Shown one piece after another: positions 1-58,122 of a stretch of 58,122 bases of DNA. The stretch covers positions 1-58,122 of the forward strand of contig DWWN01000002.1 of NCBI GenBank assembly GCA_019119685.1, written 5' to 3'. The translations under genes and the position numbers were made by a program. Position 1 is the stretch's first letter. Every line of letters begins with the position of its first letter. This DNA comes from Candidatus Faecalibacterium faecigallinarum (GTDB lineage Bacteria; Bacillota; Clostridia; Oscillospirales; Ruminococcaceae). Below the pieces are notes generated by a model. The model did no database searches. It had not been told where the DNA came from and saw only the letters and a list, made by a program, of their open reading frames with translations.

Positions 1-130
1 TCTACTTCTACAACCATGAGCGCATTCAACTGAAAACAGGACTGGCTCCGCTTACGCTTCGCCAGTCCTGTTAAGCTCCCCACTACACGAGGGTCTTTTT
101 ATTCATGTCTACTAATTCTGGGGCAGTTCA
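1..130 (+). mobile_element. Right end of an IS3-family insertion sequence (rest lies outside the window)
   Basis: The window opens inside the 3' end of an IS3-type transposase gene. About 55 bases after its stop codon the sequence runs into a GGGGCAGTTCA motif ending in CA at position 130, which fits IS3-family ends (TG...CA). A transcription terminator starts immediately afterwards. The left end and target-site duplication are not in view, so the exact border is inferred. Confidence 0.6.
3..74 (+). CDS. IS3-family transposase (OrfB), C-terminal fragment
   Basis: Only the last 23 codons are present. The translation includes YFYNHERIQLKTGLAPL, which matches the typical end of IS3/IS150 OrfB integrases (YNxxRxQxKLxxLxP), just after the final part of the DDE catalytic domain. 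The protein would catalyse strand transfer during transposition. Truncation is due to the window edge, so intactness cannot be judged. Confidence 0.7.
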   Translation, partial: YFYNHERIQLKTGLAPLTLRQSC

Positions 131-157
131 GGCAGGCGCGTCCTGCCCGGTTTTTAT
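131..157 (+). terminator. Rho-independent terminator next to the IS end
   Basis: GGCAGG, a 5-base loop and CCTGCC are followed by CGGTTTTTATTTTT. It directly abuts the IS end, so it may originally have served a host gene now separated by the insertion. Confidence 0.65.
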
Positions 158-202
158 TTTTGGTGAAGAGAGTGTGAAACAGCGCTTTTTTGCCTCCTTC
201 CC

Positions 203-231
203 TTGCAAAAAGGCCCATGGAATAGTAAAAT
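203..231 (+). promoter_or_regulatory. Promoter of the yicC-remA-gmk operon
   Basis: TTGCAA (203-208) and TAAAAT (226-231) are separated by 17 bases, about 100 bases before yicC. The 10-base palindrome ATGGTACCAT (230-239) overlaps the last bases of the -10 box and could be a protein-binding site. Nothing else was recognised in 158-329. Confidence 0.55.
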
Positions 232-329
232 GGTACCATATGTATCGTAAGATGGGGCACTAGACCCCGAAAGGATATATATGCGCGAAAAAAGATCTGC
301 CAAGAATGAAAAGGGAAGAGAGAAAGCAT

Positions 330-1208
330 ATGATCTATAGCATGACCGGTTACGGCCGCGCCAGTGCGGTGATGGACGGCCGGGAGATCACGGTGGAGCT
401 GCGCAGCGTCAACGCGCGCTACTTCGAGTACACCTCCCGCATCCCCCGCAGCTGCGCTTTTCTGGACAGCAAGCTCAAAGCGCTGCTGGGCAGCCGCATC
501 GCCCGGGGCAAGGTGGAAGTCAGCCTGACGCTGCAGAACCTCGAAGCCTCCGAGACGGCGGTGGCGGTGGACATGGACCTGGCCCGGGGCTACCAGCAGG
601 CGCTGCGGGATATGTCCGAGGCCCTGGGGGTCAAAAACGACGTGACGGCGGGCCTGCTGGCCCGGTTCCCCGACGTACTGGTGACCCGCCAGGCCGAGGT
701 GAACGAGGACCAGCTGTGGAGCGATGTGTCTGCCGTGGCGGCTCAGGCGGTGGAGAACTTTGTGGAGATGCGCGGCATCGAGGGCGAAAAGATGCTGGCC
801 GACATCACCGGCCGGCTGGACACGGTGGAGAGCTGTGTGGGCCGGATCGAGACGCTGACCGCCGGCCGGGTGGAAAAGTACACCCAGCGGCTGTACGAGC
901 GGCTCAAGGTGATCCTGGAGGACCGCTCCATCGACGACGCCCGTGTCCTGACCGAGGCGGCCATCTTTGGGGACAAGACCGCCGTGGACGAGGAGACGGT
1001 CCGGCTGCGCAGCCACATCGCCCAGTACCGCGAGATTCTGGGCAGCGGCCAGCCGGTGGGCCGCAAGCTGGACTTTTTGACCCAGGAGCTCAACCGCGAG
1101 GCCAACACCATCGGCTCCAAGTGCCAGGACCTGGACATCACCCGGATCGTCGTGGATATGAAGGCAGAGATCGAAAAGATCCGCGAGCAGATCCAGAATT
1201 TGGAGTAA
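330..1208 (+). CDS. yicC: YicC family endoribonuclease-like protein
   Basis: YicC/YloC proteins are conserved bacterial RNases reported to act on RNA stability. The product begins MIYSMTGYGRA, the family's hallmark N-terminus, and ends with the conserved C-terminal block containing LDFLTQELNREANTIGSK and the helix EIEKIREQIQNLE. At 292 residues it has the usual family length. An in-frame ATG lies 24 bases upstream, but family alignment and the purine-rich stretch before 330 favour the later start. It is the first gene of a housekeeping operon, with remA starting 3 bases after its stop. Confidence 0.93.
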   Translation: MIYSMTGYGRASAVMDGREITVELRSVNARYFEYTSRIPRSCAFLDSKLKALLGSRIARGKVEVSLTLQNLEASETAVAVDMDLARGYQQALRDMSEALGVKNDVTAGLLARFPDVLVTRQAEVNEDQLWSDVSAVAAQAVENFVEMRGIEGEKMLADITGRLDTVESCVGRIETLTAGRVEKYTQRLYERLKVILEDRSIDDARVLTEAAIFGDKTAVDEETVRLRSHIAQYREILGSGQPVGRKLDFLTQELNREANTIGSKCQDLDITRIVVDMKAEIEKIREQIQNLE

Positions 1209-1211
1209 AGT

Positions 1212-1484
1212 ATGAAGCTCATCAACATCGGTTTCGGCAATATGGTCAGCGCCGAGCGGCTGGTGGCGGTGGTCAGCCCCGACTCGGCCCCCATCAAGCG
1301 CGTTATCAAAGAGGCGCGGGAGCAGGGCCGCCTGATCGACGCGTCCTATGGGCGCAGCACACGGGCCGTCCTCATCATGGATTCGGACCATGTGGTCCTG
1401 TCGGCCCTGCAGCCGGAGACGGTGGCGGGCCGTGCCGGCAGCCCGGCCCAGCCGGAACCCAAAGCGGCAGAGGAGGAAGTATAA
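1212..1484 (+). CDS. remA: RemA family extracellular-matrix regulatory protein (DUF370)
   Basis: This is a 90-residue protein starting [21 protein letters not shown], the signature of the RemA/DUF370 family. In Bacillus RemA is a DNA-binding activator of matrix and osmoprotection genes that forms ring oligomers. Conserved features seen are SPDSAPIKR and the [25 protein letters not shown] core. The C-terminal tail after about residue 72 is Ala/Pro/Glu-rich and variable. It sits between yicC and gmk exactly as in Bacillus; the downstream gmk start is 2 bases past its stop. Confidence 0.92.
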
Positions 1485-1485
1485 C

Positions 1486-2046
1486 ATGGAAGGCGAAAAG
1501 TATCTGTTTGTGGTGTCGGGGCCCTCGGGCGTCGGCAAGGACACTGTGATGGGCTACCTGCGGCAGGCCCACCCCGAGATCGAAAAGACGGTGTCGGCTA
1601 CCACCCGCGCCCCCCGCGAGGGCGAGGCCGAAGGGGTCAACTACTACTACCGCACCGAAGAAGCCTTCAAGCAGATGATCGAAAGCGGCGATGTGCTGGA
1701 ATACAACTACTACAACGGCAACTATTACGGCACCCTGCGGGCCGAAGTGGAGCGCCGGATGGCCGCCGGCAAAGTCACCCTGCTGAACATCGACGTCCAC
1801 GGGGCGGCCAACATCAAGCGGCTGTATCCGGGGTCCACCGTCGTGTTCCTGCTGCCGCCCACCTTCGAGGTGCTGGAACAGCGTCTGCGGGGCCGCGGCA
1901 CCGACAGCGAGGAGAGCGTGCAGGGCCGGCTGAAGATAGCCCGGGAAGAGCTGGGCTACGCCGGCGGGTTCGACGCCTGGATCGTCAACCGGACCGTCGA
2001 GCAGGCCGCCGGCGAGCTGTACGAGCTGATCGCCCAGCGGGCCTGA
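1486..2046 (+). CDS. gmk: Guanylate kinase
   Basis: Phosphorylates GMP to GDP with ATP in the cytoplasm. The 186-residue product starts MEGEKYLFVVSGPSGVGKDT with the P-loop GPSGVGKD. It carries the GMP-binding region SATTRAPREGEAEGVNYYY and the lid segment RLRGRGTDSEE. An AGGAGGA ribosome-binding site overlaps the end of remA and fixes the ATG at 1486. In Bacillus gmk is followed by rpoZ and coaBC; here priA follows after 30 bases. Confidence 0.96.
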   Translation: MEGEKYLFVVSGPSGVGKDTVMGYLRQAHPEIEKTVSATTRAPREGEAEGVNYYYRTEEAFKQMIESGDVLEYNYYNGNYYGTLRAEVERRMAAGKVTLLNIDVHGAANIKRLYPGSTVVFLLPPTFEVLEQRLRGRGTDSEESVQGRLKIAREELGYAGGFDAWIVNRTVEQAAGELYELIAQRA

Positions 2047-2076
2047 ACCATTGCTTTTATAAAAGGAGTAACCTGA

Positions 2077-4344
2077 ATGCCAAAGACGGTGGGTGTCGCA
2101 GTCAGCCATGCAGCCTTCCACTTTGATAAACTGTATACCTACGCGGTCATGCCCGCCCAGCAGGACCAGGTGCGCCTGGGCAGCATGGTGCTGGTGCCCT
2201 TTGGGCGGGGCAGCCGCCCCCGCATGGGGGTAGTGCTGGCCTGCGACGCCGAGCCCGAAAGCGCCAAGTTGAAGGCCGTCTTTGACGTGGCGCCGGCTTC
2301 GGCCTGCCTGACGGGGGAACTGCTGGACCTGGTCCGCTTTTTGAAGGCGCGCACCTTCTGCACCTGGTACGAGGCGGTCAAGGCGGTGATCCCCTACGGG
2401 GCGCAGTATAAGCCCGCCCTGGCCGCCGACGGTGTGACCCCGGTGCTGCAAAAGCAGCTGACCCGCCACACCGAGACGCTCTACCGACTGGCCGCCCCGC
2501 TGCCCGAAAAACCGCGCCCCACCGCCAAACAGCTGGCGGCGGTGGCCCTGCTGTCCGGCGGGCCCCGCACCCAGGCGGACCTGGAAGAACACGGCATCAG
2601 CCGGGCGGTGGCGGAAAACCTCTGCGCCAAGGGGGTGCTGGCCGCCGAGCGGGTGAACAAGTCCATCGACCTTTACGCCCACATCCCCCAGAAAACGGAG
2701 CAGCTGGAGCTGACCGCCGAGCAGCAGGCCGCCTACGACGCTCTGGCCCCCCATCTTGCGGACGGCCAGCCCCACACGGCCCTGCTCTACGGCGTGACCG
2801 GCAGCGGCAAGACCCTGGTCTTTCTCAAGCTGATCGAACAGTGCCTGGCCCTGGGCAAAAAGGCCCTGGTCCTGGTGCCCGAGATCAGCCTGACCCCCCA
2901 GATGATCCGCCGCCTGAAAGAGCGGTTCGGCCGGCGGGTGGCGGTGCAGCACTCGGCCCTCAACCACACCGAGCGGCTGCTGCAGTGGCAGATGATCCAG
3001 GACGGCGGGGCCGACATCGTGGTGGGCACCCGCAGTGCCGTCTTTGCCCCGCTGGAAGGCATCGGCCTCATCGTCATCGACGAGGAACAGGAACACACCT
3101 ACCGCTCCGAGTCGGCGCCCCGGTATTCGGCCCAGGAAGTGGCACGCTGGCGGGCGGCCCACAACGGCGCTTTGCTGCTGCTGGCCAGCGCCACCCCCAG
3201 CACCGAGAGCTTTTATGAGGCGCAGGCCGGGCGGTGCCAGCTGGTCCGGCTGACCCAGCGCTACGCCGGCCAGCCCCTGCCCGCCGTCCAAATCGTGGAT
3301 ATGCGGGCCGAGCTGGCCGCCGGCAACCCACGGGAGATCAGCCTGGCTTTGGAGGACGCTCTGCGGGAAAACCTGGCCGCCCACAAGCAGGCCATCCTGC
3401 TGCTCAACCGCCGGGGCTACCAGACCATGGCCCAGTGCGAGGACTGCCGGGAGGTGCTCAAGTGCCCCAAGTGCAGCGTCCCCATGGTCTACCACAAAGA
3501 CGGAGCGGGCGGGCGGCTGCTGTGCCACTACTGCGGCACCCAGATCGCGCCGCGGCCCGCCGTCTGCCCCGCCTGCGGCGGCAAACTGCAGTACCGGGGC
3601 TTTGGCACCCAGAAGGCGGAGGAAGAACTGGCGGCCCTGTTCCCGGAGGCACGCATCCTGCGGATGGACCAGGACACCACCGCCGCCAAGGACGCCCACG
3701 AAAAGCTGCTGGCCAGCTTTGCCCGCCATGAATACGACATCATGGTGGGCACCCAGATGGTGGCCAAAGGCCTCGACTTTGAGGACGTGACCCTGGTGGG
3801 GGTGCTGGGCATCGACTCGCTGCTGTTCGCCCAGGGGTTCCGGGCCTATGAAACGGTGTTCAGCCTGGTGACCCAGGTGGTGGGCCGCAGCGGCCGGGCG
3901 TCCTCGCCAGGGCGGGCCATCATCCAGACCACCGACCCCGGCAACCCCGTCATCAACCTGGCGGCCGCCCAGGACTACGACGCCTTTTTCGCCCAGGAGA
4001 TCGAATACCGCAAGCTGGGGCTTTACCCGCCCTTCTGCAGCCTGTGCATCGTCAGCTTTGCGGGCAAAAAGGAGGGGGAAGTAGCTGCGGCCGCCGCGCG
4101 CTTTGCCGCCCTGCTGGGGCAGGAGGCCGCCAAACACCCCGACATCCCCCTGCGGGTGCTGGGCCCCACGCCGGGCAGCATCCTGATGATCAACGAAATA
4201 TACCGCTATAAACTCACCGTCAAGTGCCGCAACGACAAGCATTTCCGCGCGCTGCTGCGGCAGGTGCTGGGCCTGTACGAGCAGGAAAAACTGCCCGCCA
4301 AGGCCAGCGCCGCTGTGGATATGCACTCGGACGGCGATATTTGA
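2077..4344 (+). CDS. priA: Primosomal protein N' (replication restart helicase PriA)
   Basis: A 3'-5' superfamily 2 DNA helicase that reloads the replisome at stalled forks. The 755-residue product has an N-terminal 3'BD-like region, Walker A GVTGSGKT (about residues 239-246), a DEEQ Walker B (about 335), and the paired zinc-binding cysteine clusters CEDC, CPKC, CHYC and CPAC (about residues 453-510). Conserved helicase motifs VGTQMVAKGLDFEDVTLVG and QVVGRSGR follow. Length and domain order are normal for PriA. It lies between gmk and def as in other Firmicutes. Confidence 0.96.
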   Translation: MPKTVGVAVSHAAFHFDKLYTYAVMPAQQDQVRLGSMVLVPFGRGSRPRMGVVLACDAEPESAKLKAVFDVAPASACLTGELLDLVRFLKARTFCTWYEAVKAVIPYGAQYKPALAADGVTPVLQKQLTRHTETLYRLAAPLPEKPRPTAKQLAAVALLSGGPRTQADLEEHGISRAVAENLCAKGVLAAERVNKSIDLYAHIPQKTEQLELTAEQQAAYDALAPHLADGQPHTALLYGVTGSGKTLVFLKLIEQCLALGKKALVLVPEISLTPQMIRRLKERFGRRVAVQHSALNHTERLLQWQMIQDGGADIVVGTRSAVFAPLEGIGLIVIDEEQEHTYRSESAPRYSAQEVARWRAAHNGALLLLASATPSTESFYEAQAGRCQLVRLTQRYAGQPLPAVQIVDMRAELAAGNPREISLALEDALRENLAAHKQAILLLNRRGYQTMAQCEDCREVLKCPKCSVPMVYHKDGAGGRLLCHYCGTQIAPRPAVCPACGGKLQYRGFGTQKAEEELAALFPEARILRMDQDTTAAKDAHEKLLASFARHEYDIMVGTQMVAKGLDFEDVTLVGVLGIDSLLFAQGFRAYETVFSLVTQVVGRSGRASSPGRAIIQTTDPGNPVINLAAAQDYDAFFAQEIEYRKLGLYPPFCSLCIVSFAGKKEGEVAAAAARFAALLGQEAAKHPDIPLRVLGPTPGSILMINEIYRYKLTVKCRNDKHFRALLRQVLGLYEQEKLPAKASAAVDMHSDGDI

Positions 4345-4367
4345 GCCAACACAAAGGAGAAAATGAT

Positions 4368-4901
4368 ATGGCTATCCGCAACATTGTCAAAGAGGGCGAC
4401 CCCATCCTGAACAAGGTCTGCCGCCCTGTCACCAATTTCGACGACCGTCTGGCCACGTTGCTGGACGATATGCGCGAGACCATGATCCAGGCCGACGGCG
4501 TCGGTCTGGCCGGCCCCCAGGTGGGGATGCTGCGCCGCCTGTTCGTGGTGTGGGACACCACCGACGCCCCCGAGGAGATCCCCGAGGGGTACGAGTACAA
4601 GTTCATCGACTTCGTCAACCCCGAGATCTTGGAAGTGTCGGAGGAAAAGGAGACCCACTATGAGGGCTGCCTGTCCTTCCCGGGGCACAACGGCGCGGTG
4701 ACCCGCCCGGCGGCGGTCAAGGTCCGCGCCCAGGACCGCCACGGCAACTGGTTCGAGCTGGAAGCCGACGGCCTGCTGGGCCGCTGCATCCAGCACGAGA
4801 ACGACCATCTGGACGGCATCACCATCATGCAGTCCAGCGACTATTTCTACGAGGACACCGAGGAGGGCCGGGAAGAGGCCCGCAGAGCAAAGGAGCAGTA
4901 A
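4368..4901 (+). CDS. def: Peptide deformylase
   Basis: Removes the formyl group from nascent N-terminal methionine. The 177-residue product carries the three metal-site motifs: GVGLAGPQVG (about residue 44), EGCLS (about 99, metal-ligand Cys) and QHENDHLDG (HExDH, about 143). An AAAGGAGA ribosome-binding site precedes the ATG at 4368; a longer in-frame opening upstream is just read-through across the end of priA. The stop codon is immediately followed by the fmt start, indicating co-translation of enzymes that add and remove the formyl group. Confidence 0.96.
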   Translation: MAIRNIVKEGDPILNKVCRPVTNFDDRLATLLDDMRETMIQADGVGLAGPQVGMLRRLFVVWDTTDAPEEIPEGYEYKFIDFVNPEILEVSEEKETHYEGCLSFPGHNGAVTRPAAVKVRAQDRHGNWFELEADGLLGRCIQHENDHLDGITIMQSSDYFYEDTEEGREEARRAKEQ

Positions 4902-5822
4902 ATGCGGATCGTATTCATGGGGACGCCCGACATCGCGGCGGCCTGCCTGGAAGCGCTGTACGCCGCCGGGCACGACATCTGCGCCGTCTACACCCGGCGG
5001 GATAAGCCGGTGGGGCGCAAACAGGTGCTGACCCCGCCCCCCGTCAAGCAGGTGGCCCAGGCCCACGGCACCCCGGTCTTTCAGCCCCGCACCCTGCGGG
5101 ACGGCGGCGAGGATGCCAATCTCCGCGCTTTGGCCCCCGAGCTGATCGTGGTGGTGGCCTATGGCTGCATCCTGCCCCAGTCGGTGCTGGACATCCCGAA
5201 GTTTGGCTGCATCAACCTGCACGTCTCCCTGCTGCCCAAGTACCGGGGCAGCGCGCCGGTCCAGTGGGCCGTCCTGAACGGGGACACCGAGACGGGCGTG
5301 TCTATCCAGCAGATGGACGCAGGGCTGGACACCGGCGACGTGCTTGTGTGCGAAAAGGTGCCCATCGGCCCCGAGGAGACCAGCGGCGAGCTGTTCGACC
5401 GGGTCACGGCGGTGGGGGCAAAGGTCCTCTGCGAGACCCTGCCCAGGATCGCCGCAGGGGCCCTGACCCCCATGCCCCAGGACCACGCTGCCGCCACCCT
5501 GGCCCCCATGCTGACCAAGGAACTGGCCGAGTTCCACTTCACCGACAGCGCCGCGCACATCCACAACTGGGTGCGCGGGATGAACCCCTGGCCTGCGGCC
5601 TGGTTCGTCACGGGCGGCGGACGCAAGGTCAAAGTGCTGGAAAGCCGCCTGTCGGACAAGTCCGGCGGGGCCCCCGGCCAGGTGCTGGCCCTGAAGCCTT
5701 TGACCGTGGCCTGCGGCGACGGCGCCGTGGAGCTGCTGCGGGTGGTGCCCGAGGGCTCCAAGCCCATGGAGGGCAGCGCCTTTGCGGCCGGGCTGCGGCT
5801 CAAAGCGGGGGACACCCTTTGA
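4902..5822 (+). CDS. fmt: Methionyl-tRNA formyltransferase
   Basis: Formylates initiator Met-tRNA using 10-formyl-THF. The 306-residue product starts MRIVFMGTPDIAAACLEAL and contains the formyl-binding catalytic segment INLHVSLLPKYRGSAPVQW (around residues 103-121) and GVSIQQMDAGLDTGDVL. A C-terminal OB-like tRNA-binding domain starts at about residue 205. The ATG directly follows the def stop. Its TGA stop overlaps the TTG start of rsmB. Confidence 0.96.
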   Translation: MRIVFMGTPDIAAACLEALYAAGHDICAVYTRRDKPVGRKQVLTPPPVKQVAQAHGTPVFQPRTLRDGGEDANLRALAPELIVVVAYGCILPQSVLDIPKFGCINLHVSLLPKYRGSAPVQWAVLNGDTETGVSIQQMDAGLDTGDVLVCEKVPIGPEETSGELFDRVTAVGAKVLCETLPRIAAGALTPMPQDHAAATLAPMLTKELAEFHFTDSAAHIHNWVRGMNPWPAAWFVTGGGRKVKVLESRLSDKSGGAPGQVLALKPLTVACGDGAVELLRVVPEGSKPMEGSAFAAGLRLKAGDTL

Positions 5823-7147
5823 GGCCCGCCGGGCCTCGGGCGGCCGCCGTCGCGGCCCTGCTGCATCAGGAGCAGGGGGGCTACGCCAATCTGGTGCTGG
5901 ACGCCGAGCTGGCCCGCAGCGGCCTGACCGGGCGGGACCGCGCCTTTGCGGGGGCAGTCTTTTACACCACGGTGGAAAAGCAGGCTGCCCTCGACTATAT
6001 CCTGGGCCGCTTCCTGCCCAAAGGGGTGGAAAAGCTCGACCCGCCGGTCCGGGCCATCCTGCGCAGCGGCCTGGCGCAGGCCCGCTTCATGCAGGTGCCG
6101 CCCTCGGCCGCCGTCAACGAGGCGGTCAAGCTGACCCGCGCCTATGGCAAGGCCAGCGCGGCGGGGCTGGTCAATGCGGTGCTGCGCAAAGCCTGCGGGT
6201 ATGATCTGGACACAGCCGTCTTTGCCGGCGAGACCGAGCGGCTGATGGTCCTGGGATGCGCCGGGCGGGATGTGGCGGCGTTTCTGCGCCAATACTACCC
6301 CGATGAGGCCCTGCGCATCCTGACGGCCCCCGCCGACGGCGGGCACACCGCCCTGCGGGTCAACACCCTGAAAACCAACCCCGCCGCCCTGACCGCCGCT
6401 TTGGCGGCTGAAGGGGCGGAGGCCGCGCCGGGCCTTGTGCCGGACAGCCTGCTGGCCGACTTTGCCGGCAGCCCCGCCGGGACCGAGGCGTTCCGGCAGG
6501 GGCTGTACCATGTGGAAGGCCAGGCCAGCCAGCTGGCCGCCCTCTGCCTGGGGGCAAAGCCGGGGGACACCGTCCTGGACCTGTGCGCCGCGCCGGGGGG
6601 CAAGACCCTGACCATCGCGCAGGAAATGCGGGATCAGGGCCGCCTTGTCAGCTGCGACGTGACCGAAAAGCGGGTGGGCCTGATCCGCACGGCCGCCGCC
6701 CGCATGGGTCTTGACTGCGTCGAGGCCGTCTGCAACGACGCGGCCGTCTATAACCCCGCCTTCCCGGCGGCGGACCGGGTGCTGGCCGATGTGCCGTGCA
6801 GCGGCCTGGGCATCCTGGGCAAAAAGCCGGACATCCGCTACAAAACCCTGGACGAAGCCCGCCGCCGGGAACTGCTGGACACCCAGCGGGCCATTCTGGA
6901 CTGCGCCGCCCGGTACCTGAAGCCGGGCGGGCGGCTGGTCTATTCCACCTGCACCATCCACCCCGACGAAAACCAGGAGCAGGTCAAGGCCTTCCTGGCG
7001 CGGCGGCCTGATTTTCGGGTGATCCAGCCCGAGGCCGCTTTCCCCGAGGGGATGGAGACTGGGCCTTACGGCGCCTTGTCGGTGCCGGGCCGGGTGCCGG
7101 CGGGGATGGACGGATTCTTTATCTGTGTGATGCGGCGGGACGGATGA
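5819..7147 (+). CDS. rsmB: 16S rRNA (cytosine-967-C5)-methyltransferase RsmB
   Basis: Methylates C967 of 16S rRNA with SAM. The 442-residue product has an N-terminal NusB-like RNA-binding domain (about 1-140) and a C-terminal Rossmann methyltransferase domain. Visible are the SAM motif DLCAAPGGKT, the catalytic DVPCSGLG (Cys327) and YSTCTI (Cys378). The only start that gives the normal N-terminus is TTG at 5819, in a TTGA overlap with the fmt stop, implying translational coupling. No strong Shine-Dalgarno is visible. Confidence 0.93.
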   Translation: MRPAGPRAAAVAALLHQEQGGYANLVLDAELARSGLTGRDRAFAGAVFYTTVEKQAALDYILGRFLPKGVEKLDPPVRAILRSGLAQARFMQVPPSAAVNEAVKLTRAYGKASAAGLVNAVLRKACGYDLDTAVFAGETERLMVLGCAGRDVAAFLRQYYPDEALRILTAPADGGHTALRVNTLKTNPAALTAALAAEGAEAAPGLVPDSLLADFAGSPAGTEAFRQGLYHVEGQASQLAALCLGAKPGDTVLDLCAAPGGKTLTIAQEMRDQGRLVSCDVTEKRVGLIRTAAARMGLDCVEAVCNDAAVYNPAFPAADRVLADVPCSGLGILGKKPDIRYKTLDEARRRELLDTQRAILDCAARYLKPGGRLVYSTCTIHPDENQEQVKAFLARRPDFRVIQPEAAFPEGMETGPYGALSVPGRVPAGMDGFFICVMRRDG

Positions 7148-7166
7148 CGCCGCCGAGGAGTACCAT

Positions 7167-8219
7167 ATGGAACACAAACGCTGCATCTCATCTCTGACCA
7201 TCGAGGAACTGGCCGCCGAAATGAAGGCCATGGGCCAGCCTGCTTTCCGCGCAAAGCAGATCTTCCACTGGGTCCACCAGAAGCTGGCGGACAGCTTTGC
7301 CGCCATGACCGACCAGCCCAAGGCCCTGATCGCCAGGCTGGAGGAGGAATTCTACATCGCTGCGCCCCAGATCGAGCGCCGGCAGGAAGCCAAGGACGGC
7401 ACGGTCAAGTACCTGCTGCGGATGGCCGACGGCAACTGCATTGAAACGGTGGTCATGCGCTACCACTACGGCCCCACCGTCTGCGTTTCCACCCAGGTGG
7501 GCTGCCGGATGGGCTGCCGGTTCTGCGCTTCGACCCAGGCGGGACGTGTGCGCAACCTGGAAGCCGGGGAGATCTGCGCCGAGATCTACACCGCCCAGAA
7601 GGACATTGGGGAGCGCATCTCCCACATCGTCCTCATGGGCATCGGCGAGCCGCTGGACAACTTCGACGAGGTGATGAAGTTTTTGTCCATCATCTCGTCG
7701 CCGGAAGGGATCAACATCGGGATGCGCAACATCAGCCTGTCCACCTGCGGCATCGTGCCCCAGATCGACCGGCTGGCTGAGAAAAAGCTCCAGCTGACCC
7801 TGTCCATCTCCCTCCATGCGCCCAACGACGCCATCCGCAGCCAGATGATGCCGGTGAACAACGCCTACCCGGTGGCCCAGCTGATCGAGGCGGTGCGCCG
7901 CTACCAGGACACCACCGGCCGGCGGGTGAGCTTTGAATACTCGATGGTGCGCGGGGTGAACGATTCGGACGAGTGCGCCAAAGAGCTGGCCCGCCTCATC
8001 CGGGGGATGGGGGCGCACGTCAACCTGATCCCCATCAACCCGGTGGACGGCAGCCCCTATTCTGCCACCGACGCCGAGAACGTCCGGCGCTTCCAGGCAA
8101 AGCTGACGAGCCTTGGGGTGAACGCCACCGTCCGCCGCCGGCTGGGCAGCGAGATCAGCGCCGCCTGCGGCCAGCTGCGCCGGGAGGAAATGAACGCGGC
8201 CGCCGCCAGGGAAATTTGA
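7167..8219 (+). CDS. rlmN: 23S rRNA/tRNA adenine-C2 methyltransferase RlmN
   Basis: Radical-SAM enzyme that methylates A2503 of 23S rRNA and A37 of some tRNAs. The 350-residue product carries the CxxxCxxC iron-sulfur motif GCRMGCRFCAS (Cys113, 117, 120) and the C-terminal catalytic Cys334 in SAACGQL. The last few codons and the TGA stop lie inside a partial copy of an intergenic repeat (8206-8249). The base that makes the stop differs from the repeat consensus, so the natural C-terminus was probably changed by repeat insertion. Confidence 0.95.
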   Translation: MEHKRCISSLTIEELAAEMKAMGQPAFRAKQIFHWVHQKLADSFAAMTDQPKALIARLEEEFYIAAPQIERRQEAKDGTVKYLLRMADGNCIETVVMRYHYGPTVCVSTQVGCRMGCRFCASTQAGRVRNLEAGEICAEIYTAQKDIGERISHIVLMGIGEPLDNFDEVMKFLSIISSPEGINIGMRNISLSTCGIVPQIDRLAEKKLQLTLSISLHAPNDAIRSQMMPVNNAYPVAQLIEAVRRYQDTTGRRVSFEYSMVRGVNDSDECAKELARLIRGMGAHVNLIPINPVDGSPYSATDAENVRRFQAKLTSLGVNATVRRRLGSEISAACGQLRREEMNAAAAREI

Positions 8220-8249
8220 CGCTGAGAGTGCGCGAGGCCGAGTGCGCGG
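8206..8249 (-). repeat. Truncated inverted copy of the three-hairpin intergenic repeat
   Basis: Positions 8206-8240 match the reverse complement of the middle hairpin of the repeats at 34.1 and 45.0 kb with two mismatches. The match then resumes (8241-8249) after a clean 8-base deletion lying between two GGCCG runs. One arm of the outer stem is missing. The copy begins inside the last codons of rlmN. Confidence 0.75.
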
Positions 8250-8309
8250 CCTTGCGGTGAACTTGCCCCCGAAAGAGCGGCGTAAAGATACGACGATAAG
8301 GAGAAGCCT

Positions 8310-9059
8310 ATGAAACTTGCAGGGAAAACCGATGTGGGCCGGGTCCGGCGGGAAAATCAGGACGATTTCCGCGCCGGGGAGCTGGCCGGCGGCGCAGCCT
8401 GGGGGCTGGTGTGCGACGGCATGGGCGGCGCGCGGGGCGGCCGGGAGGCCTCTCACGGGGCCTGCGACGTCATCGAGCGCTGCTTTCAGGAACAGTACAG
8501 CCGCTGCGCCCCCGGCGGGGAGGAAGCCTTCCTGACCCAGGCGCTGGAAAACGCCAACCACTATATCTTTCAAAAGTCGGCCCAGGACGAGGCCCTGGCC
8601 GGGATGGGCACCACGGTGGTGTGCGCCCTGGTGCGGGACGGCCGGGCTTATATCTGCCATGCGGGGGACTCCCGGGCCTACCTGTTCCACGCGGGGCGGC
8701 TGCACCAGCTGACCCACGACCACTCCTATGTACAGGAACTGGTGGACTGCGGCACCATCACCCCGGAGGAGGCCGAACACCACCCCCAGAAAAACATCAT
8801 CACCCGGGCGCTGGGGGTGGATTACCGCCTGGGGCCCGACTGCACCTCCGTCGTGGTGCTGAAAGGGGATATGCTGCTGCTGTGCTCGGACGGGCTGACC
8901 AACGCGCTGCCCGTGGAGCGGATCGAAAAGATCCTGTCCAGGACCCCCTTTTATGACCTGCCCGACCATCTGATCGAGGCGGCCAACGCGGCGGGAGGCC
9001 CCGACAACATCACCGCCCTCCTGCTGGGCATGGAACCGGAGGAGGCACGGCATGGATAA
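8310..9059 (+). CDS. prpC: PP2C-type Ser/Thr protein phosphatase PrpC (Stp)
   Basis: Dephosphorylates targets of the PrkC kinase and probably PrkC itself. The 249-residue product shows PP2C metal-site motifs: RRENQDDF near the N-terminus, VCDGMGGARGG, AGDSRAYL, CSDGLTNAL and GGPDNIT. A GGAG ribosome-binding site lies about 7 bases before the ATG. The stop overlaps the prkC start by 8 bases, a typical coupled kinase/phosphatase pair. Confidence 0.95.
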   Translation: MKLAGKTDVGRVRRENQDDFRAGELAGGAAWGLVCDGMGGARGGREASHGACDVIERCFQEQYSRCAPGGEEAFLTQALENANHYIFQKSAQDEALAGMGTTVVCALVRDGRAYICHAGDSRAYLFHAGRLHQLTHDHSYVQELVDCGTITPEEAEHHPQKNIITRALGVDYRLGPDCTSVVVLKGDMLLLCSDGLTNALPVERIEKILSRTPFYDLPDHLIEAANAAGGPDNITALLLGMEPEEARHG

Positions 9060-10935
9060 TCTCATCGGCAAAAAGCTGGACGGCCTGTACGAGGTGAAGG
9101 AACTGATCGGCGCGGGCGGGATGGCCAACGTCTACAAAGCGGTGATGGTGGGCCAGAACGGCCCCGTCCCCGCCGGGACGGTGGTGGCGGTCAAGGTGCT
9201 GCGAGCCGAGTATATGCACGACCCCGACCTTGTCAACCGCTTCAAGAACGAGTCGAAGGCCATTTCGCTGCTCCACCACCCCAACATCGTCAAGGTGTAC
9301 GACGTGTCGGTCACAGACCGGCTGCAGTATATCGTGATGGAGTACGTCAACGGCATGACCCTGCGCCAGTACCTCAACGAGCGGGGCGGCAAGCTGACCA
9401 GCCGCGAGACGGTCCACTTCATCTCCCAGATCCTGCAGGCGCTGGACCACGCCCACCGCAACGGCGTGGTCCACCGGGACGTGAAGCCCCAGAACATCAT
9501 GCTGCTGGCGAGCGGCCAGCTGCGGATGATGGACTTCGGCATCGCCCGCATCTCCCGGGCCGAAAACCAGCTGCTGGCCGGCAAGGCCATGGGCAGCGTC
9601 CACTATATCAGCCCGGAACAGGCCAAGGGTGAAGTGACCGGTCCCCAGAGCGACATCTACTCGGTGGGCGTCATGATGTACGAGATGCTGTCGGGGCGGC
9701 TGCCCTTCGACGGGGACGACGCGGTCAAGGTGGCCCTCAAGCAGATCACCGACACCCCGCGCCCCCTGGCCGAGATCGCCCCGGAAACGCCCCGCGCCCT
9801 GGTGGAGATCACCGAAAAGGCCATGGCAAAGCTGCCCGCCAACCGGTACGCCAGCGCCAGCGAGATGCTGGAGGCCCTCCACCGCTATGTGCAGGACCCG
9901 GACGTCGTCTTTGCCTACAAGTATATCACGGAGGAAGCACCTGCAAAGGTGGTCAAACAGACAATGAGCCAGAAAAAAGACAGTGCCGCCGGGCGCGTGC
10001 CCAAAAAGCGGAAGAAAAAGCGCTCGGCATTCATCCCGGTGCTGCTGGGCATCACGGTGGCGTTCGCGCTGGCCTGCGCGGCCCTCTGCTTTATGATCCT
10101 GCGCAACGCCAACAACCTCTTTACCGACGAGAAAGCCGACATCGTCCTGGAGGACTTTGTGGGCATGACCCGCGCCGAGGCTGAGGCCAGCCCCCAGATC
10201 AGCGGCGGGCAGATCAACGTCGAGTGGGTGGAGGAGTACAGCAGCACCTACGGCGAGGGCTATATCTACAAGCAGTCGCCCACCGGGGGCCGCAACATCC
10301 GGGAGGGCCAGACCGTCACCCTGACCGTCAGTCTGGGCACCCAGTATGTGACCATCCCCGACGTGACCAACTACGTCCAGTCCGACGCCGAGCAGCTGCT
10401 GCGCGACAGCGGCGTGTCAGTGCTGGTGGTGCAGAACGTGGAGCCCTCGGTGGCGGTGGGCGCGGTCATCCGCACCGACCCGGCGGCCGGCACCAGCGTG
10501 CCCGCCGGCAGCACCGTCGTGGTCTACGTCAGCCGCCAGCAGGTGGCTACCACCACCACCGTGCCATCGGTGGTGGGCCTGACCGTGGACGACGCCCGCA
10601 CCCTCCTGGTCCAGAACCGCCTGACTCTGGGCAGCCAGACCCAGGCCTACAGCGACCAGCCGGCGGGCACCGTCATCGCACAGGGGACCGCAGCGGGTTC
10701 CACCGTCAAATTCAACACGCGGGTCAACGTGACCGTGTCGGCCGGGCCGGAGCCCGTGCCCGAACAGCCCGCAGAGCCCGAGAGCCCCAGCAGCTCGGAG
10801 GGCACCGGCGACTGGTGGAGCGATCTGTGGGGCGGCGGCTCGTCGTCCTCGGATTCGCCGTCTTCTTCCTCCAGCGAGGGCGGCGGGTCCAGCAGTTCCG
10901 ACCCCGGCCTGATCTGGCCGTGGGACTGGTTTTGA
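9052..10935 (+). CDS. prkC: PASTA-domain Ser/Thr protein kinase PrkC (Stk1/PknB type)
   Basis: Membrane sensor kinase for muropeptides/lipid II that controls cell-wall homeostasis and spore germination in Firmicutes. The 627-residue product has an N-terminal kinase domain (glycine loop GAGGMANVYKA; HRDVKPQN about 141-148; DFG about 161; ISPEQA), a basic juxtamembrane stretch, one membrane helix (about 326-349) and three extracellular PASTA repeats (about 363-572). The final ~55 residues are unusual: Ser/Gly-rich blocks bracketed by aromatic clusters (DWWSDLW and a terminal WPWDWF). The family usually ends soon after the last PASTA domain. Confidence 0.95.
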   Translation: MDNLIGKKLDGLYEVKELIGAGGMANVYKAVMVGQNGPVPAGTVVAVKVLRAEYMHDPDLVNRFKNESKAISLLHHPNIVKVYDVSVTDRLQYIVMEYVNGMTLRQYLNERGGKLTSRETVHFISQILQALDHAHRNGVVHRDVKPQNIMLLASGQLRMMDFGIARISRAENQLLAGKAMGSVHYISPEQAKGEVTGPQSDIYSVGVMMYEMLSGRLPFDGDDAVKVALKQITDTPRPLAEIAPETPRALVEITEKAMAKLPANRYASASEMLEALHRYVQDPDVVFAYKYITEEAPAKVVKQTMSQKKDSAAGRVPKKRKKKRSAFIPVLLGITVAFALACAALCFMILRNANNLFTDEKADIVLEDFVGMTRAEAEASPQISGGQINVEWVEEYSSTYGEGYIYKQSPTGGRNIREGQTVTLTVSLGTQYVTIPDVTNYVQSDAEQLLRDSGVSVLVVQNVEPSVAVGAVIRTDPAAGTSVPAGSTVVVYVSRQQVATTTTVPSVVGLTVDDARTLLVQNRLTLGSQTQAYSDQPAGTVIAQGTAAGSTVKFNTRVNVTVSAGPEPVPEQPAEPESPSSSEGTGDWWSDLWGGGSSSSDSPSSSSSEGGGSSSSDPGLIWPWDWF

Positions 10936-10947
10936 CGGGGGCGGACG

Positions 10948-11841
10948 ATGGACGGATATATCATGAAAGGCATCGGCGGATTTTACTACGTCAAGACCCC
11001 GGACAGGGTGGTAGAGTGCAAGGCCCGCGGCATCTTCCGCAAGCAGAAGCGCAGCCCGGTGGCCGGGGATGAAGTGGCCCTTGCCGTCGAGAACGGCGCG
11101 GCCGTCATCGCCGAGATCGCGCCCCGCAAAAACGTCTTTGTCCGGCCGCCGGTGGCAAACCTCGACGTGCTGTTCCTGGTGGCCAGCACCACCCAGCCTT
11201 CCCCCAGCACCCTGGTGCTGGATAAGCTGTCCGCCATTGCGGTGGACAAAGGAGTCCAGCCGGTGGTGGTCTGCACCAAGGCCGACCTCGCCGGGGCGGA
11301 CTTCCTGGAAAAGGCTTATGTCCGGTCCACCCTGCCTTTTATCAAGATCGACTACGCCACCGGCGAGGGGCTGGACGAGGTGAAAGGCTGGATCAGCGGG
11401 CGGCTGTGCGCCTTCTGCGGCAACTCGGGCGTGGGCAAGTCCACGCTGCTGAACGCCCTGCTGCCCGAGGCCGGCCGGGAGACCGCCGCCATCAGCCGCA
11501 AGCTGGGCCGCGGCCGCCACACCACCCGGGAAGTGACCATCTTCGAGGCGTTTGGGGGCCGTATCGCCGACACCCCCGGCTTTGCCAGCCTGGAAGCCGG
11601 GCGGGCGGGGTTCATTCTCAAGGAAAACCTGGAACACGCCTTCCCGGAGTTTGCGCCCTATCTGGGCAAATGCCAGTTCACCGGGTGTTCCCACCGCAGC
11701 GAGAAGGGCTGCGCCGTCCGGGCCGCCCTGGCCGCGGGGGAGCTGTCCCAGACCCGCTACGACAGCTACTGCGCCATGTACGACGAGGTGAAAGACGTCA
11801 AGGACTGGGAGCAGCCCAAATGGCAGGAGCCCAAACTGTAA
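10948..11841 (+). CDS. rsgA: Ribosome small subunit-dependent GTPase A
   Basis: Late-stage 30S assembly GTPase. The 297-residue product shows the circularly permuted G-motif order of the YjeQ family: G4 (TKAD, about 109) precedes G1 (CGNSGVGKSTLLNAL, about 157-171) and G3 (DTPGF). There is an N-terminal OB-fold and a C-terminal zinc site (CQFTGCSHRSEKGCAV). It starts 12 bases after prkC. In Bacillus rpe follows; here thiN follows directly. Confidence 0.95.
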   Translation: MDGYIMKGIGGFYYVKTPDRVVECKARGIFRKQKRSPVAGDEVALAVENGAAVIAEIAPRKNVFVRPPVANLDVLFLVASTTQPSPSTLVLDKLSAIAVDKGVQPVVVCTKADLAGADFLEKAYVRSTLPFIKIDYATGEGLDEVKGWISGRLCAFCGNSGVGKSTLLNALLPEAGRETAAISRKLGRGRHTTREVTIFEAFGGRIADTPGFASLEAGRAGFILKENLEHAFPEFAPYLGKCQFTGCSHRSEKGCAVRAALAAGELSQTRYDSYCAMYDEVKDVKDWEQPKWQEPKL

Positions 11842-11856
11842 AGGAGAGTGCGGAAT

Positions 11857-12495
11857 ATGGCGCGCTGCGTCATCGTTTCGGCCTGCCCGGTCAGCCCGGC
11901 GCTGGCCGGCCTGCTGCGGGCGGACGACTACCTGATCGCCTGCGACGCGGGCTATCACAACTGCGAGGCCCTGGGCCGCAGGCCCGACGCCGTGGTGGGG
12001 GACTTCGATTCGGCCCCCTGCCCCGTGGCGGCGCCGGGGGAGGATCTGGTGGTTCTGCCCCACGTCAAGGACGACACCGACACCGAGTACGCGGCCAAGC
12101 TGGCCTCCCGCGAGGGCTACACCGAAGTGTTGCTGCTGGGGTGCCTGGGGGGCCGCCGGCTGGAGCACACCCTGGCCAACCTCTGCACCGGCCTCGGGCT
12201 GGAACAGCGGGGGGTGCGCGCCGTGCTGCAAAACGAGCGCAGCAGGGTCACCTATCTGCTGCCCGGCCAGACCCGCACCTACCCGCGGGGGGACTACTTC
12301 TACCTGTCGGTGTTCCCGCTGGAGGGCCGGGCCGAAGGGGTGCAGATCCGGGGGGCTTTTTACGAGCTGACCGACGCCACCCTGACCGCCGGCTATCCGC
12401 TGGGGGTCAGCAACGAGTACGCCCCCGGCTCGGACGCCATCACCCTGTCGGTGCGCGAGGGCGCGCTGGCGGTGATCGAGACCAAGGCGGACTGA
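11857..12495 (+). CDS. thiN: Thiamine diphosphokinase
   Basis: Transfers pyrophosphate from ATP to thiamine to make TPP. The 212-residue product has the family motifs DAGYHNCEALGRRPDAVVGDFDS and KDDTDTEYA in the N-terminal catalytic domain, followed by the thiamine-binding beta domain. AAGGAG at 11841-11846 supports the ATG at 11857 rather than an in-frame GTG 9 bases earlier. Located after rsgA as in the Bacillus gene order, minus rpe. Confidence 0.9.
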   Translation: MARCVIVSACPVSPALAGLLRADDYLIACDAGYHNCEALGRRPDAVVGDFDSAPCPVAAPGEDLVVLPHVKDDTDTEYAAKLASREGYTEVLLLGCLGGRRLEHTLANLCTGLGLEQRGVRAVLQNERSRVTYLLPGQTRTYPRGDYFYLSVFPLEGRAEGVQIRGAFYELTDATLTAGYPLGVSNEYAPGSDAITLSVREGALAVIETKAD

Positions 12496-12536
12496 CCGTT
12501 TGCGCCCTGCGCGGAACATTCCGCCCCGGTTTTGCT

Positions 12537-12542
12537 TATAAT
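12537..12542 (+). promoter_or_regulatory. Candidate -10 element for spoVM
   Basis: A perfect TATAAT lies 29 bases before the spoVM start, but no good -35 box is visible 16-18 bases upstream. It may instead be recognised by a sporulation sigma factor or another non-standard arrangement. Confidence 0.3.
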
Positions 12543-12570
12543 GGAGCAAAACAGAAAGGCGGTGCCGCGT

Positions 12571-12654
12571 ATGAAGATGATCGTCCTCAAAAGCCCCCGG
12601 TGCCTGGCCGGCCTGCTGCGGCTGGTGTTCGGCATCAAAAAAGAAAACAGCTGA
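12571..12654 (+). CDS. spoVM: Stage V sporulation protein M
   Basis: A 27-residue amphipathic peptide with the sequence start MKMIVLKSPRCLAGLLRLVF and a basic KKE end. It closely resembles the 26-residue SpoVM of Bacillus (same MK..-KxP-xxL-G-xxR pattern, a conserved proline at position 9 and a Lys-rich C-terminus). SpoVM senses the curved forespore membrane and recruits SpoIVA. Position directly after thiN is the same as in Bacillus. A GAAAGGCGG sequence about 10 bases upstream is the ribosome-binding site. Too short for most ORF callers. Confidence 0.87.
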   Translation: MKMIVLKSPRCLAGLLRLVFGIKKENS

Positions 12655-12668
12655 AAAGACAGCGCTGA

Positions 12669-12718
12669 AAGAACCTATCCTGTGGCCAGTCAAAGAGCCG
12701 CGGGATGGGTTCTTTTTG
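12669..12718 (+). terminator. Terminator after spoVM
   Basis: AGAACC-ATCC pairs with GGAT-GGTTCT around a ~22-base loop and is followed by TTTTT. It separates spoVM from sipL-spoIVA. Confidence 0.65.
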
Positions 12719-12728
12719 TCCTGCCCGG

Positions 12729-12746
12729 CGCATAGAGTGAACTATG
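12729..12746 (+). promoter_or_regulatory. Possible sporulation-type promoter/operator of sipL-spoIVA
   Basis: GCATAGAGT resembles the sigma-E -10 consensus (GCATACAnT). The same bases form an inverted repeat GCATAG-n6-CTATGC. No clear -35 match is visible, so this is tentative. Confidence 0.25.
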
Positions 12747-12780
12747 CCAAGAAGAGGGACAGGAAAGGAGCGCCGTAAAC

Positions 12781-14304
12781 ATGGAACTGAAGGTATTCCG
12801 CGATCTCCTCTATGCCGGCGGCGGATGCTGCACCGTCAAGGCGGAGATTCCGGTGGAGACCGAGATCCTGATCTCGGACTATCTGCCGCAGGTGTTCAGG
12901 GTGGTCAAGTGTTTTGCGCGGCCGGTGGTGCTGCAAAAGCAGCTGCAGCCCGGCCGGCTGACGCTGGAAGGCTATATCCGCTGCACCGTCTACTACCAGG
13001 GGGAGGGCGGAGCGGGCTTGTGCCAGACCGAGCAGAAACTGCCCTTCCAGAAAACGCTGGAGCTGCCCGCCTTCAGCTTTACCTCCTGGAGCGCCGCGGT
13101 GGAAGGGGAGACCGAGTACATCAACTGCCGGGCCGTCACCCCCCGGCGGATCGAAGTGCGGGGGGCCTATGGGCTGGTGGCGTCGGTCAGCACCCAGTGC
13201 AGCACCGAGGCTGTCACCGCCCTGAGCGGCTGCGGCATCCAGCAGCGGCAGGTCACGCTGCGGGGGGTGAAGCGGGCCGCCGTTCTGGATAAGCTGTTTG
13301 CCGCCGACGGGGCCATCCCTTTTGCCGAGCCGCCCGCCGCCGTCCTGGACGTGAGCGGCAGCGCCCTCGTCTCGGAGCTGCGGCTGCTCAACGGCAAGGC
13401 GGTGGCCAAAGGGGAGATCCACGCCCTCTGCGCCTGGAAAGGCCGGGACAGCGCCGCCCTCCAAAGCCAGGAGGCTGCCATCGCCTTCAACCAGATCCTG
13501 GACGTGGAGGGCCTGACCGAGGACTGCCAGTGCCTGTGCACGGCCGAGCCGGTGGGCTTCACCCTGGCGGAAGGGGAGGACGGCGGCCCCGGCAAACTGT
13601 CCGCCACCGTCATGCTCCATCTGCGGGCCTGGCGGCCCTACGAACTGAACTGCGTGGCCGACGCCTTTTCCACCCAGTGCGAGGTGAAGTGCGAGACGGC
13701 CCCGCTCACCGCCGAACAGATGGCCTGCACCCTGGACGAGACGGCCGCCGTCACCTGTTCGGGGCCGCTGCCGGACGAAAACACCCGCCTGCTGGCCTGT
13801 TTTGCCTCCTTCGGGCCGGTGGGGGTGGAGACGGAAGGGGATGCCCCCGTCTTAAAAGCGCGGGTCCAGGTGACGGCCTTTGGGCAGAACAGCCTGGACG
13901 AGATCGACAGCTACGACAAGACCGCCGAGCTGGTCCTGCCGCTTTCCGGCTGCCCGGCGGGGGAGCTCTGGCCCGAGTGCTGGCTGAGCGCCGAGAGCTT
14001 GCAAGCCGGCTGTACCGGCGGCGCGCTGGAAGTGACGGTGCAGGTCCGGGCCCAGGGGGCCGTCCTCTGCCGGGAGAGCATCCCCTGTGTCAGCGCCGTG
14101 GAGACGGGCGCGCCCCTGGCCCCCGCCGACCCGGACATCTCCCTGCGGGTCTACTATGCCCGGCAGGGCGAAGCGTTGTTCGACATCGCGCGGCGGTTCC
14201 ACGTCTCGCCGGGGCAGATGCTGGAGGCCAACGGCCTGGAGGCCGGCACCCAGACCCTGGCGGAAGTCTGCCGCCTGCTGGTGCCCGGCGCCCCCGGCAA
14301 CTGA
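12781..14304 (+). CDS. sipL: SipL-like spore coat morphogenetic protein (DUF3794/SPOCS plus LysM)
   Basis: In Clostridioides SipL binds SpoIVA and is needed for coat encasement. The 507-residue product contains SPOCS/DUF3794-type repeats (for example ETEILISDYLPQVFRVVKC near the N-terminus and similar blocks later) and a C-terminal LysM domain (about 458-505; YYARQGEALFDIARRFHVSP). AAAGGAG precedes the ATG. spoIVA begins 17 bases after its stop, so the interacting partners are probably co-transcribed. Family membership is firm; the SipL role rests on architecture and neighbour. Confidence 0.85.
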   Translation: MELKVFRDLLYAGGGCCTVKAEIPVETEILISDYLPQVFRVVKCFARPVVLQKQLQPGRLTLEGYIRCTVYYQGEGGAGLCQTEQKLPFQKTLELPAFSFTSWSAAVEGETEYINCRAVTPRRIEVRGAYGLVASVSTQCSTEAVTALSGCGIQQRQVTLRGVKRAAVLDKLFAADGAIPFAEPPAAVLDVSGSALVSELRLLNGKAVAKGEIHALCAWKGRDSAALQSQEAAIAFNQILDVEGLTEDCQCLCTAEPVGFTLAEGEDGGPGKLSATVMLHLRAWRPYELNCVADAFSTQCEVKCETAPLTAEQMACTLDETAAVTCSGPLPDENTRLLACFASFGPVGVETEGDAPVLKARVQVTAFGQNSLDEIDSYDKTAELVLPLSGCPAGELWPECWLSAESLQAGCTGGALEVTVQVRAQGAVLCRESIPCVSAVETGAPLAPADPDISLRVYYARQGEALFDIARRFHVSPGQMLEANGLEAGTQTLAEVCRLLVPGAPGN

Positions 14305-14321
14305 GAGGAGGAACAGACACA

Positions 14322-15803
14322 GTGGAACATCCTGTACTCTACCGCGAGATCGGCCAGCGGACCGGCGGCGATATTTATATCGGGGTGGTGGGCCCGGTCC
14401 GCAGCGGAAAAAGCACCTTTATCAAGCAGTTCATGGAGGCGCTGGTCCTGCCCGCATTGGAAGACCCCGCCGCCCTCGCCCGCGCGAAGGATGAGCTGCC
14501 CCAGTCGGCCGCCGGCCGCACCATCATGACCACCGAGCCCAAGTTCATCCCCGAGGCGGCCGTCCCCCTCCAGCTGGAAGGCGGGGGCGAGTGCCGCGTC
14601 CGGCTGATCGACTGCGTGGGCTACATGGTGGAGGGGGCCATGGGCCACGAGGAGGACGACAAGCCCCGGATGGTGAAAAGCCCCTGGTTCGACGAGGCGG
14701 TGCCCTTCGACCTGGCCGCCGAGACCGGCACCCGCAAGGTGATCCGGGACCACTCCACCATCGGGGTGGTGGTGACCACCGACGGCTCGATCAGCGACAT
14801 TCCCCGGGCGGGGTACGAACAGGCCGAAGGACGGGTCATCGCCGAGCTGGAAGCGCTGGGCAAACCCTACGTCATTTTGCTGAACAGCACCCATCCCGAC
14901 GACCCGGAGACGCTCCGGCTGGCCGCCCGGATGGAGCAGCAGTATGGCCGGGCCGTGCTGCCGGTCAGCTGCGTGGACCTGGACGGCCCCGCCATCGAAA
15001 AGATCCTGGAGAGTGTGCTGTACGAGTTCCCGGTCCGGGAACTGGACTTTGCCATGCCCCGCTGGGTGACCATGCTGGACAGCGGCCACTGGCTGCAGAG
15101 CAGCGTCTACGAGGCGGCCCTGGCCTTTGCGGCCAAGGTCAGCCGGATGAAGGACCTGAAAGCTGCCGCAGAGGGGGACGCGCTGGCCTGCGAGGCGGTG
15201 GCCCGCTCCCGCGTCAGCGGGATGGACCTGGCCAAGGGAAGCGTCAAGGTGACGGTGGAGCTCAAGCCGGACGTGTTCTACCGGGTGCTGAGCGAGCAGA
15301 CCGGCCTGGAGATCGGGGACGAGGCGGGGCTGATGCCCTGCATCATCGAGCTGGCCCGCGCCAAAAAGGAATACGAGCGGCTGCGGGGCGCGCTGGAACA
15401 GGTGGAGGCCACCGGCTACGGCATCGTCATGCCCTCCATCGACGAGCTGCACCTCGAGCAGCCCGAGATCGTCCAGCAGGGAGGCCGCTACGGCGTCCGG
15501 CTGGAAGCCAGCGCGCCGTCCATCCACATGATGCGGGCGGTCATCCGCACCGAGCTGAGCCCCATCGTGGGCTCGGAGCGCCAGAGCGAAGAACTGGTCC
15601 AGAGCCTGCTGGCCGGCTTTGCCGACGACCCCATCAAGCTGTGGGAGTCCAACATCTTCGGCAAAAGCCTGCACGAGCTGGTCAGCGAGGGGCTGCAGGC
15701 CAAGCTGCTGCATATGCCCCAGGAGGCCCGCACCAAAATGCAGGAGACCCTCGAACGGGTCATCAACGAGGGCTGCACCGGCCTGATCTGCATTTTGCTG
15801 TGA
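14322..15803 (+). CDS. spoIVA: Stage IV sporulation protein A (spore coat ATPase)
   Basis: SpoIVA polymerises with ATP hydrolysis on the outer forespore membrane to form the coat basement layer. The 493-residue product (Bacillus: 492) has a TRAFAC-like ATPase N-terminus with REIGQRTGGDIYIGVVGPV and the P-loop GPVRSGKST (about 24-32), then the GTPase-like IDCVGYMVEGAMG segment, a middle domain and the C-terminal tail ending GLICILL. A GAGGAGG ribosome-binding site places the start at GTG 14322. No frameshift or missing motif was seen, so sporulation competence is plausible. Confidence 0.95.
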   Translation: MEHPVLYREIGQRTGGDIYIGVVGPVRSGKSTFIKQFMEALVLPALEDPAALARAKDELPQSAAGRTIMTTEPKFIPEAAVPLQLEGGGECRVRLIDCVGYMVEGAMGHEEDDKPRMVKSPWFDEAVPFDLAAETGTRKVIRDHSTIGVVVTTDGSISDIPRAGYEQAEGRVIAELEALGKPYVILLNSTHPDDPETLRLAARMEQQYGRAVLPVSCVDLDGPAIEKILESVLYEFPVRELDFAMPRWVTMLDSGHWLQSSVYEAALAFAAKVSRMKDLKAAAEGDALACEAVARSRVSGMDLAKGSVKVTVELKPDVFYRVLSEQTGLEIGDEAGLMPCIIELARAKKEYERLRGALEQVEATGYGIVMPSIDELHLEQPEIVQQGGRYGVRLEASAPSIHMMRAVIRTELSPIVGSERQSEELVQSLLAGFADDPIKLWESNIFGKSLHELVSEGLQAKLLHMPQEARTKMQETLERVINEGCTGLICILL

Positions 15804-15846
15804 CGTCCCGGCGGCTCCCGCAGGCATCCAAAGATTTGGACATAGC

Positions 15847-15886
15847 AAAGCCCCCGCTTTTCCACAAACGGAAAAGCGGGGGCTTT
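15847..15886. terminator. Bidirectional terminator between spoIVA and cstA
   Basis: A 17-bp perfect stem (AAAGCCCCCGCTTTTCC and its complement) with a 6-base loop lies between two convergent genes. The A/T-rich outer ends suit both strands. Confidence 0.85.
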
Positions 15887-15923
15887 CAGTGTGCCGAAAA
15901 ATCTATTGATCCGGGCGGGAAAC

Positions 15924-17615
15924 TCAGACCTTCGTTTCGCTGTTATGCTGCGCCTTGAAGTAGCTGCGCAGGCTGTTGACCACGATGGTCAGGCCCAGAG
16001 CGATGAGCAGCACGGCGATGATGAGCTGCAGGCCCTCCAGCATGAAGGTGGTGCTGCCGGCCTGGATGGCCTGGATCAGGGCGATCAGGCGCTCCACCAG
16101 GGCGGTGAAGGTGACGCACAGCATGATGATGAGCGGCGGGAAGAGCATCTTGTTGTTCCGGCCAGTCACTTTGAGGAAGACGCACAGGGTGACCAGCACC
16201 AGGGCGCTCAGCAGCTGGTTGGCCGAACCGAACAGGGGCCAGATGTTGGAGTAGCCCACCTTGGTCAGAATGAAGCCGCACACGAGGGTGACGACGGTGG
16301 CAAAGTAGGTGTTGCACAGCAGCTTGCGCCAGCCCTCAGCGTGGGCCATGTCGTCCACGCTGAACAGCTCCTGGAAGCTCATGCGGCCGATGCGGGCCAC
16401 GGCGTCCAGGCTGGTCAGGGCCAGAGCCGACACGCACATGGTCATAAAACACTGGGCCACGTACACCGGCACGCCGAACATCTCGAGGAAGCCGGCCACA
16501 CCGCGGCTGAAGATCTGGAACGGGGTGCCGGCGGCAGCGGTGCCGTCCGCAGCGGCGGAAGCGCCCGCCACACACAGGGCCAGGGTGGCCAGCAGGCTCT
16601 CCAGCACCATGGCGCCGTAGCCGACTTTCAGCATATCCTTCTCGTTGGAGACGGTCTTGGAGGAGGTGCCCGAGGACACCAGGCTGTGGAAGCCGGACAC
16701 CGCACCGCAGGCCACCGTCACGAACAGGATGGGGAACAGATCGCCCAGGCTGTCATTGTGGAAGCCGGTAAAGACGGGCAGGTTCATGGTGGGGTGGGCC
16801 ACCAGCAGGCCCACCACGGCGCCCGCGATCATGCCGATGAACATGAAGGTGGTCATGTAGTCGCGGGGCTGTTTCAGCAGCCACATGGGCAGCACCGCCG
16901 CAAAGAAGATGTACACAAAGGTGATGTAGGTCCAGGTATTCTGGTCGGCGATGATGGGGGCCATCATGCCCAGGGCCAGGGCAGCCACCGTGCAGACCAG
17001 GCCCACCGCGGCTTCCTTCCAGCCGGTGAAGCGGAACTTCTTCTGCAGCAGGCCGAAGATCATGGCAAAGACGATGAAGAGCAGCGAGATGGTGCCGGCC
17101 GCGCCGTTGGACTGGGCGGCCTCCACCAGAGCGCCGTCGGTGCCAAAGGCGTTGAAGGTGCCGGCCACCATATCCGCAAAGGCGGCGATCACCAGCAGGG
17201 TGAACAGCCAGCAGAACAGCAGAAAGAGCTTGCGGCCCAGCTTGCCGATGTACTTTTCGATCAGCAGGCCCATGGACTTGCCCTCGTTTTTCACACTGGC
17301 GTACAGCGCGCCGAAGTCGGTCACAGCGCCGAAGAAGATGCCGCCCAGCAGGATCCACAGCAGCACTGGCAGCCAGCCGAAGGCGGCCGCCTGGATCGCG
17401 CCGGTGACGGGGCCGGCGCCCGCAATGGAGCTGAACTGATGGCTGAACACGGTCCAGCCGTCGGTGGGCACATAGTCCTTGCCGTCATTGAAGCGGACGG
17501 CAGGGGTCTTGGCGGTGGGGTCGATGCCCCAGGTCCGGGCGATCCAGCGCCCATACAGGGCATAGGCCGCGATCAGACACACCGCCGCGATCAGGACGAT
17601 TACAAGTGTGTTCAT
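15924..17615 (-). CDS. cstA: Carbon starvation protein CstA (peptide/pyruvate transporter)
   Basis: Multi-pass inner-membrane permease of the CstA family, linked to uptake of peptides or pyruvate under carbon limitation. The 563-residue product starts MNTLVIVLIAAVCLIAAYAL and contains the family signature GWTVFSHQFSSIAGAGPVTG followed by many hydrophobic helices. Conserved blocks VTDFGALYASVKNEGKSMG and SGTSSKTVSNEKDM are present. A long 5' leader (~210 bases) with a terminator-like hairpin and an upstream palindrome suggests regulated expression. Confidence 0.93.
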   Translation of the reverse strand: MNTLVIVLIAAVCLIAAYALYGRWIARTWGIDPTAKTPAVRFNDGKDYVPTDGWTVFSHQFSSIAGAGPVTGAIQAAAFGWLPVLLWILLGGIFFGAVTDFGALYASVKNEGKSMGLLIEKYIGKLGRKLFLLFCWLFTLLVIAAFADMVAGTFNAFGTDGALVEAAQSNGAAGTISLLFIVFAMIFGLLQKKFRFTGWKEAAVGLVCTVAALALGMMAPIIADQNTWTYITFVYIFFAAVLPMWLLKQPRDYMTTFMFIGMIAGAVVGLLVAHPTMNLPVFTGFHNDSLGDLFPILFVTVACGAVSGFHSLVSSGTSSKTVSNEKDMLKVGYGAMVLESLLATLALCVAGASAAADGTAAAGTPFQIFSRGVAGFLEMFGVPVYVAQCFMTMCVSALALTSLDAVARIGRMSFQELFSVDDMAHAEGWRKLLCNTYFATVVTLVCGFILTKVGYSNIWPLFGSANQLLSALVLVTLCVFLKVTGRNNKMLFPPLIIMLCVTFTALVERLIALIQAIQAGSTTFMLEGLQLIIAVLLIALGLTIVVNSLRSYFKAQHNSETKV

Positions 17616-17681
17616 GATTTTCCCCTTCTCTTATCGTTTGGATTTGCCTTTGCAGGCTGTTCCGCCGGCCGGATGCGCTGC

Positions 17682-17733
17682 AAAAAAGCCCCCGCCTCTG
17701 CGCGCAGGGTGCTGCCGCAGGGGCGAAGGCTTT
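17682..17733 (-). terminator. Terminator-like hairpin inside the cstA leader (candidate attenuator)
   Basis: On the minus strand AAAGCC-CGCC-CTGC pairs with GCAG-GGCG-GGCTTT, followed by further T residues. It lies between the cstA promoter and its start codon, where a terminator would stop transcription before the gene unless opened. The ~95 bases before it form no riboswitch class I recognise. Confidence 0.55.
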
Positions 17734-17833
17734 GGAGGTGGGTCTGAAAACGCCGCAACACTTGGGTCTTCAGCCGCACACTGGACAAGGATACGCCGCG
17801 CTGCTGCCGGGCATCTGGCTTTTGGATGTCCTA

Positions 17834-17862
17834 ACAGTAACACGATGATGAAATGCTGTCAA
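17834..17862 (-). promoter_or_regulatory. cstA promoter
   Basis: On the minus strand TTGACA (17857-17862) and TACTGT (17834-17839) are spaced by 17 bases. Transcription would begin near 17827, giving a leader of about 210 bases. Confidence 0.6.
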
Positions 17863-17885
17863 CTGTCTGATGAATGTTTGTATGG

Positions 17886-17905
17886 TGTGATAAAACTATA
17901 TCACA
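17886..17905 (-). promoter_or_regulatory. Palindromic operator upstream of the cstA promoter
   Basis: TGTGATA-n6-TATCACA is a perfect 7-bp inverted repeat 23 bases upstream of the -35 box, a position typical of an activator. The half-sites look like CRP/FNR-type TGTGA, but the spacing between TGTGA and TCACA is 10 rather than 6. Confidence 0.45.
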
Positions 17906-17940
17906 AATGTGAGCAAACTTTGAACAAATTTTGACCGGGT

Positions 17941-18492
17941 TTACAGCTCGTCTTCGGTCAGCTTGTTGATGAGCAGCTGGTAGATCTCGTTGCCCTTGAG
18001 GATGAACTGCTTTTTGACCAGTTCGGCGGTCAGGCGGTCGGGCATCCCCAGTTCCAGGCAGAACAGCCGCTCGTCCAGCCGGTTGATCATGCAGCGGACA
18101 GTGCAGTGGCCGTCCTGGCGTTCCGAGATGACGGCGCTGTACTCGGCCTGTTTGCGGGTCCACAGCTGGGCCTTGACCACGGCGGCCACCGCCCGCTCCC
18201 GCACCGAGAGGGGCAGGTCCTGGGTCAGTTCCCGGGCCACCCGGCGGCCCTTGGAGGTGATGGTGTATTCGCCCTTCTCACACTCCACCAGGCCCTGGCG
18301 GCGGATATCGTCCAGGCAGGAGCCGATCTCGAAGTAGTTGACAAGCTGGGCGTCTGTGAGGGCGGTCTCCAGCTGGTGCTGGGTTACAGGCCCGGTGTGC
18401 TGGACCAGATAGCACAGCAGCAGACGGATCTCGGTGCTGCTGGTCAGTCCGCCGGGCCGGACCCCGGCGGTAAAAGCATCGCGTTCAGCCAT
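17941..18492 (-). CDS. DUF4364 family protein (winged-helix-like)
   Basis: A 183-residue soluble protein resembling the Clostridia-specific DUF4364 family, whose role is not established. The N-terminal ~80 residues (LLLCYLVQHTGPVTQHQLETAL ... LVECEKGEYTITSKGRRVA, shown in part) have the helix pattern and wing typical of winged-helix regulators. The C-terminal half is mixed alpha/beta. Own promoter lies inside the upstream S1-domain gene; cstA follows downstream on the same strand with its own promoter. Confidence 0.7.
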   Translation of the reverse strand: MAERDAFTAGVRPGGLTSSTEIRLLLCYLVQHTGPVTQHQLETALTDAQLVNYFEIGSCLDDIRRQGLVECEKGEYTITSKGRRVARELTQDLPLSVRERAVAAVVKAQLWTRKQAEYSAVISERQDGHCTVRCMINRLDERLFCLELGMPDRLTAELVKKQFILKGNEIYQLLINKLTEDEL

Positions 18493-18557
18493 GGTATCTT
18501 CACATCCTTTATGCTCGGGCGGGCTCGCCCCGCCGGATTGGTTGCGGTATCGCTACC

Positions 18558-18586
18558 AGTATAAAATGTTTTGGGCCGGATTTCAA
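18558..18586 (-). promoter_or_regulatory. Promoter of the DUF4364 gene
   Basis: On the minus strand TTGAAA (18581-18586) and TATACT (18558-18563) are 17 bases apart. The -35 box overlaps the last codons of the S1-domain gene. Confidence 0.6.
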
Positions 18587-19518
18587 GCGCGATTGCAGGC
18601 GGGCAGGGCAAATTCGGTCACGATCTGCTTTTTGCTCTCGGGGGTGGAGTAGACCCAGCGGTCGATGTGCCCCTCGGTGAGGAAGTAGTGCAGGTCGAAC
18701 CGGTGGTTCTGGCCCAGGGCCCGGTTGACGATCACCAGCTTGATCTTCATTTTTTCAGGCAGGATGCTCTTGATGTAGACGCTGACCGCCTGGCCGGGGC
18801 GCAGGTCGGGACAGCTCTCAGCCAGGCCGGCCAGGTTGGGCGCGATCTCCACAAAGGTGCCGTAATCCTCGATGCTGCGCACGATGCCCACCACCGTCTC
18901 GCCGGGGGAAAAGGCCGCGGCGTTCTCGGCCCAGGTGCCCAGCAGTTCCCGGATGGTCAAAACGAACCGCCCCTGGCTGTCCCGGCTGCGGATGGCGCAG
19001 AGGATCTGCTGGCCCACGCTGACCCGGTCGGCGGGTGAGGAGATGCGGCTGACCGACATGCAGTCGATGGGCAGCAGGGCGCTGATGCCGCACCCCACGT
19101 CGCAGAAGGCCCCGAAGGACTCGATGTGGGTCACTGCGCAGGGCAGGATGTCCCCCGGCTCGAGGGTGTCGAGGTATTCCTCACGGCACATCTGCTGGGC
19201 TTTGGCGCGGGACAGGCGGCAGAAGGGCCGGCCTTCGGCGTCCTCCTCCAGGCTTTCGATCACAAAGCAGGTGGCCCGGCCCACCCTCGTCAGCACGGCG
19301 ATGTCCCGCACCGCGCCGGTGTCCGCGCCCTCGGCGCAGGCGGTAAAGGGCATCACGCCCCGCACCCCGCCCAGGTCGAACCGCAGCTGGCGGTGGGTGT
19401 CAAAGGCCAGGGCGGTGGCCTGCAGGATCTCCCCGCTGGCGATGGCGGCGCGCAGCTCGGCGATGCTCAGGCGGGAAGCGTCGCGGTAATTGCCTTCGGT
19501 CCGAAATGTTTGCATCAT
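18583..19518 (-). CDS. S1 RNA-binding domain protein
   Basis: A 311-residue protein with two clear S1 (OB-fold) repeats: one around LEPGDILPCAVTHIESFGAF and one around FSPGETVVGIVRSIEDYGTF, followed by a further beta-rich segment. It resembles the short, S1-like proteins of Clostridia rather than full ribosomal protein S1, which has four or more repeats. Likely binds RNA or ribosomes; the substrate is unknown. It ends just at the promoter for the next leftward gene. Confidence 0.75.
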   Translation of the reverse strand: MMQTFRTEGNYRDASRLSIAELRAAIASGEILQATALAFDTHRQLRFDLGGVRGVMPFTACAEGADTGAVRDIAVLTRVGRATCFVIESLEEDAEGRPFCRLSRAKAQQMCREEYLDTLEPGDILPCAVTHIESFGAFCDVGCGISALLPIDCMSVSRISSPADRVSVGQQILCAIRSRDSQGRFVLTIRELLGTWAENAAAFSPGETVVGIVRSIEDYGTFVEIAPNLAGLAESCPDLRPGQAVSVYIKSILPEKMKIKLVIVNRALGQNHRFDLHYFLTEGHIDRWVYSTPESKKQIVTEFALPACNRA

Positions 19519-19621
19519 CTTTCATTCCTCTTTCTTCAGTTCAGTTGCATGATGGCGGCGGGGCGCTTGGTCCGGCCCCGCTACCAGCATATGCAAAATT
19601 TTTGTGTGCTAGTTGTATTCC

Positions 19622-19650
19622 TTGAAATTTGCCTGGGTTTAGACTATACT
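19622..19650 (+). promoter_or_regulatory. Promoter of DUF951-prfA-tsaC-coaE operon
   Basis: TTGAAA (19622-19627) and TATACT (19645-19650) with a 17-base spacer, followed by a short GC inverted repeat (GGCC TTTCC GGCC). Confidence 0.65.
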
Positions 19651-19702
19651 ATGGAATGCGGCCTTTCCGGCCGCCATTGCCACACAGAAAGGAGCCTGTC
19701 GA

Positions 19703-19894
19703 ATGGATATCACTGTCGGGGACATCATTCAGACCAGGAAAAAGCACCCCTGCGGCGCTTCGAGCTTTGAAGTGCTGCGGGTGGGGATGGACTTCCGCAT
19801 CCGCTGCACAGGCTGCGGGCGTGAGGTCATGCTGCCCCGCGTCAAGATCGAAAAGAACATCAAAAAGGTGATCAAGCCCGAGGGTCGGCCGTAG
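19703..19894 (+). CDS. DUF951 domain-containing protein
   Basis: A 63-residue protein starting MDITVGDIIQTRKKHPCG, with the family's CxxCGR pattern (CTGCGREVMLPR) and the Lys-rich end KIEKNIKKV. DUF951 is a small, widespread Firmicutes family of unknown function, predicted to be a nucleic-acid-binding beta-barrel. AAAGGAG lies upstream of the ATG. It leads the prfA operon here. Confidence 0.85.
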   Translation: MDITVGDIIQTRKKHPCGASSFEVLRVGMDFRIRCTGCGREVMLPRVKIEKNIKKVIKPEGRP

Positions 19895-19943
19895 CGGCCT
19901 TTTTGCACCAGATACACACCCGATGCAGAAAGGAGAACCCCCT

Positions 19944-21023
19944 TTGTCGCTGGAACAACAGATGGAGGCGGTCAGCCGCCGCTTTGAGGAGCTGGCCCAC
20001 CGGCTGAACCAGCCCGAGACCGCCGCCGACCCGGCCCAGTTCCGCCGCCTGATGCAGGAATACCACGAGGCCGAGCCGGCCGTGGCCGCCTACCGCTCGC
20101 TCAAAACCGAGCAGGACCACCTGGCGCAGGCAAAAGCCCTGCTCACCGGGGACGAGCCCCTGGAGCCGGACTTCAAACAAATGATACAGCAGGAGATCTG
20201 CGAAAAAACGAAATCCGTGGCGGAGCTGGAACAATCTTTGAAAATGCTCCTGCTGCCCAAGGACGAATACGACGGCCGCAGCGTGATCGTAGAGGTGCGC
20301 AGCGGGGTGGGCGGCGAGGAAGCCGCCCTCTTTGCCCACAGCCTGGTGCGGATGTACAGCATGTACGCCCAGGCCCACCGCTGGCAGATGGAACTGCTCA
20401 ACCTGAGCGAGACCGAGCTGGGCGGCGTGCGGGAAGCCGTGTTCGCGGTCAACGGGCAGGGGGCCTACAGCCGCCTCAAATTTGAAAGCGGGGTGCACCG
20501 CGTCCAGCGTGTGCCCGACACCGAGACCCAGGGCCGCATCCACACCTCCACCGCGACGGTGGCGGTGCTGCCCCAGGCCGACGAGGTGGACGTGGAGCTG
20601 GACATGAAGGACCTGCGGATCGACACCTTCCGTTCATCCGGCGCGGGCGGCCAGCATATCAATAAAACGTCCAGCGCCATCCGCATCACCCACCTGCCCA
20701 CCGGCATGGTGGTGGAGTGTCAGAACGAGCGCAGCCAGTTCCAGAACAAGGACAAGGCGCTGGAGATCCTGCGCAGCCGCCTGCTGGCCCAGAAAAAGGC
20801 CGAGCAGCAAAACGCCATCAACGCCGGCCGTCAGGCCCAGGTGGGCACCGGCGACCGCAGCGAGAAGATACGCACCTACAATTTCCCGCAGGACCGCTGC
20901 ACCGACCACCGCATCGGCCTGACCGTCCACAACCTCGACAAGATCATGGACGGCGGCCTGGACGAGGTGCTGGACGCGCTGATCCTGCACGAGCAGGCGG
21001 AAAAGCTGAGCAAACTGCAATAA
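19944..21023 (+). CDS. prfA: Peptide chain release factor 1
   Basis: Recognises UAA/UAG stops and triggers peptide release. The 359-residue product has the GGQ motif in SSGAGGQHINKTSSAIR and normal RF1 length. An AAAGGAGAA ribosome-binding site (19929-19937) lies between an upstream in-frame ATG (19923) and TTG 19944, so TTG is the likely start. The codon-recognition loop region falls in the middle of the protein as expected. Confidence 0.94.
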   Translation: MSLEQQMEAVSRRFEELAHRLNQPETAADPAQFRRLMQEYHEAEPAVAAYRSLKTEQDHLAQAKALLTGDEPLEPDFKQMIQQEICEKTKSVAELEQSLKMLLLPKDEYDGRSVIVEVRSGVGGEEAALFAHSLVRMYSMYAQAHRWQMELLNLSETELGGVREAVFAVNGQGAYSRLKFESGVHRVQRVPDTETQGRIHTSTATVAVLPQADEVDVELDMKDLRIDTFRSSGAGGQHINKTSSAIRITHLPTGMVVECQNERSQFQNKDKALEILRSRLLAQKKAEQQNAINAGRQAQVGTGDRSEKIRTYNFPQDRCTDHRIGLTVHNLDKIMDGGLDEVLDALILHEQAEKLSKLQ

Positions 21024-21046
21024 GCATAAAAGAAAGCGTAAGAACT

Positions 21047-22075
21047 ATGAGCATCGAAACCCTTCTCTGCCCGGCGGACGAGGCGGGCGTCGCCCGCGCC
21101 GCCGCCCTGCTGCGGCAGGGGGAGATCATCGCCCTGCCCACCGAGACGGTCTACGGCATTGCCGCCGACGCCCGCAACGGCAGCGCGGTCAAAAAGATCT
21201 TTGCGGCCAAGGGCCGCCCCCAGGATAACCCCCTCATCGTCCACATCGACGATATCAATATGCTGCCGGGGCTGGTCAGCGAGTTCCCTGAGCGGGCCCA
21301 GCTGCTGGCCGCGGCCTTCTGGCCGGGGCCGCTGACCATCATCATGCCCCGGGGCCCCGAAGTGGCAGACGAGTGCTGCGCCGGGCTGGATACGGTGGGT
21401 ATCCGTATGCCCAGCCACCCGGTGGTGCGCCAGGTCATCGAGGCCAGCGGCTGCGCCTTTGCGGCCCCATCGGCCAACCTTTCGGGCAAGCCCAGCCCCA
21501 CCACCGCCCAGGACGTCTGGACCGATATGCAGGGCCGCCTGCCCCTGATTTTGGACGGCGGGCCCTGCGCGGTGGGGGTGGAATCCACCGTCGTGTCGGT
21601 GGTGGGGGAAAAGCCCGTCCTGTTCCGGCCCGGCTACATCACTCTGGAGGACCTGGAGCGGGCTTTGGGGGAGGAAGTAGAACTTTCCCCCGCCATCCTC
21701 GAAAAGCTGGCCGAGGGCGAAGTGGCCCGCAGCCCCGGCATGAAATACAAGCACTATGCCCCCAAGGCGGACATCACCATTCTGGACGGGACCTTTGAAC
21801 AGTTCAAAGCCTATGTGGAGGCCCACGCCGGCCAGGACCCCGCCTGCCTGTGCTTTACCGGCGAAGGGGCAAAGCTCGCGCCCTTCCCCTGCGTCGAGTA
21901 CGGCCGGGAAGGGGACGGGGCCGATCAGTCCAAACACATTTTCCGCAGCCTGCGGGCTCTGGATGAACAGGGCGACCGGGTGGTCTACGCCCGCTGCCCG
22001 CGAAAGGACGGCGTTTCCATGGCGGTGTACAACCGCCTGATCCGCGCCGCGGCGTTCCGGGTGGTCGCGCTATGA
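21047..22075 (+). CDS. tsaC: L-threonylcarbamoyladenylate synthase (Sua5/TsaC type)
   Basis: Makes threonylcarbamoyl-AMP for t6A37 tRNA modification. The 342-residue product has the YrdC core (LRQGEIIALPTETVYGIAAD, KKIFAAKGRPQDNPLIVHI, FAAPSANLSGKPSPT, ESTVVSV) and the extra C-terminal Sua5 domain (from about 220), so it is the long Sua5 form. The stop overlaps the coaE start (ATGA). Confidence 0.93.
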   Translation: MSIETLLCPADEAGVARAAALLRQGEIIALPTETVYGIAADARNGSAVKKIFAAKGRPQDNPLIVHIDDINMLPGLVSEFPERAQLLAAAFWPGPLTIIMPRGPEVADECCAGLDTVGIRMPSHPVVRQVIEASGCAFAAPSANLSGKPSPTTAQDVWTDMQGRLPLILDGGPCAVGVESTVVSVVGEKPVLFRPGYITLEDLERALGEEVELSPAILEKLAEGEVARSPGMKYKHYAPKADITILDGTFEQFKAYVEAHAGQDPACLCFTGEGAKLAPFPCVEYGREGDGADQSKHIFRSLRALDEQGDRVVYARCPRKDGVSMAVYNRLIRAAAFRVVAL

Positions 22076-22695
22076 TGACGGTAGGCATCACCGGCCGCAG
22101 CGGATGCGGCAAGTCCACCGTGACCGCCTGCTTTGCGGCCCACGGGGTGCCGGTGGCAGACGCCGACCAGATCTCCCGGCAGGTGCTGCAGCCCGGCTCC
22201 CCGGTGCTGGCGCAGCTGGCCGCGCGCTTCGGCGGCGACATTTTGAGCGGGGACGGCGTTTTGGACCGGCGGCTGCTGGCCGACCGGGCCTTTGCCACCC
22301 CCGAGGGCAAGGCCGCCCTGGACGCCATCACCCACCCGGCCATCGTCCGCCAGATCGAAGCCGCCCGCCAGGCGGCCCTGCAGGCGGGCAGCCCCCTCTT
22401 TGTCATCGACGGGGCGGTGCTGGTGGGCAGCGTCATCGACGGCATCTGGGACCGCCTGATCGTGGTCACAGCCCCCTATGAAGTGAGCGTGGAGCGGATC
22501 GTGGCCCGGGACGGCATCCGCCCCGAGATGGCCCGCCGCCGGCTGGACGCCCAGCTGCCCGAGGCAGCGCTGGCGGCCCGGGCGGACATCGTGCTGGCCA
22601 ACGACGGCACGCGGGAGCAGCTGCACCAGAAAGCCGAGGCCCTGGCGGCCCGGCTCCTGGCCGAAGCGGAAAGGGGAGGTGGCCTGCCGGTTTGA
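22072..22695 (+). CDS. coaE: Dephospho-CoA kinase
   Basis: Last step of CoA synthesis. The 207-residue product begins MMTVGITGRSGCGKSTVTAC with a P-loop and contains VPVADADQISRQVLQPG and THPAIVRQIE, typical of CoaE. It overlaps tsaC by 4 bases and its stop overlaps the TTG start of the next gene. The penultimate CoA gene, coaD, lies 25 kb away. Confidence 0.93.
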   Translation: MMTVGITGRSGCGKSTVTACFAAHGVPVADADQISRQVLQPGSPVLAQLAARFGGDILSGDGVLDRRLLADRAFATPEGKAALDAITHPAIVRQIEAARQAALQAGSPLFVIDGAVLVGSVIDGIWDRLIVVTAPYEVSVERIVARDGIRPEMARRRLDAQLPEAALAARADIVLANDGTREQLHQKAEALAARLLAEAERGGGLPV

Positions 22696-23258
22696 AACTG
22701 CATACAAAACTCCTCTCCCTGGTGCTGGCCGCGGCGCTGCTGCTCTGCCTGCCCACCGCCCTGCGCCGGATCGAGGAGCAGATCTACCCCTGCCGCTACG
22801 CCGGCGTCGTCGAGGGCTATGCGGCCGCGTATGAGATGGACCCGCTGCTCATCTACACCTTTGTGCGCACCGAGAGCGGCTTTGACCCCGAGGCGGTGTC
22901 CAGCGTGGGGGCCCGCGGCCTGATGCAGATGACCGAGGAAACGTTCGAGTGGATCAAGACCAAGATCGCGCCCGACGAGCCCCTGACCTTCGACGACCTG
23001 TTCGACCCGGCCTGCGCGGTCCGGTTTGGAGCGTATTACCTGCGGCTGTGCCTGGACCGCTACGGCGGGGACGTGGCCACCGCCGCGGCCGCCTATCACA
23101 GCGGCTGGGGCACGGTGGACAGCCTGCTGAACCACGAGGACTACACCGGCGACGGCAAGACCCTGCCCTCCTTCCCCTACAGCCGGATGAACCACTACGT
23201 GGAGAAGATCCTCCACTGCTACAAACGCTATACGGAGCTTTACGGCCCAATGTCCTAA
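22692..23258 (+). CDS. Lytic transglycosylase, SLT domain
   Basis: Cleaves peptidoglycan with formation of 1,6-anhydro sugars outside the membrane. The 188-residue product has an N-terminal membrane anchor/signal (about 5-22) and an SLT domain with the catalytic glutamate in RTESGFDPEAVS (Glu61), GARGLMQM, and the AAAAYHSGWG motif. Start is TTG 22692 after a GGGGAGG site. It is co-translated with coaE. Confidence 0.87.
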   Translation: MKLHTKLLSLVLAAALLLCLPTALRRIEEQIYPCRYAGVVEGYAAAYEMDPLLIYTFVRTESGFDPEAVSSVGARGLMQMTEETFEWIKTKIAPDEPLTFDDLFDPACAVRFGAYYLRLCLDRYGGDVATAAAAYHSGWGTVDSLLNHEDYTGDGKTLPSFPYSRMNHYVEKILHCYKRYTELYGPMS

Positions 23259-23276
23259 ACCGTGCAAGGAGCGCTT

Positions 23277-24008
23277 ATGATACCCACAAGAACGACCGAT
23301 CAAGCCTTTTCCGCATTGTTTTCCTTTTCCCGTCCTTTTTCCGAGCACCTGACCAAACGGGAGGACGACCAGCTGCGGGACAAGTACGACCATAACTCCT
23401 TTTTCTATGAGGGACAGCCCTCTGTGGAAGAAGTCCGGCAAGCACTGGCCTACCAAAAAGCGCGGAGAGATGCCTTCCTTAAACTGGAAGGTTATGCGCC
23501 GCTGGAGCGGTCCTTCGGACTGGAAGGGGAAGAAACGCTGACCATGGTCCTGCCGGAACAGGCGGACCCCGGCGCCTGGAAGATCAACCCCGCCGTCTCC
23601 ATCGGCGCGCCCGACTTCGAGCAGCTGGAGCGCAACGAGCTGCGCTACTACGGCCCACTGTACGGGGAGGATTTCACCCTGCGCAACAACCGCCGCCTGC
23701 GGGAAAAACTGACCTACCACGGCGCTTACCTGGACGGGAAGCTGGCCGGGTCCTGCTACACCTGGTCTGCCGGCGGCTGCACCTGTCTGGACAGCCTGCT
23801 GGTGGACAGCGCCTTCCGGCACCGGTATGTGGCGTCGACCCTGCTCAGGGCCATGGCAGAACAGGCAAGGCGGGAGGGCGCGGTCCTGTACCTCCACGCC
23901 GACCCGGAGGACACCCCCAAGGATATGTACGCCAGGATGGGGTTCCAGGTGGTGGACCGGGTCTATGAATACCTCTGCACCGACTTTGCCAAGCTGCAGC
24001 CGGACTAA
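23277..24008 (+). CDS. GNAT family N-acetyltransferase
   Basis: A 243-residue protein whose C-terminal half is a GNAT fold: SLLVDSAFRHRYVASTLLRA matches motif A (acetyl-CoA binding, V.xxxRxxxxxxxLL) and YARMGFQVVDR matches motif B. The N-terminal ~110 residues form a separate domain of unknown type. AAGGAG and ATG at 23277 mark the start. The acceptor substrate is unknown. Confidence 0.7.
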   Translation: MIPTRTTDQAFSALFSFSRPFSEHLTKREDDQLRDKYDHNSFFYEGQPSVEEVRQALAYQKARRDAFLKLEGYAPLERSFGLEGEETLTMVLPEQADPGAWKINPAVSIGAPDFEQLERNELRYYGPLYGEDFTLRNNRRLREKLTYHGAYLDGKLAGSCYTWSAGGCTCLDSLLVDSAFRHRYVASTLLRAMAEQARREGAVLYLHADPEDTPKDMYARMGFQVVDRVYEYLCTDFAKLQPD

Positions 24009-24103
24009 CTGGGTCCGGTGATCACGCTATACGGGGCTTTGCGGCCCCAGTATATAAAAAGAAAGAGGCCCCGTGCCTCAGGAACAGAAAGGGATAAGGT
24101 AAC

Positions 24104-25507
24104 ATGAAAGAAATGACCGAAGCACAGCAGAAGGCCAAGGCCCTGCTGTATGAGCCCGCTTACGCCAGCGACAAGGACGCCGCCACCCGGCAGGCGGCCG
24201 CCGCCTTCAGTGAGGGCTACAAGGACTTCCTGACCCGGTGCAAGACCGAGCGGGAAGTGGCCGTCTATGCCGAGGAGGCCCTGAAGGCCGCCGGCTACCA
24301 GCTGTACGACGACCGCAAACAGTACGCCCCCGGCGAGAAGATCTACTGGATCCACCAGGGCAAGGTGGTGCTGTGCGGCACCATCGGCACCCGCTCGATG
24401 GAGGACGGCTTCCACCTGGTCATCGCCCACATCGACGCGCCCCGGCTGGACATCCGCCCCAACCCCCTGTATGAGGCGGCCCACTTCAGCCTGCTCAAGA
24501 CCCACTACTACGGCGGCATCCGCAAATACCAGTGGACCACCATGCCCCTGGCCATCCACGGCGTCTTTACCCGGGCCGACGGCACCACCGTCACCGTCCA
24601 GGTGGGCGAGGACGTGGGCGACCCCGCCTTCTGCATCACCGACCTGCTGCCCCACCTGAGCGCCGAGCAGAACAAGCGGGAGCTCTCGGACGGCATCCGC
24701 GGCGAGGAGCTGAACATCCTGATCGGCTCCGAGGCCGTGGAGGACGAGGAAGTCAAGGAGAAGGTCAAGCTGCAGACCATGATCCTGCTGAACGAGAAGT
24801 ACGGCATCACCGAGAAGGACTTCACCCGCGCCGAGCTGGAGATCGTCCCCGCCACCCCCGCCCGCGACATCGGCTTTGACCGCTCGATGGTGGGCGGCTA
24901 CGGCCAGGACGACCGCGTGGACGCCTACGCCGCCCTGAAGGCCGAGATCGAGGTCAAGGACCCCGCCTTCACCACCATCTGCGTCCTGGCAGACAAGGAG
25001 GAGATTGGCAGCTACGGCATCACCGGCATGGGCAGCACCTATACCTTTGACTGGCTGCGCCAGCTGTGCCGGATGCAGGGCGCGGACGACATCCGTGCCT
25101 TCCGGGCCAGCCTGTGCCTGTCGGCCGACGTCACCGCCGCTTACGACCCCACCTGGTCCAGCGCCTTTGAGCCCCAGAACGGCACCTATGCCGGCCGCGG
25201 CGTGGCCTTCTTCAAGTACACCGGCAGCCGCGGCAAGAGCGGCGCCAACGACGCTTCCGCCGAGCAGATGGGCTATCTGACCCGGATGATGGACGCGGCC
25301 GGCGTGGCCTGGCAGATCGGCGAGCTGGGCCGCATCGACCTGGGCGGCGGCGGCACCGTGGCCACCGAGGTGGCCCACAGCGGCATCGCCGTGGTGGATA
25401 TCGGCGTGCCCGTGCTGTCCATGCACTCGCCCTTCGAGGTGGTCAGCAAGAACGACCTGTACATGGCCTACCGTGCTTTCAGCACCTTTATGGCGGCAGA
25501 ACAGTAA
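24104..25507 (+). CDS. M18 family aminopeptidase
   Basis: Zinc aminopeptidase that forms large tetrahedral complexes in the cytoplasm. The 467-residue product contains the M18 metal-binding motifs HIDAPRLD, DDRVDAYA, DKEEIGS and the C-terminal MHSPFEVVSKNDLYMA. Length and motif order are typical for clostridial members annotated as aminopeptidase 1. It is a lone gene with a terminator after it. Confidence 0.92.
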   Translation: MKEMTEAQQKAKALLYEPAYASDKDAATRQAAAAFSEGYKDFLTRCKTEREVAVYAEEALKAAGYQLYDDRKQYAPGEKIYWIHQGKVVLCGTIGTRSMEDGFHLVIAHIDAPRLDIRPNPLYEAAHFSLLKTHYYGGIRKYQWTTMPLAIHGVFTRADGTTVTVQVGEDVGDPAFCITDLLPHLSAEQNKRELSDGIRGEELNILIGSEAVEDEEVKEKVKLQTMILLNEKYGITEKDFTRAELEIVPATPARDIGFDRSMVGGYGQDDRVDAYAALKAEIEVKDPAFTTICVLADKEEIGSYGITGMGSTYTFDWLRQLCRMQGADDIRAFRASLCLSADVTAAYDPTWSSAFEPQNGTYAGRGVAFFKYTGSRGKSGANDASAEQMGYLTRMMDAAGVAWQIGELGRIDLGGGGTVATEVAHSGIAVVDIGVPVLSMHSPFEVVSKNDLYMAYRAFSTFMAAEQ

Positions 25508-25529
25508 AAGACACGACCCAACAGGGGAG

Positions 25530-25560
25530 GGGAGCGGCGCAGCCTGTGCCGCTCCCTTTT
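25530..25560 (+). terminator. Terminator after the M18 aminopeptidase
   Basis: GGGAGCGGC and GCCGCTCCC with a short loop, followed by TTTT. The next gene starts 14 bases later, so it may be a partial read-through terminator. Confidence 0.75.
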
Positions 25561-25573
25561 GCAGGTGAGAATC

Positions 25574-26716
25574 ATGACAAAACTTGTGCGATTCGTCAAG
25601 CAGGAGGCGGTCCTTTCGGTGGCGGCGGTCCTGGCGGTGATCTCGGCGTTTTTCGTCCCGCCGGACGGGGAATACCTCGGCTATATCGACTTCCGCACCC
25701 TGGCCATCCTCTTTTCCCTCATGACGGTGATGGCCGGGCTGCGCCGGCAGGGCATCTTTGACCGGATGGGCCGGGCCCTGCTGGCCCTGACCGGCGGCGC
25801 TTTGCAGCTGGTGCTGGTATTGGTGGGGCTGTGCTTTTTCTGCAGTATGCTCATCACCAACGACGTGGCCCTTTTGACATTTGTGCCCTTCACCTTTGTG
25901 GTGCTGGACAGCCTGGGCCCCGAAACGCGGGAAAAGCTGGCCCTGCCGGTGGTCTGTATGCAGACCATCGCGGCCAACCTCGGCAGTATGCTCACCCCCA
26001 TCGGCAACCCGCAGAACCTCTACCTCTACGGCCGCAGCGGGATGGGGATGGGGGCTTTCGTGGCCCTGATGCTGCCCTATACCCTGGCCTCCCTGGCTCT
26101 GCTGATTGGCTGGGCCGTGTGGCTGTGCCGGGGCGGCAGCCCGGTGCGCAAGGGCGCCGGCGGGCCGTTCCTGGCCCCGCAGCCGGGCGTCCGGGCGGAC
26201 AAGCGGATCGTCTGGATGGACGCGGCCCTCTTTGTGGTCTGCCTGCTGGCGGTGGTGCGGGTGCTGCCCTACGGGGCGGCTTTTGCGGCGGTGTTGGCCG
26301 CTACCTTTCTGGCAGACCGGTCCACCCTGGGCCGGGTGGACTACTCCCTGCTGCTGACCTTTGTGGCTTTCTTCATTTTCATCGGCAACCTGGGCCGCGT
26401 GCCCGCCTTTTCCGACTGGCTGCGGCAGATCATCGCCGGGCGGGAGGTGCTGGTGTCGGTGCTGGCCAGCCAGGTGACCAGCAATGTGCCGGCGGCGCTC
26501 CTGCTGTCCGGCTTCACCCAGAATGTGGAGGGGCTCATCATCGGCACCAACCTCGGGGGCCTCGGCACCCTGATCGCTTCGATGGCCAGCCTCATCTCCT
26601 ACCGGCAGATCGCCCGCGAGGAGCCGGAAGGCAAGGGGAAATACTTCGCCCTGTTCACGGTGTCCAACCTCGTTTTTCTGGCCGTCCTGCTGGGGCTGTG
26701 GGTCCTTTTGGGGTAA
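25574..26716 (+). CDS. SLC13/ArsB-NhaD superfamily permease
   Basis: A 380-residue integral membrane protein with about 10 hydrophobic segments. The motifs LITNDVALLTFVPF and ANLGSMLTPIGNPQNLYLYG match the ion-transporter superfamily (ArsB/NhaD/CitMHS), where the TPxGNP-type turn contributes to substrate binding. A second repeat half has SNVPAALLL and GTNLGGLGTLI. The substrate (dicarboxylate, sulfate, arsenite) cannot be told from sequence. ATG 25574 follows an AGGTGAG site. Confidence 0.8.
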   Translation: MTKLVRFVKQEAVLSVAAVLAVISAFFVPPDGEYLGYIDFRTLAILFSLMTVMAGLRRQGIFDRMGRALLALTGGALQLVLVLVGLCFFCSMLITNDVALLTFVPFTFVVLDSLGPETREKLALPVVCMQTIAANLGSMLTPIGNPQNLYLYGRSGMGMGAFVALMLPYTLASLALLIGWAVWLCRGGSPVRKGAGGPFLAPQPGVRADKRIVWMDAALFVVCLLAVVRVLPYGAAFAAVLAATFLADRSTLGRVDYSLLLTFVAFFIFIGNLGRVPAFSDWLRQIIAGREVLVSVLASQVTSNVPAALLLSGFTQNVEGLIIGTNLGGLGTLIASMASLISYRQIAREEPEGKGKYFALFTVSNLVFLAVLLGLWVLLG

Positions 26717-26726
26717 AATACGGAAC

Positions 26727-26766
26727 AAAAGCCGCTGTCCGGTTTGTGGCCGGGCGGCGGCTTTTT
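26727..26766. terminator. Bidirectional terminator
   Basis: AAAAGCCGC / GCGGCTTTTT with an inner CCGG/CCGG stem, between convergent genes. Confidence 0.8.
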
Positions 26767-26767
26767 G

Positions 26768-27619
26768 CTATTCCAAAGCGTCGTATAACTGGGTCACGGT
26801 GCAGAAGGCGTAGCCGTTTTCCTTATACCAGCGGATGATGGCGGGCAGGGCCTCGGCGGTGGTGCCGGTGGTGGCCGAGTCGTGCATCAGCACGATGCAG
26901 CGGTCCCGGCCCTCGCTGCCGCGGGTGACGTTGCGGCAGATCTCCTCCGCCGAGAGCTTTTTGCCGGCGGCGTCCTCGGCTGAGACGTTCCAGTCCACCC
27001 AGCGCCAGCCCCGGGCCTCGGCCTGGGCTTTCAAGTCCTGCATGATGGCGTCCCCGCCGTATTTGCGGCTGACCGTGTTGGTGCTGCCTCCGGGAAAGCG
27101 GAGGCAGGCGATGGCGGCGGCGTCTGCGTAGGGGGCGATGCGCTGGCGCAGCAGCTCGATGTCGGCCCAAAAGGCGTCGGTGCTGCGGTAGATGTCGCTG
27201 TACCGGTGGGAGGCCGAGTGCAGGGCGATCTCGTGTCCCGCCTGCTGGGCCTGCCGGATGAGGGGCAGGTAGCGCTCGTTGTTTTCGTTGGCCACCACAA
27301 AGAAGGTGGCGGGCACTTCTTCGGCGGCCAGCGCTTCGAGAACGGCGGGGGTGGTCCGGCTGGGGCCGTCGTCGAAGGTGAGGCAGACCATGGGCGGCAG
27401 CGCGCTTTCGGAGGCCGGCGCGGAAGTTCCGGCGCTGCCCGGTTCGCTCCGGGCTGTACTGGCTGCCGCAGAGCTGGCGGCGTGGACCGGGCCGGCTGCT
27501 TCGTACAGGGGCGGGGGCTGGGCGGTTGCCAGCCCGAAGGCGATCCCGGCGGCGGCTCCGGCCGCGGCCAGCAGCAGGCAGAGAGCCGCCGTCCGGCGGG
27601 GAAACAACGAAAACTGCAT
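26768..27619 (-). CDS. Polysaccharide deacetylase (NodB/PdaA-like)
   Basis: Secreted or membrane-anchored carbohydrate deacetylase acting on peptidoglycan or chitin-like polymers. The 283-residue product has an N-terminal signal/anchor (LLLAAAGAAAGIAFGLA), an Ala/Ser-rich linker and a NodB domain with TFDDGP, HSASH (metal His), RFPGGS, and the DWNVSAEDA motif characteristic of PdaA-type enzymes; LMHD closes the site. GGAGG precedes the ATG at 27619; a longer in-frame reading runs into the tRNA and is not used. Confidence 0.87.
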   Translation of the reverse strand: MQFSLFPRRTAALCLLLAAAGAAAGIAFGLATAQPPPLYEAAGPVHAASSAAASTARSEPGSAGTSAPASESALPPMVCLTFDDGPSRTTPAVLEALAAEEVPATFFVVANENNERYLPLIRQAQQAGHEIALHSASHRYSDIYRSTDAFWADIELLRQRIAPYADAAAIACLRFPGGSTNTVSRKYGGDAIMQDLKAQAEARGWRWVDWNVSAEDAAGKKLSAEEICRNVTRGSEGRDRCIVLMHDSATTGTTAEALPAIIRWYKENGYAFCTVTQLYDALE

Positions 27620-27716
27620 GGCAATGCCTCCTGTCTGGAAAGGGTTCCAGTAACAGGATATGCCGCGCCGTTTTTGGTATGAATGGCAAAACCGGCCACA
27701 AATGCGATTTCTGCTC

Positions 27717-27748
27717 TTGACTTTGCAGCCGGGTTGTGCTATTATAAT
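27717..27748 (+). promoter_or_regulatory. tRNA-Leu promoter
   Basis: TTGACT (27717-27722) with TATTAT 17 bases later (27740-27745), overlapping a TATAAT at 27743-27748. Confidence 0.65.
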
Positions 27749-27796
27749 CAAGCAGTTCGGCGCACGGCGCACCACAGGGTGTGCTGCAAGAGTTAT

Positions 27797-27879
27797 GCGA
27801 GGGTGGCGGAACTGGCAGACGCGCACGTTTGAGGTGCGTGTGGGTAACCTTGAGGGTTCAAATCCCTTCCCTCGCACCA
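27797..27879 (+). tRNA. tRNA-Leu (anticodon GAG)
   Basis: Acceptor arms GCGAGGG and CCCTCGC pair, the D-arm TGGCGGAACTGGCAGACGCG is leucine-type, the anticodon loop TTGAGGT gives GAG (27831-27833), a long variable arm follows, the T-loop is TTCAAAT, and CCA is encoded. The closing anticodon-stem pair is a T-G wobble. It reads CUC/CUU codons. Confidence 0.93.
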
Positions 27880-27880
27880 T

Positions 27881-27919
27881 GGGTGAGTCCTTATAGGGCT
27901 CACCCTTTTATATTTTTTC
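27881..27919 (+). terminator. Terminator after tRNA-Leu
   Basis: GGGTGAG pairs with CTCACCC, followed by TTTTATATTTTTT. Confidence 0.85.
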
Positions 27920-28036
27920 ATAAACAAATTGAAAACATCTGGGATTAGATATATAATAATTTAATAAATTACTTGTTTTCGCCATAATTACCAACTTGAT
28001 TTTGATGCGAATCCAATGTATAAAGGAGTGTATTAC

Positions 28037-28969
28037 ATGCGGCTAGTATACTTATGTGCTGTAGATCCGCCTCCGCCAAAGTCTGATTGGCCAAATGTAC
28101 TAGAATTTTTTAAAGCTATTCCTGAATACCTACATCCAAGAATCGGGAAGTTAAACACGCCGCATATAGTTTACTTTGCAGATAGAATTGGTAGCAATTG
28201 GCTCCCTGAATTTCATGACTTTGCAATTGTTTTCCTTTCTGAGACATTTTTAACAAATGATAAAGCTTTATCCTGTTTGAGTAGAGCTAAAACCGCATTT
28301 CCTAGCCTGGTTGGTATTGATTTATATAATAATTTATCTGCGGAAATGATTGAAAAAGCAAAGCAGTATTGCAAACGAATTTTCTCACCTGATGAAGGAA
28401 AGGAATTCTTATTAACTACATTTCCGGAGATAGCTGCGTCTTACGATTTAGAAACAAAAGAATTAACAGAATCAATAGAAACAGAAGGTTATAAATATCT
28501 AGATGAGACAATAGATAATTTAAATCAGCGGGAAAAAACAAATCGAAGGATTTCGTATGTTTGCTATATACTGTCCTTTATCGTTATTTTTGCACTTCTT
28601 GTATTCGTATTCTGGCGTCTTTGCTTGTTTACTAGCGTAGAAGTTAATTTTGATATACAAAAGATAATAATTTTATGCGTTGAAATCATAGTGTTATCTG
28701 CGTTAGATATTTCGATTTGTAGATTTTTATTTTTGCTTGGCAAATCATTTATGGTTGAAGCAATTCGATGTGCGGACAGAGCACATGCTATAGGTTTAGG
28801 ACGTCTGTATCTTAAATTATTTAAAGGGAAATTTAAATGGGAAGAATTAAGAGATGTGCTGCAAAGCTGGAACATTGATAATGGATCTGCTTTCATTAAT
28901 CTAGACGCAAAAGATATCGAAGGGGTAAGCCTCGATAAAGTAACTTCTATCATAAAGAAAAATGGATAA
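28037..28969 (+). CDS. Unknown two-transmembrane protein on a low-GC island
   Basis: Not recognised as a named family. The 310-residue product has a soluble alpha/beta N-terminal part (about 1-130) with FAIVFLSETFLTND and PSLVGIDLYNN (faintly TIR/SLOG-like spacing), a helical stretch, two adjacent membrane helices (about 165-190 and 205-235) and a C-terminal helical region with ADRAHAIGLGRLYLKLF and a WxID segment. This order recalls 2TM effectors of defence systems (SLATT-like), but that is inference. GC is roughly one third, far below neighbours, and codon use is AT-rich. AAAGGAG fixes ATG 28037. It lies directly after a tRNA, a common integration site. Confidence 0.6.
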   Translation: MRLVYLCAVDPPPPKSDWPNVLEFFKAIPEYLHPRIGKLNTPHIVYFADRIGSNWLPEFHDFAIVFLSETFLTNDKALSCLSRAKTAFPSLVGIDLYNNLSAEMIEKAKQYCKRIFSPDEGKEFLLTTFPEIAASYDLETKELTESIETEGYKYLDETIDNLNQREKTNRRISYVCYILSFIVIFALLVFVFWRLCLFTSVEVNFDIQKIIILCVEIIVLSALDISICRFLFLLGKSFMVEAIRCADRAHAIGLGRLYLKLFKGKFKWEELRDVLQSWNIDNGSAFINLDAKDIEGVSLDKVTSIIKKNG

Positions 28970-29035
28970 AACCTCTTGCTAACGACCTGTAAATCGTTAA
29001 TATTACTGCATTTCTTTAAGTCCTATAATTACGGA

Positions 29036-29074
29036 AGGCGTCCTTCCAGCTTTCGCTGAAAGGACGCCTTTTTT
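29036..29074 (+). terminator. Terminator after the low-GC gene
   Basis: GGCGTCCTT-CAGC / GCTG-AAGGACGCC, then TTTTTT. Between 28970 and 29035 there is also a small hairpin TAACGA-n8-TCGTTA. Confidence 0.8.
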
Positions 29075-29087
29075 GTTTGTGTAGGTT

Positions 29088-29540
29088 TCAAAGTATTTTT
29101 CTCATGCAAATAGAGTCAGGCATATCCCGGTACTGACCATAATTTGGAATGACTTGGTATCCTATTTTTCTATACAGAGCCATGGCTGCGACCAGAGGTT
29201 CACCCGATTCCAAAACAAAAGAATGGTATCCTTGTTGCCTGGCCGTTTTCTCCAAAAGATCCATCAGAGCTTTGGAAATCCCTCTGCCCCGGTACGCTGG
29301 TTTGATAAAGACTCGTTTTACTTCTGCAGAGTCGTTATCGTACCGCTTGAAGCTGGCGCACCCAATGGGAACATTGCCGTCGTAAGCGATGATCACATCG
29401 TGAATATCATCGAGGCGATTATAAGGAATGTACGCAGCCCGATTTGCCTCGCCGCCGACAAGGTCATTCAGAAAATCATCCAGTTCATGACACAGATGAA
29501 TAAAATCTTTATTGGCTCCGTCCGTATGTGTAAAACGCAT
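29088..29540 (-). CDS. GNAT family N-acetyltransferase
   Basis: A 150-residue single-domain GNAT. VKRVFIKPAYRGRGISKALM is a classic motif A with RGRGIS for CoA pyrophosphate binding, and ALYRKIGYQVI is motif B. The start ATG 29540 is preceded by AAAGGAG; an in-frame upstream extension lacks one. Base composition is intermediate (about 45% GC), suggesting the low-GC patch extends over this gene. Substrate unknown. Confidence 0.8.
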   Translation of the reverse strand: MRFTHTDGANKDFIHLCHELDDFLNDLVGGEANRAAYIPYNRLDDIHDVIIAYDGNVPIGCASFKRYDNDSAEVKRVFIKPAYRGRGISKALMDLLEKTARQQGYHSFVLESGEPLVAAMALYRKIGYQVIPNYGQYRDMPDSICMRKIL

Positions 29541-29661
29541 TTCTACTGCTCCTTTCCTGTGTATTGCCGGTATTATACCATGGTTCATACAATTTTAAAA
29601 TAGGCAAGTGCGTTTGAGCAATGCAGGAATCCCTCTGGACGGCAGGGGGAACGGAAGGTGC

Positions 29662-29692
29662 AAAAAAGCGCAGACCCCCGGGGGTCTGCGCT
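29662..29692 (-). terminator. Terminator of the leftward permease gene
   Basis: A 13-bp perfect stem (AGCGCAGACCCCC and its complement) with T residues following on the minus strand. Confidence 0.85.
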
Positions 29693-29711
29693 AGTCTGTT
29701 GGTTTAAGAAG

Positions 29712-30983
29712 TTATACGCCGTACATCAGCCACAGATAGATGTAAGCCGGAATGACGGCGGCCAGGGTGAAGGGGATGCCAATGCGGCAGAAGTCGCTGG
29801 TCTTGACCTCGTGGCCGTCCCGGCGCAGGATGCCGATGCCGGTGATGTTGGCCGAAGCGCCGATGGGGGTGCAGTTGCCGCCCAAAGTCGCGCCGGACAG
29901 CAGGCCGAAGTAAAGGACGGTGGGGTCGATGCCCATGCCGGCCGCCAGGCTGGTGACCACCGGCAGCATGGTGGCAACATACGGGATGTTGTCGATGAAG
30001 GCCGAGAACAGGACCGAAGCCCAGACGATGGCGGTGTAGATGGCAAAGACGTTGCCGCCGCCCATCTGCGCCAGCAGGCCGGCTGCGGCGTCCACCACGC
30101 CCATGTTGGTGATGCCGCCGATGACCAGGAACAGGCCGAACAGCAGGCCGATGGTCTCAAAGTCGATGGCCTTGAGGGGGCCGGTGACGGCTGCGGCGTC
30201 GTGGGTCTTGAAGAAGGTGTAGATCATGCCCGCCACCATCAGGCCGACGCAGATCAGGCCGTTGGTGATGTCGGGCTTGTTCTGGATGAAGGAGGCCGAG
30301 ATCAGCAGGGCGATCATGCCCACCAGCAGGACGGTGGGGACGTAATCGGTGACCTTGGTGCGGGCTGCGCCCTTGGGGATGGCGCCCTTCTCCTTGCGGA
30401 ACAGAAAGGCCAGGATCAGCGCCGAGACCACAGCGCCAAGCTCCACCGCCCAGAAAATGCTGGGCCGGCCGCGGTAGAAGAAGAAGTCCAGAAAGCTCAT
30501 GTTCGCGTAGGAACCCAGCATGATAGCCGTGGTGTCGCCCACCAGGGTGGCCGCACCCTGGAGGTTAGAGGACACCGCGATGCTGATGATGAAGGGCACG
30601 GGATTGGTCTTGAGCTTTTTGCAGATCTCCAAAGCGATGGGGGCCACCATCAGGACGGTGGCCACGTTGTCCACAAAAGCCGAGATGATGCCGGCGAACA
30701 GGGCCAGCGCCACGGCCGCCATCTGGACGTTGGGGACCTTCTCCATGATGAGATCGGCCAGGAGGGCGGGCATTTTGCTGTCGATGAACAGCTGGACCAG
30801 GCCCATGGTGCCGGCGATCATCAGCAGGACGTTGAAGTCGATGGCCCCCAGGATCTGGTCAAAGGGCAGCATCCCGGTGGCGATGAAGATCGCTGCCGAA
30901 CCCACCGCGATGTACGGCCTGTACTTGCTGAAGGCCAACATCAGCACGTAGGTGACGGCAAAGAGGAACAGTGCGTAGATCAT
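29712..30983 (-). CDS. SLC13/ArsB-NhaD superfamily permease
   Basis: A 423-residue integral membrane protein with about 11 hydrophobic segments. It has the internal repeat of this superfamily: ISAFVDNVATVLMVAP with NLQGAATLVGDTT in the first half and SAFIDNIPYVATMLP with LGGNCTPIGASANITG in the second. These match ArsB/P-protein-type anion or Na+/H+ carriers. Larger than the permease at 25.6 kb and from a different branch. Start chosen at ATG 30983; an earlier GTG lacks a ribosome-binding site. Confidence 0.85.
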   Translation of the reverse strand: MIYALFLFAVTYVLMLAFSKYRPYIAVGSAAIFIATGMLPFDQILGAIDFNVLLMIAGTMGLVQLFIDSKMPALLADLIMEKVPNVQMAAVALALFAGIISAFVDNVATVLMVAPIALEICKKLKTNPVPFIISIAVSSNLQGAATLVGDTTAIMLGSYANMSFLDFFFYRGRPSIFWAVELGAVVSALILAFLFRKEKGAIPKGAARTKVTDYVPTVLLVGMIALLISASFIQNKPDITNGLICVGLMVAGMIYTFFKTHDAAAVTGPLKAIDFETIGLLFGLFLVIGGITNMGVVDAAAGLLAQMGGGNVFAIYTAIVWASVLFSAFIDNIPYVATMLPVVTSLAAGMGIDPTVLYFGLLSGATLGGNCTPIGASANITGIGILRRDGHEVKTSDFCRIGIPFTLAAVIPAYIYLWLMYGV

Positions 30984-31036
30984 GCAGATACCAACTTTCT
31001 TTCCGGCCCGCACAGGGCGGACCTGATGTAATTACT

Positions 31037-31074
31037 TACCATATTACATGGTATGAGCCTAAAAGTCAAGTCAA
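31037..31074 (-). promoter_or_regulatory. Promoter and operator of the leftward permease
   Basis: Minus-strand TTGACT (31064-31069) and TAATAT (31041-31046) are 17 bases apart; a second TTGACT lies 5 bases further upstream. The inverted repeat TACCAT-n5-ATGGTA (31037-31053) covers the -10 box, a repressor-like position. Confidence 0.55.
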
Positions 31075-31115
31075 AACTGCGCGGCAGGTGCGTTTCGGCC
31101 CGCCCGGCGGCAAAC

Positions 31116-31148
31116 AAAAAAGCACCCGGGCAGTGCTTTGCCGGGTGC
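31116..31148 (-). terminator. Terminator of the small coiled-coil gene
   Basis: GCACCCGG and CCGGGTGC with T residues following on the minus strand. Confidence 0.75.
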
Positions 31149-31162
31149 GCTGGGGAAAGGGG

Positions 31163-31501
31163 TCACTTCAATTTGTCCAGGATCTCGTCCACGCTCATGC
31201 CGTCGGAGATCAGTTTCTGCAGGGCGCTGTCGATCTCGGCCTGGCGCGCCTGCTGGGCGGCCTTGGCCTCGGCGGCCGTCTTTTGGGCTTCCAGCTTGGC
31301 AACGGCCTTGTCGGCGGCTTTGAGGGCGGCCCGCTTTTCCTTCAGCTGGGCTTTCAGGTCATTGATATTGGCCTGGATCGAGGCAATCTCCTCGTTGAGC
31401 TGATCCTTCTCCGCGTTTTTTTCGGCGATCATGGACGCGAGATCCACCGCGCCGCCTTTGGGGATACGGACTTTGTTTTTGCTGCCTTTGGGTCTGGGCA
31501 T
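31163..31501 (-). CDS. Small coiled-coil protein with AT-hook-like N-terminus
   Basis: A 112-residue protein of unknown function. It begins MPRPKGSKNKVRIPKGG, a basic AT-hook-like patch that could contact DNA, followed by a long Ala/Lys/Glu coiled coil (about 25-90) and a short acidic-hydrophobic end (SDGMSVDEILDKL). GGAGG precedes the ATG. It is divergent from two further coiled-coil genes, so the group may work together; this is inference. Confidence 0.6.
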   Translation of the reverse strand: MPRPKGSKNKVRIPKGGAVDLASMIAEKNAEKDQLNEEIASIQANINDLKAQLKEKRAALKAADKAVAKLEAQKTAAEAKAAQQARQAEIDSALQKLISDGMSVDEILDKLK

Positions 31502-31543
31502 CGTTGTTTCCTCCCTGTAAAAAATTTATTTTATCTGAACAAA

Positions 31544-31573
31544 ATAATAACAGAACATGAGCTCAAAAATCAA
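31544..31573 (-). promoter_or_regulatory. Promoter of the small coiled-coil gene
   Basis: Minus-strand TTGATT (31568-31573) and TATTAT (31544-31549), spacer 18, in an AT-rich spacer of an otherwise GC-rich region. Confidence 0.5.
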
Positions 31574-31743
31574 TATATTTTTGTCAAAATAAAAATGAAA
31601 ATTTGCAGTATTTTCAGCCGGCAGAAAAACGCCTCTGCCGAAAGCGTGCTGCGGGAGTGGTACGCCATTTTTTGCCTCTTTCTTTTCCCCGGCGAGTATG
31701 TTAGAATGAAACCAGAAAAACCCGCAGGGACAGGAGGAAAACG

Positions 31744-31932
31744 ATGGACCGCTTGGAAGCCTTTGAGACGATGCTGGCCGACCTGCAGAAACAGGCGGAC
31801 AGCGAAAAGGAACAGATGGAAAAACTGAAGGCGGCAGGCAGGGAAAAATCCGCCACCTACCGCCAGTATCTCGGCAACAGGATGATCTACAGCCAGATGC
31901 TGGCCCTGTACCAGAAATACGGGCTGATCTGA
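31744..31932 (+). CDS. Small helical protein, unknown function
   Basis: A 62-residue, predicted all-helical protein (MDRLEAFETMLADLQKQADS...) with many Lys, Glu, Gln and no membrane segment. AGGAGG lies 6 bases before the ATG, supporting translation. It is 25 bases upstream of, and presumably co-transcribed with, a larger coiled-coil gene. No family recognised. Confidence 0.6.
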   Translation: MDRLEAFETMLADLQKQADSEKEQMEKLKAAGREKSATYRQYLGNRMIYSQMLALYQKYGLI

Positions 31933-31957
31933 TCTTATCAAAGAAAGGAGCCTCGCC

Positions 31958-32890
31958 ATGAACGACGCCACATTGAAAGAACTTTGGCAGCAGGTCGCCG
32001 AGCAGGACAGCGCGGAGGCCAAATACAAAGAGCTGTGCGCCCAGCGGGAAACGGTCGCCGCCCAGGTGAAAAAGCTGGAAAAGGCCCGCTGGAACGAACA
32101 GGCCGACGTGGACCGTCTGGAAGGGGGCAGTCTGGCGGCGTTCTTTTATCAGGTCATCGGCAAGATGGACGAGAAGCTGGACAAAGAGCGGGAAGAGGCC
32201 TACGCCGCCCGGGTCAAAGCGGACGCGGCGGCCCGGGAACTGGCTTCCATCGACGCCGACCTCCAGCGCTGCCGCGCCCGGCTGGACCAGCTGGAAGGCT
32301 GCGGCCGCCGCTATCAGGAGGCCCTTGCGGGGAAAGTGCAGGAGCTGAAAGCGGGCGGTGGCCCCGCCGCCCAGGAACTGATGGAGTGCGAGACCCGCAT
32401 CGAGGGGATGCGTCTGCGCAAAAAGGAGCTGAAAGAAGCCCTTGACGCCGGCAAAACGGCCCTCCATACCACCGAAGAGGTGATGGACTGCCTGGACAGC
32501 GCCGAGGGCTGGAGTACATGGGACGTGATGGGCGGCGGCCTGGGGGTCGATCTGGCCAAGTACGACCGTCTGGACGAGGCACAGAAACAGGTCGAGCGGC
32601 TGCAGGTGGAACTGCGGCGGTTCAAGACCGAGCTGACGGATGTGGAGATCAACGCCGACCTGCAGGTGACGGTGGACGGCTTTATGCGCTTTGCCGATTA
32701 CTTTTTTGACAACCTGTTCACCGACTGGGCGGTGCTGGACCACATCAGCCAGGCCCAGGAGCAGGTGAAGGACACCCGCAAGCAGATCAAGCGGGTGCTG
32801 TCCCGCCTCAAGCGGATGAACGCCGATCTGGACGCCCAGCTGGAGGACGAAAAGGAGCGGCGGGAGCAGATCGCCATCGACGCAGAATAA
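31958..32890 (+). CDS. Coiled-coil protein, unknown function
   Basis: A 310-residue, soluble protein made almost entirely of heptad-like helices, with two long coiled coils (about 15-190 and 210-308) flanking a Gly-rich hinge (WDVMGGGLGVDLAKYD). No catalytic motif or signal peptide is visible. AAAGGAG precedes the ATG. The general look is that of structural or adaptor proteins; no specific family recognised. Confidence 0.6.
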   Translation: MNDATLKELWQQVAEQDSAEAKYKELCAQRETVAAQVKKLEKARWNEQADVDRLEGGSLAAFFYQVIGKMDEKLDKEREEAYAARVKADAAARELASIDADLQRCRARLDQLEGCGRRYQEALAGKVQELKAGGGPAAQELMECETRIEGMRLRKKELKEALDAGKTALHTTEEVMDCLDSAEGWSTWDVMGGGLGVDLAKYDRLDEAQKQVERLQVELRRFKTELTDVEINADLQVTVDGFMRFADYFFDNLFTDWAVLDHISQAQEQVKDTRKQIKRVLSRLKRMNADLDAQLEDEKERREQIAIDAE

Positions 32891-32900
32891 AGCATGATAC

Positions 32901-32930
32901 AAGGAGGCTTGCGGGCCTCCTTCTTTTTTT
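32901..32930 (+). terminator. Terminator after the coiled-coil pair
   Basis: AAGGAGG-n8-CCTCCTT followed by CTTTTTTT. Confidence 0.85.
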
Positions 32931-32951
32931 GCACAAAAATGGAAAGGACGC

Positions 32952-33004
32952 TTGACATTACAGGACGCCTGTGGTATGATGAAGTCACGGAAAGGAAACT
33001 TTCC
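32952..33004 (+). promoter_or_regulatory. Promoter with two palindromes upstream of the XRE regulator
   Basis: Consensus TTGACA (32952-32957), spacer 17, TATGAT (32975-32980). The spacer carries the palindrome ACAGG-acg-CCTGT (32960-32972), and the initial transcribed region carries GGAAAG-gaaa-CTTTCC (32989-33004). Both are candidate operators for the encoded regulator. Confidence 0.65.
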
Positions 33005-33031
33005 ATCAAGGCCGCAGAAAGGGGGCAGTCC

Positions 33032-33235
33032 ATGAAAAACCGTCTCGAAGAGCTGCGCAAGGCCCGCGGCATCAAACAGGAAGAACTGGCCAGCGCGCTG
33101 GAAGTGTCCCGCCAGACCATCGGCTCGCTGGAAAATGGGCGGTATAACCCGTCCATCCTGCTGGCGTTCAAAATTGCCCGGTATTTTGGCCTTGCCATCG
33201 AGGATATTTTCATTTACGAGGAGGGAGACACATGA
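33032..33235 (+). CDS. XRE family HTH transcriptional regulator
   Basis: A 67-residue stand-alone helix-turn-helix protein starting MKNRLEELRKARGIKQEELA, with recognition helix VSRQTIGSLENGRYNPS and the end FGLAIEDIFIYEE typical of the small YozG/XRE regulators. GGGGG lies before the ATG; the longer in-frame opening covers the promoter and is not used. Its stop overlaps the start of a membrane-protein gene (ATGA), a common regulator plus DUF membrane-protein module. Confidence 0.85.
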   Translation: MKNRLEELRKARGIKQEELASALEVSRQTIGSLENGRYNPSILLAFKIARYFGLAIEDIFIYEEGDT

Positions 33236-33654
33236 AAGAGAAGTGGCCTTTTGTCATCTCCATGGCCGTTGGGGCGGCGCTTTTGGCGGCAAGTTTCCTG
33301 GTGAAAGAGGAGTATTACAGCACCATTCTTTTCGCGATGGGGGCAGGGATGTTTGCGGCGGAAGGCTTCCACCTGGCAAGGCTCTGCTGGTGGCAGAGCC
33401 CCGCACGCAAAGACGCCTATGAAGCCAAACAGCAGGAGGCTCACATCGACGCCGTGGACGAGCGCAAGCAGATGCTGCGGATGCGCGCGGGCTGGCTGAG
33501 CAATCAGATCATGTTCTTTGTGCTGCTGGCTTTGGACCTTGTGCTGGCCCTATTGAAAGCTCCGGCGTGGATCATCCTCATACTGTTCGTGCTCTGGATT
33601 TTCCAATACATCGTGGGGCTCGTCATCTACCACCGCCTGGAAAAGCGGATGTAA
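33232..33654 (+). CDS. Four-helix membrane protein of the XRE module
   Basis: A 140-residue protein with two N-terminal membrane helices (about 6-48), a cytoplasmic loop containing AVDERKQMLRMRAGWLSNQ, and two more helices (about 90-130). The DERxxxxxxxA loop matches the DUF2178-like group often encoded next to XRE regulators. Function unknown; translationally coupled to the regulator. Confidence 0.65.
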   Translation: MKEKWPFVISMAVGAALLAASFLVKEEYYSTILFAMGAGMFAAEGFHLARLCWWQSPARKDAYEAKQQEAHIDAVDERKQMLRMRAGWLSNQIMFFVLLALDLVLALLKAPAWIILILFVLWIFQYIVGLVIYHRLEKRM

Positions 33655-33668
33655 GGGAGGTTTTGGTT

Positions 33669-34082
33669 ATGAAAAAGTATCGCAATGTAGTTGTTGCCGC
33701 GCTGGGCATTGTGCTGTGGGCCGCGGGCTTCTGGCTGGTCAGGGCGGACCTGGGCAGCACGCTGGGCTATGTCTGCATTGGCCTGGGCTGCGGGATATTT
33801 GGATACGGAACGGGGGAGATGATCTCCCAGCGTGCCCTGCAGAGCGATCCCGCGCTGCAGCGCCAGATGGAGATCGCCAAAAACGACGAGCGGAACATCG
33901 CCATCGCCAACCACGCCAAGGGCCGCGCCTTCGACATGATGACCTTCATCTTTGGGGCCTTGATGGTCTCCTTTGCTCTGATGGGCATTGACCTGGCCGC
34001 CGTCCTGCTGCTGGTCGCGGCCTACCTGTTCGTCCACGGATACGCCCTGTACTGGCGGCTCCGGTACGATAAAGAAATGTAA
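33669..34082 (+). CDS. Four-helix membrane protein, paralogue-like partner
   Basis: A 137-residue protein with the same plan as its upstream neighbour: two helices, a loop with AKNDERNIAIANHAKGRAFDM, and two helices. The shared DERN-type loop and tandem position suggest an old duplication or heteromeric partner. GGGAGG precedes ATG 33669. Its 3' end is directly followed by an intact copy of the three-hairpin repeat. Confidence 0.65.
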   Translation: MKKYRNVVVAALGIVLWAAGFWLVRADLGSTLGYVCIGLGCGIFGYGTGEMISQRALQSDPALQRQMEIAKNDERNIAIANHAKGRAFDMMTFIFGALMVSFALMGIDLAAVLLLVAAYLFVHGYALYWRLRYDKEM

Positions 34083-34089
34083 GTGAAAT

Positions 34090-34273
34090 TTTAGGGGGAA
34101 CCCATTTCTGCCCGCATACGCGGGTCAGAAATTCCTTCCCCCTAATATTCCCCTGGGGACAAAATTTGGCGCTGAACCGCGCACTCGCCGCAAGGCGGCT
34201 CGCACACTCTCGGCGCCAAATTTCCCTGGTTGTGTCCCGTCCATCCGCGCATGTCGGCTGGACGGGACTTTTT
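34090..34273 (+). repeat. Three-hairpin intergenic repeat, copy A
   Basis: Hairpin 1: AGGGGGAA/TTCCCCCT, a 3x3 internal loop, ATTTCTG/CAGAAAT and CCCGC/GCGGG. Hairpin 2: AAATTTGGCGC/GCGCCAAATTT (34162-34223) enclosing GCCGC/GCGGC. Hairpin 3: GTCCCGTCCA/TGGACGGGAC with a CGCATGTCGG loop, then TTTTT, which can act as a terminator. It is nearly identical to copy B at 45.0 kb, and differences fall largely in paired or loop positions. Confidence 0.85.
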
Positions 34274-34303
34274 GTTTGGCGTTTTACCGTAAAATTATAG
34301 ATG

Positions 34304-34346
34304 AATGAATATTATTCATTGACAAACGGGGATTCTGTGCTATACT
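34304..34346 (+). promoter_or_regulatory. Promoter and operator of the methyltransferase-tetR operon
   Basis: TTGACA (34319-34324), spacer 16, TATACT (34341-34346). The perfect inverted repeat AATGAAT-att-ATTCATT (34304-34320) touches the -35 box and is a good candidate for the TetR protein encoded in the operon. Confidence 0.65.
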
Positions 34347-34370
34347 GGAAGCAGAAAGGGAGGGAGAACG

Positions 34371-34985
34371 ATGGACCAGAACAAAGAAAACTCGAAGGCT
34401 GCCTTTGACCGTCAGGCGGCCGGCTATGACCAGGGGACCTGCGGGCAGCACGCCCGCTCGCTGTATCCGCTTCTGCTTGCCAAACTGGCGCGCATCCCAT
34501 TTCATACGGCGCTGGACCTGGGCTGCGGGACGGGAGAGATGATGCGCCTGCTTTTGGAGGCGGACCCCGGCAGAAAGCTGTTTGGCCTGGATTTGTCGGA
34601 AGAAATGCTGTCTGTGGCCCGGGCAAAACTGCAGGGCAGGGCGGCGCTGAAGGTCGGGGACAGTGAGCGCCTGCCCTACCCGGACGGTATGTTTGACGTG
34701 GTGTACTGCAACGATTCGTTTCACCACTATCCCGCGCCGGAAAAGGTATTGGGGGAGGTTTTTAGGGTCTTGCGGCCGGGCGGGACCTTCCTGCTGGGCG
34801 ACTGCTGGCAGCCGCCTGTGGGCCGCGCCATCATGAACGTTTATATGCGCCACAGCAAAACAGGCGATGTGAAGATCTATTCCAGAAAAGAACTGACCGC
34901 CCTGCTGGCGGAGTATTTTCACGATGTGACCTGGGAGCGGGCCGGCCTCACCGCCTGCATCGCCTTGGGCAGGAAAGGAGCGTGA
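34371..34985 (+). CDS. Class I SAM-dependent methyltransferase
   Basis: A 204-residue Rossmann methyltransferase. Motif I ALDLGCGTGEMMRLLL binds SAM, GLDLSEEMLSVAR is motif II, and FDVVYCNDSFHHYPAPEKVL plus FRVLRPGGTFLLGD are the post-motifs of the UbiE/Methyltransf_11 group. Acceptor unknown. GGGAGG precedes the ATG. The stop overlaps a possible GTG start of the tetR gene, so the two are coupled. Confidence 0.85.
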   Translation: MDQNKENSKAAFDRQAAGYDQGTCGQHARSLYPLLLAKLARIPFHTALDLGCGTGEMMRLLLEADPGRKLFGLDLSEEMLSVARAKLQGRAALKVGDSERLPYPDGMFDVVYCNDSFHHYPAPEKVLGEVFRVLRPGGTFLLGDCWQPPVGRAIMNVYMRHSKTGDVKIYSRKELTALLAEYFHDVTWERAGLTACIALGRKGA

Positions 34986-34990
34986 GGCGG

Positions 34991-35551
34991 ATGCGGATCA
35001 CCAAGGAACCGGAGGTGCGCCGGCAGGAAATTTTGGACGCCGCCCTGCAGATATTTGGGGAAAAGGGATACGAAAAAACGTCGATCGCCGACATTGCCAA
35101 AGCCATCGGCGTGGCGCAGGGGCTGTGCTACCGGTATTTCCCGTCCAAAGAGGCGCTGTTTGACAGTGTGATCGAACAGTACGCCAGCCTGCTGGCCGAA
35201 CCGTTTGCGCAATACGAAAAGGAGACCGACAAGCCACTGCGCCAGATCATCGAGGAGATGCCGGCCACCATAGAGGACCGGGACTCGCGCTATTACGCCC
35301 TGTTTCACGGGGCTGAAAATGCGAAGTTCCACGTTCTGCTCTCCCTCAAACTGTGCGAAAAACTGGTCCCTCTGGCGGAGCGCATCCTGCAAAGGGCCCG
35401 TGACCGGGGGGAAGTGTCGTTCGACGACCCGCATACGGCCGCGGTGTTCTGCGTATACGGCCAGCTGGGCGCTTTGCAGGATGACGGCCTGACGCGGGAG
35501 GAAAAACTGGAAAAGATCCGCGCGTTCCTGGCGTTCGCCCTGCACCTGTGA
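34991..35551 (+). CDS. TetR family transcriptional regulator
   Basis: A 186-residue regulator with an N-terminal HTH: RRQEILDAALQIFGEKGYE, TSIADIAKAIGVAQGLCYRYF and SKEALFDSV match the TetR DNA-binding domain. The helical C-terminal half would bind an effector. Start taken at ATG 34991; GTG 34982 is an alternative. Likely autoregulates through the AATGAAT palindrome in its operon promoter. Confidence 0.85.
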   Translation: MRITKEPEVRRQEILDAALQIFGEKGYEKTSIADIAKAIGVAQGLCYRYFPSKEALFDSVIEQYASLLAEPFAQYEKETDKPLRQIIEEMPATIEDRDSRYYALFHGAENAKFHVLLSLKLCEKLVPLAERILQRARDRGEVSFDDPHTAAVFCVYGQLGALQDDGLTREEKLEKIRAFLAFALHL

Positions 35552-35583
35552 GGCGGAGAAAACCATAGGGAAAGGGAACATAC

Positions 35584-35946
35584 ATGGAACTTCACGCATC
35601 CGGTGAGGATTATCTGGAGGCGATCCTGGTCCTCCAAAAGAAAAACGGCGCGGTGCGCTCCATCGACGTGGTCCGGCATCTGAACCGCTCGAAACCCAGC
35701 GTGAGCCGCGCCATCCACCTTTTGCAGGCGGGCGGCTTTCTGGAGGTGGAGGGGCGGCTGCTGTGCCTGACCGACAGCGGCCGGGCGGCGGCAGAGCGGA
35801 TCGATGAACGCCGCCGCTTTTTTGCCGAGCGCCTGCTCGCGCTGGGGATCGACCCCGCAACGGCGGAAGCTGACGCCTGCCGTCTGGGACACGCCATCAG
35901 CGCGGAGTCCTTTGCCAGGCTGAAAGGCGCATCCGGCCAGCAGTGA
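35584..35946 (+). CDS. MntR/DtxR-type metal-dependent regulator (short form)
   Basis: A 120-residue protein: SGEDYLEAILVLQKKNGAVRS and the winged HTH with HLNRSKPSVSRAIHLL match the DtxR/MntR N-terminal DNA-binding domain. RRRFFAERLLALGIDPATAEADACRLGHAIS resembles the metal-binding dimerisation domain. It lacks a C-terminal SH3-like domain. It probably senses Mn or Fe; no metal transporter is adjacent. It may be co-transcribed with the TetR gene 32 bases upstream. Confidence 0.78.
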   Translation: MELHASGEDYLEAILVLQKKNGAVRSIDVVRHLNRSKPSVSRAIHLLQAGGFLEVEGRLLCLTDSGRAAAERIDERRRFFAERLLALGIDPATAEADACRLGHAISAESFARLKGASGQQ

Positions 35947-35957
35947 CCCCAATAAGC

Positions 35958-35994
35958 AAACCGGCGGCGGTTCGGAAAGACGCTGCCGGTTTTT
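35958..35994 (+). terminator. Terminator after the MntR-like gene
   Basis: AAACCGGC-GCG pairs with CGC-GCCGGTTT, then TTT. Confidence 0.75.
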
Positions 35995-36042
35995 CTGTGC
36001 CCTGCGTGCCGCGCAAAAAAACTTTTGCCGGGGCAGCATGGT

Positions 36043-36071
36043 TTGCACCCGGGCCGCAGCCGTGCTACAAT
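36043..36071 (+). promoter_or_regulatory. Promoter of the MATE gene
   Basis: TTGCAC (36043-36048), spacer 17, TACAAT (36066-36071). Confidence 0.6.
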
Positions 36072-36109
36072 AAGAGAAAACTGTGCGGAAAGAAAGGAAA
36101 CAAGCGAGG

Positions 36110-37483
36110 ATGGAAGCAAAAAACAGCAGCGATTTCACAAAAGGGAAGGTCTGGCGCAGCATTGTGGCCCAGGCGGTGCCGCTGACGGTGGCCCAGATGG
36201 TCCAGCTTTTGTACAACGTGGTGGACCGCATCTACATCGGCCACCTGCCGGATGTGGGCGCGATGGCCCTGACCGGCATCGGCCTTGCCTTCCCGCTGAC
36301 CACCTTGATCTCGGCCTTCACCTACCTGTATGGCAACGGCGGCGCGCCGCTGTTTGCCATTGCCCGCGGCGCACAGGACGACCAGCGGGCCGAGCGGATC
36401 CTGGGGCAGGTCGTCACCCTGCTGACGGTCAACGCCGTGGTGCTGATGGCGCTGTGCTATCTGTTCCGGCGGCCGGTGCTCTACCTGTTCGGGGCCAGCG
36501 ACGCCTCCTATGGCTACGCCGACGCCTACCTCAAAATTTATCTGCTGGGTACTCCCTGCACCATGCTGGCCACCGGCCTGAACGGCTTCATCAACGCGCT
36601 GGGCCATCCCCGGATCGGGATGGGCACCACCCTGCTGGGCGCGGCGCTGAATCTGGTGCTGGACCCTCTGTTCATCTTTGTGTTCGGGATGGGAGTGCAG
36701 GGCGCGGCCATCGCCACCGTCATCAGTCAGCTGGCCTCGATGATCTGGGTGCTGCTCTTTTTTGCCGGCCCCAGGATCAGCTGCCGCATCCGGCGGCAGA
36801 ACCTGCGGCTCCGTCTGCCTCTGGTGCGGGACATCCTGGGGCTGGGTATGTCCGGCTTCATCATGGCGGCGACCAACTGCCTGGTGCAGGTGGTCTGCAA
36901 CGCTACGCTGCGGGTCTGGGGCGGCGACCTCTACGTCGGCGTCATGACCATCCTCAACTCGGTGCGGGAGATTTTGTCCCTGCCGGTCAACGGCATCACC
37001 AGCGGCGCCCAGCCGGTGCTGAGCTACAATTTCGGCGCGCAGCGGTACAGCCGGGTGCGGGAAGGCATCCGCTTCACCGCCCTGCTGGGCGCAGGGTACA
37101 CGGTGGCGGCCTGGGCGGCCGTGATTGCAATGCCCCATCTGCTGGTGTCCATCTTTACCAGTGACCCCGCGACGCTGGCGGCCGGGCAGGTGGCCCTGAA
37201 GCAGTATTTCTTCGGCTTTTTCTTCATGGCGTTCCAGTTCGTGGGGCAGTCCTGCTTCACCTCGCTGCGCTGCCCCAAGCGGGCGGTCTTTTTCTCCCTG
37301 CTGCGCAAGGCGGTCATCGTCGCGCCCCTCACCGTCCTGCTGCCCCGGCTGGGCATAGGCGTGGCCGGCGTCTTTTGGGCCGAACCGATCTCCAACGCCA
37401 TCGGCGGCCTGGCCTGCTTCATCACCATGTGGCTGACCCTCTACCGCCGCCTGCCTGCACAGGACGGCGTCGCCTTTGAATAA
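36110..37483 (+). CDS. MATE family efflux transporter
   Basis: A 457-residue membrane protein with about 12 helices. It shows the MATE signatures PLTVAQMVQLLYNVVDRIYIG near the N-terminus and the second-half repeat with VNGITSGAQPVLSYNFGA. It probably exports drugs or metabolites using Na+ or H+. ATG 36110 was chosen because the N-terminus then matches relatives; an in-frame GTG lies 27 bases upstream. Single-gene transcription unit. Confidence 0.9.
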   Translation: MEAKNSSDFTKGKVWRSIVAQAVPLTVAQMVQLLYNVVDRIYIGHLPDVGAMALTGIGLAFPLTTLISAFTYLYGNGGAPLFAIARGAQDDQRAERILGQVVTLLTVNAVVLMALCYLFRRPVLYLFGASDASYGYADAYLKIYLLGTPCTMLATGLNGFINALGHPRIGMGTTLLGAALNLVLDPLFIFVFGMGVQGAAIATVISQLASMIWVLLFFAGPRISCRIRRQNLRLRLPLVRDILGLGMSGFIMAATNCLVQVVCNATLRVWGGDLYVGVMTILNSVREILSLPVNGITSGAQPVLSYNFGAQRYSRVREGIRFTALLGAGYTVAAWAAVIAMPHLLVSIFTSDPATLAAGQVALKQYFFGFFFMAFQFVGQSCFTSLRCPKRAVFFSLLRKAVIVAPLTVLLPRLGIGVAGVFWAEPISNAIGGLACFITMWLTLYRRLPAQDGVAFE

Positions 37484-37516
37484 CGCGCCCTGCCGCGTCA
37501 AGGCAAAGCAAAAACC

Positions 37517-37551
37517 AGAGCCCGGCGTCCCTTTTGGAGACGCCGGGCTCT
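37517..37551 (-). terminator. Terminator of the GH32 gene
   Basis: A 13-bp stem AGAGCCCGGCGTC and its complement between convergent genes, with GGTTTTT following on the minus strand. Confidence 0.8.
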
Positions 37552-37565
37552 CAGTTGTGATTCTA

Positions 37566-38957
37566 TCAGAGGGAGAGGGGCCAGACGGTGCCGGACGCGC
37601 CCTCGAGGCGGAGGGAGACCGGGCCGGGCTGGGGGTAATAGCGGGTGGTAAAGACCACCGCGCCCTCATTGAGGAAAATTTCCAGGCTGGAAGCGTCGGC
37701 CAGCACCTGCACCGAGCGGCAGGGCGCGTCCAGGGTCAGGGTGCGCTGGTCCCGTCCTGCGCCGGCGGCGGGGTCCGTGAAGCGGAGAAGGACGGTCCGG
37801 CTGGCTTCGTCGTAGGAGAAGGTCAGCCCTTCCGCCACCGTCAGGGAGAAGCTGCCCTCGGGTGCGGCGGCCAGCTCAAAGCAGGGGGAGACCTCCAGCC
37901 GGCTGCCTGCGGCCAGCGCGGCGGGTGCGCCCCGCAGGGCCTTAAGCTCGACGGCGGGGGACTGCAGCAGGATATCGCCTTCCCGGCGGAGCTGCCGGGG
38001 GAAGGTCAGGCAGTTCTGCCAGCCGTAGGCAAGGGTGGGGTTTACGTAGGGGGCGTCGGGCATCCCCATCCAGCCGAACTGCAGCCGGCGGTCCCCGTCG
38101 GTGAAGCTCTGGGGGGCGTAATAGTCGAAGCCGCCGTCCAGGGGACGGTATTCGCCCAAGGTATACGCGCCCCGGAAATCTCCGTACAGGGGGAAGTAGC
38201 CGCAGCCGTACACGTTCTGGCAGGGGATGCCCTGGGGCGACACCAGCAAAAACCACTGGCCGTCCAGCTCAAAAAGGTCGGGGCACTCCCACATATAGCC
38301 GAAAGGCTCGGGGGTGGTGATGGTGTTGATGTGCCGCCACTGGCGCTTGTCCTCGCTGGCAAAGACCAGCACCTCGCCCCGGTCCTCGAGGGTGCGGGCG
38401 CCCAGCACCATGTAGTAGGTGCCGTCCTGCAGCCAGACCTTGGGGTCCCGCACATGGCAGGAGAGGCCCGCGGGGTACTCCGCGGTGTGCAGCAGGCATT
38501 CCTTGGTGTCGATGGTGATGCAGTCGCGGCTGGTGGCCAGGCAGAGATTGTTTTCCCGGCCGGCGGTGATGTGGTCGTAGTCGCCGGGCAGCTTGACGTT
38601 GCCGGTGTAGAACAGCCAGAGCACCCCGTCCTCGTACAGGGCCGAGCCGGAATAAGCGCCGTGGCAGTCGAAGGGCTCGTCGGGGTAGAGGGCCACGGGC
38701 TGGCGCTGCCAGTGGAGCAGGTCGGTACTGGTGACGTGTCCCCAGTGCTTGACCCCGCTGGTGGGGTCAAAGGGGCCGTACTGGTAGAACACGTGGTAGG
38801 TGTCGCCCACCCTGCACAGGCCGTTGGGGTCGTTGAGCCAGCCCACCGGCGGCTGGATGTGCAGCCGCTGGCGGTGAGGGTCGGCGGCTGCCTGGGCCGC
38901 CCCGAGCCCCTCCACCAGGGGGACCAGGTGCTTCAAATCGCGGTGCAGTGCATTCAT
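37566..38957 (-). CDS. Glycoside hydrolase family 32 (sucrose-6-phosphate hydrolase/beta-fructosidase)
   Basis: Hydrolyses beta-fructosyl bonds of sucrose(-6-P) or fructans. The 463-residue product has the GH32 catalytic triad: WLNDPNG (nucleophile Asp43), RDPK (Asp171) and WECPD (acid/base Glu224), in a five-bladed propeller, plus the C-terminal beta-sandwich (from about 330). There is no signal peptide, so it acts in the cytoplasm. No PTS, fructokinase or LacI regulator gene is adjacent, which is unusual for a sucrose locus. Confidence 0.92.
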   Translation of the reverse strand: MNALHRDLKHLVPLVEGLGAAQAAADPHRQRLHIQPPVGWLNDPNGLCRVGDTYHVFYQYGPFDPTSGVKHWGHVTSTDLLHWQRQPVALYPDEPFDCHGAYSGSALYEDGVLWLFYTGNVKLPGDYDHITAGRENNLCLATSRDCITIDTKECLLHTAEYPAGLSCHVRDPKVWLQDGTYYMVLGARTLEDRGEVLVFASEDKRQWRHINTITTPEPFGYMWECPDLFELDGQWFLLVSPQGIPCQNVYGCGYFPLYGDFRGAYTLGEYRPLDGGFDYYAPQSFTDGDRRLQFGWMGMPDAPYVNPTLAYGWQNCLTFPRQLRREGDILLQSPAVELKALRGAPAALAAGSRLEVSPCFELAAAPEGSFSLTVAEGLTFSYDEASRTVLLRFTDPAAGAGRDQRTLTLDAPCRSVQVLADASSLEIFLNEGAVVFTTRYYPQPGPVSLRLEGASGTVWPLSL

Positions 38958-39045
38958 ACAGCAGTATCCTCCGGTTCGCAGATCGGCCGGGCTACTTTTG
39001 GCATTTGTTAAACAAAAGAGACGCTGCCCGGCAGGATTTTGAAAA

Positions 39046-39059
39046 TAATAACGGTTTCA
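39046..39059 (-). promoter_or_regulatory. cre-like site in the GH32 upstream region
   Basis: TAATAACGGTTTCA matches 12 of 14 positions of a CcpA cre consensus (TGWAANCGNTWNCA). It lies about 90 bases upstream of the GH32 start. The rest of 38958-39186 is AT-richer spacer where I see no gene. Confidence 0.3.
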
Positions 39060-39186
39060 CTTATTGGCTTAAGTATAGCCGCTTTTGGGTCAAAAATCCA
39101 TTGACAGAAGGGACAAATCCGGCGGTTTTGTGTTATTGATTTCACAGGGTTTCAGGGTATGCCTGCCGTGCAGGTGAAGAACGGGC

Positions 39187-39215
39187 CTGACAAACCGGCC
39201 GGTTTCTGCTATACT
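39187..39215 (+). promoter_or_regulatory. Promoter with spacer palindrome before a GNAT gene
   Basis: CTGACA (39187-39192), spacer 17, TATACT (39210-39215). The 14-base perfect palindrome AAACCGGCCGGTTT (39192-39205) sits in the spacer, an expected repressor position. Confidence 0.6.
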
Positions 39216-39284
39216 GGGTCCAAACAAGCCGCGGGGGACTATAACCCTGGTTCGACACAGCTTACTACAGGAGGGGAATAAAGC

Positions 39285-39821
39285 ATGACATGGATCGAAA
39301 CGAAGCGCCTGCGCCTGCGGAATGTGACGGAAAAGGATGCGGACGTAATGTATGACTACCGCAACAATGAACTCTGCGCCCGTTACCAGCGGGGACAGAC
39401 AAAGGACTATAACGGCATCCTTGCGCTGACAGCACGCCGTCAGGGAGATGTGCCGTCGGCAGATGCGCCCTGCCTGCTCGCGGCAGCGCTGAAAGATACG
39501 GACGAAATGGTGGGGGAGATCGTGGTCATGCCCAGTGACGGCGTCGTCTCGCTGGGATACACCGTTTCTTACAAGCACCACCGGAAGGGCAATGCCTTTG
39601 AAGCGCTGACGGCGCTGATCGAATGGCTTCATGCGCGCTGGCCGGAAAAGGAGTTTATCTGTTTCACAGAACCGGAAAATGAAGCAAGCATGGCTTTGCT
39701 GAAAAAGCTCGGCTTCCGGGATATGGGGTGTATCGAAACCAAAACATCCCAGGTGTTTGGCAAATGGACCAGCCCATTCACCGAAGCAGCCATTGCCCGC
39801 GCAATAAACCGGCCGGTGTAA
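39285..39821 (+). CDS. GNAT family N-acetyltransferase (RimJ/RimL-like)
   Basis: A 178-residue protein beginning MTWIETKRLRLRNVTEKDAD, typical of RimJ/RimL-type acetyltransferases. SLGYTVSYKHHRKGNAFEAL is motif A and NEASMALLKKLGFRDMG motif B. Such enzymes acetylate amino groups of proteins or small molecules. GGAGG precedes the ATG. Single-gene unit under a palindrome-bearing promoter. Confidence 0.85.
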   Translation: MTWIETKRLRLRNVTEKDADVMYDYRNNELCARYQRGQTKDYNGILALTARRQGDVPSADAPCLLAAALKDTDEMVGEIVVMPSDGVVSLGYTVSYKHHRKGNAFEALTALIEWLHARWPEKEFICFTEPENEASMALLKKLGFRDMGCIETKTSQVFGKWTSPFTEAAIARAINRPV

Positions 39822-39869
39822 AGGAGGCGGGGCCGCTGCAAAAAACAGGGGAGGTGTGCCGGTTGAATA

Positions 39870-39898
39870 TTGACATTGTGTCAAAATGGTGCTATAGT
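39870..39898 (+). promoter_or_regulatory. Promoter and operator of the DUF362 gene
   Basis: TTGACA (39870-39875), spacer 17, TATAGT (39893-39898). The -35 box is half of a perfect palindrome TTGACA-ttg-TGTCAA (39870-39884). Confidence 0.65.
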
Positions 39899-39951
39899 AA
39901 ACGCAGAGACACGCGGCGCACCCTGCCGCGCAGGAAAGCGAGGAATGCAGC

Positions 39952-40842
39952 ATGAAAGCAAAGGTTTATTTTACCCGCGACCTGACCCCTGAAAAGGTGG
40001 TGGAGGCGTATCACAAGCTGGGCATTCAGCTGCCTGGCAAGGTGGCCGTCAAGGTCCACTCGGGGGAGAAAGGCAACCAGAACTACCTCCACCCCGAGTT
40101 CTGGCAGCCCATGGTGGAAGAAGTGCACGGTACCATCGTGGAGTGCAACACCGCCTACGGCGACGCCTCGGCCGGCGTGCGGGACAACACCGAGTCCCAC
40201 CGCAAGCTGCTGGAGGAGCACCGCTGGACCAAATTCTTTACGGTGGACCTGCTGGACGCGGAAGGCCCGGACCTGGTCTGGCCTATCCCCAACGGCAAGA
40301 TCTTGAAGCAGAACCTCGTCGGCAAGGACATCGTCAACTATGACTCCATGCTGGTGCTGGCCCACTTCAAGGGCCACCCCATGGGCGGCTACGGCGGCGC
40401 CCTCAAACAGCTGTCCATCGGCTGCGCCTCCCGTGCGGGCAAGGCGCTGATTCACTCCGCCGGCAAGACCGACGACCGCTACGAGACCTGGAAGCAGCAC
40501 GCCAGCAGCGTGCAGTTCCCCGAGGCCATGGCCGACGCCGCCATGAGTATGGTGGAGCACTTCAAGGGCAAGATCGCTTTCATCAACGTGATGAAGAACC
40601 TCTCGGTGGACTGCGACTGCTGCGCCGTGGCCGAGGACCCCTGCATGAAGGACATCGGCATCCTGGCGTCGCTCGACCCTGTGGCCATCGACCAGGCCTG
40701 CATCGACCTGGTGATGCAGTCGGACGACCCCGGCAAGGAGCACTTCATGGAGCGGGTGAACAGCCGCAACGGCATCCACACCATCGAAGCCGCCGCCGAG
40801 CTGGGCTACGGCACTCGCGAGTACGAACTGATCGAATTCTGA
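39952..40842 (+). CDS. DUF362 domain-containing protein
   Basis: A 296-residue protein of the DUF362 family, often called uncharacterised Fe-S centre proteins. Seen are KVAVKVHSGEKGNQNYLHP, IVECNTAYGDASAG, AHFKGHPMGGYGGALKQLSIG and a Cys cluster CDCCAVAEDPC. The usual separate 4Fe-4S ferredoxin domain is absent, so this is the core-only form. Function unknown, possibly redox. A TetR regulator gene follows downstream with its own promoter. Confidence 0.82.
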   Translation: MKAKVYFTRDLTPEKVVEAYHKLGIQLPGKVAVKVHSGEKGNQNYLHPEFWQPMVEEVHGTIVECNTAYGDASAGVRDNTESHRKLLEEHRWTKFFTVDLLDAEGPDLVWPIPNGKILKQNLVGKDIVNYDSMLVLAHFKGHPMGGYGGALKQLSIGCASRAGKALIHSAGKTDDRYETWKQHASSVQFPEAMADAAMSMVEHFKGKIAFINVMKNLSVDCDCCAVAEDPCMKDIGILASLDPVAIDQACIDLVMQSDDPGKEHFMERVNSRNGIHTIEAAAELGYGTREYELIEF

Positions 40843-40866
40843 TTTTGCGCGCAAAAAATGCGCTGT

Positions 40867-40899
40867 GCGGCCGGAGACAAACGCCTTCCGGCCGCTTTT
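40867..40899 (+). terminator. Terminator after the DUF362 gene
   Basis: GCGGCCGG and CCGGCCGC flanking a 13-base loop, then TTTT. Confidence 0.85.
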
Positions 40900-40911
40900 G
40901 TTATGGATGGT

Positions 40912-40940
40912 TTGACACTTTGCGGGGGTTGGGCTATAAT
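40912..40940 (+). promoter_or_regulatory. Promoter of the tetR gene
   Basis: Perfect TTGACA (40912-40917) and TATAAT (40935-40940) with a 17-base spacer. Confidence 0.75.
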
Positions 40941-40975
40941 GCTACCAAGAGCCACTCGGAAAGGAGGCTTACACT

Positions 40976-41611
40976 GTGCCAAAAAGCTCTGAAGAACAGG
41001 CTCAGGCCCGCAGGGACGAGATCGTCAACGCCTGCGCGGAGCTGTATGAGACGATGAGCTTCCGGGACATCACTCTCAAGGAGATCGGGCAGCGGACGTC
41101 TTTTACACGCACTTCGATCTACAATTACTTCGAGACCCGGGAGGAGATCTTCCTGGCCCTGACCCAGCGGGAATATGAAGCATGGACCGCGGACCTGAAC
41201 GCCCTGGCCGCCCGGGAGGAGCCGCTGACGGCGGAGGAGTTTGCCAGCGCGCTGGCCCGCACCCTCGAGCGCCGTTCCCGCCTGCTGAAACTGATGGCCA
41301 TGAACCTGTACGATATGGAGGCCAACACCCGGCTGGAAAACCTGGTGGCCTTCAAAAAGGCGTACCATGGGGCGATCCAGGCGCTGGCGGGCTGCCTGCG
41401 CAGGTTCTTCCCCCAGATGTCTGAGCAGGACGCCCAGAGTTTCCTGTACCTGTTCCTGCCGTTCATGTTCGGCATCTACCCTTACACCTCGGCGACGGAC
41501 AAGCAGCGGGAGGCCATGCGCCTGGCGCATCTGGATTACCCAGGCTTCTCGGTCTACGAGCTGACCCGCACCTTTGTGGAAAAGCTGCTGGCCCCTTATC
41601 TCCACGAATAA
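40976..41611 (+). CDS. TetR family transcriptional regulator
   Basis: A 211-residue regulator with an N-terminal HTH (RRDEIVNACAELYETMSFRD, TLKEIGQRTSFTRTSIYNYF, TREEIFLALTQREYE) and a helical ligand domain. AAAGGAGG lies 8 bases before the GTG start. The consensus promoter implies strong expression. Target unknown; the palindrome at the DUF362 promoter is a candidate. Confidence 0.87.
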   Translation: MPKSSEEQAQARRDEIVNACAELYETMSFRDITLKEIGQRTSFTRTSIYNYFETREEIFLALTQREYEAWTADLNALAAREEPLTAEEFASALARTLERRSRLLKLMAMNLYDMEANTRLENLVAFKKAYHGAIQALAGCLRRFFPQMSEQDAQSFLYLFLPFMFGIYPYTSATDKQREAMRLAHLDYPGFSVYELTRTFVEKLLAPYLHE

Positions 41612-41614
41612 GCA

Positions 41615-41664
41615 CAAAAAACCGGCCCCGCACCTCCTTGGAAGCGCGGGGCCGGTTGATTTTT
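41615..41664. terminator. Bidirectional terminator between tetR and groEL
   Basis: AACCGGCCCCGC and GCGGGGCCGGTT, flanked by A runs on one side and T runs on the other. Confidence 0.85.
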
Positions 41665-41688
41665 ACTTAAAAGGCGCGGGGGAGAGGC

Positions 41689-43338
<1,650 letters not shown>

Positions 43339-43398
43339 CTAAAAATGCGGTGCGTTCTGCCGCGGAATGGTCGGTGTACAATGGGGCCGGAGGGCGTT

Positions 43399-43707
<309 letters not shown>

Positions 43708-43763
43708 TTAAAATGCGATTGCAACAAGGTTATGGGAACCGCCGGATCGGGGACGATTCTTGT

Positions 43764-43790
43764 TTAGCACTCCGTTTCTCTGAGTGCTAA
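43764..43790 (-). promoter_or_regulatory. CIRCE element (HrcA operator)
   Basis: TTAGCACTC-n9-GAGTGCTAA is a perfect consensus match, positioned just downstream of the groES promoter -10 box. HrcA would repress groESL here until heat shock. Confidence 0.97.
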
Positions 43791-43794
43791 GAGT

Positions 43795-43823
43795 ATTTTA
43801 CTCATCTTGGCAGGAAAAATCAA
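43795..43823 (-). promoter_or_regulatory. groESL promoter
   Basis: Minus-strand TTGATT (43818-43823), spacer 17, TAAAAT (43795-43800), immediately before CIRCE. Confidence 0.75.
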
Positions 43824-43911
43824 GACCTTTTGTACATTTTTTTGTTAAGTTTCTGTTAAAAACAGAGAAGCGGCCCCGCGCCGGACGCTTTCCAACGCAG
43901 GACCGCCTGTT

Positions 43912-44886
43912 TCAAATATTTGCCGGGCAGCTTTCCGTCTGCCGCCTGCGGCAGGCCGAAGCCGGCAGGACCACGCGGGCGGCCCCGGGAAGCAGCCGGA
44001 TGTCCAGCCGGGACACCTGTGCGCACTCGCCGTCGGCTGTCGCTGTGATGGGGCCGCGGCCGTCGGTCAGCTCGACGGTGATCTCGCGGGCCCGCCGGTA
44101 GATCAGGTAGCGCGCCAGGCCGGGGGCCAGCTGCCCGCCCGCGAAGTGGCGGCCCTGCTTGTAGAGGTTCAGCAGCCGCAGCAGGGTGAAGCGGCTCATC
44201 CTGCGCACCACCACCAGGTCGATCAGGCCGTCGTCGGGCTGGGCGGCGGGCGCGGCCCGGAAGCCGCCGCCGTAGTCCCGGGTGTTGCAGGCTGCGCACA
44301 TCAGGATGTCGGCCTCAAAGGTCTCGCCGTCCACCGTAAAGCGCGCCCGCCGCCCGAGGGGGCCGCAGATTTCCCGCCCGGCCGAGAGCAGGTAGGCCGC
44401 TTCCCCGTGGAACAGGGGATTGTGCCGGTAGCAGGCCGCCCCGGCCGCCACCTGGGCGTCCAGCCCTGCCGCGCAGACCGACGCGGACAGCCCCAACCCC
44501 GTCTCCATCAGGTCGATGGAAATGACGCCGCCGGCCAGCTGGGCGTCCAGGTCCAGGAATTCAGCCTTTGTGCCAAAGGTGCGCAGAAAGTCGTTGCCGC
44601 TGCCGGTGGGGATGCAGCCCACGGCGGCGTTGGGATACGGGCGGGCGCCGGTCAGCGCCTCATTGAAGGTGCCGTCCCCGCCGGCCGCAAAGATGCGGAC
44701 CGGGCTGCCCTCCCGGGCGGCTGCCTCGGCCAGGGCGCGGGCGTGGCCCCGGTATTCGGTGCGGCAGATGGTCCAGTCCGCCTGGGGCACGCCGGCCCGG
44801 CGCAGCGCGCCCTCCGCCTGCAGGCGCAGCCGCTCGGTACAGTCCTGCCGGCCGGCGGCAGGGTTCAGCAAAAATACATAGCGCAT
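43912..44886 (-). CDS. Diacylglycerol kinase-family lipid kinase (YegS/DgkB-like)
   Basis: Phosphorylates diacylglycerol or a related lipid at the membrane. The 324-residue product begins MRYVFLLNPAAGRQ and has the nucleotide-binding AAGGDGTFNEAL and PTGSGNDFLRTF motifs of the DAGK_cat domain, plus the C-terminal beta domain (IDLVVVRRMSRFTLLRLL). Whether it is an essential DgkB or another lipid kinase is not decided by sequence. It has a perfect promoter. Confidence 0.85.
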   Translation of the reverse strand: MRYVFLLNPAAGRQDCTERLRLQAEGALRRAGVPQADWTICRTEYRGHARALAEAAAREGSPVRIFAAGGDGTFNEALTGARPYPNAAVGCIPTGSGNDFLRTFGTKAEFLDLDAQLAGGVISIDLMETGLGLSASVCAAGLDAQVAAGAACYRHNPLFHGEAAYLLSAGREICGPLGRRARFTVDGETFEADILMCAACNTRDYGGGFRAAPAAQPDDGLIDLVVVRRMSRFTLLRLLNLYKQGRHFAGGQLAPGLARYLIYRRAREITVELTDGRGPITATADGECAQVSRLDIRLLPGAARVVLPASACRRRQTESCPANI

Positions 44887-44933
44887 GGGATTCCTCGTCT
44901 CCGTTTCGCCCCGTTCAGGGGGTTGATGGCTTT

Positions 44934-44962
44934 AGTATACCGTACCGGAGAGCGGCTGTCAA
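44934..44962 (-). promoter_or_regulatory. Promoter of the lipid kinase gene
   Basis: Minus-strand TTGACA (44957-44962), spacer 17, TATACT (44934-44939). Confidence 0.75.
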
Positions 44963-44984
44963 AACAAAAAGCCCGGAGAGCTTT

Positions 44985-45190
44985 AGCGTGGCGCTTTTGC
45001 GCCACGCTTTAGGGGGAACCCATTTCTGCGCGCAGTCGCGCGACAGAAATTCCTTCCCCCTAATATTCCCCTGGGGACAAAATTTGGCGCTGAACCGCGC
45101 ACTCGGCCTTGCGGCCTCGCACACTCTCAGCGCCAAATTTCCCTGGTTGTGTCCCGTCCATCCGCACATGTCGGCTGGACGGGACTTTTT
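44985..45190 (+). repeat. Three-hairpin intergenic repeat, copy B, preceded by an extra hairpin
   Basis: The core 45008-45190 matches copy A (34090-34273). Inner hairpin 1 stem is CGCGC/GCGCG instead of CCCGC/GCGGG, a compensated pair change. The hairpin 2 core is GGCC/GGCC instead of GCCGC/GCGGC, and its outer stem has TGA/TCA instead of TGA/TCG. Hairpin 3 differs by one loop base. An additional hairpin AGCGTGGCGC-tttt-GCGCCACGCT (44985-45008) abuts it. It lies between two leftward genes, in the opposite sense to them. Confidence 0.85.
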
Positions 45191-45197
45191 CAACAGC

Positions 45198-45231
45198 CCC
45201 AGCCCGGAGCAGTCCAGCTCTCCGGGCTGGG
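45198..45231 (-). terminator. Hairpin after butyrate kinase gene
   Basis: CCCAGCCCGGAG and CTCCGGGCTGGG form a 12-bp stem 9 bases past the buk stop. There is no T run on the minus strand, so termination efficiency is uncertain. Confidence 0.5.
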
Positions 45232-45239
45232 ATACGTTT

Positions 45240-46307
45240 TTAGTATTCTTTTGCTTTTTCCTCGCCGGTGACGACGCGCAGCGCGCCCTGGCACAGGGCC
45301 AGCAGCTCGTCCTCGCCGGGGTAGACGGTGATGGGCGCGATAAAGCCCAGGTACTTCTGCAGCACCTCGAGGGTGTAGGGGTCGTAGGCGATGCCGCCGG
45401 TCAGGATGATCTGATCGACCTTGCCGCACAGCACGGCGGCCATGGCGCCGGCATCCTTGGCGATCTGGTAGTAGAAGGCGTCCTGCACCAGCTTGGCCTC
45501 GGTGCTGCCCTCCTTGACCATCTTTTCCACCACACGGGCGTCGTTGGTGTGCAGGTAGGCGTTGAAGCCGCCGTTGCCGCAGATCTTTTTGTAGATCTCC
45601 TGCTGGGTATACTTGCCGGAGAAGCACATCTTGACCAGGTCGCCCACCGGCACGGTGCCGCTGCGCTCGGGGCTGAAGCAGCCCTCGCCGTCCAGGATGT
45701 TGTTCACGTCCACCACCTTGCCGTGGTCGTGGGCGCCCACCGAGACGCCGCCGCCCATGTGGATGACGATGAGGTTCAGGTCCTCGTAGCGGGTGCCGTG
45801 CTCCTTGGCATAGCGGCGGGCCACGGCTTTCTGGTTCAGGGCGTGGAAGATGGAGCGGCGGGGCAGCTCGGGCATACCGGACAGGCGGGCCTTGTCGGTC
45901 AGCTCATCCACCACCACGGGGTCCACGATGTAGCTGGGCACGCCCAGCTTGTCCCCGATCTCACGGGCCAGGATGCCGCCCAGGTTGGAGGCGTGCTGGC
46001 CCTGAACGCCCTTTTCGAGGTCGGCCAGCAGCGCGTCGCTGACGGCGTAGGTGCCGCCGGGGATGGGCTTGAGCAGGCCGCCGCGGCCGACGATCACGTC
46101 CAGGCTCTTGGGGTCGCAGTTTTTCTCTTTCAGGAAGTCCAGAATGATCTCCTTGCGGAAATCCTTCTGGTCGATGACGCTTGCATATTTGGCGATCTCC
46201 TCGGTGGGATGGCGCAGGGTCTCCTCAAACAGCAGCGTTTCATCCTCGAACACGCCCACCTTCGTGGAGGTCGAGCCGGGATTGATGACCAGCGTTTTGA
46301 TCGACAT
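45240..46307 (-). CDS. buk: Butyrate kinase
   Basis: Converts butyryl-phosphate and ADP to butyrate and ATP. The 355-residue product has the ASKHA-fold acetokinase motifs: [17 protein letters not shown] at the N-terminus, [40 protein letters not shown] and [16 protein letters not shown]. The PGGTYAVS and GGIAYDPY versions and the 355-residue length are typical of Buk rather than acetate kinase (about 400). It follows ptb by 21 bases. Confidence 0.93.
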
Positions 46308-46328
46308 ACTATCTCGTCTCCTTTTTGA

Positions 46329-47240
46329 TTATTCAGCCTGCAGGCCGGCAGCCACGACGGCGGCCAGCGCGATGGAGTTAACCTTGGTCTGGAAGGAATC
46401 GGAGCGGCTGGTCAGGATGGCGGGCACGCGGGTGCCGGTCAGGATGCAGCCGTTCTTGCACTCGGCGGTGTGGACCAGGGTCTTGTAGACCAGGTTGCCG
46501 GCCTGAATGTCGGGGAACAGCAGGATGTCGGCGTGGCCGGCGGCAGGGCGGTCCTGGGCGCCCTTGTGCCGTGCGGCTTCGGGGTCGATGGCGATGTCCA
46601 TGGACAGGGGGCCGTCCACCACGCAGCCGGTGATCTTGCCCTCTGCGTTCATCTTGCGCAGCTCGTCCGCGTCCACGGTGCAGGGCATTTTGGGGTTGAC
46701 CACTTCGACGGCGGCCAGCGGCGCGACCTTGGGGCATTCCACGCCGCAGGCATGGGCCACGGCCACGGTGTTCTCGATGATATGGACCTTGTCCTCCAGG
46801 GTGGGGTAGGTCACAAAGGCCACGTCGCTCAGGAACAGCAGCTGCTCGATGCCCTTGACCTCAAACACGGCCACATGGGACAGGGTCTTGCCGGTGCGCA
46901 GGCCCACTTCCTTGTCCAGCACGCTCTTCAGGAAGGTCTTGGTGTCCAGCAGGCCCTTCATATACATATTGGCCACGCCGTCGTGGGCCAGCTTGACGGC
47001 GGTCAGCGAAGCCTTGACCTTGTCGGGCTCGTTGATGATCTCGTAGCCGGACAGGTCGATGGAAAGCTCCGCGGCGATCTTGCGGATGGCGGCTTCGTCG
47101 CCCACCAGGATGGCGTCCGCGATGCCCTGCTTGCGGGCCGCGTCAACGGCTTCCAGAACGGCGTCGTCCTCAGCGGCGGCCACGGCCAGCTTCTGCTTGC
47201 CGCAGGATTTTACTTTTGCGATCAGGTCCTCAAAATTCAT
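46329..47240 (-). CDS. ptb: Phosphate butyryltransferase
   Basis: Converts butyryl-CoA and phosphate to butyryl-phosphate and CoA. The 303-residue product belongs to the PTA_PTB family: AVAAAEDDAVLEAVDAARKQ, NMYMKGLLDTKTFLKSVLDKE, PLSMDIAIDPEAARHKG and LLFPDIQAGNLVYKTLV are typical Ptb blocks, and length fits Ptb (about 300). First gene of the ptb-buk operon, giving ATP by substrate-level phosphorylation. Confidence 0.93.
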   Translation of the reverse strand: MNFEDLIAKVKSCGKQKLAVAAAEDDAVLEAVDAARKQGIADAILVGDEAAIRKIAAELSIDLSGYEIINEPDKVKASLTAVKLAHDGVANMYMKGLLDTKTFLKSVLDKEVGLRTGKTLSHVAVFEVKGIEQLLFLSDVAFVTYPTLEDKVHIIENTVAVAHACGVECPKVAPLAAVEVVNPKMPCTVDADELRKMNAEGKITGCVVDGPLSMDIAIDPEAARHKGAQDRPAAGHADILLFPDIQAGNLVYKTLVHTAECKNGCILTGTRVPAILTSRSDSFQTKVNSIALAAVVAAGLQAE

Positions 47241-47307
47241 GGTACAGCACCTCGTTTATGTTTCTTTTAACAGTGCAAAAGGAGGGACACCCCTCTCGTA
47301 TGTTAAA

Positions 47308-47336
47308 ATAATAACACGGTCTGTCCCGTGGGTCAA
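47308..47336 (-). promoter_or_regulatory. ptb-buk promoter with spacer palindrome
   Basis: Minus-strand TTGACC (47331-47336), spacer 17, TATTAT (47308-47313). The inverted repeat CACGG-n6-CCGTG (47315-47330) almost exactly fills the spacer and is a candidate repressor site. Confidence 0.6.
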
Positions 47337-47639
47337 GAGGGCGCGGCGGGAGCGGTTCCCGGCAGCGGCCGCCTATGTAAATAGGAAAGCGCACGCTCTG
47401 TGCCCGGCCCGGCGGGCGGGGGAGAGTTAAAAAGCTGTACATACTCTGCACACCCATCCAACACATCCGGCTGGTACAATCGGCGCAAGCGCCCCGAAAG
47501 CACGCCCCTCCGCGGGCGCGGGGCGGGGCCGGTGCAAAAAGCACGCAGCGATGATGTCTCCTGACAATATCCACAAAAAGACGAGAGATTGTTTCAAATT
47601 GTTTGGGAGCAAAGAGGCGGAAAATTTGCACAAAACCAC
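47337..47639. other. GC-rich spacer between the ptb and coaD promoters
   Basis: No convincing gene. It contains GC-rich inverted repeats near 47490-47535 and then an AT-richer stretch with TTGTTTCAAATTGTTT around 47587-47603. Possible upstream regulatory region for the divergent ptb-buk and coaD units. Confidence 0.4.
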
Positions 47640-47668
47640 TTGATAAACTTTTGACAATATGCTTTACT
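47640..47668 (+). promoter_or_regulatory. coaD promoter
   Basis: TTGATA (47640-47645), spacer 17, TTTACT (47663-47668). Transcription would start about 120 bases before coaD. Confidence 0.55.
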
Positions 47669-47674
47669 AGAAAC

Positions 47675-47797
47675 GTCAGGAGGCGCGGGACGCCGCCTTG
47701 GCCCAAAGGTCGTTAGAAAAATAACGACAGGGCCGATTCACACTGGACGCCAAGCTGCGCCGAGCGGCTCTGCGCCCAAGACAGGGAGGCAGTTTCC
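47675..47797 (+). promoter_or_regulatory. Structured 5' leader of coaD
   Basis: A strong compound stem GGCCC-n4-GTCGTTA-n6-TAACGAC-n1-GGGCC (about 47700-47734) is flanked by two GGACGCC copies, one pairing locally as GGCG/CGCC. No known riboswitch consensus recognised and no terminator hairpin seen in the leader. Confidence 0.4.
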
Positions 47798-48322
47798 ATG
47801 GCAATCGCCATTTACCCCGGCTCTTTTGATCCGGTCACACGGGGCCATCTGGACATCATCAAGCGGGCGGCCAAGATCAACGACCGCCTGATCGTGGCGG
47901 TGCTCATCAACAGCGCCAAACAACCGCTGTTCACCATCGAGGAGCGGGTGGCCCTGCTGCAGGAGTGCTGCAAGGACATCCCCAACGTCACGGTGGAGAG
48001 CTTCGACGGCCTGACCGTCGATTTTGCGCGCAAGCGCCACGCCACCGTCATGGTGCGGGGGCTGCGGGCCGTCACCGATTTTGAGAACGAGATCCAGCTG
48101 GCGCAGACCAACCACGCCCTGATGCCCGGCATCGAGACGGTGTTCCTGGCCACCAGCATCCGCTGGAGCTACCTGTCCTCGACCGTGGTCAAGGAGGCTG
48201 CCCGCTACGGCAGCGACATCAGCAAATTCGTCACCCCCAACGTGGAAAAAGCAGTGCGGGCAAAATATGAGGCGCTGAACGCCGCCCCGCTGCTGGAAAC
48301 AAGCAAAAGTCCCTGCGGGTGA
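47798..48322 (+). CDS. coaD: Pantetheine-phosphate adenylyltransferase
   Basis: Penultimate step of CoA synthesis: 4'-phosphopantetheine plus ATP to dephospho-CoA. The 174-residue product begins MAIAIYPGSFDPVTRGHLDII with the TxGH nucleotidyltransferase motif (TRGH) and contains VMVRGLRAVTDFENEIQLAQ and SIRWSYLSSTVVKE (usual ISSTxVRE). GGGAGG precedes the ATG. In this position it links CoA supply with the following thiolase and CoA-transferase genes. Confidence 0.95.
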   Translation: MAIAIYPGSFDPVTRGHLDIIKRAAKINDRLIVAVLINSAKQPLFTIEERVALLQECCKDIPNVTVESFDGLTVDFARKRHATVMVRGLRAVTDFENEIQLAQTNHALMPGIETVFLATSIRWSYLSSTVVKEAARYGSDISKFVTPNVEKAVRAKYEALNAAPLLETSKSPCG

Positions 48323-48338
48323 TGCCCGAAGGGTTTTT
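48311..48338 (+). terminator. Terminator overlapping the coaD stop codon
   Basis: CGGG-tgatg-CCCG, extended by CCC/GGG, followed by TTTTT. The TGA stop of coaD lies in the loop. Confidence 0.65.
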
Positions 48339-48415
48339 GATAGAAGGTTTATGCAGGAATACACAAACCATCGTCTGTCCACACCAATTCTTACGGAAAA
48401 CAGGAGGCTAACAAC

Positions 48416-49603
48416 ATGAAGAAGATCGTCATTGCATCTGCCTGCCGCACCGCCATCGGCAAGTTTGGCGGCACCCTGTCCACCACCCCGGCCGCTGACC
48501 TGGGCGCCATCGTCATCAAGGAGGCCATCAACCGCGCCGGCATCAAGCCCGAGCAGGTCGATCACGTCTATATGGGCTGCGTCATCCAGGCCGGCCTGGG
48601 CCAGAACGTCGCCCGCCAGGCTTCCATCAAGGCCGGCCTGCCGGTCGAGGTGCCCGCCGTCACCGTCAACGTGGTGTGCGGCTCCGGCCTGAACTGCGTG
48701 AACATGGCTGCCCAGATGATCGAGGCCGGCGACGCCGACATCGTGGTCGCAGGCGGCACCGAGAACATGGATATGGCCCCCTTCGCCATGATGAAGGGCC
48801 GCTACGGCTACCGCATGGGCTACCCCATGGGCAAGAGCGAGCTGGTGGACACCATGGTCAACGACGCTCTGTGGGATGTGTTCAACAACTACCACATGGG
48901 CATCACCGCTGAGAACGTGGCCGACCAGTGGAACCTGAGCCGCGAGGACCTGGATATGTTCGCTTACAACAGCCAGGTCAAGGCTGCCGAGGCCATCAAG
49001 AACGGCGCATTCAAGGACGAGATCGTCCCCGTCACCATCCACAACAAGAAGGGCGACATCGTGTTCGACACCGATGAAGGCCCCCGTCTGAGCGCTCCCG
49101 AAGTGCTGGCCAAGCTGAAGCCCTCCTTCAAGAAGGACGGCAAGGTCACCGCCGGCAACGCCTCCGCCATCAACGACGGCGCCGCCGCTCTGGTCATCAT
49201 GAGCGAGGACAAGGCCAAGGAGCTGGGCATCACCCCGATGGCTACCTGGGTCGCCGGCGCTCTGGGCGGCGTCGATCCCTCCATCATGGGCGTCGGCCCC
49301 GTGGCCGCTACCCGCAAGGTCATGGCCAAGACCGGCCTGACCGTGGCGGATATGGACCTGATCGAGGCCAACGAGGCCTTCGCATCCCAGTCCCTGGCCG
49401 TGGCTCACGACCTGGAGTTCGACATGAGCAAGGTCAATGTCAACGGCGGCGCCATCGCTCTGGGCCACCCCGTCGGCGCATCCGGCGCCCGCATCCTGGT
49501 CACCCTGCTGTACGCCATGAAGCATCGCGGCGCCAAGAAGGGCCTGGCCACCCTGTGCATCGGCGGCGGCATGGGTGTTGCAACTATCTTCGAAAAGTGC
49601 TAA
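48416..49603 (+). CDS. thl: Acetyl-CoA acetyltransferase (thiolase)
   Basis: Condenses two acetyl-CoA to acetoacetyl-CoA, the first step to butyrate. The 395-residue product has the nucleophile Cys88 in [10 protein letters not shown], His351 in [11 protein letters not shown] and Cys381 in CIGGGMGV, all required. AGGAGG precedes the ATG. Serine codons are mixed TCC/AGC, intermediate between the regions on either side. No hbd, crt or bcd is next to it. Confidence 0.95.
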
Positions 49604-49616
49604 ACTAGGAATATCA

Positions 49617-49652
49617 GGCACGCCGGGGACAGGCCTTCTGCCCCCGGCGTGT
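49617..49652 (+). terminator. Hairpin between thl and ctfA
   Basis: CACGCCGGGG pairs with CCCCGGCGTG around a short loop. There is no T run, so it may reduce rather than stop transcription into ctfAB or protect the thl 3' end. Confidence 0.5.
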
Positions 49653-49696
49653 CCGAATATGAAACTTCCAATCTATTTTTACAGGAGGGTAACACT

Positions 49697-50389
49697 GTGC
49701 GCAATAAGATTATTTCTGTTGCGGAGGCCGTGGACATGATCCCCGACGGGGCGACCATCATGTACGGCGGCTTCCTGGGCTGCGGCAGCGCCCATCACAT
49801 CATCGACGCCCTGGCCGAGAAGGGCACCAAGGATCTGACCATCATCGGCAACGACTGCGGTATGGCCACCGGCCCTCTGGGTGAGGAGTACTACGGTGTT
49901 GCCAAGCTGGTGCACAACCACCAGGTCAAGCACGTCATCGCCACCCACGTGGGCATGACCCCCGACGTGGGCACCCAGGGCATGGTGGACAAGACCCTGA
50001 CCGTGGATCTGATCCCCCAGGGCTCCCTGGCCGAGATGATCCGGGCCGGCGGCGCCGGCCTGGGCGGCGTGCTCACCCCCACCGGCGTGGGCACCATCGT
50101 GGAGGACTCCCCCTTCTGCCTGGGCAAGCAGACCATCGACGGCAAGGAGTACCTGCTGATGAAGCCCATCCGCGCCGACTTCGCCCTGCTCAACGGCCAC
50201 ATCATTGACAAGTTCGGCAACATCTGGTACAAGGGCACCACCCGCAACTTCAACATCGTCATGGCCACCGCCGCCGATGTGGTGATCGCCGAGGCGGACA
50301 ACGTGGTGGAGATCGGCGACATCCAGCCCGAGAATGTGGTCACCTCCGGCGCCTTTGTCAACTACATCGTGGATGGAGGGAATGTGTAA
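49697..50389 (+). CDS. ctfA: Butyrate-acetoacetate CoA-transferase, alpha subunit (AtoD/CtfA-like)
   Basis: Subunit of a family I (3-oxoacid) CoA-transferase. The 230-residue product has the alpha-subunit oxyanion region MYGGFLGCGSAHHIIDALAEKG, GMATGPLGEEY and GVLTPTGVGTIVE. AGGAGGG precedes GTG 49697. Its TAA overlaps the ATG of the beta subunit. Likely swaps CoA between butyryl-CoA and acetoacetate or acetate; exact acid partner is not fixed by sequence. Serine codons become mostly TCC from here on. Confidence 0.9.
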   Translation: MRNKIISVAEAVDMIPDGATIMYGGFLGCGSAHHIIDALAEKGTKDLTIIGNDCGMATGPLGEEYYGVAKLVHNHQVKHVIATHVGMTPDVGTQGMVDKTLTVDLIPQGSLAEMIRAGGAGLGGVLTPTGVGTIVEDSPFCLGKQTIDGKEYLLMKPIRADFALLNGHIIDKFGNIWYKGTTRNFNIVMATAADVVIAEADNVVEIGDIQPENVVTSGAFVNYIVDGGNV

Positions 50390-51048
50390 TGGATAAGTCT
50401 GAGATCAAGGCCTTTATTGCCAAGCGCGTGGCCAAGGAGCTGAAGGACGGCGACGTGGTCAACCTGGGCATCGGCCTGCCCACCCTGATTCCCGCCTACC
50501 TGCCCGAGGGCGTCCACGTGATCCTCCAGTCCGAGAACGGCATCATCGGCACCGGCGCCAAGCCCACCCCCGAGGAGGCCGACCCCCACTTCAAGATTGA
50601 CGCCGGCGGCTCCCCCGCCCAGGCCGCCGTCTTCGGCTGCTACATCGACTCCGCCACCTCCTTCGGCTTCATCCGCGGCGGCCACGTCAACGCCACCATC
50701 CTGGGCGGCCTGGAGGTGGATCAGGAGGGCTCCCTGTCCAACTGGATCATCCCCGGCAAGAAGATGCCCGGCATGGGCGGCGCCATGGATCTGCTGGTGG
50801 GCGCCAAAGAGGTCATCGTGGCCATGGAGCACACCGCCAAGGGCAAGCCCAAGATCCTGAAGAAGTGCACCCTGCCCTACACCGCCGTCCACTGCGTCAC
50901 CAAGATTATCACCGAGATGTGCGTGATCGACGTGACCGACAAGGGCCTGGAGCTGGTGGAGATCAACCCCGAGTTCACCGTGGACGACGTGAAGGCCGCC
51001 ACCGAGGCCGACCTGATCGTCTCCCCCGATCTGAAGCCCATGTGCTGA
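50389..51048 (+). CDS. ctfB: Butyrate-acetoacetate CoA-transferase, beta subunit (AtoA/CtfB-like)
   Basis: Catalytic subunit of the CoA-transferase. The 219-residue product has the family motif with the catalytic glutamate in LQSENGIIGTG (Glu49), GLPTLIPAYLP, and the FIRGGHVNATILGGLEVD and GMGGAMDLLVGA blocks. It is co-translated with the alpha subunit. The two subunits together form the second possible butyrate-releasing step in this window besides ptb-buk. Confidence 0.93.
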   Translation: MDKSEIKAFIAKRVAKELKDGDVVNLGIGLPTLIPAYLPEGVHVILQSENGIIGTGAKPTPEEADPHFKIDAGGSPAQAAVFGCYIDSATSFGFIRGGHVNATILGGLEVDQEGSLSNWIIPGKKMPGMGGAMDLLVGAKEVIVAMEHTAKGKPKILKKCTLPYTAVHCVTKIITEMCVIDVTDKGLELVEINPEFTVDDVKAATEADLIVSPDLKPMC

Positions 51049-51054
51049 AACCTC

Positions 51055-51234
51055 AATCAGACGGCAGGCGCCGTCTGATTGAAAAACAGCCCGCTGCATG
51101 CAAGGCCGGGCCGCCGACGGCGGCCCGGCCTCACACTTGCGGGCTGAGCAGTGTTTTCAGTCACGCACATGTCGCGGCTGAAAACTGCCTGCTATTTTTT
51201 CGCGCCGCAGGCGCGAACTCTGCGAGGCGAAAAA
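51055..51234 (+). repeat. Multi-hairpin element after ctfB, related to the three-hairpin repeat
   Basis: Four consecutive stems: AATCAGACGGC/GCCGTCTGATT (51055-51080); AGCCCGC/GCGGGCT enclosing GGCCGGGCCGCC/GGCGGCCCGGCC (51088-51145); GCAG-TTTTCAG/CTGAAAA-CTGC with a CGCACATGTCG loop (51148-51188); TTTTTCGC/GCGAAAAA (to 51234). The loop of the third stem is identical over 11 bases to hairpin 3 of copy B, although its stem sequence is unrelated. Confidence 0.65.
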
Positions 51235-51267
51235 GCGCCGCCCCGGCATTGCCGGGGCGGCGCTTTT
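51235..51267. terminator. Bidirectional terminator between ctfB and the mobA-like gene
   Basis: A 12-bp stem GCGCCGCCCCGG/CCGGGGCGGCGC flanked by AAAAA and TTTT. Confidence 0.85.
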
Positions 51268-51270
51268 CTG

Positions 51271-51831
51271 CTATCGGGACAGATCCGCCGGGGTGTCCAC
51301 GTCCATCAGCTCTCTGGGGGAGGACGCCTCCACCAGCCGCAGCCGCTCCGGGTGGCGGCGGAGCACCGCGCTGCCGCCGGTGTCGCCGGTGAGGGCGGCC
51401 AGCTCCCCAAAAAAACAGGCGGGGAAAATCACCGGGCTGCCCCGGGTTCCCCGCCAGGACAGGGCGCAGATGGCGTCCCCCGCGTCCGAAAAGGCGTCCA
51501 GCAGCCGCCGGACGCTCTCCGTGGTCAGCCAGGGCTGGTCACAGACGGCGAACAGGGCCCCGTCCATCCCGTCCATGGCGGCCACGCCCAGGCGGATGGA
51601 GGCGGCAATGCCCTCCCCCGCTCCCGGGTTGTCCAGGGGGCGGAAGCCGTACTCCGCCCCGGCGGAGAGCACCTCCGGATAGGGGGAGCACACCACCAGC
51701 CGGCCGAAGCCGGCGGGGGCCAGGGCGGCCATGGCACGGCGGTGGAGGGGCACCCCCTCCACCGCCGAAAGCAGCTTGTTGGAGCCGAACCGCCGCCCCG
51801 CGCCGGAGGCCATCAGCACGCAGCCCACCAT
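51271..51831 (-). CDS. MobA-like NTP transferase (YgfJ/MocA type)
   Basis: A 186-residue nucleotidyltransferase with the start VGCVLMASGAGRRFGSNKLL (LxxGxGxRxGxxK), LFAVCDQPWLT and the GSPVIFPACFF block. This is the MobA/MocA/YgfJ group: cytidylyl- or guanylyltransferases for molybdenum cofactor maturation, some linked to selenium-dependent molybdenum hydroxylases. The start overlaps the stop of the upstream membrane-protein gene (TGATG). Confidence 0.8.
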   Translation of the reverse strand: MVGCVLMASGAGRRFGSNKLLSAVEGVPLHRRAMAALAPAGFGRLVVCSPYPEVLSAGAEYGFRPLDNPGAGEGIAASIRLGVAAMDGMDGALFAVCDQPWLTTESVRRLLDAFSDAGDAICALSWRGTRGSPVIFPACFFGELAALTGDTGGSAVLRRHPERLRLVEASSPRELMDVDTPADLSR

Positions 51832-52190
51832 CAGCCGAAGCCGTTGGCCAGATACATGATGAGGAAGGGCACGGCCACCTTGATGAGGCCCACCACCAGC
51901 GTCATGACGGTGAGGAGCACCAGGGCCTTGCCCCGGCTCTCAAAGGTGTCCTCCCACCGGCGGAGCATGTTGGTGAAGTTCCGGGTACGGTTCTGGGCGC
52001 CGATGAGGTCGGCGATGCTCTTAATCGCGTTGAAGGCGGTGTAGCCCATCCAGATGGGCAGGGCGATCATGGAGACGTTGTGGCTGAACCCCCCGCGGAA
52101 CAGGAAGAACAGCGCCAGCAGGAAGCTGGCCATGGTGAACAGCAGGTAGGCCCAGACGCCGACCTTGGCGGCGCGGTCATGTGTAGGCAT
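51831..52190 (-). CDS. Small membrane protein, unknown function
   Basis: A 119-residue protein with three hydrophobic segments (about 10-32, 38-58 and 88-115) and a charged central loop (GAQNRTRNFTNMLRRWEDTF). No family recognised. The start is ATG 52190, preceded by AAAGGAAA; a longer in-frame reading overlaps the threonine synthase gene and is not used. Its position between thrC-like and mobA-like genes on the same strand suggests one operon. Confidence 0.65.
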   Translation of the reverse strand: MPTHDRAAKVGVWAYLLFTMASFLLALFFLFRGGFSHNVSMIALPIWMGYTAFNAIKSIADLIGAQNRTRNFTNMLRRWEDTFESRGKALVLLTVMTLVVGLIKVAVPFLIMYLANGFG

Positions 52191-52234
52191 AGCGGTTTGT
52201 TTCCTTTCTCGGTGAAATGTTGGTTGCTTCTGGT

Positions 52235-53473
52235 TCAGGGCGCGATGCACGCCTCCGCAAAGGCGGAGAGCAGCGCGTCCATGTCCGGCGGCACCACCAG
52301 GGGCTCCCCGGCGGCCCTGATGCCGCTCTCCACGTCCTTGAGACCGTTGCCGGTGACGATGCTCACCACCGTGGCTTCCGGGGAGATCAGCCCCAGCCCC
52401 AGGGCCTTCTTCACACCGGCGGTGCCGGTGACCCCGGCGGGCTCCCCGAACACCCCCTGGGTGCGGCCCAGCAGGCGCATGGCGTCCAGGATCTCCCCGT
52501 CGGACACGTTGACGGCCACGCCGTCCGACTCCCGGATGGCGTTGAGGGCCTTCTCCGGGTTGCGGGGCACCCCCACGGCGATGGAGTCGGCCAGGGTGTT
52601 CTCCTCCATGGGCCGCCACGGCTCCCCGGTCTGGATGGCCCGGTTGATGGGGCAGCAGCCCTCCGCCTGCACGGAGATGAGCCGGGGCAGCCTGTCGATG
52701 AACCCGGCGGCATAGAGATCCTTCAGCCCCTTCCACGCCCCGGCGATGGTGCACCCGTCCCCCACGGACAGGGCGATGTAGTCGGGCACCTGCCAGCCCA
52801 GCTGCTCCATGATCTCCAGGGTGACGGTCTTCTTGCCCTCGGACAGGTAGGGGTTGATGGCCGCGTTGCGGTTGTACCAGCCCCACCTGTCGATGGCGGC
52901 CTTACTCAGCTCGAAGGTGTCCTCATAGGAGCCGTCCACGCTCACCACCGTGGCGCCGAAGATGCGCAGCTGGGCCACCTTGCCCTTGGGGGCCCGCTTG
53001 GGCACGAAGATGTAGGTGGACAGGCCGGCGGCCGCCGCGTTCCCCGCCAGGGAGGAGGCGGCGTTGCCCGTGGAGGAGCAGGCGATGGTGTCCGCCCCCG
53101 CCTCCCTGGCCTTGACCACCGCCAGGGCGGAGGCCCGGTCTTTCAGGGAGGACGTGGGGTTCTGCCCGTCGTCCTTGAGGTACAGGGCTTTCAGCCCCAG
53201 CGCCCGGGCCAGGTTGTCCGCCTTGTACAGCGGCGACCAGCCCACCCGCAAAGGCGGCGGGGCGGAGCCCTCCTCCACCGGCAGGAAGGGCCGGTACCGC
53301 CACATGGTGTTGTCCCGGCAGGCGGCCAGGTCCTTGGGCGAGAAGTCCCGCCGGATGGCGGCGTAGTCGTACACGATGTCCAGGATGCCGCCGCAGGCGC
53401 AGGTGGTCAGGCCGGGGACGGCCTCATATTCCTTCCCGCACCTGACACATTTTGCACCGAGGACATACTTCAT
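52235..53473 (-). CDS. thrC: Threonine synthase-like PLP enzyme
   Basis: Fold-type II PLP enzyme. The 412-residue product has an N-terminal zinc-ribbon-like CVRC...CAC (Cys9, 12, 25, 27), the Schiff-base lysine in TSSLKDRASA (Lys111) and the SSTGNAASSLAGNA phosphate loop. This architecture is typical of the threonine synthase (O-phosphohomoserine) family. Since it sits in a YgeY-type gene neighbourhood and not with other threonine genes, a related ammonia-lyase role is possible. Confidence 0.78.
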   Translation of the reverse strand: MKYVLGAKCVRCGKEYEAVPGLTTCACGGILDIVYDYAAIRRDFSPKDLAACRDNTMWRYRPFLPVEEGSAPPPLRVGWSPLYKADNLARALGLKALYLKDDGQNPTSSLKDRASALAVVKAREAGADTIACSSTGNAASSLAGNAAAAGLSTYIFVPKRAPKGKVAQLRIFGATVVSVDGSYEDTFELSKAAIDRWGWYNRNAAINPYLSEGKKTVTLEIMEQLGWQVPDYIALSVGDGCTIAGAWKGLKDLYAAGFIDRLPRLISVQAEGCCPINRAIQTGEPWRPMEENTLADSIAVGVPRNPEKALNAIRESDGVAVNVSDGEILDAMRLLGRTQGVFGEPAGVTGTAGVKKALGLGLISPEATVVSIVTGNGLKDVESGIRAAGEPLVVPPDMDALLSAFAEACIAP

Positions 53474-53513
53474 GTGGAAAACCTCCTTTCAGGGGGTGGA
53501 AAAAAGCGCGCAC

Positions 53514-53687
53514 CCGGGGGGCATCCCGGCAGGCGGATGGCGCGCCGGGGTCGTCGCGCCCCACAACGTCGGCCCAAGCTGCGGATCGTTCGCTTCCGCG
53601 TAAACGCGAAAGCTCATTTCCTCCGCTGGGCCTCTTTCTCCCCACGCGACCCGCGGCACAGCCGCTGGGCTCGCGCGGGGGCCCCAT
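53514..53687. repeat. 174-bp direct repeat, copy 1
   Basis: Identical to 54037-54210 except for one base (T versus C in the CCTCtTTCTC stretch). It begins CCCGGGGGCATCCCGG and ends GGGGGCCCCAT. Confidence 0.9.
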
Positions 53688-54036
53688 TCCTATAAGCGCC
53701 GAAGTATTTCAGGGGCATGGCACCAGCGGCGGCCCGGCGGGCCAAGGCGGTACAGCGCACCCATTCCCAGGGCCTGCGGGGTAATCCCGATGCGTGCCGC
53801 CCAGGGCGCGGCAGCGCCTTTTACATACGTGCCAATCGGGCGGGCGGCAATGCGCGCCCGGTCTCTGCCCTGTCCGTACAGCCCACCGCCGCCATGGGCC
53901 CCGGGTCCAGGGCCGCAGCCCTGGTGGTTTTCCCACCGCTTTTGACATCAAAAGCGGTGCCCCGGCCGAGTCGGAGGCGCCGGGGGCGCTTCCGATAAAA
54001 ATCCAGCGAAGCCACCTCCCCAAAAGCGGCCCGTCC
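53688..54036. other. 349-bp spacer between the direct repeats, no gene recognised
   Basis: Contains several tight hairpins: CAGGGC-n4-GCCCTG near 53908 and a 10-bp stem ACCGCTTTTG-acat-CAAAAGCGGT near 53936-53959. Open frames here are short and run across the flanking repeats, so they are probably not genes. Confidence 0.5.
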
Positions 54037-54210
54037 CCCGGGGGCATCCCGGCAGGCGGATGGCGCGCCGGGGTCGTCGCGCCCCACAACGTCGGCCCAA
54101 GCTGCGGATCGTTCGCTTCCGCGTAAACGCGAAAGCTCATTTCCTCCGCTGGGCCTCCTTCTCCCCACGCGACCCGCGGCACAGCCGCTGGGCTCGCGCG
54201 GGGGCCCCAT
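54037..54210. repeat. 174-bp direct repeat, copy 2
   Basis: Second copy at a 523-base interval from copy 1, same orientation, 173 of 174 bases identical by eye. Confidence 0.9.
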
Positions 54211-54243
54211 GGAACGGGCCAGGCGGTGTCATATCCCCGCGGG

Positions 54244-54270
54244 CGGCGCGTCAGGGATACCGCGCCCTAC
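54244..54270 (-). repeat. REP-like palindrome overlapping the PLP enzyme stop codon
   Basis: On the minus strand it reads GTAGGGCGCGGTATCC then TGACGCGCCGC: the pattern GTAGGG-arm-loop-arm-CGC also seen at 58053-58080 with a different arm sequence. It contains the TAG stop of the gene at 54267-55739. Confidence 0.55.
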
Positions 54271-55739
54271 AGATTTTTGAGTACCCCGGATTCTTCATTG
54301 AAGGCGTTGATCAGCTCATCCAGCTGGTCGGCCTGCCGGTGCACGTCGTCCCAGACCGTGCCGTACCACAGGTCGTTGAGCTCCTGGGCGGTGCGGCCCT
54401 GCTGCTCCACCCAGGTGTAGTATTTCAGGTTGTGCACCCGCTTGCGATCCTGGTAGTTCAGCTCCGCCATGGAGTCGGTGCGCAGGCCCAGCAGGTGGAG
54501 GGCGTGATCCACCGCGGCGGCGGTGCCGTCGTAGGGGCCGTACTGCTCGGCCAGCTCCTGAATGCGGGAGCCGTACATGGCCGCCGAGTCGGTGAGGACG
54601 GTGGCCACCACGTCGTGCTCGGTGAGCTCGTAGTACTTGGCCAGCTTGACACAGCACAGCACGTTGGCGATGCCCGAGATGCCCAGCAGGGACAGGTTGG
54701 CGATGGTGTCCTCGTCCACCCCCACAGCGCGCAGGTAGTCGTGGCCCGCCGGGTCGTTGAACAGACGCAGCAGCCGCTGGGAGTCCTCGTCGTCGATGTC
54801 GATGACCATGTCGGTGTTCTTCACGTTGTGGATCCAGGGGATGTGCTTGTCGCCGATGCCCTCGATCCGGTGGCCGCCGAAGCCGTTCTCCAGGATGGTG
54901 GGGCACTGCAGGGCCTCGCCCACCGCCAGCTTCAGGTGGGGATACCGCTCCTTGAGCAGGTCGCCGGCGCTCATGGTGCCGGCGGAGCCGGAGGTGAAGC
55001 AGGCGCCGGCGAAGTTGTCCCCGGGGCGCTTCACGGCCTCGTAGAGGTCCGCCAGGGCGCAGCCGGTGACGTTGTAGTGCCACAGGGGGTTGCCCATCTC
55101 CTCGAACTGGTTGAAGATCATGTACTGGGGATCGGCCTTCAGCTCCCAGGTCTTGTCGAAGATCTCCTTCACGTTGGACTCGCAGCCCGGGGTGGCGATG
55201 ACCTCGCCGGCGATGGACTTCAGCCAGTCGAACCGCTCCTTGCTCATCTCCGCGGGGAGGATGGCCACGCTGTCGCAGGCCAGCAGCTTGCTGTTGAAGG
55301 CGCCGCCGCGGCAGTAGTTGCCGGTGGAGGGCCACACCGCCTTGTGGTAGGTGGCGTCAAACTGGCCGGTGACCAGCCGGGGGGCCAGGCAGCCGAAGGA
55401 GGCGCCCACCTTGTGGCAGCCGGTGGGGAACCACTTGCCCGCCATGGCGATGATCCGGCAGGGCACGCCGGAGAGGCTGGAGGGGATCTCCACGTAGTTG
55501 GGCACGGCCTGGAACAGGCCGCCGCTCTCCTTGGCCTCGTTCTTCCAGGTGATGCGGAACAGGTTCAGCGGGTTCACGTCCCACAGTCCCACGTCCTTGA
55601 GCTTGACCTGGATCTTCTCGGGGATGGTCTCGGGGTTCTGCATCTGGGCGATGGTGGGGATGATGATGTTGTTCTCCTTGGCCTTCTGGATGTTGTGCGC
55701 CAGGGCCTCCTTGTGGATCGTCAGGTCGATCTTGCCCAT
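54267..55739 (-). CDS. PLP-dependent enzyme, fold type II (YgeY-associated)
   Basis: A 490-residue PLP enzyme related to tryptophan synthase beta/cysteine synthase folds but not assignable to one of them. GKWFPTGCHKVGASFG gives the likely Schiff-base Lys110, WPSTGNYCRGGAFNSKLLA is the Asn-containing loop, and FTSGSAGTMSAGDLL the phosphate-binding loop. Long N- and C-terminal extensions. It lies 1 base after the YheO-type regulator gene on the same strand and next to divergent ygeY, pointing to an amino-acid ammonia-lyase role in the same pathway; substrate unknown. Confidence 0.75.
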   Translation of the reverse strand: MGKIDLTIHKEALAHNIQKAKENNIIIPTIAQMQNPETIPEKIQVKLKDVGLWDVNPLNLFRITWKNEAKESGGLFQAVPNYVEIPSSLSGVPCRIIAMAGKWFPTGCHKVGASFGCLAPRLVTGQFDATYHKAVWPSTGNYCRGGAFNSKLLACDSVAILPAEMSKERFDWLKSIAGEVIATPGCESNVKEIFDKTWELKADPQYMIFNQFEEMGNPLWHYNVTGCALADLYEAVKRPGDNFAGACFTSGSAGTMSAGDLLKERYPHLKLAVGEALQCPTILENGFGGHRIEGIGDKHIPWIHNVKNTDMVIDIDDEDSQRLLRLFNDPAGHDYLRAVGVDEDTIANLSLLGISGIANVLCCVKLAKYYELTEHDVVATVLTDSAAMYGSRIQELAEQYGPYDGTAAAVDHALHLLGLRTDSMAELNYQDRKRVHNLKYYTWVEQQGRTAQELNDLWYGTVWDDVHRQADQLDELINAFNEESGVLKNL

Positions 55740-55740
55740 G

Positions 55741-56388
55741 TTATGTCTCCTCCTGTTTCGTGTCGATGTAGGAATAAAGGGTGTATTTTGAGATACCGAA
55801 GTATTTTGCCACCTTGTCTCCGGATTTGGTGATGAGGAAAGCGCCGTGCTGGCTCAAAAACCGGATGGCCCGGACCTTGTCGTCCTTGTTCATCAGGGCC
55901 ACAGGCTTGCCCACCAGGGCCACGCTCTGCTCGATGAGGTCCTCCAGCAGGTCGTTGACGTTGAGGACAGTGATGCGCTCTTGCTCCCCCTGGACGGCCT
56001 CCGGGGTGCTGATCAGACCGGAGATGGCCCCGTTGATCATCAGCAGAGCGGAGATGTCGTAGTTGATGGAGAGGATGGCGGTGACCTTCCCCTTGCTGTT
56101 GCGGATGTAGACCGTGGACGACTTCAGGATCTTGCCGTCGGGGGTCCGGGTCAGGTAGGCCAGATGGTCCCGGGGGTCCTCATCCCCGCCCAGGATGTGC
56201 TCCATGACCACCTTGGACGGGCCGTCCCCCACCTTGCGGCCGGTGACGTGGCCGTTGACGATATAGACGATCGGGTGCTCCGCGTTCTGTGAGGACAGAT
56301 CGTGGATCACCACCTCGCAGTTGGGGCCGAACTGGGCCGCCAGTGCGTCCGCGATCTGCTTGAGCATCTCCAGCCGGTTGCTCTCCAA
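55741..56388 (-). CDS. YheO-like PAS/HTH transcriptional regulator
   Basis: A 215-residue regulator. The N-terminal half ([57 protein letters not shown]) is the YheO-like PAS domain, and the C-terminal third ending [18 protein letters not shown] is its HTH. Relatives control D-amino-acid or diaminopropionate genes. A GGAGGTGAT ribosome-binding site precedes the TTG start at 56388. It is divergent to ygeY and likely controls the shared intergenic region. Confidence 0.85.
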
Positions 56389-56505
56389 TGGGTTATCACC
56401 TCCATGATTTCAAGAGCCGCGCTCGCTTACAGCATCATCATACCAGCATCCGGCGAAGATTGCAACGGTTTTTCAAAAATTTTTTTAGGTTTTCTAAATT
56501 TTTGT

Positions 56506-56560
56506 TTGACATCGGCGGTTTCTATGGTATGATAGAGACAGAGCGGGGGGAGCCCCGCGG
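56506..56560 (+). promoter_or_regulatory. ygeY promoter and early hairpin
   Basis: TTGACA (56506-56511), spacer 16, TATGAT (56528-56533). A GCGGGG-n3-CCCCGC hairpin follows in the first transcribed bases (about 56543-56559). The rest of 56389-56627 is an AT-rich divergent regulatory region. Confidence 0.6.
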
Positions 56561-56627
56561 ATGTGATATGACAAAAATACCGGCTACATACCTTATTACG
56601 ACAGACTGTGCAGGGAGGAACGGTACT

Positions 56628-58040
56628 ATGAATTTTGACGCGATCAAGCAGGCTGCCCAGGGCTACGGCGCGGACATGACCCGCTTTCTGCGGGACATGA
56701 TCGCCATTCCCAGCGAGAGCTGCGGGGAGGAGGGCGTGGTCAAACGCATCGCCCAGGAGATGGAGAAGCTGGGCTACGACAAGGTGGAGATCGACGGCCT
56801 CGGCAACGTCATCGGCTGGATGGGCCAGGGTGAGAAGATCATCGCCATCGACTCCCACATCGACACTGTGGGCATCGGCAACATCAACAACTGGGAGGCT
56901 GACCCCTACCAGGGCTACGAGGACGACGCGGTGATCTACGGCCGCGGCGGCTCCGACCAGGAGGGCGGCATGGCCTCCGCCGTGTACGGCGCCAAGATCA
57001 TGAAGGACCTGGACCTGATCCCCGCCGGGTACAAGATCATGGTGGTGGGCTCCGTCCAGGAGGAGGACTGCGACGGCATGTGCTGGCAGTACATCGTCAA
57101 CAAGTACTTCCCCAGCAAGGAGGAGGCCCAGAAGCGGATCGAGTTCGTCATCTCCACCGAGCCCACCGACGGCGGCATCTACCGCGGCCACCGGGGCCGG
57201 ATGGAGATTCGGGTGGACGTGAAGGGCGTCTCCTGCCACGGCTCCGCCCCCGAGCGGGGGGACAACGCCATCTATAAGATGGCCGACATCCTCCAGGACG
57301 TCCGGGCCCTCAACGAGAATCCCGCCGACGACACGGTGGAGGTCAAGGGCCTGGTGAAGATGCTGGACGAGAAGTACAACCCCGAGCACTGGGAGGACGC
57401 CCGGTTCCTGGGCCGGGGCACCTGCACCACCTCTCAGATCTTCTACACCTCCCCCAGCCGCTGCGCCGTGGCCGACAGCTGCGCCATCTCCATCGACCGG
57501 CGCATGACCGCCGGGGAGACCTGGGACTCCTGCCTCCAGGAGATCCGGGACCTGCCCAGCGTGAAGAAGTACGGCGACGACGTGAAGGTCAGCATGTACA
57601 TGTACGACCGGCCCTCCTGGACCGGCGAGGTCTATGAGACTGAATGCTTCTTCCCCACCTGGATCAACAAGGAATCCGCCGCCCACGTCCAGGCCCTCAT
57701 CGACGCCCACCACGGCCTGTGGGGCCAGGAGCGCATCGGTCACGAGGACGCCGACCCCAAGCGGGACGCCATGCACCTGCGCCGGGGCCGCCCCCTGACG
57801 GACAAGTGGACCTTCTCCACCAACGGCGTGTCCATCCAGGGCCGCTACGGCATCCCCTGCGTGGGCTTCGGCCCCGGCGCGGAGAGCCAGGCCCACGCCC
57901 CCAACGAGATCACCTGGAAGCAGGACCTGGTCACATGCGCCGCCCTGTACGCCGCCGTCCCCGGCCTCTATAAGGAGGAGAACAAGACCGGCGACGTCAC
58001 CCAGTTCCGCCAGAGCCTCACCGACAACGACATCCGGTAA
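56628..58040 (+). CDS. ygeY: YgeY family selenium metabolism-linked hydrolase (M20)
   Basis: M20-type zinc hydrolase/deacetylase. The 470-residue product has the metal motifs DSHIDTVG (His77, Asp79), [11 protein letters not shown] (Asp110) and VQEEDCDG (Glu145/146). YgeY is regularly found in gut anaerobe clusters with a PLP lyase (YgeX), a carbamoyltransferase (YgeW) and selenium-dependent molybdenum hydroxylases, and this gene set is tied to anaerobic purine breakdown. Here it is divergent from a YheO-type regulator and a PLP enzyme. GGGAGG precedes ATG 56628. Confidence 0.88.
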
Positions 58041-58052
58041 TTTCCCGTGTGC

Positions 58053-58080
58053 GTAGGGGCCGATGCCCACATCGGCCCGC
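58053..58080 (+). repeat. REP-like palindrome at the right edge
   Basis: GTAGGGGCCGATG-ccca-CATCGGCCCGC: a 9-bp stem with a 4-base loop, framed by GTAG and CGC as in the element at 54244-54270. It lies 12 bases after the ygeY stop. Confidence 0.6.
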
Positions 58081-58122
58081 GCCGCGTCAGCGGCCTTTCC
58101 GGCAGGGTGCGCCGCAGAACAT

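Follow-up and report, generated by a model that had tools for sequence, protein, structure and literature searches.

A four-hairpin, most likely MITE-like mobile repeat of Faecalibacterium genomes that adjoins terminator-like hairpins

Group IIC introns insert next to intrinsic terminators, and elements of the IS200/IS605 type are not expected to generate target duplications. Small, non-coding, multicopy repeats rich in stem-loops are described for Streptococcus pneumoniae as BOX and SPRITE (excerpted text of PMC3049150), BOX being modular and SPRITE terminator-like and enriched near gene 3' ends; according to the same excerpt, a target duplication could not be established for SPRITE. Bacterial MITEs, as outlined in the excerpted text of PMC10969869, have in common that they are short, gene-less, folded and intergenic, with terminal inverted repeats and target duplications. 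The element described here, present in two copies in a 58,122-nucleotide stretch of Candidatus Faecalibacterium faecigallinarum DNA (this whole stretch is hereafter the window), is most likely a MITE-like mobile repeat of Faecalibacterium genomes, consisting of four hairpins (H0 to H3) without genes. It shares the general build of BOX and SPRITE, and with SPRITE the terminator-like character and the enrichment near gene 3' ends, but it belongs to another genus and has another layout, four hairpins with conserved internal loops, the systems being compared here by description; where a duplication is seen, it mostly comprises a whole terminator hairpin, which sets the element apart from SPRITE. 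In comparison to bacterial MITEs its duplication is long, variable and spans a terminator palindrome, its terminal repeat is short and imperfect, and no parent insertion sequence was found in the searches described below. Terminator-adjacent insertion is common to the element and to group IIC introns, but the element lacks a ribozyme match, most of its carriers in the genus lack a reverse transcriptase match, and a target duplication is present. The target rule is unusual, in that the element goes to terminators and can duplicate a whole terminator hairpin. No description of it was found among the titles and opening parts of abstracts returned by searches of open-licence PMC papers.

The initial annotation of the window had proposed two copies of a three-hairpin repeat, and both are present as claimed, at 34090-34273 (copy A) and 45008-45190 (copy B). 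Their folds are stable, with z-scores of -8.16 for copy A and -11.38 for copy B and none of 200 shuffles as good in either case, and the two copies do differ in both arms of their stems in the manner reported, CCCGC/GCGGG becoming CGCGC/GCGCG, GCCGC/GCGGC becoming GGCC/GGCC, and a T-G pair becoming T-A. The final hairpin (H3) with its T-run is indeed terminator-like. As for the layout, the three hairpins stand, but the unit was incomplete, since a fourth hairpin (H0) and approximately 10 bp of additional 3' sequence belong to it. The features of the window relevant to this analysis are the following:

33567..34082 (+), open reading frame 5' of copy A, 171 aa, DUF6442 match, with a TAA stop 7 nt before H1
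34090..34273 (+), copy A, H1-H2-H3 and T-run with no recognisable H0, 218 bits
34091..34145 (+), H1 of copy A, outer stem TAGGGGGAA...TTCCCCCTA, TTTCTG/CAGAAA, with a variable inner stem
34162..34223 (+), H2 of copy A, internal-loop halves GAACCRYGCACTC and CTCGCACACTC, with like motifs in other genera
34234..34268 (+), H3 of copy A, terminator-like, loop GCRCATGTC
34269..34273 (+), T-run of copy A, a terminator tail that in intact copies lies within TTTTTTGACAGTCTG, decayed in copy A
44966..44984 (+), left flank of copy B, AAAAAGCCCGGAGAGCTTT, a weak repeat (10/13 bases) under the score threshold
44985..45008 (+), H0 of copy B, AGCGTGGCGCTTTTGCGCCACGCT, the 5' terminal palindrome of the mobile unit
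45008..45190 (+), copy B, H1-H2-H3 and T-run, 222 bits
45191..45200 (+), decayed 3' terminal repeat of copy B, CAACAGCCCC against the consensus CGACAGTCTG
45200..45229 (.), right flank of copy B, terminator-like hairpin CAGCCCGGAG...CTCCGGGCTG
45240-46307 (-), acetate/butyrate kinase-like gene, ending at the right-flank hairpin of copy B

Copy B is antisense to both its neighbours, a YegS-type kinase gene and the acetate/butyrate kinase-type gene, and its left flank is probably the remnant of a terminator hit by the insertion.

Reading of the flanks extends the mobile unit to approximately 215 bp, larger than the three-hairpin unit first described. Among 49 distinct copies possessing both ends (located with end patterns tolerating up to 4 mismatches), a short form measures 211–219 bp and a long form 319–330 bp, the latter accommodating an optional two-hairpin insert between H1 and H2, of which more than one type can be discerned by eye. 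Long-form copies of the window genome (loci L029, L036, L037, L039, L171, L174, L175, L176 and L188) have differing hairpin modules after H1, of the GCGCTTAGCCGG... type and of the GGTTGCGGTTCCCTG... type, recalling the B modules of BOX elements. H0, located at the 5' end of the unit upstream of H1, is present in 81 of 140 copies placed relative to genes; its commonest sequence is AGCGTGTCGCAAAAGCGCCACGCT (17/57), and in some copies (e.g., L117, L124 and L169) it appears by eye to be replaced by a short palindrome of other sequence. At the opposite end, intact copies extend about 10 bp past the T-run, which runs on into GACAGTCTG, so that the unit ends in TTTTTTGACAGTCTG. The terminal repeats are short and imperfect (5' CAGCGTGTCGCAAAA; 3' end, reverse-complemented, CAGACTGTCAAAAAA), the outer ends CAGCGTGTCG and CAGACTGTCA matching at 7 of the 10 outer bases with an A-run after each. 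By our reading, the T-run that follows the terminator-like H3 doubles as terminator tail and as part of the terminal repeat. The element is short and multicopy, as are MITEs, and its lack of coding capacity is judged from its size and hairpins. The two halves of the H2 internal loop are near-invariant within the genus and recognisable beyond it, showing that some of the sequence, too, is constrained; the fold of H1, for its part, is kept in another genus although its sequence is largely replaced.

The suggestion that the repeat is multicopy was borne out well beyond the two copies of the window, a nucleotide search of the genome to which the window belongs yielding dozens. A covariance model was built from 34 aligned copies of the window genome (2.06 Mb, 71 contigs, 85% complete), leaving out the long forms and the truncated L017 and L033; RNAalifold assigned these 34 copies 59 pairs, 21 of them with double changes. 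Searching the same genome with this model returned 55 matches scoring 100 bits or more, with 41 exceeding 180 bits (150 of 1,061 candidates scored); a few of the matches sit at contig ends, where one copy may count twice across contigs. Matches were obtained in 11 of 31 genomes of the genus and in none of the other 20, match totals overcounting the copies through weak opposite-strand hairpin matches, with at most 85 candidates scored per genome. A pattern scan of named genomes returned at least 91 stretches, and 79 of the 80 matches listed were in Faecalibacterium; carriers among the matches listed include Ca. F. gallistercoris, Ca. F. intestinigallinarum, An121, An122, a chicken assembly, and the assemblies BRZ and E19, several of the named Faecalibacterium carriers coming from chickens. 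Four of the carrier genomes (G001, G006, G010 and G016) share loci having 100% identical flanks with named Faecalibacterium contigs, which identifies the genus surveyed as Faecalibacterium. One 3.3-kb contig (L086, DVON01000080.1) is filed under Ca. Pullilachnospira; since the 40 bases shown of its right flank are the same as those of a G001 copy, and since An121 has loci in common with G001, this contig is probably misbinned. Farther afield, matches occurred in seven of 297 sampled genomes of the family, four of them in two other genera (stricter filters), and in two of 295 genomes of the order, both Faecalibacterium. The copies of the two other genera, like those of a phage lineage discussed below, are diverged relatives. 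In the DXBJ and DXHQ assemblies a number of copies are no more than approximately 100 bp from the end of a contig; short-read assembly seems to fail at the repeat, and real copy numbers probably exceed those counted. Three hairpins are also present in an AT-rich, very diverged copy (L177, G000:C48:113197-113379, 54.8 bits), which has a AATAGTCTCG end and AT-rich surroundings and was possibly acquired from elsewhere.

That the element is mobile, as initially proposed, is established by the duplications at its flanks. These occur in 11 of the 49 two-ended copies, and in none of 2,352 mismatched pairings of left and right flanks, giving the element the target-site duplication typical of MITEs. 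Duplications (repeat score of at least 10) are 18–41 bp long, seven of the 11 falling at 25–28 bp, with all duplicated bases identical in L003 (26/26) and L016 (28/28). Folding revealed that the duplicated repeat is a whole hairpin in both copies in 10 of the 11 cases, and only part of one in L066; in the other 38 two-ended copies no clear flanking duplication was found. Comparison of filled and empty sites offers a more direct view: on the empty site L099, with its single terminator, the two flanks of filled L067 have 29 nt in common, and filled L160 has two copies of a hairpin (by eye) of which empty L006 has one, a pair for which the script gave only 4 nt as the decayed 3' end had been misplaced. 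Across 12 such comparisons the script found a clean overlap in L067/L099 alone, and the ten comparisons other than these two pairs gave no duplication, some of the empty sites being too diverged to judge. In L027/L141 and L028/L158 the insertion has struck a single terminator, within its T-run or next to it, with no duplication surviving. Terminator duplications of approximately 31 bp (L219) and 34 bp (L215) were also discerned by eye in two other genera.

The same preference is apparent from the folding of flanking sequences. Left flanks of H0-containing copies fold at or below -18 kcal/mol in 48% of 163 cases, as opposed to 15% of 621 windows located 150–300 nt upstream and 18% of 269 random windows following the stop codons of element-free genes. 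Right flanks are less rich in hairpins (31% of 100, versus 16% of 391), a difference that is not significant in a rank test (p 0.14); right-hand duplicates would perhaps decay, having been made redundant by H3. The element has moved, and its 5' end adjoins terminator-like hairpins far above chance. Exact 3' ends of the element number 44 in 12 genomes, and the approximately 30 examined are mostly H3 copies, some with the long-form insert. Two are solo TTTTTTGACAGTCTG ends right after a terminator-like hairpin (L271, G001:C1:27582, and L272, G001:C4:20303), perhaps the scars of T-run recombination that removed the element, and another (L273) follows neither H3 nor such a hairpin.

No autonomous partner or mobilising enzyme was found in the searches made. 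In the stretches examined, no matching 5' end was seen at insertion-sequence distance from the exact 3' ends, and scans for a parent element with exact 3'/5' end patterns in 2, 12 and 7 genomes led, at the places examined, to copies, solo ends and coding-looking sequence. Terminator-like targets, the T-run beside the insertion in several copies and the variable duplication length might suit a retroposon, whose H3-UUUUU-ended RNA would be reverse transcribed into terminators in the manner of group IIC introns, leaving target duplications of variable length. However, RVT_1 had no match in eight of the 11 genus carriers (G000, G006, G010 and G021-G025, several assemblies being incomplete), Rfam gave no intron match, and G.U pairs are not preferred in the element (see below), making this origin very unlikely. 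Hairpin ends and palindromic targets are also reminiscent of single-strand elements of the REP/RAYT or IS200/IS605 type, in which a Y1 transposase would read the hairpins, a proposal to which we give almost no credence: target duplications unexpected for this class are seen, and nine of the 11 genus carriers had no match to Y1_Tnp (PF01797), with partial matches in G005 and G016. All Y1_Tnp matches below 1e-30 were in non-carriers. The IS1182-type domain PF13751 occurs in five of 11 carriers and three of 20 non-carriers and is absent from six carriers. None of PF13751, PF01797 and PF00078 tracks the carriers across the genus, and a search of the window genome for PF01609 did not lead to a mobilising enzyme either. 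An IS1182-derived MITE was also considered and rejected, since the resident IS1182-like elements (L200 in G016, L201 in G006, L202 in G001) have ends, GGAGCTGTTGACAAA, that differ from those of the element. By eye, these three are positioned between the arms of a palindrome, apparently in terminator loops, and are in this sense also aimed at hairpins; unlike them, lodged inside one palindrome, the element lies between two complete hairpins wherever duplicated targets survive.

Paired changes between the two copies had been taken initially as a pointer to selection on RNA or cruciform structure, and the covariation itself is beyond doubt. In a wider alignment of 107 copies from 100 chosen loci, fitted to the model and hence leaning towards pairing, 97.1% of cells pair and 35 of 59 pairs exhibit double changes, differences between copies being clearly non-random. 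Double-change cells number 606 against a shuffled mean of 171.5, and the covariation score of 0.252 falls to 0.042 or less once partners are slid. An RNA helix tolerates G.U but not A.C, so that G.U ought to be favoured if pairing of the RNA read from this strand were under selection. Yet in the stems of H1–H3, excluding a small linker hairpin, 602 alternative Watson-Crick cells are accompanied by 38 G.U and 64 A.C cells (5,325 cells in all), so that the underlying constraint or process does not favour this strand. The G.U/(G.U+A.C) ratio, bootstrapped over sequences, is 0.26–0.49, and the 78 near-complete rows contain 20 G.U and 50 A.C cells. For 26 tRNAs at the same loci the corresponding counts are 39 and 0, a weak control as ARAGORN seems to draw allowed pairs only. 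Eight pairs of orthologous copies, aligned with the covariance model, gave 36 Watson-Crick double changes, six G.U, seven A.C, nine other and 27 gapped, bearing in mind that copies recombine and such pairs are not clean in-situ histories. The tolerance of G.U on the transcribed strand expected of a cis-acting functional RNA is thus not seen. What remains of the initial suggestion is its other half, DNA hairpins (cruciforms), alongside which templated repair from arm to arm explains the pattern at least as well as RNA selection. The preferred interpretation places the strict Watson-Crick covariation at the level of DNA hairpins, either required for movement or generated by hairpin-templated repair, and does not take it as proof of a functional RNA. 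Rfam gave the element no match above its gathering threshold, in agreement with the initial view that no known RNA family has this layout, the only hit in the window being a tRNA; a relaxed search with copy A gave five matches, all far under their thresholds. An antiterminator-like pairing, GGGGACA/TGTCCC, was considered and dropped, as the T at column 151 of L005 finds its compensating change in H3 and not in that pairing.

Could the paired changes have arisen with no structural selection at all? Template switching is reported, in the excerpted text of PMC8794818, to yield instant compensatory changes and loop inversions, and hairpin-templated (quasipalindrome) replication repair, together with recombination between copies, could in principle be the main source of the covariation. 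G.U cells, like A.C cells, are rare, and their numbers are comparable in magnitude; the H0 T-C mismatch is resolved both ways among 57 copies (GTGTCGC/GCGACAC in seven, GTGGCGC/GCGCCAC in three). H0 loops read AAAA in 40 copies and TTTT in three, and at one 3' end (L266, G006:C55:54941) H3 appears by eye to be wholly inverted. Mismatch resolution, TTTT loops and the inverted H3 all fit hairpin-templated repair. Against repair as the main source stand the H2 loop halves, near-invariant in the genus and recognisable outside it, and the survival of the H1 fold in another genus in spite of its largely replaced sequence, and we therefore hold this explanation to be possible but rather doubtful.

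Placement of the element relative to genes provides a different perspective. The 140 copies were placed with a home-made hexamer gene caller trained on these genomes. Among the 59 copies without a recognised H0, 46 are behind a same-strand gene, four behind an opposite-strand gene and nine have no assignment; 41 of the 46 sense copies lie within 25 nt of the stop codon and 35 at 2–15 nt, the median distance over all 46 being 6 nt. Copies with H0 are distributed differently: 53 of 81 are behind a same-strand gene, 47 of these at 21–115 nt, 17 of the 70 assigned copies are behind an opposite-strand gene, and 11 have no assignment. Of 13 copies from other genera examined by eye, five or more (L207, L208, L210, L211 and L212) lack the mobile ends and keep H1–H3 just after an apparent stop codon. 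These observations suggest that H1–H3 is tolerated as a 3' end and perhaps useful as one. The initial suggestion of an mRNA 3' stabiliser is supported by this placement to the extent of a possible role at mRNA 3' ends.

One phage lineage carries a diverged copy of the element (IMG/VR contigs 3300018472_000295, L280, and 3300018488_000377, L295). Viral contigs gave no match to a strict pattern and 18 to a looser one, two of which were confirmed by the model, a third pattern recovering the same two. The phage copy (L295:2336-2519, 107.5 bits) belongs to a cluster of head and tail genes, where 5 nt separate it from the stop codon of the preceding gene, putatively that of the major tail protein, and the tape-measure gene lies downstream. 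This copy has neither a T-run nor mobile ends; the tail gene is named by synteny, its family phrog_3099 having no assigned function. The phage is a possible vehicle for transfer of the element between genera. Copy A had no blastn match in phage and plasmid records, nor did the phage copy when searched against phage records.

Taken together, these positions raise the alternative that the element is first and foremost a functional structured mRNA 3' element, a terminator and stabiliser or a partial terminator setting the expression of neighbouring genes, under selection as RNA, mobility merely being the means of its spread. The sense orientation of 46 of the 50 assigned copies without a recognised H0, the end-less copies of other genera, the T-run-less phage copy behind its tail gene and the near-invariant loop sequence all speak for it. 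On the other hand, G.U is no commoner than A.C, 17 of the 70 assigned H0-containing copies follow opposite-strand genes, and copy B lies antisense to the genes on either side; we consider a functional 3' element a serious possibility, somewhat short of even odds.

The explanation we prefer, with a probability of roughly 0.7, is that of a non-autonomous, MITE-type interspersed repeat mobilised in trans, which targets terminators and later becomes the 3' end of the preceding gene. An enzyme supplied in trans would recognise the ends of the element and cut the target on both sides of the terminator palindrome, and filling of the resulting gaps would duplicate the terminator hairpin. Since the element ends in a terminator-like hairpin of its own, H3 followed by the T-run, its insertion would harm no gene, and the preceding gene would acquire the element as its 3' untranslated region. 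Subsequent loss of the sequence between stop codon and H1 would leave H1–H3 approximately 6 nt after the stop codon. One point against this mobile-repeat reading is the conservation of internal-loop sequence from genus to genus, which suggests a sequence-specific function superfluous to a mere parasite. A more far-reaching version, which we advance tentatively and do not expect to hold in full, envisages a new mode of transposition: the hairpin structure of an intrinsic terminator would itself be the target, duplicated whole, the folded multi-hairpin DNA supplying the replacement terminator through a new or unrecognised trans-acting transposase or integrase, and host and phage genes alike adopting it as a standard 3' end.

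A word of caution emerges for the search for structured RNAs, in that covariation of overwhelming strength, which usually counts as proof that an RNA is functional, occurs here with no preference for G.U, and RNA claims based on repeats should accordingly add a count of G.U versus A.C. Occurring dozens of times in a genome, and in a gut genus that is common, the element offers an example in which structure-targeted insertion, and the duplication of an entire terminator hairpin that goes with it, can be put to the test, and its many copies furnish a supply of parallel 3' ends for asking what structured 3' ends do. If the proposed mechanism is true, Faecalibacterium would harbour a mobile element that does no harm, since it aims at the ends of genes and brings along the terminator it might damage.
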